64,000 bases of DNA. Origin: Apostichopus japonicus (Eukaryota; Echinodermata; Holothuroidea; Aspidochirotida; Stichopodidae). A program made the position numbers and the translations under genes. The notes under the pieces were generated by a model. The model was not told where the DNA came from. It searched no databases and saw nothing but the letters and a program-made list of their open reading frames with translations. The first letter of the stretch is position 1. Every line of letters starts with the position of its first letter. Of this stretch, positions 1 through 64,000 are shown piece by piece. The DNA lies in contig NC_092565.1 of the NCBI RefSeq assembly GCF_037975245.1, positions 15,715,499 to 15,779,498 on the forward strand, given 5' to 3'.

Positions 1-289
1 AATGGCATCCAACATGTAGGTTAACTTGAAACAAATTGGAAAGTTTGATAACTCATAAAAGTTCATCATTTGGGCACGGGAGCCATCAGAAAGCTGACAG
101 GAGGTATACTATGTGGACACCATTGTAGAGTCATTGTTTATAACCTGTCTTAGAATTTATTTATCTAAATCCTACCTGTTCTGCAGAAAACTTACACAAT
201 GTCAAGAATTTTGATGAAAATGAAGAAAACACAACAAATTCCATTCTTTTCCCACTCTGCAAGTACAAAGCCAACGAGATGAAACTTAC

Positions 290-575
290 TTGCAATTAAT
301 AGACATGCCATAGCAACTATATGTAAATGAGCTTCATTGGAGCTGTTGTCTCTATCCATGATTCTGTCCAATAGGAATACAGCTAAATGGATGGTATGTG
401 ATGTCATGTTGAAACACTCAGCTTGTACTGCCAGCCAATCCACCAGATATCTCCGTATGTGTAAGTGAGGAGAAGTACCCTTGTAAATAACTAACTTTCC
501 TTCTTCTTTCTTGAGAGAGGAATAAATGTCTGCAACCAGGTCCTTGTCTCCATCCCACCAATTAGTTTCAGCCAT
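290..575 (-). CDS. CCNJ: Cyclin J, first coding exon (partial gene)
   Basis: This exon encodes the N-terminus of cyclin J, an atypical cyclin-box protein thought to bind cyclin-dependent kinases. The ATG is at 575-573 and the peptide starts MAETNWWDGD. Residues 10-95 match the start of the cyclin N-terminal fold in CCNJ: YKGTSPHLHIRRYLVDWLAV, then a histidine- and leucine-rich helix, then LHIVAMACLLIASK. The WW near the start and the YKG.SP.L..RRY pattern are typical of CCNJ rather than A/B/D/E cyclins. The exon ends after GCA-A at 290, before a GTAAGT donor (289-284), so the intron is phase 1. Reading through the donor only adds non-homologous residues. The remaining exons must lie left of base 1; positions 1-289 read as intron. 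The family call is firm; extent and regulation cannot be seen. Confidence 0.9.
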
Positions 576-1158
576 TTACATCTGACCCTGAGCTGAGACC
601 AAACAATAAAATCATTTCTGATGCAACAAATCTGTTTTTAAGCAAGGTGGACTGGCTTCTTATACATATAACATGTAATGTACCAACCTGACACATTGCT
701 TGATATACCTAATCATAGATGACAAGTTGACATAGTAATTGTTACTTCTACCACCTTCCACAACTCCAACTAGGTACCCAAAAAATGATCTACCTGACAG
801 TTACCAACTCTGACAGAATGTAAACAAATAACAGCCCAGATTTGTCCAGGCCAGTTAAATGGCCATATTTGCACGACCCTGTTAAAACCTAGTGAGTAAT
901 GATTGTTACTGTATACAGCAGTTTCATCGCCAACAAAGTTTAAATTATATTAAGCTCACGACATGTAAACAGCAAATTGGACTTTTGCTTTATTATTTTA
1001 CTAATTTAAACTGAACACACCTATAGTCTTAATAATGAAAGATCGCATATCCTTAAGTTAAGGAGAGAAAAACAAACTGAGAGAAATAGACCCAACCTGA
1101 TTATCTACTGCAAGAAAAGCCTGTGGAGGTAAATATATAAAAGTTTAAAGGACTGAAA

Positions 1159-1220
1159 TTTTGATCCTAGCAGGATCTTCTTTGAACAGGTTGTCTCTGA
1201 AGATCCTACTGGGATCAAAA
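1159..1220. repeat. Inverted repeat with 22-nt arms
   Basis: Arms 1159-1180 and 1199-1220 are reverse complements at 20 of 22 positions, around an 18-nt spacer. The flanks continue the symmetry weakly, with 'atatataaaag' before and 'cttttatatat' after. It looks like a terminal fragment of a mobile element, but no coding part or target duplication is visible. Confidence 0.55.
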
Positions 1221-4200
1221 CTGAAGGCATTTACTTTTATATATGTCAGTAAGTCAAAATCATTAAAAAAATGAAAGATCTTACCAATTTTCTTGTTCTT
1301 AGGCCCATCCTACTTGCTCTTTCAAACATACCTTAGTTTAATTTGTGCTTAAGTCAATAGTTATAGAAACAAAAAGTGTTCAGTAATGTGTGGCTGAACT
1401 TGCCACACATTGATCTGCACTTAACCACTTTGTCTAATTAGAACTCGACCCAAGACTGAGATTTACTCCGACTAAACGTGCCATTATTTGCAAGAGAAGA
1501 AGGCTCACATTCCTATTGGTAGAATATTACACTATATGTATACATGACTAAAGTTTTGCAGTTGTTTCAAACTTTTATGGAACAGCGTCATATCTACATT
1601 TAATTTTAAGTCAGTCATAAGTTAGGCTTACATACCAGACGTCTCGATGTGAACGTTAGGCAGTGATACATTAACCATCAATTTCCAACTTGCCCTAGGC
1701 TCTAGGACTGGAGGTGGATTTTTTTTTAAACTTTAGGGTAGGTCAAGGATAGTTACTTACGGCAAAGTAACTCGATGTAACCTTGGTGATGGAGGTTTAC
1801 TAATTAAAGTAATCAATTCACCCGGGCAGACAGGAAATATTTAAGTAATTACAGAGGTCCGGTTTCTTGGTTCCTAAGGTGGGCCGTGAGGTAGAGCGAC
1901 AGGTGTTGGCATATTCCATGAAATTGAAAATGGCTACTTCTCTTTTTTACGAAAATGGTTATTGCGCAATATTTTAATCCTGGCACGCCTATTATATTAG
2001 TAGGTTAGCGAAAAAACGAAATGGACGTTGCAGATACAGACTGGATGGGAGGGTTTGAAAATTCTATTATTTCCCTTTTTTATTTATTAGTGTCTTAATA
2101 TTTTGCCGGGTTGGGAGGGGATGCGGAGTTGCTTATTGATTTTTAATCTGTGCCACTTCTATTTTATGTATAGGCTTTTACTTTCTAAGGAAGATTATGC
2201 AACAGACATTACATTCTTCGGTTCAGTTCAGTTTATTCATGTATAATTTCAAATATAAATACATAAATAAAAAAGATGCGTATGGAAAAATTTAAGGAAG
2301 GACATAGAGGCAATAATAAACAAAGAATATATACATTAGTGAAATCAAGGGCAAACATTTTTTTCATGAATGTTGAGTTACTTTTTTTCTCAAAACCTCG
2401 GCAATAAGTCGATATCTTGACATGAAAAGTAATTTTTGTTAATGAAACCTCGGAGTATCCACAGTTTACATGGAAAGTTTTGTTATAAAAGGTAAATTCC
2501 AATGAAGATTCCAAATAAAATATGGATATATGAAGGTAGAAAAATATAGGGAGATAACATTTCCAAATTTCCGCATTATATAGCAATTAGTCGAATTTTG
2601 AAAATACGAAGTTGAACTTTCAATGAACAAGTCTAAATTTCGTTGAAAACTCAAAATAGCAAGACGATAGTATAATTGTTGTGATGAAAAGTAGTTTGGC
2701 AAGTACAAGGAGAAATACGGAAAGATGCCCCAACCCCACCTCAATTCACTTTTGATAAATTCCTACTGCCTACTCTAATATTTCTTAGATCAATCGAATT
2801 TTGAACTTTCAATCCAGGTCTGAAAAGTGAACAACTCGGTGTGCAATGGTATAGAGGATATAGCCAGTGCATACTCATGTGCACCAAAGATAGGTACGTT
2901 CAGGAACTCATATTGGTTTCAAATGCCTCGAAGCCTGAATGATGCGTGGAGGTTTTAAACATGCAGTAAGTTAGCCCAACGGGCCGCTATAAAATACTCT
3001 ATTCACACATTTTCTTATTCATCCAGATTAGATGGGTCCTGTCCTCACAGGGAATGCCTGACTGCGTGCCGTATGCGGGCGTCTGAAGTTGCCAAATATG
3101 ACGAATGGCTCACTCAAGCCCAAAAGCATGGTTGTGCTTAGGTTAATATGGGCTTTCGTTTAGGGTCCCATTTCTATTGTTGCACCAGGGCCCTGTTCAA
3201 GTTCTCGTTGCAATTTTTGTTATAAAAAAAATGTAATATTTTGGGATAATAATAATATGAAAGCTGTTAGTTAGTCAAAGGAAAGCAACACAGAAACTCG
3301 ATTGATTGTGAACTCATACCGTATTAAACACGGAGTTATTACAAAGAGTGATTCATACCCTACTACTTATTTATTTTGATGAGTTGTACTTTCGGTTTAA
3401 AAGAACGCACCTCAAGCAAGTATACCGTACAAAGCATTTCCCCAGTCACATATTTCCGTGCTACATATTTCAAGTCTAATTTGGATTGATTAATTAATAT
3501 GAATGTTAATTTCGTAGCAAGATCATTTCATCGCGTCTATTCTGATCCTCGATAAGTCCAATTAACGTTTAGTATACAACGGGGGAAAACACAAACTTAT
3601 GGAGAAGCTCCCATTTACACTATACGGTACTGTACTGTTAACTCTGAGCTTTAAGCTCGCCGGCTATAATTTTTTTTTTTTTGTACATTGGCATAATTAG
3701 AGGGCGGCAGAGATGGAACTTGGTCCCTAAATTCCGTTGAGGTAACGGAGGAAGCGTCGAATTATAGAAATGGACAGATCGACGAAAATGAAGTTATCAA
3801 AACATTTAAATGATAAATCTTTTCTTTATATACTCTCCCCACCCATATATTCATTATTTGGGTTGCCATATCTCTAGATTTCCCCGAATATATCCTCCTT
3901 ATTTTCCTTACGTGACGTGTGCATGGAATCAGCAAAGAAATTATCAGGATCTTTTGGTAGTTCTAACAAAGTTGTAATAAATAAAGCGGAAAAGCTTTGT
4001 CGAGTGTAGCTCTGTCGAGGGCGAGCTGATTATTGTATAGTAATAGTGTATGCAGCACTCAGCCTGTGAACTTTGATACCATTTTCATGTGAGTATTTGA
4101 AAATGCCCCCCCCCCCACCTACAAATCGGGAGGGGTCATCCCTCATTTTAGAACCCCCTCACCTAGGCCACAACTTATCCTCCTTTATTCAAATAAAATT

Positions 4201-7200
4201 TGGCAGCCATTTTGATTATGACAATATATATTTTGGGATCATATGCGATAAAAAGTATAGAAATACATATTATATTTCGTCTCATTCAATATTGTGAAGA
4301 AGAACATGGGCGTATCGACAAGCTAACCAATGAGTTATGCAGTTTTCCCCCTCGGCTCACCCCCTTCCCCCATATTTATACAGTGCTCACAGACAAATGG
4401 GGTTGAATCATTGAGCATTAATCTCTCCTGAATTTGATTGAAATACTTTAGTCCAGAAATGAATACCAATACACAATTTTATTAAGTAAAAAAAAAAAGT
4501 CCTTTTATTTGCTTTTATTTGGAACATGATGTGCTAAACGAATCAGCTTATGAATTGAGTGATTAATGAAAAAGGAATAAATAAAGCTCTGATATAACGT
4601 TAAAACATTGTTTATTTAAACAACTGAAATGTCTGATAATGAGCAGGTTGCAATTTTACAAAGCAGAATATGCCAGATTTTCTATAAATATATAATTTAC
4701 ATGCAAATTTTGACGTACGGGACATGGTAAGTGGCTGGAGATTCGTCAAACTCTGCTTCCCAACAGCTATTGACATTTGGTCAACAAAATAGCCTAACCT
4801 AGAGCATATTACTAAAACTAAGATTTCAATTAATCACATTAGCACACCCCCCCCCCCCTCCACACCACTGTTGTAAACATTAAAATGTTAATGAGCTAAT
4901 GATTAATAACTTCAATACGATTTGATTCTCAGCATTTCAACATCCAGACGTTTCAATTATCATGCATTGTTCATCTAATGCAAATAAGAAATCTGGAAAT
5001 ATTCAATCTTTTTCAACTCATATTTCATTATTTGAAATGAAACTCGACCAGTGAAGTTAAGGAGCTACACACTACAATGTTGTGGGATTTAATTTTTTTT
5101 CAAAGAGCACCCAAAAAAAATTGACTTGTGACAGTCAAGACCGAAAGCAGCTTTACCATTTACAAATGAAGCAATTTTTGAAGAAAGTTTTCTAAAATGT
5201 CATTTGAAGTGATTTTTAAATGCACCCACTTGATACAAGAACCCTTATGAACGTTCAAGTTTTACTTGTAATGCAAACGTTGTTTCAAATAAACATTGGT
5301 CAGCGAACTCACCACCAGAGATATTTTAAGGGATTATGATGATAACTAAGCTGCCACATTTATCAAACTCCATCAACCTCCACCCTGTACATTTTGAAAT
5401 TTCTTCAAAAACATTTTCCATCTTGAAAACAACAGGGACATGCTCTCATGACCCTGATTCTTGAAACAAGTTACACATAGTTTTAAGTTTGAAAATATAC
5501 AAAATACTAAAATAAATGTCTTTTTAGAGGGTTTTATCTTGATGCTATGCTTAGAAGTGCACATCTAACACCTTGCAGATTCTGGTACAAGAAAATGTGT
5601 CTTTTGATAATAATGTTACATAACTATGGCTAGAACGCCTAATTGGCTTCCAGTCTAGCTTCTTTTTTTTTTTACCAGTTTAGGGCTCAAAAATATCCAC
5701 TGAAGAAATTGTGAATATTAATAATGAGCAAGAAACCACTCAAGCAACTATTCTTCAACATAATAAAACGAGACAAAATTTGACTTTCTTTCTTTTTGTC
5801 AGATATAAATTAGTACATTTAAAATACTGTAACTTAAGCACCATAAATTAAAAGTTTTTAAAAAAAAAAATGCCCTTAAAATTAAACCATGGTAATAGTT
5901 TATAATGGAACGGCTTAGAACCTCTCTGTGTCTCCTTTCTACTGCAGAAATAAATTACTTAAGACGTTTTAACAAAATACTGAGCAATCTGTGAACATTC
6001 TTAAATGTGACAGATGATAAAGAAATCCTCTTTAGAAATTTACAAAACCCTCTCTAGTATTTGCAAATGTTTTGCCCCCGTCCCTCATTTGTTATAAATA
6101 TGCATGAGGAAAACCCAGTTCGGACAGCTTTTTATAAACTGTAGTTTCATGTCATGCTTCGAAGCTACTCGTACTGACAGTATACGCAGTATGAATAATT
6201 GAATATCATGTTTATCAGATAATGATTAGGAACTGTTCATGCTGCCAGTACCTAAGTTTTGAAACATGGTGTGAGAGGACAGTGTAGAATGGTATAAGCA
6301 TTATGCCCTTGCTGGCTGTAATAGAGAGACCATTTAACCAATCTCTAACATAAATCTCTGTTACTTTCTGGTTTATGTGGCAATGTCTTCCAGAAAGCTT
6401 ATCTACTGTCATCAGATTCCTCCTCTGCAAAGTTTCCTCATATTGGGTCAAAGAAATTATTCGATGCCCTCAGAATGAAAAAAAAATGAATAACGAGAGA
6501 TGAGTTAATAAAACTGAAGATAACGGATCTAGCAAACTGGTCAAAATTTTGGACAAGGAACTAGGAGTGGTCTGATGGACATAGTAGATCTTTATCAATC
6601 TTATCACAGAAAAATCTTCAATTATGACTTGTCCAACTTTCTTAAAAGGTAAAAGGTTGGTTTTGCAGGATTATTACATGACAGCAACTTTTGGTTTATA
6701 GTTTCTTCAATACTTACTACTGACTGACTGTATTTGTTAAAAATCATACAATTTTCAATTTTTTTTTGCATAAACATGCATTTGAAATCCTTTGTGAATT
6801 CATGGCCACTTAACTTTTCCATTAAAGCAAAGTCTTCTTGCCTAATACACTGTAAATAAGTACCAGAATAAGTTGCTTGAGGATTTGTCATATAAAAGAT
6901 TGGAGATGAAGTAATTCAGAAATTGTGAAAAAGTCAAAGATTATTTACAAATCCTACCAGAAAATGAATTCAACTATTATTTAGAAATGGGCTCCTAAGA
7001 AAATTTTCCAAACAAAGATATTCACCGACAGACGTTTGACTTCTCAGAAATTGGTGGAAAAGGGCCTTCCACCAAACCCAATGGTCCTCATGAACGTCTT
7101 AAATATACTTTGTATACATCAAGAATCGAGATATGACTTGACTATGAGGTGAAAGTAAAAAACAACGTAGGTGTAAAGAATTCGAAAATCTATCAAGTAC

Positions 7201-7224
7201 AGTGGAAGCACATCCAACCTCCAC

Positions 7225-7300
7225 CTGGAATCGAACCTGGGCCTCCAGCTTTAGATATGAGGGCACCTAATTCCTACTAGATTACTAGATCATTTGTCCA
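7225..7300 (-). repeat. tRNA-like fragment, possible SINE head
   Basis: On the minus strand GGTTCGATTCC (7237-7227) matches the RNA polymerase III B box. A degenerate A-box-like stretch (AATCTAGTAGG) lies about 50 nt upstream. No complete tRNA cloverleaf was found, so this is more likely a SINE head or tRNA pseudogene than a working tRNA. Confidence 0.4.
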
Positions 7301-8937
7301 GTTATTTGGGACCAGGAAGGAAGGTCATAATTTCACTGTAGGCCAAAAGCTGTAATATATAATAATATTTCATTTTGTTTGCGGCACATTCGGCGTACTC
7401 TTCCATACGGTCATTGCTGATTCAGTCTAAACCAAAAATTCATTTGTGCCTTTCCCGGCGGGATCTCCAAGGAGATAATGAAACAGAATATAATATCTAT
7501 ACATATATAAATATATGTATATATATATACGTTTGTGTGTAAAATAAATTAAAATAAAACAGTTCTCAGCAACTACCTGATTACATCTATTTTGAAAGCT
7601 TGACATATTTTCCACTTAGATTCAAGAGCTTTCAATAAACACTTGATAAATGCAGATATATCCATGTGACCAAATACAGCACTCTTCTTTACTCTTTTCC
7701 ATAGTCTAGTTATCATCGGAAAAGAAAAACGAAATGCCCAAGTAGCAATAATTTGTAACCATCTTGTCTAATTGAAAACAATGCATATCTTACAAATATT
7801 TTAGAAGCAAAAAACAGATTCATTTTTCAGACTAAAGAAGCAATTTTACAGATAAAGTACTACACTAGACCATCAGTAAATTTTCCTATCGGCACGATGG
7901 TGTCTGTGACATTTTCTTTCTTAAATAATTATGCTTTGAAAAGATAATCTACTGTATCAAGAAATTCAAAATAATAGCTTGAAAACTTTACGCAACAGCA
8001 GAACAAATCACAATAGGATCATCTTTTCAATGTGTCAATCCATCTTCCATCACTAAATACTGCTGTCTATACAAGACACTCAGCAGTTGACCAATATTTG
8101 AAACAACCCCCTCACAAATGAATAAAGATTAAACATATTTGACACTTCTTGGACAAAACACTTGATTCACTTTCTTGAAAGAAGACAACATTTCATATTT
8201 GTCATAAATATATCAAGTTATGAACCAAACTCAGATCTAATCAACCACACTCAAACTCCAAATAAACATTGTCAGTTATAAAACTTGCACGGGTGAAACC
8301 CTTCAAAATTCTGTGCATTCTCCCTGAATTTGTTTGTGCTGTCATAAACTTCTTCAGAGGTAAATGGACTATATGTTTCCAGCCAGAAATGTTTTGGTGT
8401 CATGAACAGGCCAAAAAGTCAATACACTGAATGTAAAACTATGTCCCTTTGGGACATCTGGTTCCTGTGAATCAAACAGATTTGAAAAAATCCTTTACAT
8501 TCAACCAGTCAAGCCACCGGAAACTCATTCACTGCCATCCAAAATCACAAGTTTCATCAACTGGACGTTGATGTCTTTGAAACCTGCTGAGATTTAAGAC
8601 TTTTGTTTTGCCTTCTTCTGCAACATTGGTACTTTTACGACAATCGTACTCAATGTTTCTTATGGCTAGGTTATCCTCTTCAAAATAAAACTGTGTATTG
8701 TCATAAGTCTTCCAGAGACGAGTTGACATTAGTCTGATCACAATGTTCGGTTCTCCGATAATGAAACTAATCTTTTGAAGCTAGTAAATGATAATCCTCG
8801 CTGTGACCAAAGAACAAAAAGAGAAACTCTTTGCAAGACAAAACTCCAAAATCTTGTACCGTTTAGCTGCTTTTGAGTAAAATCTTGGTCTTTCCTAGAA
8901 AAACAAACAATTCCATCTTGGCATCTACCGGTGCACT

Positions 8938-11288
8938 CTAACTATCGCTCAGCAGATCTGGGTCCTTGATGTGCCGTTTCAGATACTTCATCATACTAAA
9001 TGTTCGGACTCTCTTTGTTCCTGCAGTAAATAGAGCAGAAAACCAACGGTAAATCTCTCAAAATTTACAATGTGCAAATAGAAGTCACATGGGTGAGACT
9101 GAGAAGGAAGTGTACCTCTACCCAAAGTGATTTGGAGTAGAATTTCTCCTTGTTGGAGTGGATAGTTTTAAGGTCAGTTATATCTTTAATGGCATTGAGT
9201 CTTAGGTCAAGAATATCATACAATGAAAGAGAAAGTAATAATATGGGTATATTCTTTCCATTAATTGTATTAGTCATACAAATGAAATATACTTATGTGT
9301 GTATCACTTGTCTTGGCCAAGAACTAATATGTAGATGTGAGAGCCGTTGGAATCATGGAATGGCTTACTATTTTAAACTGGTGACTGTTTGGGTTACAAT
9401 TTATTAAAACCATAAAGCTGTCTATTCTTTTAAGTTTAAATACTTAACTAGATCTTCTTCTGTCATTTCAACTAAACTAGATATGGGCAATATTGGGATT
9501 TCTCAATACCCCAAATTAAAAGAATAATTCATGACTCACCAAACACTTTCAAGAGTTGATCATCGCAAATATGAAACTGCTTGTTCTTTGGATCCTGCCA
9601 AATGGAAAGGAAAAAAATCCTATTGTAAGCAAATTTGCTTAGTCTATAGGAAAGGTACACATTAATGTTTAATGGATACAGAAATGTCAATGTTTATCCA
9701 TTGTCTTTTTTAAATTCTAATATTACTCAACCAAATTACCAAAACACGTTCTATTAACTTCATATCAATGACAGAACACCATTGGATGACATGCAACACT
9801 GTTTGTCCTTGACAACATAGTCAAGATTGTGTAATGCATTGTCAACATTTAATTTGAAAAGTTATAAAATCTCTTGTTTTACTATTGAGTTTTGTGTAGC
9901 ATCTGAGGAACCAACCTGATGGTCTGTGGGTTGAACTAAGTAGTCCAGCCACTTAAATTGATGATCATCAGCTGTTTAAATGAATCATTTCTCAAAAACT
10001 GAAAGAGGTATAGGAATGCAACCTGGACTGGTAGCAGGTTTTTTTTTTTAACTGTATGCAAATTAACTTTGTGCCTAAAATAAAATCATACCTTAATCTA
10101 GCATTGTTAAAGCTAGTCTTAACCATTTGATCATAATCAAATTGCAAGGTTAAAAGTTATATAATATCCCGTGACAATCTGATCAGACACTTTCTAAGTG
10201 ACACAACAAGTTTTTATGTTGCCATTAGAAATAACGCTATATATACATAATCAGATATATCAATGCATTACTTTGTCCAGTAATGGCTATTTGGAAAAAC
10301 CTCTCTCAACAAACAAGAAGACACCTTCACTTGACAAATAAGTTTACTGTGATTATTTTGTGGCATGGGGATCAATATTTATGAAATATTTCAAAAGAAA
10401 AACCAGCAATGATTTTGAAATTTACCGCTAATTCTCTCTCCTTCACAATCTGCCACATTCTTTTGACGACCTCTGACCTTGACATCTGAAAAGTGTAAAG
10501 AAATAGAAAAACAGTTACAAAGGACTTCACATGTGTTCAACAAGAGAAATACAAAAATTCCTTGTGTTGAATTATAGGCAACTGCCAATGAGTAAACAAA
10601 GGGTAACATACCAAATGGGAGTAAAAAATGCACGCTTTATTCTTGGATTTAGCTTGTTTCCTTCTGAGGTTTCCAAGTTTAGTCCATATCTTCAATTTTC
10701 AAACATTTTGATTGGCTCTTTACATAGAAACTCAAAGTTACCACCAACAACTCAGTAAAATTGAACATCGTCTGCTACAAATATGCTATAAAATAGCAAA
10801 GCAGGTCTTATAAACATCTTCTTTATTAAACCACATACTCCTAGTTTGGAAATTTTCCTTTATATCCTCACCACAAAATTTTGTATTACATGTTGAATGG
10901 TGCAACCCGAGTTACAGAAGAACTGTAAGTTTAAAACATGTTGACCAGTCAGATGGACATGTTCTTACATAAACCCTTACCTTTTCGGTTCCCATAATTT
11001 CAGCCAGCTCAGGAGAAAGCACCATGTCTGAGTTGTAGCCTGAAGAATAATGCAACAAAATCATACAAAAAAAACCCATTCAGAATGATAACGTTATTTT
11101 ACTTTATCATTAAACATTTCAAATATTTAATTAGAGTCTAAATACCGGTAAATATTACATAACAAAAACAGTATATAAATCAATATATATATATATATAT
11201 ATATATATCACATAAGATACTTAACTAAACTATCATCATACTGCTACTCGGAGTTTCACATGTACGGCTCGTGCACCGATCATCAGGC

Positions 11289-11364
<76 letters not shown>

Positions 11365-14300
11365 TGGAGAGGACTTCTTCAAGGGTTCACAGGTGCAAGA
11401 TAACATACTACAATATTAAATGTGTGGTTGACAGTGACACAGTTTAAAACCCACACAAAAATATCTTACTGTTTCTAAAAGTTCCTTAAAGCAGAAGGGC
11501 TGGGAGATGGGCAGGCGTTGGGGCTAACTAAATAAAGCATCAACAATACAGGACCCTGAATTTTCCAATTTCGAAGGGACAATTGTCATCAAATGATCAC
11601 TTGCGCTCAATTTCTTTGTATTTCATGCATTTATTTTTCCATTTCTTTCATTTTATTGATTGATTGACTTTTCTTGTGGTTTTTGGTTACCTGTCTTAAC
11701 GCCTTTCTTTGATCTTTCTGATTTTGTCTTCGATTTCTTGGCCTTCTTGTGAGCATGTCTTTGATTTCCATGTCTCGTTCTCCTTCCGGTGTCTTCCTCC
11801 TGTAGCCGTCTTGCGAGTTCTTCATCACCTATGATCTGACAGTGTAGAGGGTGAATATTAGGGGTAAGATGTGACTGAGAAAGATGGCAAAGAACTGGCA
11901 CAGATGGGACACAATGATATCTGAGGGAAGGCGCATGAGTTCTCAGCCAGTTGCACAGCCTTTAACAAGTGGTGCCAAGTTTACCAAACTTACCAAGGAT
12001 CACAGAAAATGAGATTCTAATCGATAACACAACCATCTAGATTTTTCGACAACATGAAAATTTCTTAACAAGTAATTCTTTAATGACCATATAAAAGTCG
12101 CAAAGCTGTTTCTCGTAACGTCATGCAGTATTTGTCATGAAATCTTAGGTCAACACAGAAACGACCGTGGGTCTACAACATCATCTTTCCTACAACATCA
12201 TGGTTTAAGAGTTAGTAAACAAAACATGGAATACACAAAGGAAATTTCCACTATTCTTGAAAGCAGTTGACAACCACCTGTATGTTGTCATGAAAATCAC
12301 AGTAATGCAAACATTCCAGGTCAAGTCAAGACAGAACTTATCAAGAAATAAAGTTAACGAGTTACCTCTGGTTGCTTGTGTGATACTTTTTGTTTTTTTG
12401 ATTCTGGTGGGCTCATGTCCTCTGGCTAATGAAAAAGAGAGAGAAAAATATCTGGTATGCAATCAGTCAAACAGGAATATTGGCAAATAAACAACAGTCA
12501 ACGCAGTATTAAGGCTCAGCACAATGTTTTGCCTCAATGTTCTTGCTGCTTTAATATCTCTACTGATGTCAAATAAAACTTCCAGCAGTAATACATCCCT
12601 TGCAGATATATTACAGCAGTTAAAATGTTTACACAGAAATTCAACATCAACAACCTTTTCCACGCAGAGAGAATTCCAACAGTCAGATAGACAACATATT
12701 TAATGAGCTGTTATTTAAAGATATTGAAACTATTTTTAAATGATAAATTTGTAAGAAAACAGTTCCAATCACATTAAAGAGCTCTTCCTTGTATCTGTAA
12801 AAAATACTGTTTACTGAAAATGTCCAAATAGAGAGATTGAGTAAAATTGTTCATTTTAAGAGAGAATTACTGTTTCGAAGGAAGAATCTGACTGGGATCC
12901 ATCCTCTACCGTCTCTTTAGTTTTCTCTTCCTCCTGTCTCTCATCCTCATCTTCATCAGCATCTCCACCGGCCTTTTCTACCTTGGCTAATTCTTCCATT
13001 AAGACTTTATCAACTTCTTTTTTCCTGAGTAGAAAACCGAAACAAGCTAATTCAAGTGTATATATTGGCTTCATTTTATCACATCAAAGGTTTCTACAAT
13101 ATCCAGAGGGTGGGAATCACATGGGAATCCCATGTCAATCAGTATCAATCCTCTCTCAAAGAGACTACCTGAATAAAGAGATATACAGTATTATAGATAC
13201 AACACAATAACCATGCATACAATACCTGCTTGATAGATCCAACTTGAACGATTCTTCAAGGAGCTTTCGGACTTTTTTGGAAGACAAAGATGAAAGATCG
13301 GCATCCTTAAGAATATCTGTAGAGAACAGATTATCAGACAACAAAATCAGGGATTGAAATTTTAAACCTGGGAAAGTTCATTGGACACTTAATCAATGAG
13401 ATTTCTTGGCCAGATGAGAAAACTACTAAGACTCTCTTTCTGCCTCCTCTTACATACATGTTGTACACATACATACAAATCAAAAGATCTTACCTTGTTT
13501 AACAAGTCTGCTTTACATATGTACTGTACTGATTTGTACTTTTATTTTTTTCTGTAATCTTATGTGACAATTGTACTTTTAGTTTGCCTCATCTGTAGCA
13601 ATCCTAGAGGTGAGGTCTGATGAAAGTAACCTATAAATTTCTGTTTGCTCTACACTTGCCCTTCATTGAAACATTCATTGCTTAATGAACAAAATCAACT
13701 GCTGGACATCCCGGTACAATATGTTAATCACAAGAATGTGGGACCATTCCTGCTGTATACTGTTAACAATAATACAGACTACAGTGCATCATTGACATGT
13801 GTTATTATTGATAATTAACAAACCATAGTTATATATTCTAAAGGATTTTACTTCAAAGCTAATTTCATCGATCACTAAGATATAGCAAATATACCATGAA
13901 TTATAACCGGCCCTTTCACACTGAACTTGATTTGGAACAAACTCAAGTGGCCTATCAAATGTAAATGATTTTAAACAAAGGATCTCTGAGGTTAGCAAGA
14001 TAGTGAACATTCTATAAAGAATAGGGCTGTGTCATTCCGGTTAATTCACTAACCGGTTAACCGTTTCTATTAACCGAACGGTTAACGTTTAAACGTAACC
14101 AGTGTTGTTGCCTCAAAATAAGAGCCGAAAATCAGAGTTATATAGCTCAGATTATAATTCCGAAAGAGCGCCACCACTTTTGATGCGGAAGTACATTCTC
14201 AAAATAGCGCTGCATGTATCGTTTTTTTTTTCGTAACGCGTATGTTAAGAATTAGGTTGTATTTGCTTAGTTTTGACGATCGTTACATTGAAAAAGATGA

Positions 14301-17300
14301 ATCGCGCCTTTTCATGAAGTTTTCAACAGATTTTTGTTTCTCTTTTCAGTTCATCGGTTACTGTTACAGAGACTTTTGAAGCAAATATTTCTTCGTTAAT
14401 TGCGTAGCCCCTACTGTAATAGCGTAGGCATTGTATGGCAGTTATAAGCCTAATATTACTACAATTTTTAAAAAGTTTAACTTACAAAATATGCGATATT
14501 ATGAAACAAACAACGTTTGGCAAAGCTCCATTTCTAGACTGCCTAACAATGAATAGCTTGCACTATACTACAACTACGGTAGGCTACATTTTCCAAGGTA
14601 CCTTACTGTGAGCTCTTCCCCTGTCTAACACCTGTTTGTTAACAGTTTTTGGCATGTTGCCAAGGAACGTTTCATGGTCTAGAATTAATAAGGTCAGTCA
14701 GTAAAGGTTCGGTTAAGTTATGTGAATTATTATCTTAGACGTTTAAGAAAAGTAGGTAAAATATGATCCCCGTATTAACAGTTAGGTAAGTAAAACAGCC
14801 AACTGACTCCTCCGCATGAACAAAACAATCTATTCCCCATGATACATGAAAGTAAACCTTGTAATCACATGTTAATGGCCACTCTGCATGATTAACTAAA
14901 TGCTTAATATTGTTCCATGTTCTTGTAGAAAACGTCAACTTCGCAATATACAATTAGTTGTGTTTTTGTAGTTAGGTGAGATCCGTAACCGACGAGGTGG
15001 TTAGGCTATTGGCTATACACTTAACTATGGTAGGATATTATTTTCTCCGTAATTTTGGAAATTCTAGAAAATACTTTCCCCCCCCCCCCCGCTTAACACC
15101 AGATGTGTTCTTACGTTTTATTCATAAATGGGTGTACTAGTGTCTTGTTTACATGACATTGTAACATTTAGCACGATATGCCAGTTTCGCGTGAATTATT
15201 CGAAAGTGTTTTGCTCGATCTTTCGTAATATTTGAAGGTGTACCAGTTTACCTTTCGTACACAATTGGTAATTTCTCTATTGATTTTCAGAGTGTTTTTC
15301 TCTATACAATCAAGTGAATACGTTGTGCATTGAGTATAAACTTATCACGAATGCAAGAAAACGATGCAGGGATTTCCAGCAGACAAATGTTTTCTTTGTG
15401 GGATTACTGAGTCAGTTGAATGGAATCCCGCACCTTAGAGGGAACACTGAACTGAAGTCAACTTCATATGAAAGAAAACGTTTACTACTTCAATACAATA
15501 TAAATTTGAAAGGATTAGATTCAGACTCGTCACGTTGTCGAACGGGGTAACAATAGGCGCTTCACGGGTCACTTACCACTTGGTAATCCCTTCAGTCGTA
15601 CCGCCGATTTTAAAAATCTTTTGTATGGATGCGTGATAAAGTTTGCAATTGTTACGTGATTTTCGGCAAGCAGATGTTGCGGTCTATTTCGGGAACAAAG
15701 TGATGTGAAGACGCGCCGTTGCGACTGCGTAATTGGCATTACAAAAACGGTTAAACTTATACGATGTAGGCGGACGTTTATCCGGCCGTTCGGTCGGTTA
15801 ACTGGTTAACCGTTTAACCGTTACAGCCCTAATAAAGAACTATGTTTTAGAAGGTATTGTCATAGGGTACATGGCTTACCAGAAACACTCAATGAATGCA
15901 GTGACAGTACCATCCATTTTGCAAAACATAACATGGATATTTTCCTTTCAAGAACAGATTATAAGTACTATACAATCACAAGGCATCACACCAAGAGCAA
16001 GAGACACCCTATCAAACCCAGTGACATAATTTTTTTTAAAAACCCAGCCCTATTCTTTCATTTTGAAGTTAACCTCTTACAATGCTACCTTTTATAGGCC
16101 AGGGTTACCTTCAAAGACATGGCAAGGTTCTTAAACAAAGGCTCCATTCTTGAACAACGTTCTTGTTCTTGGAGATATGACATAGCAGAGAGAGCTAAGC
16201 CTCTTGACTGAAAGATTTTAATCACAGACAGTTATAATAAACAATGACACATTATCTTATTATAAAGGGTAGGCTTTCACTTGTTACCTTTCCCCTGAGT
16301 CTGAGTATTCAGAGATTTGATATGACCATTGTGCTATATACTGTATTATTTTCTTTTTTAGTGATTCCTCACTGATTAATTGTTGAAATGTTAATTTGAA
16401 TTTCACTAAACTTGGATATGCCTACCCAAGAATACCCATGCAACATTTACTGTCACTCAAATATATGACATTCATAAAGCAATTATTTGTAGTGTAGGCC
16501 TAGGCCCTAAATGAGAAGCCGATGCATGGCATGATACTAGGCATAGTAGTATAGTCAGTATTGCGAAGTTCGGAACACTGCGAAGTTCGGACACCCTAAG
16601 AAATACACAATTTCACCTTGACAACCTACAGGAAGAGCCATATTCCACCAAAAAGTACGAAGCTACAGTTATTTTCTCTCCAAAATGACCCGTGTGCAAG
16701 AAAGTACTTACATATTTGTCAATAAAATGACGGAGATCTATGAAGTCTGTTATAATTACTGAAAGAGCAACTGCGCCACCAATTTTATCACCAGCGCCAC
16801 ACTGTGGGTTGCGTGTCCGAACTTCGCAATACTCTAGCAAAGAAATACCAGTTCCACAATCACGAAAAATCTTCTTGGAATACAACGTGAAAACAGTTTG
16901 CAGGAAAGAAAGTTTGGCCGTGTATTGCAATATACAGTAACACAATTCTTCCACCATATGAAGTATATTTTCCGGTGATTTATACCAGAAGATTTAGTTT
17001 TGGGGTGTTTTATGGCTTAGGTGTCCGAACTTCGAAGTGACCATGCTAGTACTTATTCCCAGTTCTTGCTATTAAACTTAGTTAAACGTTTGGCCTAAAT
17101 TAGTGACATTTGAGTTGACGGGCAACCTACTGTACGCTAGTTGCAGGCCATTCGCAAAAGCGACTTTCACAAAGCCTAGCATAAGGCTACGTCTAGCGTA
17201 CCCTCTTCTCCAAATGAGTATATATACAGTTACATGCACATAATTGTCTGACAATCACGATGGATTCGTACTCCAAAACAATAATCAATTGCCTGCACAT

Positions 17301-17433
17301 TGAGCCTAACTTAGGCCTAGGAATAGCTCCGTGGCAGGCATTCATTCCAACTCAATCTCAGTAATATCGAGATGCGCGAAACAACCTTACTTGCGATCTC
17401 TTTCCTAATGAGCGATGAACTAGGCTCTGCCAT
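8938..17433 (-). CDS. DEK_C plus SWIB domain protein, Uaf30/Spp27-like, nine exons, complete
   Basis: Coding exons on the minus strand are 17433-17391, 13316-13226, 13024-12871, 12425-12366, 11835-11691, 11039-10981, 10485-10426, 9594-9540 and 9020-8938. They sum to 750 nt (249 aa plus TAG) with all splice phases agreeing. Residues 5-59 form a DEK_C domain (LIRKEIA, then DADLSSLSSKKVRKLLEE, then RKKEVDKVLMEEL). An acidic and Lys-rich linker follows at 60-116. Residues 119-126 read GDEELARRLQEE, then a basic stretch suggesting nuclear location. Residues 165-249 are a SWIB/MDM2 domain: NSDMVLSPELAEIMG, SRSEVVKRMWQIVKERELA, DPKNKQFHICDDQLLKVFG and a final FSMMKYLKRHI. In yeast this architecture is Uaf30, a subunit of the RNA polymerase I upstream activation factor; the role in an animal is inferred to be chromatin or transcription related. 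The start is the first ATG before the DEK_C helix. It is divergent to the sideroflexin gene. Confidence 0.88.
11184..11358. repeat. Two (AT)n microsatellites in intron 5 of the SWIB gene
   Basis: Alternating AT runs occupy about 11184-11208 and 11292-11358. They flank a non-repetitive 83-nt segment that contains the hammerhead-like fold. Confidence 0.9.
11241..11290 (-). ncRNA. Candidate type I hammerhead ribozyme
   Basis: Read on the minus strand from 11290: TTGC, then the core CTGATGA (11286-11280), then a stem II region, then GAA (11257-11255). ACT-CCG-AGT (11254-11246) forms a minimal stem III with a 3-nt loop, followed by A at 11245 as the base before the cleavage site, then GCAG, which pairs with the opening TTGC as stem I. 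Every invariant core nucleotide of the hammerhead (CUGANGA, GAA, and A15.1-U16.1 followed by H17) is in place. Stem II pairs imperfectly, with one bulge and one C-A mismatch around the loop AGC. Penelope-like elements and retrozymes carry hammerheads with such a tiny stem III. It may be a decayed copy; activity is not shown. Confidence 0.5.
14022..15831. mobile_element. hAT-like DNA transposon, non-autonomous, 1810 bp, in SWIB gene intron 1
   Basis: The ends are TAGGGCTGT at the left and ACAGCCCTA at the right, a 9-bp perfect terminal inverted repeat. Both subterminal regions carry multiple GGTTAACCG-type motifs. The element is flanked by a perfect 8-bp target duplication, ataaagaa, at 14014-14021 and 15832-15839. 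End sequence and duplication length fit the hAT superfamily. The longest internal frame (15314-15550, plus) has no transposase motif, so it is probably mobilised in trans or dead. Confidence 0.88.
16557..17041. mobile_element. Compound inverted-repeat element, probable MITE
   Basis: The motif CGAAGTTCGG recurs in both orientations. The 17-mer at 16557-16573 is a perfect reverse complement of 16817-16833. A second pair, at about 16577-16600 and 17015-17037, reads 'cgaagttcggacaccctaag' against 'cttaggtgtccgaacttcg'. The two nested pairs suggest a foldback element or one copy inserted in another. No target duplication is clear. Open frames inside (16613-16957 minus, 16740-16940 plus) show no known domain. 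Confidence 0.55.
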
Positions 17434-17747
17434 GTTCAGTTATTGTTTATCTTCAATTCCGGGCTTCTTGTTAACCTTCGACACGAGTGATTTCAAGAAT
17501 TCCGAAAAAAAATAGGGGGAAAATATTATAATGTTGTCCCATGTAACATTTGTTCGCACTCCGCCGTATCACAGAAACATACTTATGGAACGCCAAAAGT
17601 ATGGAACGCCAAAAGGACTAAAGGTGGCGTTGCTACCCTAAATAGGAGGTGCTACTACCCTAAACTCGAGGTACTACTACCCTAAGCAGGATGTGCTACT
17701 ACTCCTAAGAGAAGATGTTGCTGTAAAAGCTGACGCTTCTACTATGC

Positions 17748-18372
17748 TGACTTTATTTGTCAGGTTTCCTGATCTCCTTTTCTTCATATTGTCTGTCTCA
17801 TCTTCATTGGAAAATGAACATCCAATAAGCATTCTACCAATAGTTGCAGATACAAAACGAATTTAGCTTGAAATATCGAAGTCTTCGTTTTTCGATCTTC
17901 GTTTTCGAGATTTGCAGTATAGGCAAATCTCGAAAAGGAAGACCGAATAACGAAGACTTGCAATAATAATCATTTAAAACAGATACAATCGTCATGAAAC
18001 TCTCCAAGTAGATCATATAAGGTTTAATGGCCGTGTCAGCCCTAGGGACGGGTGAGTGGGGATTATGAAACAAGTAGTTCGTGGTAAGGAGCATTGCATT
18101 AAAGCTTATGGGCATCCGTACAACTGTGATCTATTCCGGCTTTTTCAAAATTAAGGCCACCATTGACTTTATTTGTCAGGGTTCCTGATCTCTTTCTCTT
18201 CATATTGTCTGTCTCATTTTCTTTGGAAAATAAACATCTAATAAGCATTTTACCAATAGGTTCAGATACAAAACGAAGTTAGCTTGAAATATCGAAGTCT
18301 TCTTTATTCGGTCTTCCTTTTCGAAAACGAAGATCGAAAACGAAGACTTCGTCCCTAGGGCTGACACGGCGG
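17748..18372. repeat. Direct duplication of about 138 bp with inverted terminal motifs
   Basis: Positions 17748-17885 and 18164-18300 are diverged direct copies starting 'tgactttatttgtcagg' and ending in a 'tatcgaagtcttc' stretch. Each copy continues into an AT/CG hairpin built from 'cgaagtctt' and 'cgaaaacgaag' pieces (for example 17870-17963). A 20-nt motif 'ccgtgtcagccctagggacg' near 18031-18051 is the reverse complement of the stretch near 18350-18370. Because TAGGGCTG is a hAT-type end, the two ends face away from each other, as if two elements abut. Confidence 0.6.
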
Positions 18373-18654
18373 ACCGCACATGACACTAACCATTTTGACC
18401 TTCCCGATGTCCAATTTTGATGAATTTTGCACCGTTCGATTTGTCCTGTCGAGTTCTACAACATATATCTTCTTTTGAGGTTTTTCGACACTATTTTGTT
18501 TGGCTCGATTGTAAATTCGGCCTTACATGCATGCTATTATGCAAAAATATGCAAATTTTTACGATTTCTACCGACTTGTACGGAACGGCATAAACTTGTA
18601 CGTTTCCTAAAGGGGGTCCTTTTCCTCATTGTGAATGATACCGAACCTTTTTGG

Positions 18655-18765
18655 CTAGGCCTATTATGAATAACGAAGCTTTTTGTCTATTATGGATTAC
18701 GAACCCTTTGCTCTATAATGAATATCGAACCCTTCGTCCTATTATGAATAACGAGCCTTTTTCAC
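18655..18765. repeat. Degenerate short tandem repeat, left part
   Basis: About four imperfect copies of a 25-30 bp unit containing 'attatgaataacgaaccctttt'. The same unit resumes at 19431 after the LINE fragment, so the LINE seems to have inserted into the array. Confidence 0.7.
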
Positions 18766-18769
18766 CATT

Positions 18770-19430
18770 TATCTTGGTATCCTGTTTAGTGACAATTTAT
18801 CTTTCTCTACTCATATTGATAAGATTTGCTCTAGGACCAGCAGAACCCTTGGCTTCCTTAATATGAATTTGCGCTCTTGCCTACCAGAATTACGTGAATT
18901 GGCCTATATGTCTATGTGTCGTTCTACTCTTGAATATGCAGCTCAGATTTGGGACCCTTATAAGGTCTCAAACCAAGATAAAATAGAAAAACTTCAAAGG
19001 AAGGCAGCACGCTTTGTACTCGTGATTTCCGTAGGCAATCCAGCGCGCGCGTCACTGAGATCTTGAAGAGGCTTTGAAATGGGAACCCCTCACAGAAAGA
19101 AGGAAAAGGGCCAGACTTATGCTCTTTTACCAAATTATTAATGGCCTAATTGCAGTCCCAAACGAGACTAATCCCTTCTTGAAACCAGGGAGGCGTGGCC
19201 GCTATACACAAATTCCACATAATCATCGTGCTTTTCAGTATAGTTTCTATCCTAGGACTATAAAAGACTGGAATACACAATCCTCGGCCGTTAAAGAGTG
19301 CCCTAGTCTTGAGGTGTTTAAGACAAGATTGCCCATCGCATTATTATTAGCACTGCTGAGCTGCGCAGCAACATCCTCGTTGTGATACCCGAGAGGGGTT
19401 TTAACGAGTATCTAACAGAAGCAGAAGCAG
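18770..19430 (+). mobile_element. 5'-truncated LINE fragment (CR1/jockey-like reverse transcriptase C-terminus), broken
   Basis: The frame from 18770 reads YLGILFSDNLSFSTHIDKIC, then TLGFLNMNLRSCLPELRELA and LEYAAQIWDPY, then KIEKLQRKAARFV. These are the hallmark motifs after the palm domain of CR1/jockey-type non-LTR reverse transcriptases. Near 19040-19075 the frame shifts by a net +1, and homology resumes as LKWEPLTERRKRARLMLFYQ, SFYPRTIKDWN and LEVFKTRLP up to about 19330. The 3' end carries 'gaagcagaagcagaa'. Catalytic and endonuclease parts are missing, so it is a dead 5'-truncated copy. Confidence 0.85.
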
Positions 19431-19620
19431 AATGAATATCGAACCCTTTTACCAATTATGAACAACGAACCTTTTTTTTCATTATGAATAACGAACCTTA
19501 TGAACAAGGAACCTTCTTGCTCATTATGAATAACAAACCTTTATGAACAATGAAGCTTATGGATGATGACCCTTATGAACAATGAACCTTATGAATATAG
19601 AACCTTATGAATATCGGGCT
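19431..19620. repeat. Degenerate short tandem repeat, right part
   Basis: Around eight imperfect copies of 'attatgaataacgaacctt' and shorter 'atgaacaatgaacctt' variants. It continues the array on the left of the LINE fragment. Confidence 0.7.
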
Positions 19621-20109
19621 GTCACCCACTGTGGTGTACCTTGTAATTGTCATATATTGTATCCGTAAAAAAATTAACAGAAAACGACACATTGTTTTAA
19701 GGGGCATCTTGTTTGTAAGTTCATGTGAAGGCTTCGACTCTTGGATTCCCAGACAGGGGTCTACCTCTGGACCTAGTAAATGATTTGACGTGTGACTCGA
19801 CCTGAGTTGACTTGACTTGAGCCTTGACCCAAGAGTGACTCGTTAGTCGTTGCAACTGCTGGTTGGACAATTATATAGTGTATTGTTTAGACACTAACTA
19901 CAGCCTACCAGGAGCAATCTCCTAGTTTCCTGACTGTTCCATCGGCAACTTTTCTCTTTCTCATGAATCCAAATATTTGCTCTCTTTATATTTACTCTAA
20001 ATCGATCACTGATCTTGTGAGCAAAGCTGGCTTTTCTTCGCAAGTTCTCACCTTGGGAAAAATCTACGGTTACCGATTAATTGTGTATTTCCTTTCACAA
20101 TGTATATAT

Positions 20110-20300
20110 TCCTTTTGTATGTATGTATGTATGTATTCCTTTGTATGTATTCCTTTCACATTATGTATGTATGTATTCCTTTCATACATACATACATACA
20201 TCCTTTCATACATAAATACATCCATACATACAATGTATGTATTCCTTTCACAATGTATATATTCACGTGATAAAACAAATAAATCAAATCAAATCAAATT
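20110..20300. repeat. tatg/catac microsatellite with an (aaatc)n tail
   Basis: Runs of tatg and their complement catac alternate with 'attcctttcacaatgtatatattc' blocks, giving local inverted symmetry. It ends in 'aaatcaaatcaaatcaaat' at 20280-20298, like a retroelement 3' tail. Confidence 0.75.
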
Positions 20301-20915
20301 GAACTTCAACATCCAGGGGCGGGATTTTAAGAAAGGAGAGATTTAGTCCTGAGGTCGTCGAATCCGTCTCCCATGTAGGGGGTCTGCGGTTGTGTTAATA
20401 AATACTTTTTTTGTGTGGGGTTGGAAAGAGAAGGGGCCCCTCCCTCCTGGTTTGGCGCCTGCAATCATTGTCTATTTCTTGACGTAAGGTTTACATCAAT
20501 CATGGAGTTGTTTTGGAACATAACAAATCCTTGCATCAACTAGGCGGTGTGAAGCGTTATAGTTCCCGTAGTATAACTGAGCACCCGCCGCTATGCAGCT
20601 GTTCTGTGTATTGCACACCTAGAAATTGATAAGGATTGCACACCAGAAGTATGTAGTTCTGTATTATCCACAGCACACTCAGTGTGCGTTAATATGTTGT
20701 CTACGTGAGCTCTTGTAGCCTTCTCAACTTACTAAATGGAAACAATTTTGACAATAAGAAATGCCATATAGTTATTGCAGTGTGAAGTAATTCTGACAAA
20801 GTTACAACATTCAAGAAGGTTGTGAAGGCGATGTTCTGTTGATACCCTGAGAAGTTGTAAAAATCGAAGTGAGCCTCTTGACTGTCGATATTATTGTGTC
20901 ATTACAACATACACA

Positions 20916-23900
20916 ATGCAATCTACAGACCAAACGACAGGCGATTACCCGGCCTTTAGGTTAAACCAGCCAAGGTTTGATCAGGTAAATTATGATTTGG
21001 AAGTTTACTTCAATTTGAAGGCTCGCCTTTAGCTGCTCTCAAAGTAGCTCTGCCTACGCCTTCTAAGCTTATCGGTACAATTTTTAGTATATAGGCCTAG
21101 TATTAGTAAAAAAAATATAGTAGTGACTAGTGGGCCTAGGCTAATACTGAATATAAATGTACAAAGTAGGCTATAGATGTATTTAGGCCTAGGCCTTATC
21201 ATGATTTTTCACTTTGCCCCGTATGCATATCAGCACCCTATTGTGGGCCCCAAATGTTTCTCTCATTTTGCTGTGCCACCCCCCCCCCCCCCCTACTTCC
21301 AAATCTGTGGTGATGCCATTTTACCACTTTTCACATATCCTACACTATTTGGTTTTTATTTCCAGGGGACATTTCTCGGACGCTATAGACATTTCTTGGA
21401 CATTATTGATCCTCGAACCCTTTTCACAACAAAGGTAATTCTGGATCCAATTATTTTATGGAGTGTAGTAATATGTCTCTCATAAGTCCTAGCTAAAAGG
21501 TGTGAAGACTCGCGCATAAAGAAACGTCTCATGCCGGTAATCTGACCTAGTTTCAAATGAGGTGTAACAGAAGTGTTAGACCCCGCCATCGTTCCCAGAA
21601 AATACACACGCAGCTTGCTACCATAGGTAATTAGACACTAGTGTACAGTCAGTACATGCAGCTGTGGTCAATACCCACAGCACACTGTACAAACGATACA
21701 GCGATATGGACATCTCACGTACAGCTAAAGATAATAATGTATCATGTTTCATGACTGTCTGCATTTTGTATCGACAAGCAAAAACGTCACTGGCAAGCAA
21801 CGGAAAGTTAACTTTTACAGAGTGCGGCACGCGGTTTGGGGCGAGTCTTCAATGCCTTAACTTTAAGTGGTTGCTCAGATAGCAACCTGAGTCCTGGTTA
21901 TAGAAATGTTGAGATGAAAAGCAAGGAGGAACAAACAAAAGTGTTGGCTACGTACCCCATCTTAGCTAGATAAAAGTATTGTAAAGGAAGCATTAACAGA
22001 TCTATCACTTCCTTCTACTTGACTGTGCATGACTACCAAGAAGATGATAATCATTTTCACATGCATAGGAAGAGATGAAAGAGGGATTGGCAAAGGTGGG
22101 GAGGGGATGGGGGGGGTTTGAGGGGAAGGAGTAATAAAGTTGAAAAAAATAATGATAAATGGATAGATATTATTATATATCCTTTGATATGAAGTATTCT
22201 TGTAGGAAAATATATTTATGTGTGTATGCCTATTGGTAGAATCAGCAAGTTTGTTATTTTTTTAGCGATTAGTCAAGGTACCAGGAACCAAGAATTAATC
22301 TCCTTTTTGATGGTTGAAGAAACTATTCATAAAATGATTTTCCATATTTTCCTGAATATATATTTTTAGAAACAATTGGAGGATGCAATTAAACTTCTGG
22401 ATGACTTCAAATCTGGAACAAGATCAGAAAATGTCTCTAACAAGGAACTATGGGAAGCTCAGAAGATAAAGCAGGTAAGAAAAGTAATTGGTACTTATAA
22501 TGTCAAGATACATTGCTTATCAACAACTGTATTTGTCGCCCTCTATACCTCCCCCCCCCCAACGTCTGCCATCCTTAGTGCAAAGGCTGACAAGTAAAAG
22601 TTACGGCATTTGTCTGAGAATTTCTAACAAAACTTTATGGTGTGGATTATGGATGGTGGATGTAGATGGTGATGGCATGTGTGTGTATGTGACACTTGCT
22701 TATAAACATGGTAACTCAAATAGGTAATTGTGGATTTACTTCATACTTGGTATTTGGATCTGTCTTATTAAGTACAATAATGCTATTGTTTTCTATGAAG
22801 AATTCAGTGGTCATTTGGGGTCAAGGTCAAATCAGAAACTTTAAATAAACAAAGAAAGTACATCTTTGTTGAACTGCATACTTGGTATGCAGATTCGGCT
22901 TGTTGAGTACAAGAACCCTATTGAAATTGATGGAGGTCAAAGGTAATTTGCGGTCAACATTTTATCTCGTTAAAGCGATCTTGTAAACACGATAACACAA
23001 GAAGTACTGTACATCTTTCTTGAACTTCATACGTAGTATGTACTGTAGATCTATCTTGATGAGTGCAAGAATCCTATTGAAATTAGTAGAGGTCAAAGGT
23101 TACATGAGGTCAACAGGCAACAAAGTCTGAAAAACCGTTTGCAAATGATAACTCCAAATCAATGCTACAATTAATCTGTGAATTCTAGGATGCTATGATT
23201 GTCTCTTGGTGGCAAGGAATCATAAAGCTAACTGGCTTTCTGATTATTATTGAAGGTTTTCTTATTAGGTATTTAGACAGAGAGAGAGAGAGATAGAGAT
23301 GGGGAGATAGATGTTTAGTTGCAGTATGTATGATTTCAAGAATAGCTAAACATGCATAGCATAGTACAGAAAACCACTTTGAACGGTCTTCGTCTTCGTT
23401 TTCGTTACGGTGACACATCCGCAAAAAGGAACAATATCTCACCACACACACGTTAAGAGAGTAATTAGTTAAATCTGACCCGAGATATGCTGACAGGATT
23501 CACAGAACCACTGGAACTACTAATGAGGTCTGAAGGCAGACTATTCCAATCCGGTCTTGCAGCATTACATGTAAATACCTAAATGGAAATGCTTGTTCCA
23601 ACTGGTTGATGTTGCACAGTATATTACTGGTTTTAGTAAGCACGATTCAGTTAATTGGTTGTTTCTATGAAAGTGGAGAAGATAATTGCTTGTGAATTTT
23701 GGATCTACAAGAGCTGCTGGACTTGAGGCAACATGGTATTGAGGCAACATGAGTAATTAGTCTTTCAGCTTGATTTACTATTCTGTTGGTTCAATTCCCC
23801 TCCCAAAACTCTAAAATGTAGGAAACCATACTACATGTTCTATGTACACTGCAGTAGTAGGACATAGTTTGTGTGATAGTTTGACCATATAAAATATTTA

Positions 23901-26900
23901 TCTTTGTCTCTTCGAAGGCGATAATTCATCCAGACACCGGGAAGAAGATCTTCATGCCTTTCCGTATGTCTGGTAAGTGTTGCGAAGGATTCCCCATTCA
24001 TTTTGTAAAAGTCTGAGCACTCCATATAGAGCCAATATTAACAGAGACAAATTGATCACCATCATAGATCAACTATTAGGAAACTTAAGAAACAAGCAGT
24101 TTGTAAAATATTGTTTGCCATTCGATGCTTTGTGCTTGTCTTTTAATTGTCATCAAAGGAACAATATGAAGCTAGCAGATTGATGCGGTATGACATGCAG
24201 TAAGATAATATATTGCTTTCTGGTTTGTTTATAAGACAGGCTGGTGTCTGCATGGATCATCAGATTGTATGCAGTATGATAACACATTGCTTTCTGGTTT
24301 GTTTATAAGACGGGCTGGTGTCTGCATGGATCATCAGATTGTATGCAGTATGATGATACATTGCTTTCTGGTTTGTTTGTAAGACAGGCTGGTGTCTGCA
24401 TGGATCATCAGATTGTATGCAGTATGATGATACATTGCTTTCTGGTTTGTTTGTAAGACAGGCTGGTGTCTGCATGTATTGTATGCTGTATGATATTACA
24501 TTGCTTTCTGGTTTGTTTGTAAGACAGGCTGGTGTCTGCATGTATTGTATGCTGTATGATATTACATTGCTTTCTGGTTTGTTTGTAAGACAGGCTGGTG
24601 TCTGCATGTATTGTATGCTGTATGATATTACATTGCTTTCTGGTTTGTTTGTAAGACAGGCTGGTGTCTGCATGTATTGTATGCTGTATGATAATACATT
24701 GCTTTCTGGTTTGTTTGTAAGACAGGCTGGTGTCTGCATGAATCATCAGATTGTATGCAGTATGATGATACATTGCTTTCTGGTTTGTTTGTAAGACAGG
24801 CTGGTGCCTGCATGTATTGTATGCTGTATGATAATACATTGCTTTCTGGTTTGTTTATAAGACAGGCTGGTGTCTGCATGTATTGTATGCTGTATGATAA
24901 TACATTGCTTTCTGGTTTGTTTGTTAGACAGGCTGGTGTCTGCATGGATCATCAGTAATGCTGAGGGATCACAACCCGCTTCACTTTATAAGATTTATTT
25001 ACTTACTGTTGTGATTTTTTATATCTGAAAGTTACCAGATGTCCGGCTAGCTGATTGGAAGACATTCTCTATCAGTATAGGAACTGGGTTGCAATGCATG
25101 AGAAATACTTTGGCAATCGCAAAAGATTTATAACTTACGAATTTGCAATTATGCGCAATGATCAAAATTTGCTAGGACTTAATCTTGCACTGCAGAAAAA
25201 ACATATTACTGACAAGTTAACGCATGAATCTGACCGGAGCAGGTGTTTGCCGATTTTAACACAGCACAGAGCTAGTGTAGCATTGTGAGAACCTGTACTT
25301 TTGCGATATTTGCTGACAAACTGCTTTAGTGTTGTTTTGATAGGTTAGGATATTATTCAAAAGCAGTTTATGTGTAGTGCTAGTTAGAAGTCGAGTAAGT
25401 TAGGTTTTGAGCGTGATTAATCGAACTTCCAAAGTGTTATCGCGACTACTGGCGCTTAATCGATTACGACTATCAGCACTACTGTACAGTAGTCCAAGGT
25501 ATTACTTAAAGGAAAAAAGTATCTCATTTTGAGAAACAAAGAATTTAATGCAAGCCAGCAACTATCCATATCAAGTGAACAATATAAATCTCAGATATGA
25601 ATTTATTATAATTATACCACCTTCTTTGAGTCATCCATATTTTGCTGAACCGTTCATACATCTTTCAACTTGTTTACTTCCTAACTCTGGGAGTCCTGGT
25701 AACAATTAATCATTCCCATATATATTAGTTCCAATTCCCTCTTTGATCTCTTGTTTATTCCTCAGGTTATGTCCCTTTTGGAACACCCACAGTGGTTGGA
25801 TTACTGCTTCCAAACCAAACATTAGGTACTACTATATTTTGGCAGGTAGGTCCATTATATCAGCTCCCTAGAGTCTACAGTAGCAACAAGTTTGACTTGA
25901 TTCAATCTACTGCAAAATATTCATGAATATTACTTGAGGTTGCCTAAAGCCATCGAATGGTTTGAAAAAACAACCTTTGACACTTTTGCTGAATGAGAAT
26001 CTAATTGCTTCTGGTATACATGTTATCCTTGTCATGTCTGACTGGTGACATCAGAATATCCATGTCATGGCTGCAGCACTATTAGGGTTCCATATATGTA
26101 TTGATATAGTTTCACATATTTGCCAGATTATATCACCTGTTGGGCATCTTCAAAGACACATTTCTGATGAGGAAGAGACCCAAACACTACTACTAGCTTT
26201 CTGCCCTCTCAACCCCTACCCCACGTTATGGAAGCTTCTGGTACTACGGACCACCATTCTAATGTTTACATAGAATCTGATAGTTTAGCATATATGTAAA
26301 GATCATAAGGGCTTTAACAGAATCATACGGTTTTAAGGTATGGAATTACATTCCCTAGTTTTTGCATAATTAGCTGTGATTTTAACTGCATTTTTGTAGC
26401 ATGGTTTTAGAGTATAACTCATCTTAAGCGGTACGCATGAAACTCTGAATGATCCCTTGTCATCTCGATAGTACACTCAATATATCACAGCCTGGATAAA
26501 ATTTCAAACAATTTGAAAGAAGGGAGTAATTCATATCTGTCCGAAGCACATTATTCCTTATAATACTAGGGCTATATGTCAGGTTTTCAATAGGAGCGGG
26601 TGTAGGGGGTGGGGTGGGGTGGTTGGAAGAATGCCCATTGGAACTCCTGAATTATAATGAGCTGATGATATCTTTGGTTGATATTAAGTGGCAAGCTTGA
26701 GTGTTATTACTTCTGTCTGGTACTTACATTATCTATGATATTTTTCCTACAGTGGTTGAACCAGAGTCACAATGCTTGTGTCAACTTTTCAAACAGAAAT
26801 GCGACTAAGGTAATACAAACTTTCAACTTCTCTTGTTTACTTATTATTAGCGAGTATAACGATACATTAGCTTTATTATTTCTATCCGTTATTTAACTCA

Positions 26901-29900
26901 AGGGAATGGAGAGAGATTTTCAGGTTAGGTAAACTTGCAAAACCATTTAGTGATCCAACTATTTTGCAGCAAAAACCAAAGTAAAGAGAATTTTGTTTTT
27001 GAAAGTGGAGGCAGTGCCGAAGTGAAAGCAGAACTAGAGTTTTTGCATCTGCATACAAAGCCACATTTGCAGCCTTGAATTTTGTGAGAGGGTGGTCGTT
27101 ACAATTATGTAAACAGCTGGAGTTTCCTTCCTTATCCTTAGTATAAAACAATGTTATCAACTCTCTGAAATGGCAACATAAGATTGCTTGATAGGGCAGT
27201 TGAAATGCATTTCCAGTTGGTGTTGCCAAGAGCCCCTCATCTATCAAAGTAGAAGGGTGTCCACTTACACTTATCTTTTCTGAAAGTCTCAGTTACTTTA
27301 TTGTTTGATAGCATTGTCACTTTCCAAGTTTTGACATTGAAATTAAAGCATGTACTGTAGTCGTCTTTATGGTTTAACGGAGGGGGGAATGGATGTTTGA
27401 CAAATACTTATTTGGGTCTTGTAAGATATCATTTTGAAGAAAGTGTGGGGGGAGGGAGGTTGGGGTAGAGAGGTTTGGTTCTCAATGTTGTAGTTGATTT
27501 TTTAAAAGGGAAGGGCAAGGAGCAAAGGACTACCTGTTTTATGAAACTGTACTTTTGAATGTTTACTTTCTCATGCAACTTGCCTCTTTATTCCTCAAAG
27601 GAGACACCACCAAGCAGGTTTTTGCTGGGCTATGTTGGAGCTGTCTCATCAGCTTGTAGTATAGCAGTAAGTAGTTTAATACCATTTAAAATATGCTCAA
27701 AGAAATGTACTTTGTCATAGGTATATATAGTTGGTAGGAAGCTTAATATCAGGTTTTGCCAATCATCATAGTTAATATCATTTATGCTGTGGTATAGTTT
27801 GGTTTCACTTTCTAATAGATGTCGATATTATTTTCTCCCTATTTGTTAATACCTAGCTTTAACTTGCTTTGTAGCTCTTAATTTGTGGCTGACTGAAATC
27901 TGAAAGTTTTCCAACATTTTTTTTTATTATTTGCAAACCTACTGTACCTTTGTATGACAGAATGAGGAATATACACTTAATATTCATATTTTGTGACAAG
28001 CTGTTTACAGCCATGGTTAAAAGATTTACGTTAGATTTCCATCCCACACCAAACAGAGCTATTGGTAGCGCAGTTTTGTGCAGAGGCAGGTAAAACTAAT
28101 ATCACATGAATTTGTCTAAACATAAACCAAGAAATTATATAGTGATCTACCTTCTTAATTTTCTTCGTCATGAACTGGTTAAATTTTTTTTGCAGGTTGG
28201 ATTAAACGTCTTGATTAACAAATCCAGTGCCTTAGGACCGACAGGACAGTTGGTCAAGCGATTTGTGCCTTTTCCCGCTGTGGGTAAGAAAAACGTTGAT
28301 GGTCTCCATTAAAATTGATCTGCTACAACAGGGTGTGCACAGAGAAAAGATCAATACAGTAATACCTATTATTTTCACATAAAGACGCTCTATGCATAAA
28401 AAGTATGCATTGTTTTCCCTTTGAAAGAAACACTTGCATCAGTAGAGTTACAAGCTACTACTTTGGTCCCTTTTGGAGAAAATCTACAAATGCCATGAAA
28501 ACAGTTTATCAAGCTGTGTTCAATTGTAAGATAAACAAAACAACCGGTTTATAAGTATGGTTAGTTTAGATGATGCGGTTGAAATCTTGATGCTTCGATC
28601 TATTTTGCAATTGAAATGTTTGGACTTATTTGTAACCATGAGAATGTGAATTTTTGTTCCTCTTAGAAATTGCAAAATGTTATCTTTAAATGGATGACTA
28701 TAGTGTTGTCATAATATCGGAGTTTATACAACACCTAATTGTATTCTGGTCATTTGATTGGTCAATTGCTCGTTGATTGCATGCAAAATCCGCTCTATTC
28801 CACTCTATGAAATAGAACCATGGGTTATACTTTTTTGGTAGCACTTTTTTTCAATGGTAAGAGAGCAGAGAAACCTGTCTGTTCAAAACAATCTGTTGCA
28901 TGAGTGTATTTTACCCATCTTAATATAATATGTTGTATAAAACAAATAATGAATGGTTTCCATTCGTGCAATAGTGCAAATATTTCATTCGTTGAAAGAT
29001 GTAATTTGTTCCATTCAACTCCGCTGCGCCTCGTTGAATGGAACATTCCATCTTTCAACTCATGAAATATTTGCACTATTGCACGAATGGAAACCATTCA
29101 TTATTTGTATAATATTTTATGATAGAGAGGAATAAACAAAAATGTCTTTCTTTCTTTTCATACAGCATTAGCAAACATTTGTAATGTCACCCTTATGAGG
29201 TACACTGAGTTATGGGAAGGCATCGAGGTAACAGACAGTAAAGGTAATGTCTTGGGAACTTCCAAAATTGCTGCTAAATCAGTAAGTTGTTTGATATTTT
29301 ATCTTCTATTTAAGCAATTCCTTTAATCCATATAAAATACTTCACCCCTTTAATGGTATTCCACAGTGATTTATAATATCAGAAAACAGTCCATTCATGA
29401 CTCTCCAAATTGCATGAGATGAACAGAGATCTACCACATCTAAATGGGATATGCATTGGATGGTCTTGTATTGATTAATGTTAATTAGTATTTAGTTCTT
29501 TGCAGTTCTTAAATTTTTGACGTTTCCCAGTTATCTGATCTAATGTAATATGAATAATACAGAACATTGCTTACTAGACCAAGTTTGGCATCTTTGAGAC
29601 TCTTTGCGATATCTCAAACAAGGGATGATTAATGAGTTTGACAGATCAGCAGAATATCAGCAGAAAGAAAAACTCTTTGCTAACGTCAACATTGTCGAGT
29701 AGTTATATAGTGCCATCACATACTTGGAATAGTTTATGTTTATATGCAAATGACCCTTTTTTAATGTTATTTTTGGCAGAGATACGTTTACCAAGCTTTC
29801 ATTTATCTTAAAGCAGCATGCGTTTGGTTTTCAAAGATAGCAGTCCATTAAATTTTACAGTTAGGTTGAACCTAGGTCCAACACTGCAATAAATTTCAAT

Positions 29901-31855
29901 GGTTGCTTATGAGAGATTTCCATCATTACCAAATTCATCTCATAAGTCTGTGAAGATGGTGGCTGTGTATAGATGTATCACATTGGACTTGTCTGTTATA
30001 CCATACCATGAGAAACAAAACGTGTAAATATTGCTTAGTTTCTTCATCTTGAGCATTAAAAAAGTGTCCTTTAGTTGTAATCTCATATTGAATAAAAATA
30101 AAATTATTATTGTCAATTCACCAGGCTTTGGTAGAAACTGCCATGACCAGGGTTGTATTACCTGCACCAGTGTTGTTATTGCCTCCCATCATTATGACAT
30201 TCATCGAAAACAGGTAAGTCCCTATATTGTGAATTTAAACGTTAAAGTAAACAAGCTACGAACAGAAACTCGATAGAAATGGTTAAAGTCCTCATATTAG
30301 AATTTGTTTTCTTAATTACGCACGGTTCTGGTGATTTAAACACAGAATCGAAAAAGTGTTTAGGATAAATTTACTTTATCTTATTGCCATTTAAAGTTGC
30401 TTTTCTCCGATTTACAGGACCAAATTTCTTAAGAAGTTTCCTAGAATGCATTTTCCACTCCAAGTGATAGTTTGTACGGCATCATTTGCGTTTGCCTTGC
30501 CTCTGGCAATCAGCTTATTTCCACAGACTGCCCAGGTTTGTTTATCATTCTATTTTAATCTTTGCTGAGTTTTGGATTATGGTTATGATGTGTTTGTATG
30601 TATGTGATGCCTTGGTTTGTGTACATGATAACTAAAAAGTTACATGATGGTAATGTGGTTTGTGTACATGATAACTAAAAAGTTACATGATGGTCATGTG
30701 GTTTGTGTACATGATAACTAAAAAGTTACATGATGGTCATGTGGTTTGTGTACATGATCACTTAAAAGTTACATCATGGTCATATGGATCCCCCCCCCCC
30801 CATCCTACAATCCTATTGTTTTCTATGGTGGTGGAATGTCATTCAAGATCAGCATCTATCGATGTCTGAAACCATTGCTACCATGGTAAATGCTATTAAA
30901 GTAAAGTTTGGGTGAATTTTTGAACTTGCTGTGTGGCTGTACCTTAAAGAGTGCATTGTTTCTTATGAAGGTCATTTTGAGATAATAAAATAAATCTGGA
31001 AACCTTAAAGCACAGAACTCCAAAGTAAGGCTTAGATGAATGTCACCTTAGTGCATTTTGATAACAAGAATCTTTTTGTTGTTATAAAATGTCCTTTGAG
31101 GTAGACAAAATTCAATAGCCTGAACTCTGAAAGCCTTTTCAAGCCAACCATTGAAAAGGTAAAGCTTGGTTAAACAATTGTTTCAAAGATCCACCATAGT
31201 GAATGCACCCTATTGATTTCTATGGGAGCTCAAAGGTCATTTGGGTTCTGCAGAGGTCAAAGTCTGAAAAAGCATGCTTACTTTGAAATTAATTCATGAA
31301 TAAATTTGATACATGATTTGTAGGTTCACATTTGTGCAAGAATGTTACTGATCACTTAGTATTGGTCAAGCTTGAAAATATTCTGTGCAGTGGTACTATG
31401 GAATGTTCTCATATCAGATTTGGCAAGAAATCACTAACAGGCTGGTTGTCTTATGAACAAGTGTTGCTTCATAACCTTTCGTAAAGATAGTAAATAAGTT
31501 AAGAAAGCAGAGACAATTTCAATTCAATTGCTATGGTGATGTCACTTATTCTGATATTGCCAAGTAACATTCATCAAACTCACCAAACTAAAATCTAATT
31601 CTAAAAATAACACATGCTAAAATGGATCAAGTTTTCACCATAGAGATGAATAATCTCCTCACAGCAAATATGTTTTTAAACATCTTGCTTGTTTTCTTTC
31701 TTTTGGGGGGGGGGGGCTATACTCTATCCCTGAAAATGTAAATAACTAGTAAATTTTGTTGTTTATCCCTTTTATAGATGAAAATAACAGAATTAGAGCC
31801 TGAGATTCAAGCAGCTACCGATGAAGAAATGGTTCACTACAACAAAGGGTTATAG
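20916..31855 (+). CDS. SFXN5: Sideroflexin-5, mitochondrial carrier, twelve exons, complete
   Basis: Coding exons are 20916-20984, 21366-21434, 22370-22474, 23918-23972, 25766-25845, 26753-26809, 27601-27666, 28196-28283, 29166-29281, 30125-30213, 30418-30535 and 31778-31855. Together they make 990 nt (329 aa plus TAG) with consistent phases. Sideroflexins are multi-pass inner mitochondrial membrane proteins; SFXN1 and SFXN3 carry serine, while SFXN5 is linked to citrate or related amino-acid transport. Family signatures seen: RFDQ at 20-23, [15 protein letters not shown] at residues 85-88, [40 protein letters not shown] at 199-203, [10 protein letters not shown] and the terminal YNKGL. Residues match SFXN5 better than SFXN1-4, for example in LLLPNQTL and ELEPEI. 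Human SFXN5 is 340 aa, so this copy is full length. The in-frame ATG precedes the first conserved block by about 15 residues. An ATTAAA at 32154-32159 could be a poly(A) signal. Confidence 0.95.
22740..23130 (+). repeat. Dispersed intronic repeat with 'aggtcaaaggtca'-like motifs
   Basis: Three diverged copies of a roughly 120-bp unit, each with 'tacttggtatgtagatct.tcttgatgagtacaagaa', 'cctattgaaatt' and a block like 'gaggtcaaaggt'. Related sequence recurs near 30820-31270 and 56030-56175 in introns of two genes. No coding potential or defined ends. Confidence 0.6.
24184..24955. repeat. Minisatellite of eleven units, 66 or 74 bp each, in SFXN5 intron 4
   Basis: The core 'attgctttctggtttg' starts at 24212, 24286, 24360, 24434, 24500, 24566, 24632, 24698, 24772, 24838 and 24904. 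Spacings are 74,74,74,66,66,66,66,74,66,66. The long type has 'atggatcatcagattgtatgcag' where the short type has 'atgtattgtatgctg'. Units are nearly identical, so expansion is recent. Open frames on both strands arise only from repetition. Confidence 0.95.
28942..29108. repeat. Large palindrome, foldback MITE, in SFXN5 intron 8
   Basis: Arms 28942-28988 and 29062-29108 are 47-nt perfect reverse complements. The symmetry continues inward with mismatches ('gttgaaagatg' against 'catctttcaac', 'ttccattcaac' against 'gttgaatggaa') around a loop of 'tccgctgcgcctc'. The structure fits a foldback MITE. Matching peptides on opposite strands follow from the symmetry and are not genes. Confidence 0.85.
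30615..30785. repeat. 43-bp tandem repeat, about four copies, SFXN5 intron 11
   Basis: 'gtacatgataactaaaaag' starts at 30621, 30664, 30707 and (diverged) 30750, a regular 43-bp spacing. A poly-C run follows at 30790. Confidence 0.85.
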
Positions 31856-32419
31856 AAAATGTGCCTTTATATATATTGTACTGCATAATCAATGGATTCC
31901 AACTCACCTCATGAAGTATTCCATATGCAAATCATGCATATTCATTAACATATTATAAGGGTTATTAATATTCATGTATTTAAATTCCTTCAAAATAGTA
32001 CTCTCACATCGTGTGTGAAGTGATTATAGTAAATAAGAGTTTGAATGAAAACTTGTTAGTTTTTATACTGTTGTGTATCTACTCTTTAATATTTTATACA
32101 TTTGTTTTAATTCTCCGAATGAAACATGCTATTATTTATCTAATTGAATTTATATTAAAATACCGAACACATTTTGCATTGGTTTAAGCCAAACAAAATT
32201 CCATCTTTTTCATTTGCTAAAGCTACCTTTTATAATGGAAAGGATATTTTTTAACTTACTTTGAAAAAATTGCAAGTTTGCATATGAAGATAATTAATTG
32301 TTCTCTGAAGGTAATCAAAATTGTAATACAAGTGCTGCATTGACAACATTTGCTGAATATACTATTATGGTAAAGAGGAGCTCATGTTACAAAACAATGA
32401 CTAACATTTCATAAGATAC

Positions 32420-32699
32420 CAGGTGCGTAGCCAAGGGGGGGCGAAGGGGGCAGCTGCCCCCCCCTTGAGCATATTTTTAAAATATTTTTAAGATATCGCT
32501 AGTATTTTCAAAAGAGAAAATGCTAAGATGCAACTTACAAGGCCTGGGAAGTGCCATTTCCAGCGATCTGGGAGGCATTTTTAGCCAAAATATTCTTGTA
32601 CGCTTCGCGCCAACTTATGGTGGCGCTACGCTTAGATAGTTTGCAATGCCGTATCTACAGTTTCGCCCCTCCCTTGACAAATTCCTGGCTACGCGCCTG
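32420..32699. mobile_element. hAT-like MITE, 280 bp
   Basis: Ends are CAGGTGCGTAGCC at the left and GGCTACGCGCCTG at the right, imperfect terminal inverted repeats. A perfect 8-bp target duplication, taagatac, lies at 32412-32419 and 32700-32707. Its right half ('gtacgcttcgcgccaac', 'gtggcgctacgcttagatag') is related to the copies at 38063 and 54486. Confidence 0.88.
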
Positions 32700-34175
32700 T
32701 AAGATACACGGAAAAGGTTCATCTCTGAAAAAGCACTTCAGCATTATTAGAAGCAATATTAAACATCCAAGGAATGTAGATTCTTCATAGTAAAATTTCA
32801 ATTGACTGATAGTCCTCGTTTCTATGATATTGTTGGCGGTCAAAGTTCAGTTGAGGTCAACAGAAGTCAAAAGCTCCAACAGAAAAGCATTATTGAACTC
32901 TGTTCTTGGAGAAGGCATTTACTATGAGATTTCTTGTTGTTGCTATTTTCAGTTTTTAGAGGGTATGGAAGTAATGATTATCTCAGAAAGTCAGAAAGTG
33001 TTTTTTTTTTTATAGTATTCAAGATTTATTTTTATATAAATGAGTAGATATAAAAAAAAAAGATTGATATTAGAAAAAGTGGGAAACTACTTCAATTAGC
33101 ATATAGTGGTATCATGTATGATGATAAAATTTAACTTAATATACAACAGGATGAACAATACAAAGAAAGCACTTGACATAAAATCTAAGTATTAATGCTG
33201 GAGTAAGAGTCATCTATAAATTTATTTACAAATTTATACAAGTTCTTGACAGTTTCATTAGAATGGGCAGAGAAAGTGTAATGTATCAAAATTTATTATA
33301 AAATAAATGAGTACAGTATAGTTGGCATTGTTTCTGGTGCTTAATTGTGTGAGAATATTGCTGGACTTCTTCAATTATCATAGAAGTCTTTCATAGTAGT
33401 TAATAGCTCTATTTTTGAATGCAAGCTACATTACTTATAAACGAAAGGAAAAGTATGCAATTAGCTGGTAGTTAGCGCAACCATCCTATAGTCAAGTGTC
33501 GATGTCTTCCTGGATTTAGATTTTATAGAGCTGAGACTTCTCTTGTAGTTTTAATGCATCACTGAAAATAAATCAATTCACTTTTGTGCTGAAATTTTTT
33601 TGACATGTTGCCAGATGACTATAGCTGTAAAACGCCACTAGTTTATTGCTTATTCTGCCATGATGCTTTAGGGTGCAAGTTTTGGTTGCATGAAGATTAA
33701 ACAGAGAGCTTTTCACAATGGAATTACTATCTTTGTCTTTTCTATGATAATAAAACTGCATTATAATTTGAGTTAAGAAAATGCATTGTTTCATGAAATA
33801 ACAGCTATGAAAAATTCTTCCCAAAATGTATTTATCAAATGGTAATTGGATGAGTGCCATTGATGATTGATCAGATTTCTCCCAAGAACAGTCACTTTTG
33901 AGCAAATTTTAATAAAGGCTTTTGAAATCAGTTGTTCATGGTGGCGATGTTATAAAACTAAATTATTTGAAATGCTTGTGCAATTTCTTGCAATAGCCTC
34001 GATCCTCATTAGCTAGCCTTTGAGCATACCGTCAAAAAAAGTCAGGATCGAACCTTGTCCAGACCAATGTGCTGCATGTTTAGGTTGTGCTAGCTTATAC
34101 GCTACAGTGTGTACAGAACTCCGTTTGTTTTGTTCATGTAAGGTAGGTCAGGCATACATACTGACACATTGTCAA

Positions 34176-34204
34176 AAAGAGAGGTTGGAGTCTAACCTCT
34201 CTTT
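34176..34204. repeat. Perfect 11-bp stem hairpin
   Basis: AAAGAGAGGTT at 34176-34186 and AACCTCTCTTT at 34194-34204 enclose the 7-nt loop ggagtct. It is not next to a supported gene end, so its role is unknown. Confidence 0.6.
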
Positions 34205-34384
34205 GTGGGACTTGTAGCAAAGGAGTTTGTCTCGGTAAATGACAGACGGCAAAGGGTTTTTTGGAAAATTGAGTGAATAGGGAGCAATATAGGGGCCTCT
34301 AATTTTTCAAAATTTTTCCAAACGGGACGACGGGATGCCCCCTCCCCTTTTGGAAATTTTTAAGACCCCTCCCCCAGGATGGCG

Positions 34385-34440
34385 ACCACAACCCATCAGG
34401 CCCCCCCCCCCCCGAAAAAAAATACCTTCCTACGCCAGTG
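34385..34440. mobile_element. Truncated MITE end
   Basis: A C13 tract at 34401-34413 is followed by 'taccttcctacgccagtg' ending at 34440, which resembles the C-tract plus TIR end of the nearby hAT-like MITEs. No opposite end was found. Confidence 0.4.
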
Positions 34441-35469
34441 CTGTTGCATAGTAATACTGTTGAACCTCTCATGTCGACATTTTCGGTTAGTAACTACACT
34501 GTGTGTGTTTATGAAAGAGATTGGTGGAAGGGCCATCAGCAATGATGGAACTTGTACCTCTTCCAGTTGCAAGCATTTTGTGCAACATAAACATCCAAGC
34601 CACAAAGTGTAAACTACAGGCATTGAAATGATCACAAATCTGGATTGCTTTAAATAAACTAAATTTGTGATGAAATTTACCGTTTGAAATTGTAGTTGTA
34701 AACAATAACAGCTTACACTCAACCCTCTGCTACAAACGGAAGGTCAAACGTAGTGTGAACTTGAGATTATTTACGTTTTACAAGACCTGCCAGGCTGGGA
34801 TTTTTATACCGGAACGGAATCTAAATCCGGGAGATTCCCGGGAAGACGTTCAATGGCTGCTTCCGGCCTTTTCTGGATCAAGTTGACCATCAAATGTGGA
34901 TGAACAATTAAAGCCTAAAGGAGGGTAAACCTGCCAGACATGTGGAATGAACGTTGAATCAACACTGGACATGGGCTTGGCTATTTTGTGTCATGTCTTG
35001 GGAATGCTTTATCTATCACGGCTACGTTTTCTTTTAGATTTACGCATAGAAATTGATTAGGATTTCTATGGATTTACGTCAACTAGTACTAGCCTACCAT
35101 AAAACTAAGTTTACATACATACTTGTAATACTACTACTAGATTAAACCTAGGTTATGTCTAACCACAGCCTTGTGTAGGCATGGCTCTGAATCTGTCGCT
35201 TATTAATTTATGTTACTTGTAAGCATAACTAAGATTAGGTTAGCTCTGAACCACAGGCAACTCTAGTCTTATAGCTTAGTAAACTACTGTTAGTAGTACT
35301 GCAGGCTAATTCATGATAATAATAATCAGTATAGATATTTTTACGACCCATAGCATAAGCGACTTCAATTGTGGGAGAAGCCTGCAAGGGCTTATGGATT
35401 ACAACTTACATGTCGGGTGGCTTCCAATTCAACATTTTTTAACTCAGATTTGGAATATTTTCAATTTAG

Positions 35470-35650
35470 AAAGTCATTTCAGATGGGAAAACCGTAGATT
35501 GCTCTTGGATGAAAAAACCCACTTTACTATGACCCGGCCGGGTATTGAACCCGGAACCTCCCGATTGCTAAGCCTCATAACTTCAATTTCCACCACCTTT
35601 ATTCCCTTGGCTACAGCACGGGTTGTAGGCTTGGGGAAAGAAGACTTGGA
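35470..35650 (-). mobile_element. tRNA-derived SINE
   Basis: On the minus strand TAGCCAAGGG (35613-35604) resembles a pol III A box and GGTTCAATACCC (35551-35540) is a good B box. The 62-nt start-to-start distance is longer than in most tRNAs, as in Leu/Ser-type tRNAs. The plus-strand peptide TRPGIEPGTSRLL is the usual spurious product of such SINEs. Confidence 0.6.
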
Positions 35651-36149
35651 ATAGCCGAGCATAACAGCCAACTAATCAATTTCCCTATATCATGACACAT
35701 GGTATTGGAATGTGGATCTCATCATTGGGGGGGGGGATAGGCCTTGGCAATGTGTAATTTATTTGTATCATTTAGGTAATGTTAAACACCATAGTAACCT
35801 AACCTAAGGCTATAGCTTGGCAGGTCTAATTAAATATTAGCACGCATGCAGATTATAAATTTGTCAAGGACTGTCATACCTAATACTATTAAATTAAGAG
35901 AGGCATATCTGGATTGAGTATAATTTATAAAACTATGGATTAACATTAACAATTGTGCCTGGACTGTGGAGCCCACATTGTCATCAAAATTGCCTTAAAG
36001 GTGTGCTGTTATAGAAATTTAACTAACATATTATAAAGATGAGAAGGCTATATATCTTGAACACTAGAATATCTGATGAAAGTACATGACTTTTATTCTT
36101 CATTTTTGTAATGTTTGTTAGACATAACATATATCATCAACACTAAAAG

Positions 36150-36646
36150 CATAGGCGTAGGAGCCTAATTTGATTTGGGGGGGCTGTAACGGCTTGCCCG
36201 AAAAATATAACCAAATATTTTATCGCGCTCCGCGCGCGCTCAACATCTTAATGTGCATATCATAGGCATTCATTGGTTATTACATCACATGCAAATAACG
36301 TATAAATGCCTATATGATATGCACATTAAGATGTTGAAAAAAATTGTAAAACACACTGCAGATTTTTCTTCTTTCAGTAGGTGCCCGAAAAATTCTCAGC
36401 ATATTGCACGAATTGCCACCAAAAAAATTGACAAACACATTGCAAATTATTCTGCTTTCAGTAGGTGCCCGAAAAATTCTCAGCATATTGCCCGAATTTT
36501 CACCAAAAAAATTGAAAAACACACTGCAAATTTTTCTTCTTTCAGTAGGTGCCCGAAAAATTCTCAGCATATTGCCCGAATTGTCACCAAAATTTTTGGT
36601 TGGGGGGGCTGCAACCCCCCCAGCCCCCTCGCCTCCTACGCCTATG
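36150..36646. mobile_element. MITE with CATAGGCGTAGGAG ends and an internal tandem repeat
   Basis: The 14-bp TIR CATAGGCGTAGGAG begins at 36150 and its complement ends at 36646. A perfect 8-bp duplication, actaaaag, is at 36142-36149 and 36647-36654. Inside is a hairpin around the 'aatgtgcatatcatagg' segments, then three copies of an 84-bp unit with 'cagtaggtgcccgaaaaatt' at 36375, 36459 and 36543. A stretch of cgcgctccgcgcgcgct lies near the left end. No transposase. Confidence 0.92.
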
Positions 36647-37758
36647 ACTAAAAGTGTGTCTTTAGCCTATAATAATTATGTCATGTTTGGCCACACTCTA
36701 CAGGGTCAAAAGACTTGTAGTAAGAGTACAGCAACATCAGTATTACTTATAGTACAAGTAGAATTATACCCTTGGTATGAGTACAAGCACAATTGAGGCT
36801 GTACGCAAGAGTATGAGTGGAAAATATTGGATTGGTTCCTAGACAACTATTGAAAATATCCCGCGTGTGAGAACGAGTACAAATCCACAATCACAGCTGA
36901 CTATGCTAGAATTACATTGTATGGACTCGCAACATGTCTGGGGTTAATTGTCACCACTATAGTAACCAATCAACAATGAGATCATGAGCATGTGTAGACC
37001 TATTTATAGAGGCCGTACCGTCCTCTCTCTGTTGTCTGGAAGTAATACTCTTAATTTCAAACTGGGAAATTTACTGTTAATTTCAAACTGGGAAATTTTA
37101 TGTCCTGCATTGATGTATAGATGCCTTGGACATCAATCATATCTTGAAGCAGCATTTTAAGTTGAGCTTGATCAATTTTTCCATGCTATGATTTAATAAT
37201 GAAATCTCACAATATAGAAGGTTGCTACACTTGACTAAGATTTTGAATAATACTTAAAAGGGCGTGCATAGATCAGTATTTGCCCCAAAGTTTAACATGA
37301 TGCAATTTGCTTAAAGTTTTGAAATTGTGAGGCAGGGTTTTTGATGATCTTATGTCAGGTTAGCGTGGGAGCCTTACACAAGATTGTTCTGCCGACAAAG
37401 GGTTAAGACCTAAATATAGAGCATTCAAGAAACAGTGCAGGAGACCAATCGGATACTTTTCTTCTACAGGTGGTAAACTTTATTGAAGTGTTTGGATTCC
37501 AAATTGAGAACAATAGATGGGATGAAACTTGAAACAGTTTAAATAACAATAAAAGGGCCTAAAGAAATGAGAACTCAACAATACGAAGACTATCTGAGAA
37601 CTCTGGAATATGAAAATATACTTCTTTGAATTAAGTCACATAAACTGGAATAAACCAGCATGCATGTGCACACACTCAGCTGATCGGCTGAAGTGCCGAT
37701 AGCAACCAATAATAATAACTCTTGACATCGACAAGCCAATCGATCGTGCACAGCTGAA

Positions 37759-38808
37759 CATAGGCGTAGGAGCCTCATTTGATTTGGGGGGGCTGTAACG
37801 ACTTGCCCGAAAAATATAACCGAAATTTTTCGCGCGCTCCGCGCGCGCGCGCGTTCCACATGTTAATGTGCATATCATATAGGCATCCATCAGTTATTAA
37901 ATCACCTGCCAATAACATAAAATCATTTTCCGTGTTTTTACCCTTCCATATTGGTTAGCATTATTGGGGAAGTCGTTACAACAATAATGATAATAATAAT
38001 AATAATATAAGTTTAACCATTGAAAAACACATTGCAAATTCTTCATCATTTTCACTAGGTGCCAGTGGCGGAGTTATGGGGTATTGGTCAGGGGGGCGGG
38101 GGGAAAGAATGGTCTGTAGGGGCGCTTTTGACACTATCTAAGCGGAGTGCCACCACAGGTTGGCGCGGAGCGTTACAGACATTTTTTGAGTAAAGTTACT
38201 CCCTAGATCGCCGGAAATGACCCTTTCCGGGCCTTGCTAATTTGCAGATAAACGAAGAATAAATAGGTGTCATCGCCATTTGTCAGAAAATTGCACCAAC
38301 AAAATGTGACAAATGTCAATAGGTATTTGAGAGCGCAATAAAAAAGTCAATAATCGCGAATAAGTAAAAAGTGGTAAAAAGCTGAAAGGGCGCCAGCAGT
38401 CCATTTGAGTCCGTCAGGGGGGCATCCGCCCCCTCTGACTGTATGGACGCTCCGCCACTGGTAGGTGCACGCAAAGTTCTCAGCATATTGCCCAAATTTT
38501 CACCCAAAAAAAATGGGAAAAAAATGCAAATTATTATTCTTTCAGTAGGTGCCCGAAAAAATTCTTATTCTCGAATTTTCACCAAAATATTGAAAAACAC
38601 ATTGCAAATTATTATTCTTTCAGTAGATGCCCGAATAATTCTCAGCATATTGCCGAATTATCACCCAAAAAAAATGAAAAACACATTGCAAATTATTATT
38701 CTTCCAGTAGGTGCCCGAAAAATTCTAAGCATATTGCCCGAATTTTCACCAAAAAAATTGGTTGGGGGGGCTGCAGCCCCCCCAGCCCCCCCGCCTCCTA
38801 CGCCTATG
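37759..38808. mobile_element. Second CATAGGCGTAGGAG MITE, 1050 bp, interrupted
   Basis: Same orientation and ends as the copy at 36150. A perfect 8-bp duplication, cagctgaa, is at 37751-37758 and 38809-38816. Its tandem 'taggtgcccgaaaaatt' units are split by a 398-bp insertion at 38063-38460; without it the element would be about 644 bp. Confidence 0.92.
38063..38460. mobile_element. hAT-like MITE (CAGTGGCGGAG ends) nested in another MITE
   Basis: Ends are CAGTGGCGGAG and CTCCGCCACTG. The flanking duplication is ctaggtgc at 38055-38062 against gtaggtgc at 38461-38468, 7 of 8. The host repeat unit normally reads gtaggtgc, so the left copy mutated after insertion. It is a reverse-oriented relative of the copy at 54486-54866. 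Confidence 0.9.
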
Positions 38809-40674
38809 CAGCTGAATGCAAATGTATGCAAATATAATATCATGTTATGCACATAACGTACGCAGCAAGACGCACAACAAAGCGTAGATTCTATCAACAA
38901 CTACGGATTCTGGTGGGCTGCCAACCAGTGCTATAGGAATGAAGTAACTAAAAGCAACCTTGAACTTTACATGACCTTGTATATAGTGTTCATGTTAAAC
39001 ATACACCCAATAACGTCTCACAAAAAGTATTTTCCTGAGTGGTTCTGAATCTTCAAATGATATCCAAACATTGAGGAGTGGCAAATTAGAAAAAATTAAA
39101 ATATCTCAAAATGAGAAAAACATACTTTGAAGGAGGTAACGAAATGCTTGAGGAAATTTGAGCATGTGTGACCATTATTGAACTTTCTAGCATATTTGGG
39201 CCCAATACTGATTACCTTAAAGAGAATACTGAACAATTGGAACTTTTTCCAGTTTGCTTAACTTACATCATGTGTGAGTATGACTAATACTGGTAAATTG
39301 AAAGAGTGTCTAGGACTGAAATGTTGTTCGTCAAATTAAATTCAGTTCAGTTGGTATTTTTAACTGGTGCATTTGACGGGGGGAGTTATATTTTTGAGTA
39401 AATTTTAAAACTTGTCAATCAATTGCAAAAGCTGCTTTAAAGACCACCAGTTTGGTAGGAAAAAATTAATACCCCAGGAAGTTCCTGTAATACTAGGACC
39501 TTTAATCTCTGTCAGGGTTGCAGGTTATCACCAACATCAACATTGAAGACAAACATATCATGTCTGTCAGCTGCCTCAGCATTATAACATTGTAGTTTTG
39601 ACCTTCATAATCTTGTCACTTTGACCTGATGTAAGAAAGAGCAAAAAGTGTTCTGTGCTCCATTACCTCTTATCCTGATTAAGTAATAACTGAGCATTAG
39701 GTTGACCAGGCACCTACATTAACATAAGACTGTGGTACATAAATGTATCTTGTTACAGGAGGTTTAACTTGGTAAACAATGCAGAAATTGGAAAGTTTTC
39801 CCCTCTTTTCTTTCCCTGCTAGATACATATATGTTTAAAGTTAGCACTGCGCACATCTGGCAAAAAAAAAAAAAACAACACAAACTCATGCCTTTCCTCC
39901 TTCCTTTATCTATTAGAATGCATTCATTTACTAAGACTTCAAAATGCTTTAATAATATGCAATATGAAAGGGAGTTATTAAACCTGATCTGAAAATTGCA
40001 GACTATAGCCACAAGTGGTCAACTTACACTTAACTTTGACCTTGGTTTATAGTGAACACAGATGTTTCAATTTCCTGGGAATTCACTCTTCCTATTATTT
40101 TTCCTCTCTATCTGTTAATAATCATGTGCTGTAGAAACTTGATTGAATATTCTTGATAGAGAATTAATTAATAAATTCAGTCTATTTTGCAAGGCATGGT
40201 TCAACAAATATAAATCGATTAACTTTAAGGAAAAAGGATATCTGTTAATAAAACTGTTATGAAGATGAAATATCACTTCCACAAATTCAATCTTCTCTCC
40301 TAAGGTGCTTCCCAGGATACCTCCTGGTGAGTTTACCTCCATCAGTACACAGGACCAACCTCTAGGGGGTTGTTATATTAACAAGACCTGCCACCCAGGC
40401 CAATGACTCTGGTAGCTCTACCTTCCATTGTGTACATGCAACAACAACACACAAGCAGCGATGCGGTGCACTCAAGCCAGGCGGCTTCTTGTGCCAGAGG
40501 CATTCTTCAACTACTCTGACAGATAATCCTCCCCTCTCTGCTTCTTCTTTGGGATTCTGAAGGAAGCATCATCCTGGGCAACTGCAGTAAAGAGATTTGT
40601 TTACAGAGTCGGTTTGCAGGACAGGATGAGACCATTCCTATAAACTGTCGGAAAGATTTACTCAAGATTAGAAA

Positions 40675-43600
40675 ATGGGGAGCAAAGAAGGGACAGGTCT
40701 GAGGGAAAGGACTAAAGAGAAGGTAAGGTCTAGTACTTGGTATATTTTCATGTAAACATAAATTGGTTCAATAGGATATATGCCATCTAATACAACCCTG
40801 GGTATTCCTGTATGTTTTGAAAGAAAGAAGTTACATCAACATAAAATGGCAACAAGAAAAGTGGTTGTAACTTGTTGGTAGTGTGGGATGGGAAAATGTG
40901 CACTGATTTTTGTAGATTTTGCAAGAATAAATAACTGTCAATAAATAAGGAAGAAAAAGAAAGCAGAAACAAAATAAAGTAATGTACCAGGAAAAGCTGA
41001 CAGTTTGATATCCTGAAAGTGCTATCGAGAGTAGCCTGATTATGTCAACATGAACAGACATTTAAAAGAAAAGAATTATTTGTAGATTTGCTGCACATCT
41101 GTTGAATGATGATCGTTTTATTCCTAGTTGAATACTACATGGAGTGGGGGAAGTGGTTGGGTGGGCTGGGAGGTGCAGGTATAGTCGTAAGTAACAACCT
41201 GAAATTATCCTCTTCTCCATCGGTTGGGTTATGTTGGTCTGTTACAAACTGTAAGTACACATATGCCCTTGTAATATGTTGTTCTGATGGTGTGGCACAG
41301 TGTGAAGTAACATTTCTGCAATGCCCTGTGGTATCCTATTCTTGGAATAGGGTGGGGGAGGGGGAGATATTTAAGTCCCCCGGAAGAAGGCACATCTAGT
41401 TGTTTGAACTCTAGTTGTTTGAATTGTGAGAAATTAGTCTGATTTGTTACCAAGATAGTACACGTTGATATCTTGCGAAAACTGATATTATAATATTGGA
41501 GAGAACTTGGACCTCAATATCAGAGTAGCCGCTTGATGTACAAAACTGCATGGGTATCACTGGTACTGTAGCTTAAAGAGACAGCGTTACATACTGTAGT
41601 GACACAATGAATTACTAGCTATAATAATGATAATATGGACACAAAGTTTCAAAACCTTAAAACAAATATTTTATCCTTTTTTGCACAGTTTTGGAAGATC
41701 TTTGGGTAAATATCTTTATGTTAAATTTCTATGGTGATACAAACTGAGCAAGTCAGCTAGTCAATCATCACTGAATTGTGGTATGCATCAAATGATACCT
41801 CTCTTCACTAAATTAAAGCCCTCATGCCCAAACTCTCAGTTACTAAACTGATCAATTCATTTATTTATTTTTAATATCCAATTCAATGACGAGGTGCATT
41901 CATGTTAGAATTATAAAACCCTGTAGAGTGGGTGAACAAACAGGATTGTAATGAAGAGAGGTGTTTTTTAATGAAGAGATGGTGCTTAGTTCATGCAAAA
42001 TGTTACTATAATTTGCAAGTTTTGAAACAATGTTGAAGCATTTTCAGCTGTTCAGATTGTACTGTACAAGTTAAGATGTTTATTTAAGTACACTACTGGA
42101 GTGTGTGGGGGGGGGGGGGGAGGCGGGTTAGCACCACTTGATTTGGGGATAAGTAAAGCACATATTTCTTGGGTATAAGGTGTTTTTCCATGTTAAGATT
42201 CATGTGATTACTTTTTTAAATACTGAATTTCTTGGGTTTCCAAATTTATGTACTTGACATGATTTGTCCAACAAACTAACAAATATATTTTCGATTCTAT
42301 TATATATTTGATGGCAGGAGCAGTTATTCTTCTCAACTGCAACCAACTGCTTTAAGTGTTCAAACTTTTCAGCTGTTCAAAATGTAGGTCAAAAGGTTAA
42401 CGATGGGCTCTGCTGATAACTGAACCTTTGACCTCTGGTCTTTTGTCTTCTTTTGTTTGTCTGAAGAATGAATGGATAGAAATAGTGGTGGGAGAAAAAA
42501 AGAGAGAGGAAGTGATGAAATTATAGTCCAATTGTTGTCCCACACTGCCATGCCTCAAGGAAGATTGTATTCACCCTGTGTTCACAGGCTTGAGCATTAT
42601 ACTATTCCAACATTTCTCATGCATATATATATGTATATGTATATATAGGGAAGGATGTGAGTTAAGCTTAGAAAGAACCCAACAGGTATTTATGCCCTAT
42701 TTAGTTCTGAATTTGACAGCAAATTTTTGATTTCTTTCTATTGTAAATATTAGAAATATTCTTGCACCATTGTTGTGCATTAGTACCATTGTTGGTGTTC
42801 CAATTAGATTGCTTGGATAAACAATGTGCTACAACTGATATTCTCATGACCCTATCTGATCTTACAGCATATTATATCAGTGCCAGCCAGGAAGGCCTTG
42901 CTTTTAATGGTATATATTTTGTTTTCTACAAAGTGTGATGTGTTTTTCACCTTGAATACTCTCTGGGAAGTAAATATTTTAGTATCCTCTGAGCTGACAA
43001 ATGCAATTATTTGGAAGATTTTCATTTCATAATAAATAATAAATTGTTCATATAAATAAATTGTGGTCTCCTCACCCAGAAAAAAAAGTGATAAAGTCAA
43101 ATCAGTAAAATGTTGGTGAATTCAATATTGCAGCAAATTCTGTGGTATTTTGATCTATAAAATTTGTTATTTAACCCTTAGAGCTGGATGATAAAGGGTC
43201 CCTGTGAAATGTCACCAAAGTTCACTATGGGGTTCAAATTTATCTTCCCTCTGTGTGTGTGTGTGTTATGGATCCTACTTGAAATTGGTGACAATGTTTG
43301 TTGGTTGTTTGTGCTGCAAAGTCTGTCACTAAGGCAGTGATCTGATACTGAACACCTGCTAAAGTCAAATAAAAAAAGACTAACTAGAAAAGAGGAAGAT
43401 AGCTTATATAGTCACTGCCTATAGTCAATGCCATGTTGCTAGAATTTGTTATTATTAATTTTTATATTGTATTTGTTGTAGTGGGAATATTTCATGGATT
43501 TCACCCCTTGCCATTAGTATAGGCTTATACCTGTCTTTTCCTGTTACTCCCCCCCCCCCCTATTAGCCATGCATCCCTTAACTACTATAGTCTCTGCAGA

Positions 43601-46600
43601 GACTTTCTGAATTATAACAGAGCTTCAGTTCCCTGGAAGTATGACCTTCTCAAATGTCATAATGCTCAGAAGTTTAAATTCTTATTATATGCTAAGGTGA
43701 CCAGATGTCACAGATTATGTTCCCCTCTAGGATTCCTGTCCCCATCAATGTCCTGGATTAAATGTACATGGACTCTTTATCACCAGAGGTTTCTCTGAGC
43801 CTTCATACAAATATGTATGGAGGATGTGAATAATTTAAAGTTTTACCTGTTTGGTATACTCGGCTAACAATGCATGAGGGTATGGTGTGATTGTTTACTA
43901 AAGTCTGTGGTACTTTAAAAATGCAAAGTTCATTTTACATTTCAAAGATAATAGAGATTTAGATCATAGAGTAATTTCACAGCCTATTATGCAAATTGAA
44001 AACTTTTTTTTTTTGCAGTTTCTGATAATTATGGGACTTTTTGTTATGTTAATGTTTATATGCCCACAAATTTTGACATCCCCTCCCCTTTAAATGTTCA
44101 CTGATCCCTGATGTCAGACACTAGTCCCTGATGTCAATATGTCAATATGGTGTTCACAGAAATCCTTGAAAAAAGTATGTGGCCATCTTACATTACAGAG
44201 ACTCATGACAGAGACTGCAATATTCACACTTTACTGAACTGAGAAATTAGGTACAAATCTGAACCCTCATAACTGAAAACAAAAATTATGGAGCGATGAA
44301 TTTGATTTCTGTAAACACAATAGTTTGAATGCAACACAACACATGTACTGTATGGTATGTGGCTTTTCTTTTCAATGAATTTATGTCTATTTGAACTAAA
44401 TTCTTAAAAACTATAGAAATTAAAGAATCTAACAAGCATTATTGTACCACCATTCACATTGTAATATTTATGTGAAAAAACAAATAAATGAATGAATGAA
44501 TGAATTATATTTCTATCATTACGTTAAACAATCTATTGAATAATATCAGGACATTTGCTTATAATTTCTCCTCATTATGCATATTGTTAGCAATCATTTT
44601 GGTGAATGCAGGTATGGTATAAATGTTGTTCAACTCTTTTCCAAATTTATGGAAGTAGTACTACCTGCTTCAGACACTCAAGGTCATTTTCTCACTATGC
44701 GTTATAATCCAGTTGGTGATACCACCCTATAGTGGTCATATGATACACTCTATGAATTATCCCACTTGTGTTATCACCTCATTAGTCTTGGACAAATCCA
44801 TGAGTCATCCCACAAATGTTTACCACATCATTGGTCATGGAATACTAATATCATTAATACCACTGTTACCATCTAGAGGTCTCATCGTTCATGGAACTCA
44901 CTATGAGTTATCCCACCAGTCGGTTACCATATAGGACTCATCATTCATTGAATGCACTATGAGTTATCCCATTAGTGATACCATAGGTCTTATCATCATT
45001 GGTCATGGAATACTAATATCATTAATACCACTGTTACCATCTAGAGGTCTCATCGTTCATGGAACTCACTATGAGTTATCCCACCAGTCGGTTACCATAT
45101 AGGACTCATCATTCATGGAATGCACTATGAGTTATCCCACTAGTGTTACCATAGGTGGTATCATTCATTGAATGCACTATGAGTTATCCCATTAGTGATA
45201 CCATAGGTCTTATCATTCATATAATGAACTATGAGTTATCCCACTAGTGTTACCATAGGTCTTATCATTAATATAATGTACTTTGAGTTATCCCACTAGT
45301 GTTACCATAGGTCTTATCATTAATATAATGTACTTTGAGTTATCCCACTAGTGATACCATTGGTCTTAGCATTCATATAATGAACTATGAGTTATCCCAC
45401 TAGTGTTACCATAGGTCTTATCATTCATATAATGCACTTTGAGTTATCCCACTAGTGATACCATAGGTCTTATCATTCATATAATGCACTATGAGTTATC
45501 CCACTAGTGTTACCATAGGTCTTATCATTCATAAAATGCACTATGAGTTATCCCACTAGTGTTACCATAGGTCTTATCATTCATGGAATGCACTATGAGT
45601 TATCCCACTAGTGTTACCATAGGTCTTATCATTCATGGAATGCACTATGAGTTATCCCACTGGTGATGATGTCTCGTTATTCATGGAGCAGGCTTGTGTA
45701 ACACCTCCCTGGCAAGAATTGTGGACACGTTTATTCAGCTGTACATATATGAGCAATGCATCGGGGTAGTCCCTGTGGCAGATAGCAACAGAGGCAGAAG
45801 GAACTCCCATGTATACATATATTGGCCTGTTGGGATAAACCACTGTTGCTTAGGGATAGTACAAGTTATGTCCACAGTCTACTACCAACATGATCATATT
45901 AATGTGTTATCGAATTTATTAGATTACCCATAAGACTGCACCTGTCTTCTAAATTCCTGATAAACCAAGCCTGAAGCTATATATCACATATGAATGCATG
46001 CAGGTTCTATATAAGCTTGGTGGTCTCAAAAGTGTATAATAATCCTTGCATTAAAGAGATATATATGTTATGATGGCATATGCAGAGAGAAAAATATACA
46101 TCTATTTCTTATAAAGATATTTTTAAGAGAACAAGATCCATCCTTCTGTAGAATACTGACTTAATATAGAACTATTAAAACATATATATAAATCAGAACA
46201 TGATAAGCAATTGAAAAGAATATTGGAAGAAATTATTGCACCAGTCTGCCAAGAAAATTGATGACGAGTTGTTCAAAGGAACTATTTATTTATTAAATCA
46301 TTTAACTATTCCTCAGACTGATGTCAAAACATTGATCTCATTCCTATCATGTCTAGAAGGGATAGCAAGTTTCAATACTTTCTGTTCCGCTTGATTCACA
46401 ACACTCTTGGCAATAGTTACTTGTTATTGTTGTGTATTAATAAACATGAGAATCCAAGATGTAATTTTTGAGGGGAAGAAGATGAGACCACTGGGCATCC
46501 CTTCTGGGAATGCAAACTTATTTCAAATTCCATTCTTGACACATGAGCAGGCTATCCTTGGAAGTCAACTTTGTTTTTACTCAAAAATATACATTTTCTT

Positions 46601-49600
46601 TGGGGCTATGTGTTTAAACATCCCTATAAATTTATACTTTTCATGCTGAGTGTTTCCATTTCGATCAACAGAAAATAGTGTGTAAGATCCCTATAGTGTT
46701 GGACTTCTCTCTTCAATGAAAGTTTCTTTTTGCCAGTTGAATGCTATTTTAGATAGAAGCAAGTCCAAGGCTCCAATGTACGTTTGATACTTGATAGCTT
46801 GAAATTTGCTTGTAGGAATAATGTTCGGATTTTACGTACTGTAGGTTTAATACCTATTTTACCTAGTATGGGAACTTCACACTAATTTTACTTGATTTCT
46901 GATATACACAGCATATGCAGCACATAGCATTAAAGGGGCTCAATTAGATAAGTTGAAAAGTATAGTATTTCTATGCTGGCATTTTGTTAAGTCACCCACT
47001 CATTTTACTTGATTTCCAACATTCACAGCATATGCATGAATAGCCTATTACATTTTCAAAGATGCTTTGCATTTTAACTGTATACCGTACAGCATTGCAC
47101 ATGGCATGCCATCCAGGCCTGCACATATGGTAACTATTCTACAACCAAATTTCTCACTTTGGAAGTTGACCATCATTTTGTTGTTGTAGGTTTCATCATT
47201 TGATTTTGTTTATACACATTATAGACATTCACTATACACTTCTCTTATAGGCACAAGCCAGGGTATTGTCAGGGTCATTATTACTAAGTATTGTGTGTTA
47301 ATTCCTATAGAGGTAATTTAAAGTGCATGTCTTCATGGACAGCAGCCTATTCACAAGTTTTACCGAGTGGATGTAAACACTTTTAAGATGTTTCATCCAA
47401 GTAATCCCAGTAACAATACTGGTGAAGATAGTTTACGTAATCTCTTTGTAACGAGGTGGATATTTTTCTTTTTTCTTCTGACAGCTAGGGAGTAATGCAT
47501 TATTTTATAACACTATTTCCTACTGTATCTATGTTTTCCTATCTTTGGCTGCGTCATGTAAGATATGGTTGATCAATCTCCTACAGTCAGATAAAGCCTT
47601 TGTAGACTACAAGGGTAGGAGAAACTTTAAAGAGTGAACATGTGGAGACACACGTTGATTTTGACGACAATGTCTCTGCATCATGTCTGTGCAGTTCAGA
47701 AGAGATTGTTCACTTAGTAAGGATGTCCTGCTGGTCGCCTGGATGCTGCCCCTGTATCGTCTGCCATCAGTCAGGGAATAGATGGACAACTTTGACAAAA
47801 CCTTTATCCTTATTTTGACGTTCATCCTACAGTATTCTTACAAACAATCCACATGCTGTCTGCCAAACAGTAGACTGTTTACCATGAAGTCTGTAGGGTT
47901 TAGAAAAGTCATGGGCTAACCAAATCAATTTAAATATTTTGTGTGTTTCTTACTGTTTCTGCAACACCCTGGGAAATAAAGTGATATGTCTAGCACAGCT
48001 ATCGAGGGGTAAGTTACAGATCAGTAACAACCCTTTGCTGCACAGCTAGATTTAGCAGGGAGGTTGCTTAGATCTAGGGGCATGGTACATGCATAGCTAG
48101 ATCTAGTAGCATGGTGGTTGCTAGATCAAGGGGCACAGTGGTAGCTAACTCTAGTAACATGGTGGTAGCTAGTTATATTGGGGAGGTGGCTGCTATTGTA
48201 GAACTAGTAATATATTGAGGCCGAGCATTGTAATTTAATGATATCTGCTAGTAGCATGATCATATGACTAGATGAAAGCAGTATATGTCATAATATCTAA
48301 GATCTTTGTTGCATGAGCTATAAATTAAAGCTATGGGGATGACCAGATGTAGTATATATGATAGTAGCTAGATCTACTTACATGACGGCAACTACATTTA
48401 TCAGCATAATGATAGCTTGATGTGGTACCATGGTAGTTGCTAATCTGCTTATATGGTGGTCCTTAGATCTAGGATTGACGTAATTCCATATCCAGTATTG
48501 GTCGTAGTTCAATGGAAGGACTTATGGTATGCATATAATAGCTAGCCTAAGCTTAATAACATGGTGGTAGCTGTATCTAGCCTGGGAAGCATGACAGTTG
48601 CTATGGATTTCTAGCTACTTTTAGTCAAAGTACATTTCTCACCATTATTTTCACATGAAAGTTTGGTCATTTTCTTTTCCTGTCTATTAGTTTTACCTCT
48701 TTCTTCCACAGGAGATAAGCATCTCGTTGGAACAAGTAGAAGATAAATCCTCCTTTCCTCCATCTCCAACTTCACCAGATAGCGATCATATAACAGAATG
48801 GGAAGGCAAGGGAATTCCAGATTTAAGACAAAGAAATTGGGTTTATATGGTGAGTATAATTATAGTTTCATATACAATCAAAGCAAATTAACAACAACAA
48901 TAGTAACGACATATATTTTTTGAAACTTGCCAAGTAAGTTCCTCCAAATGAGATTGCAAAAAGAAAAGCTAGTTCAGAGATATCATCTGCCCATGCATTG
49001 TTCCTGTCTGTGACCTTTCTTTACAGCTAGGTCAGTCGGTAACCATTCACTGCAATGTTACTCACTGCACAATATAGCCAATATCGTAAGTCAAAGGAGG
49101 GTATCTGTTTCACCTAAACTGTTTCTATTTGGAAACAGAAACATTTCCATGTAGGTTTTGGAAAAGAAAACATGTTTTTTATACAATCCTCCTGCCCCAG
49201 GTAACCTGTTAGTCACTAAGTACTAACAAAGTTACAGACCATTCTCGCCCCCCCCCCCTGACCAATACCCCTAGCGCCGCAACTGGTTATGTGTTCCCTA
49301 ACACTTTAGCGTACATACTGTACATCACTGTATGTTGTGTGGGATCACGTCAGTGTCAATGAACGAAAGTTTCATACTGTTACCAATTGACCTTTTGTGA
49401 CCTATTGTGCAATACTCTTCCATGGTGTAACTCTGAACTAGTTAATTGATCAAACTAAGCATATATACCTCCTAGAGAGTTTTAACCATTAAATGAAAGT
49501 TATCGTACCAGGGAGTTCCATAACAACTCCCTGATCGTACTATAAAGTGTTCTCAAAGTTTTATTGTCCAGGCATGTTTCCATTTTATTATCAATTACAT

Positions 49601-52600
49601 GTAAATTGAAAATTTGAAAATATTTTTGATTTGACTTCATTATCTGGAAGGAGAAAACTTGAACTGTCACTTAAGTTAATTAATCTGTTAAGTTAAATAA
49701 TTTATGGAATGTTTATTACATTAAAAATAAAATATTTTGTAAATTCAACTCACAAACAGGATGGAAGAACTGTAAGTTTTGACAGACTATTAGTATATTT
49801 ACCTACATGCAAGTATTTACTTTAACAAGTGGCACTTATTTGCTGCGACCTGGCTATAAACCCCTAAAGTAAGTAGAACTCAATAGATCATGTTAAAGTG
49901 GGTTAAATAAGATCCGTAACCTAGCCATAGGTTTGCACATGCTTTACATGTTTGTTATGTTCTAACTCTTAGTTAAAATTATGAACTTTGAGCCCCTCTA
50001 ACATTGTAAGAAGTTAAATCATACAAAAACTTCCCTTTTTAGATGCTTTGGTGAAGTTTGTTAGTATGTGTTCACTCTCTGACTTGCTAGTAAAATCTTT
50101 ATAAAGAAGAAGTTGTTCAGTCATATTCATTTGAGCTTAATGACCTTGCTATGTCAAGTGGGGGTGTCAAGTGGAGTGTCAAGTGGAGGTTAAGGGACCT
50201 TGCACAGATTGTTAAGTGAGGCAATGGTAGGAATCACTAATCCTAGTGTCTAATGTCTACGGTAATAACGGATGTCAGTTTCACTAATTACCTTTAAAGA
50301 AATGTTTTGAACTTTCGTTGTGGCTAGGTATAGGGTAAAAACTTGATCCTGTCTTTCTGACGGTAGTAAACTTAGTAATCAGTAAACCAATTCTGTCAAA
50401 CCCGGATTTTGATGTGAGTGAAAGGAGGTGAATTTACTGGGATGCAGTCACGGTGAGCAGAAAAGTTTGAAGGAACAGAGAGAGGTTACGTGCTACTGAA
50501 TTACAAAATGGTGTTTACAGCTTATAGGCAAGGTTAACTCTAGCCAACCTAAACGTTTTGCTAAATACCAATCCAATGGTTGTTGACTTTGAACAAGAGC
50601 CTATTTGTGGTTGGCCTAATTTTGTAGAATAAACATAAAATTTTGTAAGCAGGAGAGCAGAGGATTGCTGAAAACTGATGTATGACATTCAGGAATAAAA
50701 TATACCAGCTTGTAGTTGGATTATTTTGTTGTTTATGGTATCTTTGCTCTTGTGAAGATTTTCTCTAACATTGGACCAACATGGTAAGAGTAAAATACAA
50801 ATATTAATAGTCTTAATTATTAAAAAAAAAGGAAGCTTTGAATAATTTTAATGAAGTTTGCTTTCAATATCTTTCACTTTTCATTTCTTTACTATTAAAG
50901 TTACATGTGTTCTCAACTTGTAGGGTATAATTTTTCATTTGAATAATTTATTTGTTATGGCTGTCATATGCAGTAATAGGTTCATCTTACGTTCACCTAA
51001 CCAATTGAAATATGATTGGACACAATAAGTTTTACTAGTCATAAAATGCTGTAAGCATTAGCCTAGTACATAAGGCCTCCTGATCTTTCTACGATAAAAG
51101 CAAGAATCAGTTCTTGTGTCTCAGGAATTTTCAGTTGGCAAAAGAAGATCTGATTTGCAACACTGGTAAACAGAACTCACATCATAGTCAGCACAAAGAT
51201 TACATTTACTACCTTCTTATTGAACAAAGCTTGTAACTTTAGTAACATGAACTGTTCACCTTACAGATTTAAGACAAAATATTTAGAGTTTGTGGTTGTC
51301 AAAACAAAAACCTAAGAACTAAGAACATTTTTCCTTCTAGTGGTGATGGATGATTGTTTATGTGAATCTACTAGTGAAGAATCAATTTACCCAGTTGGGA
51401 CAAATATTCTCGACACTTTCCTTTTATGTCCTGCTTTAAAGAATGCACTAATACTGGCTGATATGAGAAGAATAAATATCCTGTTTCTATCAGATGAAGG
51501 TTAGAAACTGTTCATAGTGTTTAAGGAGAATAGTATGATGTCATAGACACTTTGGTGTTTTGGAGGGAAGAATTGATTAGCAAATCTGTTTCATGTGACC
51601 TCAAATTTTCATGTTTCATGTTTCATGTCTCCAGTGATAACTTGGAGTAATATTTCAAGCCATCTTGGCAGTGGAGTAACTAATACCAGCCAGAAGCACT
51701 GCCCTCGCTTTGCAGTTAAAGACTCACTTTACGTTCTCTTAATTTAGGTGTGTTCCCATTGATTCTGTGTAACCCAAATGTAATAAGAGATGCTCTTTCC
51801 CCCACACCTCAATCAGACAATGTGATCGCGATCTGTGTCCCAATATGCTTATTTAAACACGAGTATTGCAGCCTCTGGAATTTAGCGAAAGTAATAAGGT
51901 CTCTGCAAGTTGTTGGAACGCCTCCTGCAATGATTATTTATGCACAGCAGGTGTATCCGAGTTCAGTCCACCTCTGGAGGAGGATTGAAGGAACCGATCC
52001 TGAACAGTATCCCCATGTTACAAAGCGAGAGGCTTACCCGTATGGCAAGCCAAGTGGGACAAACACCGCATAATATATCTGCGTATTAATTTGAATTTAT
52101 ATATGCTTATTAATTTGTCCCATATGGCTTGCCATGCAAGCTCAACTCGGAGCGCATGGTAGACTCAGGTAACAGTGGGTTCGAAAGAACACAGTATTTA
52201 ACTATCCTAACTAGTGTGTAACCATATATATACTTTGATGATTGACTTTCTGATGATATGGTACAGCAAGCAAGTAGCTTGATGTTTCTTGACCTCAAAA
52301 GTTACCCCCAGACATACAGAAATTTTCAAACTTTCATGACCACTCGGACCTTTCGTCTCCACTCCATTTTGTATTTATTTCCATAGTAACCGATAATTCA
52401 ATGAGAACTAAATTTGACCATCGTCACTGCATGAACATGGTTTTATTACCTGGGGTATGCAATTATTGACAACTTCATATATAATGTGGCCAAAATTGCA
52501 CAAAGTGTAGAAATAGGTAAGGGTGTCCCAATGCCAATTTGTGGTCAGGCATCGTAGTATATTATATATGCAATATCGAAGCTGTTAGATGCCAGCAAGC

Positions 52601-55600
52601 AACCATCATTGCTCCGTTTTCTATGTTTGAAGTAACTCCACCTTACAATACTATTACACGTTAAACTAACTTTACAATATATTAGTAGTTTTCAATCATG
52701 AAAAGGTATGAACATCAAAGATCATTGCTGTGTGATTGATAACACCCTTCTTTTTCTTCTTTTCCTTAAGTCTTTAGAGTTTTTAGAGAAGGGTTTCGGA
52801 CAGTTAGAAGAAAACCAGAAGAAAGTTCTGAAGTGGATCGTGTTTGGTTTGCTGGGATTCCTCTATTTTGCATATTTAATCTACGGCTTGGTTCGTCATT
52901 TCCATGAAGCTGTTCCTCTTCTGGTCATCACCTTGCTTGTGGTTGGATACTCTCTAGCAAAGTATGTCATCAATCGTTGGGGGGACGAATGGAAGAAGAT
53001 ATTCAAAGAGAGCAAATGTATGGAGACCTCCAACCAACAAAAGAAAGTTTTAAGATGGTAGGTACATGGTCGATTGGTTGTAAAAGTGATGCATCAGTTT
53101 GGGCCTCAAAGATTGGCTGACTTTAGTCATGTTATTTCAGGACTCCTGTTCATAACATTGAAAAGACAATACAAAGGATGAATTAAGGGGATGTCAGCTG
53201 AGGAGACATTGAACCTCAACATGCGGCCGGGTCAGTCATTAACAGTTTTATATATCTGTTCATTAAAGTAAGACAAAAGAGTTGCTTGAGCAAAGTTTTG
53301 TGTATTGTGATTTTTGCACTCGCAGGCCATTTAAATAGTTGTACATATATGCAGCAATGGGATGCAAAGGGTGCCAGGGTAAGTCATGTATATTATCTCT
53401 GTTCCTTACAATAAGACAGAGGGGTTGTTTGTTTGAAGTTAGTGTATGGTGAGGTATACACTCACATGCCATTTAAAAATATGATCATGAATTGAATATA
53501 TGAATTTATTGTGAGCTGAGGACATGTTGATTTATACACAACATAGGGTCTCAGAGAGAGCGGCAGGATAGGTCATGTCATTATTGTAGTGCGCATGCGT
53601 GCTACAATATTGGGATTACTTTATACCCACCCCATTATCTACATGGCTGGCTGGTGAATCATGCCAGTTGAGCATACACTCTTCATAGCAATCTCAAATT
53701 TACAGGTTGGCTATGGAGGAAATATCTAGACCCAGATTTGCAAAGAATTGTGGCGGCGAACATTTAATGCTGCACACGTTAAGAAAATAGATCTCCTTGA
53801 GAAGCATACTACTTCAAAACAATACATAAAATTCTCTACTTAGGTTCGTTATTCTCGAATCATTTGAACTCATTTGAGTTAATAACATCCTGCAAAAAAG
53901 TTGCAAGCAACAACTGTTAATCGTATTTATCCGCAACAAGTCAGCATTATCTGTACTTATTCAGCTCTTGCAACATAGGCAATGTTAATATACATTATTA
54001 TAGTGTGCTTGCTTGTCCGTAACGACATTGCATTATATACTACACAGTGATAGTTAGTTTCCACAGGTAGCTGCTTCGTACGTGGAGTGGAGTGGAGTGT
54101 TAGCCTAGTGGTTAACGCCAGTGCCTTTCAATCATAAGGTCCCCGGTTCGAGTCACTCCCAGATTAATGTATGTCGTCCAGTTAGAGAGTTGTTGACAAC
54201 TAACAATTCATAATCATGGACTTTAAATATGAATGTAAGAGACTGACTTCGGTCAGCTTGCGGCTTTGATAAGCCAATGAGGCTTCTTCGCGAGTTCCTG
54301 CTTGCAGGAGGATCTAATATACATATACATACATATACATACATAAACGTATATGGTTGGCCGTGTATGGCATAATGTTACGTGTTTTAGATGATGACCA
54401 ACCAGGACCAGGAAATCGACCAGGCAGTTTTTAATAGACTGGAGAGTGTTACATGTGCATTTGTTAGATAATAGTGCATTAGGCCCAATGGCGGAGCGTC
54501 CATATAGTCAGGGGGGGGGGCGAATGCCCCCCCTGATGGACTCAAATGGACTGCTGGCGCCCTTTTCAGCTTTTTACCACTTTTTACTTATTCGCGAATA
54601 TTTACTTTTTTTATTGGGCTCTCATCTACCTATTGACATTTGTCACATTTTGTTGGTGTTGACACCTATATTTATTCTTCGTTTATCTGCAAATTAGCAA
54701 GGCCAGGAAAGGGTCAATTCCGGCGATCTAGGAAGTATATCTTTACTCAAAAAATTGTTGTACGCTCTGCGCCAAACTGTGGTGGCGCGCCGCTTAGATA
54801 GTGCCGAAAGCGCCCCTACAGACCATTCTCGCCCCCCCTTGACCAATACCCCTAGCTCCGCCACTGATTAGGCCTTCGGTGTAAACCACCATATGTTCGT
54901 AAAATTTCGCCAACTAGCAGCAAGGATACAGTAATGTTAACGTGTTGTCTAATTTGACCAATCAGTGTCCAGGACTGTGTATTCTCTGTCATGACCGAGT
55001 GATTCGTGATTGACAGCTTGGTTGCCTGGTTAATATGTAATGGGTTTAGTCATTATTTCTTTGTTGATATTGCAGGTACATGCTAGCTAGAGTACTGTTT
55101 AAACATTACACAATATAGCCTAGATTTGGTCTACGTTAAAGGACCAAACCCCCGAACTGGCTTCTTCGTGACCGAAATAACTTCAAAAGATTGCAGTAAC
55201 AAAGACCCTCCATTGAATACCAACAACTAATTAACTTTCACCTTCACTACAATGGCACGTGTTTTTATACAAATACGACTTTGTTCTAGTTGTATTACAA
55301 TAAGACAACAAGAATGGCTTGCATGAAGTTAGTGCATGGTGAGGTTTACAATCACAGACCACTGAAATGATGAATATATTAATGTCAGCTGGGAATACAT
55401 AGACATCTTAACATAGTAACATAGATTGCACATGGGTGATTAATGTTGTTGCCTCTGGTTGTTTATAATATTTGTGTGTTTATCATGTGTTTCTCCTGAT
55501 CAAAACATAGCCATTTATTGCCTGCATCTACATTGGTGTTATTATGTCTGCAGAGTTATTATAGATAAGTGTTATTCAATACCTAATTCAATTTAGCATG

Positions 55601-58600
55601 TATGTAATATTAACTCCAGGTGATGTCAGAGTGCTTTCAAGGGGCCCAGGTTCACTGCTTACATGGGATATCATTTAATGATCCCCAAGGGATAAAGGTA
55701 TAATGTCATCTCCTTGCTCAGCCAATATGATGGTATGCAGCCATATATCAACACAAAACCAGATGCACTATAGGTTTATAGCAGCAATTTGTGTACCAAG
55801 AGAACATTGTATTTATCATCACCCGAACCCTGCTAGAACTATCAACAAGTAACAGATTATATATAGAGTGAGCTACTACTCAACAAGTTTGGTTTGACTT
55901 GAAACACTTGATCTTGGATGCAAATGGTTTATGCAGTGGTGTATGATTGGGTGTGTGTGCGTGTTACTGTGTGTGTATACATATGTGTATTTGATGCCTG
56001 CTTGTAAGCATGATGATACACCAAAATATTGCATAGGGCGATTAAATTCCTATTAGGAATGTAGATGTATTTTATTGATTACAACAACCCTGTCGAGATT
56101 AGTGGAGGGTGAAAATTGATGGAGGTCAAAGGTCATTTAAGGTCAGTAGAAGTTACATTCCAAAAAACTTGGTAAACAAGATATTCTCACAAAAAAATTG
56201 GTTTGTATGAAATTTATACTTGAACTGTAGATCCACTTTGATGACTGAGTGCTTTAATAATTATTCATAACATTCTAGTTTGTGCAATCACGAAGGAGGG
56301 TTTCTTACTTTCTGAGCTATTGTGATTTTTGTTGTTGATGAAATACAGAAAGCTGCTTTCTAACCTTCATTGGACCTTCACAGAAATCGGCATCCTTTTG
56401 ATGTTCAGTAGCTAAAATTAGAGGATTACTGAGACTGAAGAAGAAAGCCACAACTAATATATCGATCGAAGGATTAAATTCAGGTTTAACAGGCTTAAAA
56501 CTTACAAGCAAAGAAAAGTTTGACTACAGATAACCATGTTGGGTCTTTGTAGCATATTTAAAGGGGTAATATATAATGCACTGGCTGAAGTTGATAGCTA
56601 AAAAAAAAAAACACATTAGGTGAAAAAAAACATCCACATAACATTTTGTATGGGGAAGAAATGATAAAGGTTACATTCAATCGACCATATCTTGAGTTAG
56701 GAACAAGATACAGATCTAGGACTTTCAATTTACAGTGTGGAATGTTTTTCATTTCCATATAACTTACACTGTGTGTGCAACTGGAGTATCTGTTTTATTT
56801 GATGCAAAGTATAACAGTATTTTCATAACATGCTTTTAAAAAATATAATGGTAATCCTCTTCAATTGCGCTATAACCCTTCAAGAGGACTTTGCTAACAC
56901 TATCTGTGATTTATGCATATATCACAAAATTGTTTCTGCAATTCAAGTCTAGGTATCATTGTAATAACATGGAAGTCAACCATAATATGACCATTCTCTT
57001 CAAATTTACTACATCCCATTAAACCATACGCAATCGGCTACATATCACACAATCTGTTTACCTCATTGAAATAACATGGAAGTCTACAATTAAGACTATT
57101 CTCGTCAATTTCACCATACCCCTTTATGGGGACCTCACTGACATTCACACTTGGGTGTTTATTCAAGCAGACATGCATAGAAGTTCACATAGTTTAGTTC
57201 TTTATTCATGACAGTTTGTATCCAAATTTTCCCATAAATGTTACATACTACATCTATTGTTCAGGTGAAAGTGAAATACTTTGGGTGCCAGAGGTGTGTT
57301 TCAACTGCTCCAATAGTTTGAAGATTCATTCATTAATTCCCGACCATACTCCCTCGAAGTACCTTAGCACTGTCACTTCTTAAGAGAAGCCACCCATGAT
57401 AGATAGGCCTGGGCATGAAAACCAATCCACTCTAAACCTTAGCATTGTTTGACTAATTAATGTTCCTACCCCTCCCCCACCCCTCCTCCACCTCTAACTT
57501 TTAGGGTGCTACTGTCCTGTCTTCCCATAACAATTGCATTCTTGCTATCCTACTAAATGTATTTGGTTCAGGGTTTTCTTTTCATCATTTTGTTTTCTCT
57601 TTAGTTATATGCTTTTTTTATTTGATCATTACTTTGCTGTAGTTTTATCCAAACATACTGAGTATTGTGCAAAGGCAAGACATCCTCCTAGCCCTTTCAA
57701 ATCATAGATTACTTAACTTTGCATCGAATTATTACAATTCAAGTCATCAAAAACCATTTGTTGCTCAGACACTTGTCACATTGTTCATCAATATTCATGG
57801 CTGCCAAAAGATACTGATTGAAATAGCAATAGATTTTCTTTGTCTTTTGAATTTTTGAAATAATAAGATTAATAGTTAAAAAGCTTGTGGGTTGCATCAC
57901 GCTGGTTAAGTGCGGGATAGACAGTCTCTTAAATATCTAAACAACATGGAACCTTGTTCATTTACCACATGCTAGCCACTCGGTGTCATTCAATGGAGTA
58001 TGTGCATCTATATTGTTTATTATTGTCTCATAGTAATATACATCTTCTTGCTTGTTTGTCACTTGTCAATGACTGCTGCCACCAATATCTTCCAGTTCCT
58101 GCTCATAATGACTGCTGCCACCAATATCTTTCAGTTCCTGCTCATAATGACTGCTGCCACCAATATCTTTCAGTTCCTGCTCATAATGACTGCTGCCACC
58201 AATAACTTCCAGTTCCTTCTGATAATGATTGCTGCCACCAGTGTCTAATACCATTCATTCAATTTTTTTGTTTTCTATTTCCTGGGGACAATGTACACCT
58301 AGATCGGTAATGACTTCAGCCTCCGATATCTTCAATCATTGATTCAAAGTTAATGTTTTCTGCTTTCTCAGGGAAATCAACTTCTTCCTGGTAGTTTCCT
58401 CTTGATGGTGACTGCTGCCACCAAATTCTCCTATCATTGATTCAATGCTGTATATGTTTTTATGCTTTCTCAGGGCAACGTACTCCTTCCGGGTGGTTTT
58501 CCTCTAGATGATGACTGCTAACACCAGTGGTTTATTTCAAGTATTCAATGCTGTATATGTTTTTCTGCTTTCTCAGGGCAATGTTTATCTTCAGTGGTTT

Positions 58601-61600
58601 ATTTCATGTATTTAATGCTGTATATGTTTTTTCTGCTTTCTCAGGACAATGTGCTTCTTCCTGGTAGTTTCCTCTTGATGATGACTGCTATAACCAGTGG
58701 TTTATTGCATGTATTCAATGCTGTATATGTTTTTATGCTTTCTCAGGGCAACGTACTTCTTCCGGGTGGTTTTCCTCTTGATGAAGACTGCTAACACCAG
58801 TAATTTATTTCATGTATTCAATGCTGTATATTTTTTTTCTGCTTTCTTAGGGCAATGTACTTTTTCCTGGTGGTTTATTTCATGTATTCAATGCTGTATA
58901 TTTTTTTCTGCTTTCTCAGGGCAATGTACTTCTTCCTGGTGGTTTTTCTCTTGGTAATGATCGCTGCCACTGGTGTCTTCCATTCCTGGATCAGAGAACC
59001 AAGGCGAATGGTATCTGTGCTTGGTCTGATTGTTATGTTATCCACCAGCTTACTTTGTTCTAGGCATCCTACAAAGGTAAGGCAACAGTCAATGAATGTC
59101 CTACACAAGTTAGGAGGGGGTTGTTTTTGTTGGGTGGGGGGGGGGGGAGTGGGATGTTGATGGTCTCGAGTGCTTTGGTTTTCTTTATGATAGAACAAAG
59201 TTTTTCAACACAAGCCAGACATAAATACTGTTTGCTTGATTCGCATCCCTCCCAGATTCGTTGGCGGACTGTCTTCTGGGGGGTCTACTTGCAGATCTTC
59301 TTCGGGGTTCTGATCCTCCGAACAAGATTAGGATTTGAGTTCTTCCAGTGGATAGGCAAAGAAGTTGAGGCGTTCTTAAACTATACAACAGTGGGTGCCA
59401 CTTTTGTCTTTGGTCCTCAAGATTTAGCACTTAGGTCTTTTCTCTTTGAGGTAAGGTCATTTTTCTAATAAACATTAATGAAAACATTTAAAAAAATTTT
59501 CCCCAAAATATCATCATTTTTATAATAGTTTGTCTGGATTTTTCATCTAAGGATAGGAGAAGAGCTGGTGATGAGTGTTCTTGTGAAAGATTCATCTAAG
59601 AACGACATCGGGTTTTCATTTAGAGAACAGAAAGGAGATATATGCTGAGAAGTGTATCACATACCATACCATGACTCTGCCCATCTGAAGGAAAAGGACA
59701 ACCCAACTAACCTCACTATTAGCAAATGTGATGCATATAGCTTGTTAAGAATAGCTCCACAGCACAGCTAAGAATAATTTAGTTCTATGTGAGAGATACC
59801 ATGTTGGAGAGTTTTTAATACTTCACCTGCAAGACTAGAAGACTTGAACAAGTCTAGAAATGACACCATAGAGCCAGTGGTGCTTTAAATTTAATGTTAC
59901 TCTCTATTAATCACATTGTCTAATTTCTTTAAAAAGAGTGTTGGCATTTGAGCATTTTGTTGCTGCAGTCCATATTTTTAACTTATCTTCAAAAAAAACG
60001 AAAATGATAAAAAAAAAAAAATGAAACTAACCTTTTACCTTTGGTGGAAATATGACATAACACATTGCCAAAATTCTAGTCCTTGAAGAAGAAGAAGAAG
60101 AAGAAGAAGAGGAAGAGGAAGAGGAGGAGGAGGAGGAGGAGGAGGAGGAGGAGGAGGAAGAAGAAGAAGACTGTTTGGCTGTATGAGAGAATTGTGCATC
60201 ACAACTATATCATAGGGAAAAGATAATATTTGGATTTGCCTCTCCTTTAATTTGCATACCTCAGCCGACTGGAGTTTGGTCCTAACAAATTGCGCACCCA
60301 CCAAACACTAGCAACGAATGAAACAAGTTCAATAGTGTTTTGAGATGATCCTAGAAAATTATGCAGTGTTTCGTCATCATCATCTTTTCTTGGCTCTGAC
60401 TCCTTTGATCTTATTTTTGTACTTTCATACAGATTTTACCCGTCATCATCTTCACCAGCGCCATGTTTGCTCTCTTCTATCACCTGGGACTGATGCAGAT
60501 TGTCATCTCTGCTTTTGCATTCATCATGCACCACACCATGGGGGTGTCCGGTGCAGAGTCATTTGGAGCTGCATCAAATGTCTTTGTTGGTTGTGTGAGT
60601 CAACTTAGTTTTTTGTTTAATTATGGAGAGAGTAAAATGTATGCATATAATGTATTCTTTTATATTTAAAATAGAATATATTGAGTTAACTTGTGTTAAG
60701 ATGTCATCTTATTTTCAACTGTATGTTCCAATGATGAGCACTGTTTAACGTACTTTATCAAGGCTTATCAAGGCTGAAATATTGATAATGGTCGAGGGGG
60801 ACAGAGAATCCAATCCCTCTTCCCAATTCAGAAACAGAAAAATACCAAATTCACAGATGACACCATGAAAATAACTTGTAGTGTGAGATTCTCAACGAAA
60901 TTAATTTTGAAATGAGAAAGCAACTTTGAGCAAGTCAAAGTTGTTGAGCTGTGGTGATGACCTTTGACCTTGTTATATAATTTTATAATTCTCCATTCAT
61001 TACTTGTTACAGAGTACTGCTCCCTTGGCCATAAAGCCTTACCTGAATGACTTTACCACATCTGAAATGCACTCATTAATGGTTGGAGGCCTTGCAACCA
61101 TAGCTGGTAGTGTTTTAGCAATCTACATCAAGTTTGGTGTCAGTGCAGCTCATCTGCTGTCTGCGTCCATCATGTCTGCTCCCGCCTCTCTCGTGGTAGC
61201 CAAGATGTTCATTCCAGAGGTAGACAAACCTAAAACAGCAAATCATGCGGTCGTGTCTGACTGCGGAAAGTGAGTCATTCTATAGCTTCCTTTAGTTGAC
61301 TAGAGTTTATTCCACAGGTAGATGGAAAAAAAAAATTAAATAATAAAAAACAATAAATAATAAAACAAAAAACCCAGCAAACCATGCTATGGCGTCAAAC
61401 TGCAGACAATGAGTCATTCTTTGGGTTGGATAAGTTGACTAGAGTTTATTCCACAGGTAACCTAGATGTCGACTAGATGTCAACATGTCATCCACTGGAT
61501 GTGAACTAGTCTAAAGATCACCTGAAACAGCAAACCATTCTATGGTGTGAGACTAGAGTTAATTCTGTTAGCTACAGTTAATTCTGTTAGCTCCTCTACA

Positions 61601-63802
61601 TAGTTAAAGGGAGCGTCTCATGCCTCAGTAGATTGACTGATGTCATGCTGACTATGAACTCGTCAGTCAACCAGTAGTGGACCTCATTGTGTATTTCACA
61701 ATCTCTTCCTTGTAAACTAGCTATTGATAACTGTACCTTTTCTCTCTTATACTCTGTTAAAACTTAATGTTTCAGTTACATAACTCTACACAAATTTATA
61801 TGTTTTGTAACCTAAGGCTATTTGCTAACTGAAATATGCAAATAAAATTCATTACTGTCATAATAATTCTACCATCACCAACCCCAACCACCCACACCAC
61901 CTCCCTTCCTCTTCTTCCCCCTTGATTTTTCCTCCCTTTTATTCCATTCTTGGTTACCAGAAAGTCAAAGAACTGTTTTGAAGCTCTCTATAATGGTGCT
62001 ATCGATGGATTAAAGATCTGTGGTTACATCATCGCTAATATTCTGACTATTCTCTGTGTCCTTGCATTGATCAACAACATTCTTCAGTGGCTCGGTGAAC
62101 TAGCAGACATCGAAGGCCTTAGCTTTCAGGTCAGTTTTTAAAACTCTTTCAAGTGCTGTATATTTAAGCAAATTTATATTTAAAGATTAGTATTGTTGCA
62201 ATATCATGATATCAGCAATACTTGTATATTGTTATGAGTTTAACCTCCCAGTATTGTTTTCCAAAAGAAGAAAAAACAATTAAATTTTATAATGAGTCAA
62301 TAAAATGAATTTACCCTTACGAATTTCAAGGACAATGTATAAGATAAATCATTGGTCGATAGGGATGTTTGAAAAAATGTTTGAACAGGATTTACGTGAA
62401 GAAGTCTAAGACGGTATCTTTGACAAAAAACATTGCATCAAGACAATTTAATGTGAGTTTTATCTCAAAAAATTTAACAAACGTTTGGTTTTGAGAGAAC
62501 TGCAAAAGTAGTTGAAATGTGGGACCTAGTGCTGAAAGGTCGGTGATTGTCCTTTGACCTTTATTCAAAATGGTTGACTTTATCCTGCTGGCTTATTTCC
62601 TTTTCAAATGATGCACTTTCTTGTTTTTTGTTCTGTTTGGCTGTAGTTAATCTGCAGGTATCTCCTCTATCCCTTGGCTTGGATTTTGGGTACCGATCCT
62701 GAAGACTGTATGGAAGTTGCGGAACTCATTGGTATCAAGACTTTCCTGAATGAGTATATTGCCTATGAATATCTTTCTACTTATATCAGAGAGAATACAA
62801 TAACGGTAATCAGTTTTTATCTTTCAAAGCCATTTTTGTCTTTGACAATTGTGACAGTGTCTGTCAACAGTGAATCCATAGTAATAGTGTTGTAGTACCT
62901 TCATAACTTTTAACCTATTTCAATATGTAAATATTGTCCTCTATTTTTCCTTTGTCTTCTCCTATACTCATTGTTAAACTTCATTACCTATCTATTCAAG
63001 AGTGATTTTTTATCAGATAATATCAAGAAATGTAAGGACCTTCACAGTCAGCGTTTTGTTTTATCCTCATATCAAGGTTCTGTGAAAACTGCGAATACAA
63101 GAAATCAAACCACAAAAAAATTCAATGCGTCCTCTTTGTAGCTTATTGGCACGTTCTCACAAGTATCATTTTTTTACAGCCAGGACTGAATGTTATATAG
63201 CAAGTCGATTTATGAAGTTGAAAATTGGTCGACTTGACATTGAAATTAAGTAAGCTGCTTTGTAGACCTGTTTCGAGACGGTCTGGTGTACAATGAAATA
63301 TGCAGATGCGTTGCCTTGAAGTCATTTTTTTGCATTTCTTTTACTTCTGTCTGCGATATTATAATTGTGAGAGAGTAAAGATTGTAACATAAGCAAGAAG
63401 TTGTTCATCTTTTGATATCATTAGTTAATTGATTTTTTTTTATTTCTCTTATTCCTAAATGCTATTTTTAAATTTATTACATTAAGTGTTGGGAGAGTGT
63501 ACAAAATTATGGTCCATTCATCATACCAACATACCCAAACCTAACTTGAAATGAATTGTAAATAGGAAACACAAAAACACTTTTATTTTCATTTTTGATT
63601 TTTTCTTTTCCCCCCTTTCAGAGTCGCTCACAAATCATTGTGACCTATGCCATCTGTGGTTTTTCTCATGTTGGTAGCATCGGTGTTCTCTTGGGTGGCC
63701 TTGCACCTCTGGTGCCAGACAGGCTTTCAGAAATCAGTTCTCTTTGCGTGAGGGCGCTCGTTTCTGCCTGCATAGCCTGTTTCATGACAGCTTGTGTTGC
63801 AG
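40675..63802 (+). CDS. SLC28A: Concentrative nucleoside transporter (SLC28/CNT family), 3' end beyond window
   Basis: Exons are 40675-40722, 48712-48849, 52771-53057, 58920-59076, 59256-59450, 60433-60594, 61013-61269, 61961-62129, 62647-62805 and 63622-63802, all phase-consistent (584 codons plus 1 nt). The ATG has an AAAATGG context and an in-frame TAG two codons upstream. The first about 70 residues are cytoplasmic and acidic. TM1-2 lie in exon 3, TM3-4 in exon 4 and TM5 in exon 5 (WRTVFWGVYLQIFFGVLILR). The transport core holds GLMQIVISAFAFIMHHTMG, SNVFVGC, GLATIAGSVLAIYIKFGVSA, SASIMSAPASLVVAKMF, GIKTFLNEYIAY and CGFSHVGSIGVLLGGL. Family members couple Na+ or H+ to nucleoside uptake at the plasma membrane. 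Oddities: G-Q-T-E-[AS]-P is G-C-S-T-A-P (residues 328-333), and the Asn of CGFAN is His540; Glu507 of NEYIAY is kept. One or more exons lie right of 63802. Extra N-terminal exons cannot be excluded. Confidence 0.92.
43249..43266. repeat. (GT)n microsatellite in transporter intron 1
   Basis: A short alternating gt run in otherwise AT-rich intron sequence; no further structure seen. Confidence 0.8.
44700..45670. repeat. 52-bp minisatellite, about 18 copies, transporter intron 1
   Basis: 'gagttatcccactagtg' recurs every 52 bp at 45129, 45181, 45233, 45285, 45337, 45389, 45441, 45493, 45545, 45597 and 45649. The left third (44700-45128) is less regular and contains a higher-order 168-bp duplication: 'ggtcatggaatactaatatc' at 44833 and 45001. 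Units alternate 'agtgttaccat' and 'agtgataccat' variants. Confidence 0.95.
48040..48610. repeat. Degenerate tandem repeat ahead of transporter exon 2
   Basis: Many loose copies of 'gctagatctagtarcatggtggtag', about 25-40 bp each and strongly diverged, enriched in gatc and tagctag. It lies within 700 bp upstream of the exon at 48712. Confidence 0.6.
49234..49285. mobile_element. Terminal fragment of the CAGTGGCGGAG MITE family
   Basis: 'acagaccattctcgcc', a C tract, 'tgaccaatacccctagcgcc' and 'gcaactg' match the right end of the element at 54486-54866. No left end or target duplication was found, so it is truncated. Confidence 0.75.
54095..54350 (+). mobile_element. tRNA-derived SINE with hairpin-rich body
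   Basis: The head has an A box TAGCCTAGTGG (54101-54111), a B box GGTTCGAGTC (54145-54154) and acceptor-like pairing GGAGTG/CACTCC. The body contains compact hairpins: CTGAC-TTCG-GTCAG (54243-54256), GGCTT-TGAT-AAGCC, and TCCTGC-TT-GCAGGA. The tail is an 'atacat' microsatellite. The cloverleaf T stem does not pair well, so this is a SINE and not a tRNA gene. Confidence 0.8.
54486..54866. mobile_element. hAT-like MITE, 381 bp, transporter intron 3
   Basis: Ends are CAATGGCGGAG and CTCCGCCACTG. A perfect 8-bp duplication, attaggcc, is at 54478-54485 and 54867-54874. Internal sequence ('gcccttttcagctttttacc', 'attgacatttgtcacatttt', 'ggtggcgcgccgcttagata') matches 38063-38460 in reverse. Confidence 0.92.
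56030..56175 (+). repeat. Dispersed intronic repeat copy with a DR1 motif
   Basis: Contains 'tgatggaggtcaaaggtcat' followed by 'ttaaggtcag', related to the units at 22740-23130. AGGTCA-A-AGGTCA is a perfect direct repeat spaced by one base, the nuclear-receptor DR1 half-site arrangement. Confidence 0.55.
58066..58245. repeat. 36-bp minisatellite derived from transporter exon 4
   Basis: About four to five units like 'aatgactgctgccaccaata', 'tctttcagttcctgctcat'. The unit resembles the coding sequence at 58957-58990 ('aatgatcgctgccactggtg', 'tcttccattcctgg'); units read MTAATNIFQFLLI where the exon reads MIAATGVFHSWIR. Confidence 0.8.
58282..58919 (+). repeat. Tandem decayed duplications of intron end plus exon 4 head
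   Basis: Copies of 'tgctttctcagggcaatg' have their AG at 58370-58371, 58472-58473, 58575-58576, 58643-58644, 58745-58746 and 58849-58850, before the real acceptor at 58918-58919. Spacings are about 102, 103, 68, 102, 104 and 69 bp. Each copy repeats the pyrimidine tract, AG and the first part of exon 4, then a bridging 'catgtattcaatgctgtata'. An older copy without AG lies near 58285. Those at 58473, 58644 and others hit stops or frameshifts in the exon reading phase; the one at 58851 stays in frame. Confidence 0.88.
60085..60170. repeat. (GAA)n/(GAG)n purine microsatellite, transporter intron 5
   Basis: 86 nt of uninterrupted gaa and gag triplets with a nearly symmetric gaa-gag-gaa order. 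Purine-only on one strand, so triplex-capable. Confidence 0.95.
61371..61560 (+). repeat. Decayed duplications of the transporter exon 7 end and donor
   Basis: The exon 7 end and downstream intron (61236-61325) are repeated at about 61371-61460 and partly at 61523-61560: 'cagcaaaccatgctatgg', 'actgcagacaatgagtcatt', 'gactagagtttattccac'. In the first copy the donor gtgagt has become atgagt. Confidence 0.75.
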
Positions 63803-64000
63803 GTGAGTTAACTTTCATGCCATTTTGGTTAAACTTGAAACAAGTCTTACTCGTAGTAAAAACATGTGAGGATAAAGCCGTCAAAATACTGCTTAATATC
63901 AATGTATTGTACGTTCTGTGAAAGATTCCATTAGTTTTAATAGTGAGCAATATTGTCATCACTTTGTTAAACTAAAATGGTAAGTTACGTTGAATTCATT

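Follow-up and report, generated by a model that had tools for sequence, protein, structure and literature searches.

The 64-kb stretch of DNA analysed here (the window) carries on its + strand a multi-exon gene of the SLC28/CNT family, with exons spanning 52771-63802, that continues past the right window edge. To model it, every GT/AG end lying up to 6 bases from any of eight proposed exons was enumerated. Only two combinations gave an open frame, and these differ solely in whether the last donor is 63802 or 63806, so that there is effectively one open splice model. It yields 522 residues from 1566 nt, with no stop and no frameshift. The residue count starts without the first coding exon, which was not placed; on this count the Gly of the GCSTAP motif discussed below has number 266, and the preliminary numbers 328-333, 507 and 540 are not reproduced. 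The first modelled exon (52771-53057) encodes an N-terminal region (including HFHEAVPLLVITLL) that resembles the N-terminus of human CNT3 (hCNT3) by eye. Searched alone against Pfam, this exon did not match the CNT family and gave only a sub-threshold match to DUF4271. The second exon (58920-59076) is followed by one covering the Nucleos_tra2_N region (59256-59450). HP1 is shared between two exons, 60433-60594, which holds its first half and ends V-G-C at TGT/gtgagt, and 61013-61269, which opens S-T-A-P and holds the second half and the TATIAGSV stretch. The Nucleos_tra2_C region starts in exon 61961-62129, NEYIAY lies in exon 62647-62805 and CGFSHVGS in exon 63622-63802.

Immediately upstream of the second exon is a degenerate tandem array (58029-58971), which ends with the acceptor and first codons of that exon and contains four earlier copies of the acceptor, TTTCTCAGG[AG]CAA[CT]G. 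The 39-nt repeats at 58068-58240 look like later exon sequence. An array copy near 58848, with TTAG as its acceptor, reads without a stop and in frame into the exon proper at 58920 and could add about 23 residues if used. Apart from short copies of one exon's start in this array, no second gene copy or mutually exclusive exon was found in the 64 kb when eight gene pieces were compared with six-frame peptides (best non-self match, E 0.009). The label of paralog in the preliminary description thus finds no support in the window.

Elsewhere in the window, an exon with a Cyclin_N domain (Pfam E 6.3e-15) lies at 195-575 on the - strand and looks like part of a cyclin J. A possible sideroflexin exon is found on the + strand at 22370-22594 (SFXNs, E 0.00018; 20.9 bits, below the cut-off of 22). 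Open frames at 18752-19385, + strand, resemble by eye the last part of a reverse transcriptase from a non-LTR retrotransposon; Pfam found no family there. Minisatellites occur at 24195-24946 (66-nt unit, 10 copies) and 44877-45665 (52-nt unit, 15 copies), and another with an 84-nt unit is present at two places 2 kb apart (36337-36592 and 38461-38757).

A 427-residue part of the predicted protein exceeds the Pfam cut-offs for Nucleos_tra2_N (86 bits, cut-off 27), Gate (49.8, cut-off 29.6) and Nucleos_tra2_C (245.4, cut-off 32.3). Its closest solved structures are bovine CNT3 (E 5e-110) and human CNT3 (E 2e-109), with which it groups at an SH-aLRT of 99 in a tree made by a quick method from 68 of 235 sequences, with letter composition flagged. 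Introns and the protein's affinity to animal CNTs mark it as an animal gene, and judged by its sequence this SLC28/CNT member is intact and looks expressed. The sodium-1 site, in hCNT3 numbering Asn336, Val339, Thr370 and Ile371, reads N, V, T and I (Asn at 60577-60579, Thr-Ile at 61097-61102). Four of the five residues of the second hCNT3 sodium site, as proposed in PMC7440666 (Ser369, Ser396, Cys561, Cys602 and Thr605), are kept, with Ser369 replaced by Ala as in VcCNT. Three of the four substrate residues Glu519, Phe563, Asn565 and Ser568 are also kept, Glu519 as GAG at 62752-62754, and alignment places a Val at Val375. The preliminary description had held that the fold outside the altered motifs is intact, and it was right to: the three Pfam domains, the Asn before VFVG, the NEYIAY Glu and the Ser568 equivalent are all present.

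The substrate pocket is changed. At the HP1 tip hCNT3 reads NIFVG-QTE-SPLLVRPYL and the window protein NVFVG-CST-APLAIKPYL, so that Gln341, Thr342 and Glu343 are replaced by Cys (TGT, 60592-60594), Ser and Thr (AGT-ACT, 61013-61018). Alignments to hCNT3, bovine CNT3, VcCNT and NwCNT are gap-free from the Asn before VFVG to the P-Y/F past the tip. A phase-0 intron with strong-looking donor and acceptor splits the tip between Cys and Ser (GGT-TGT/gtgagt ... ttacag/AGT-ACT-GCT-CCC). CGFAN has become CGFSH, CAT at 63667-63669 giving His at Asn565 (VcCNT Asn368). Codons and alignments thus bear out the two substitutions first noticed in this gene, G-C-S-T-A-P for the family motif G-Q-T-E-[AS]-P, split at 60594/61013, and His for the CGFAN Asn. 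The missing HP1 glutamate (motif G-x-[TSV]-E) is a lost hallmark of function and not of the fold family; it bars the label of typical nucleoside transporter, not homology.

Two explanations that would leave the glutamate in place were rejected. For the intron at 60595-61012, 43 GT/GC donors were paired with 28 AG acceptors, with introns of at least 40 nt. None of the 22 joins that were open and contained the downstream exon gave [TS]E[ASN]P, QTE or QSE, and [QM][TS]E is absent from all frames on both strands of introns 59452-60432, 60595-61012 and 61271-61958. Alternative splicing that restores Q-T-E was rejected, since no tested junction yields Thr/Ser-Glu. Displacement of the glutamate by misalignment was rejected because the tip aligns gap-free with four solved relatives; a truly shifted tip is seen, for contrast, in one bacterial clade described below.

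How unusual these residues are was judged against 236 prokaryotic loci that yielded 230 distinct CNT proteins from three phyla, the two CNT3s serving as animal comparators. The loci comprise the 80 best of at least 589 matches, groups of 5, 13, 28 and 30, and 80 fetched by place. The patterns behind the 80 best of at least 589 excluded the HP1 tip and included the CGF[AS][NH] stretch, with N or H allowed. Those fetched by place were matches without an assigned locus, 20 of the 23 in one list (two weak G372 pieces and G475 were omitted) and 60 from another, the latter chosen by hand and mostly from its lower half. At position 343, 223 of the 230 proteins have E, 5 have D, 1 has Q and 1 has A, and none has T or S. 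Position 341 is Q in 168, M in 41, a gap in 8 and another residue in 13, never Cys, while position 342 is T in 135, V in 36, S in 32, I in 20 and another residue in 7. Position 565 is N in 222 and H in 8. The other contacts are nearly constant (519: E in 229, D in 1; 563: F in 229; 568: S in 221). Measured against these 230 proteins, T342S is commonplace and Q341C brings a residue without precedent to a position that varies anyway; N565H has few precedents and E343T none. Because 341 and 342 vary freely, only 343 and 565 count as strong departures. None of the 230 is changed at both.

Similar searches elsewhere gave no counterpart. The DNA pattern for N-x-F-x-G-C-[ST]-T-A-P was absent from all 387 Verrucomicrobiota genomes searched. 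Among viral contigs, the query from the window gene gave no pattern match, and the 19 pattern matches to a stretch of human CNT3 included no relative. Among the papers listed in literature searches, none dealt with echinoderm or other invertebrate SLC28 or with a glutamate lost naturally; most subscription papers lay outside this coverage, so that absence is unproven.

Across the rest of the protein, 26 of 31 positions that are at least 93% conserved in the prokaryotic CNTs and common to hCNT3 and VcCNT are kept; the five lost are L302F, E343T, L454I, A564S and N565H. Other residues without precedent occur as well, among them an Arg at the place of hCNT3 Ser487, where 223 of the 230 prokaryotic proteins have Gly. 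Mean identity to these 230 is 33.9% for the window protein against 37.0% for hCNT3, the window protein being the lower for 205 of them, and its terminal branch in the tree of 68 of 235 sequences is 1.16. These values fit a protein that diverges faster than hCNT3, and they are also compatible with relaxed constraint; constraint on the gene may be relaxed but still present. The general speed of change and the other odd residues weigh against reading the altered pocket as something special.

Published structures and mutants indicate which of the changed positions matter. The preliminary description had VcCNT Gln154, Thr155 and Glu156 contacting the base. According to PMC4139061 this applies to Gln154, which touches uracil directly, but Thr155 and Glu156 reach it only through water. 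In hCNT3, Glu519, Asn565 and Ser568 face the ribose, and E519Q, E519A and S568P show no uridine binding, as described in PMC7440666. The same source gives a uridine Kd of about 325 uM for the wild type, about 1.19 mM for E343A (roughly fourfold weaker) and about 280 uM for N565A. Cysteine scanning of hCNT3, as reported in PMC5465479, found Q341C, T342C and N565C functional, which argues that three of the four changed positions (341, 342 and 565) tolerate change. Both Q341C and N565C were more sodium-preferring, Q341C and T342C had altered selectivity, and Q341C had a sodium:proton ratio of 4.6 with reduced cytidine and thymidine uptake (PMC5465479). Uptake by E343C was below 0.1 pmol/oocyte/min; since surface amounts were greatly reduced, the authors drew no conclusion on transport, and Cys at the matching position of hCNT1 and NupC left low but measurable transport (PMC5465479). 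The word essential, used of hCNT3 Glu343 in the first account of this gene, is therefore too strong: E343C is near-inactive, but it scarcely reaches the surface and E343A still binds uridine (PMC5465479, PMC7440666).

All eight prokaryotic proteins with His565 are Verrucomicrobiota CNT-like proteins (L169-L176) with the motif CGF[AT]H, and they form one clade (SH-aLRT 99). In the tree, built by a quick method from 68 of 235 sequences, this clade and the animal CNTs share a 14-row fork (SH-aLRT 93) that includes three Asn-bearing bacterial rows. Because the clade stands by itself, the window protein belongs with the CNT3s and Asn-bearing rows share the fork, His565 of the window protein is most simply read as a change separate from that of the bacteria. 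The bacterial clade possibly carries a different substrate. Two of its eight loci (L243 and L244) share a setting of ftsA, ftsZ, an M28 peptidase, dapF and dapA, with domains named on L244 only; the remaining loci have hardly anything in common but the CNT itself. No nucleoside enzyme was recognized by Pfam name among the 17 other proteins scanned beside these CNTs, and gene neighbours were set aside as uninformative on the substrate.

The changed pocket probably means that nucleosides are carried differently or that something else is carried. We give about an even chance to the reading that the protein is a functional transporter which prefers sodium and has altered base selectivity and reduced affinity. 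The residues that cannot be changed (Glu519, Ser568, Phe563 and the sodium-1 site) are kept, and those that can be changed are altered together with Glu343, which is why we read the gene as encoding a working transporter. The protein would be of the elevator type and probably sodium-coupled, with a rebuilt pocket that retains the sodium-1 site and the ribose-binding Glu519 and Ser568. Since its base-facing tip, Cys-Ser-Thr, no longer offers the base-holding Gln and Glu, the protein would discriminate between bases differently or less strictly and bind classical nucleosides less tightly. Sodium rather than proton dependence would be expected by analogy with the more sodium-preferring hCNT3 mutants Q341C and N565C. 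Single hCNT3 changes, the same or comparable, that shift selectivity without abolishing transport lend this reading support by analogy.

The substitutions could instead be tolerated drift at plastic sites, in an ordinary transporter whose substrates are still the usual nucleosides and whose kinetics differ modestly. We consider this rather unlikely, although much in the comparison is compatible with it. Gln is present at 341 in only 168 and Thr at 342 in only 135 of the 230 proteins, and 10 of the 230 match the window protein in differing from hCNT3 at four of eight named contacts. In addition, a bacterial clade of eight has made the change from Asn565 to His, and uridine binding by hCNT3 N565A is like that of the wild type (PMC7440666). 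It is position 343 that tells against such drift: no protein compared has Thr or Ser there or combines a change there with one at 565, and E343A weakens binding about fourfold (PMC7440666).

The protein may also be dead as a transporter, given that hCNT3 E343C, poorly delivered to the surface, is near-inactive (PMC5465479) and that Thr343 occurs in no homologue compared. It would then fold and reach the membrane as a sensor or as a partner subunit of CNT trimers, dominant-negative or regulatory, or would be on its way to loss. The constancy of Glu343 (E in 223 and D in 5 of the 230) and the faster divergence than in hCNT3 agree with this. We nevertheless think it unlikely, as the sodium-1 site and four other listed contacts, needless without transport, are kept, the frame is open with canonical splice sites, hCNT1 and NupC with the matching Cys retain low transport (PMC5465479), and hCNT3 E343A still binds uridine (PMC7440666).

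An artefact of assembly or base calling, or a copy dead too recently to have gathered stops, is very unlikely. The gene is known from one genome copy and runs off the window. If 4.28% of substitutions create a stop and indels are assumed to arise at 0.1 per substitution, the 1566 nt would stay intact with a probability of 0.18, 0.03 and 0.006 at 1, 2 and 3% neutral divergence, so that 1% is compatible with the open frame. The codons TGT, AGT, ACT and CAT, however, lie at least 3, 1, 3 and 1 nucleotide changes from those for the hCNT3 residues. This total of at least eight, in four codons over three exons with clean flanking frames, set against the low intact-frame probability, argues that the four substitutions were not simply acquired after a recent loss of function; nor does any alternative junction supply a canonical tip. 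The earlier judgement that clean frames mark no pseudogene is upheld for a long-dead gene, which the open 1566 nt excludes, but leaves the recent one and the artefact this small probability. Slighter still is the chance that the pocket is now adapted to an anionic nucleoside-like solute: loss of the Glu343 charge and gain of His at the ribose-facing Asn565 would make it more positive and so suited to such a solute, with cyclic ADP-ribose a candidate because mammalian CNT2 and CNT3 import it coupled to sodium, according to PMC9454491.

If expressed and functional, this gene would serve as a natural experiment on Glu343, the residue that varies least on the base side of the CNT pocket. Work by Slugoski in 2009 is said to implicate hCNT3 Glu343 in cation coupling. 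The kinetics of the window protein would show whether Glu343 is needed in substrate recognition, surface delivery or cation coupling, a role that the hCNT3 mutants leave open because E343C hardly reaches the surface (PMC5465479). A protein that carries another solute would add a new substrate to a drug-relevant transporter family, and a dead one would be a retained inactive transporter, of interest in a family that is trimeric.

Among known systems, the window protein is most like hCNT3 (SLC28A3, PDB 6ksw) and bovine CNT3 (PDB 8tz1), with 46% and 45% identity over about 398 residues and the same domains. Kept in common with both are Asn336, Thr370, Ile371, Glu519, Phe563, Ser568 and Val375, while at Val339 the bovine chain has Ile instead. 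It differs from them by Q341C, T342S, E343T, N565H, S369A and S487R, and its loop before CGF is 13 residues shorter. The bacterial sodium-nucleoside symporters VcCNT (PDB 3tij) and NwCNT (PDB 5l26) are 34% identical to it, align gap-free at the HP1 tip and share the sodium-1 place; unlike the window protein they carry G-Q-T-E-A-P and CGFAN. The same glutamate is lost from prokaryotic CNTs L161 (QTQ) and L163 (VTA) and replaced by Asp in five others, but none of these has Thr or Ser at 343 and none has Asn565 changed as well. L163, a CNT-like protein from the phylum Verrucomicrobiota, has Ala at 343 and Asp at 519 (GDFVGY) and is the only one of the 230 to change both glutamates. The L169-L176 clade resembles the window protein in its His at the Asn565 place and, in seven of the eight proteins, in SGAES before the tip. 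Unlike that of the window protein, its HP1 tip (FVG-[IV]-E) is shorter by one residue and keeps the Glu, and T-E stands in place of N-E before the AY motif.
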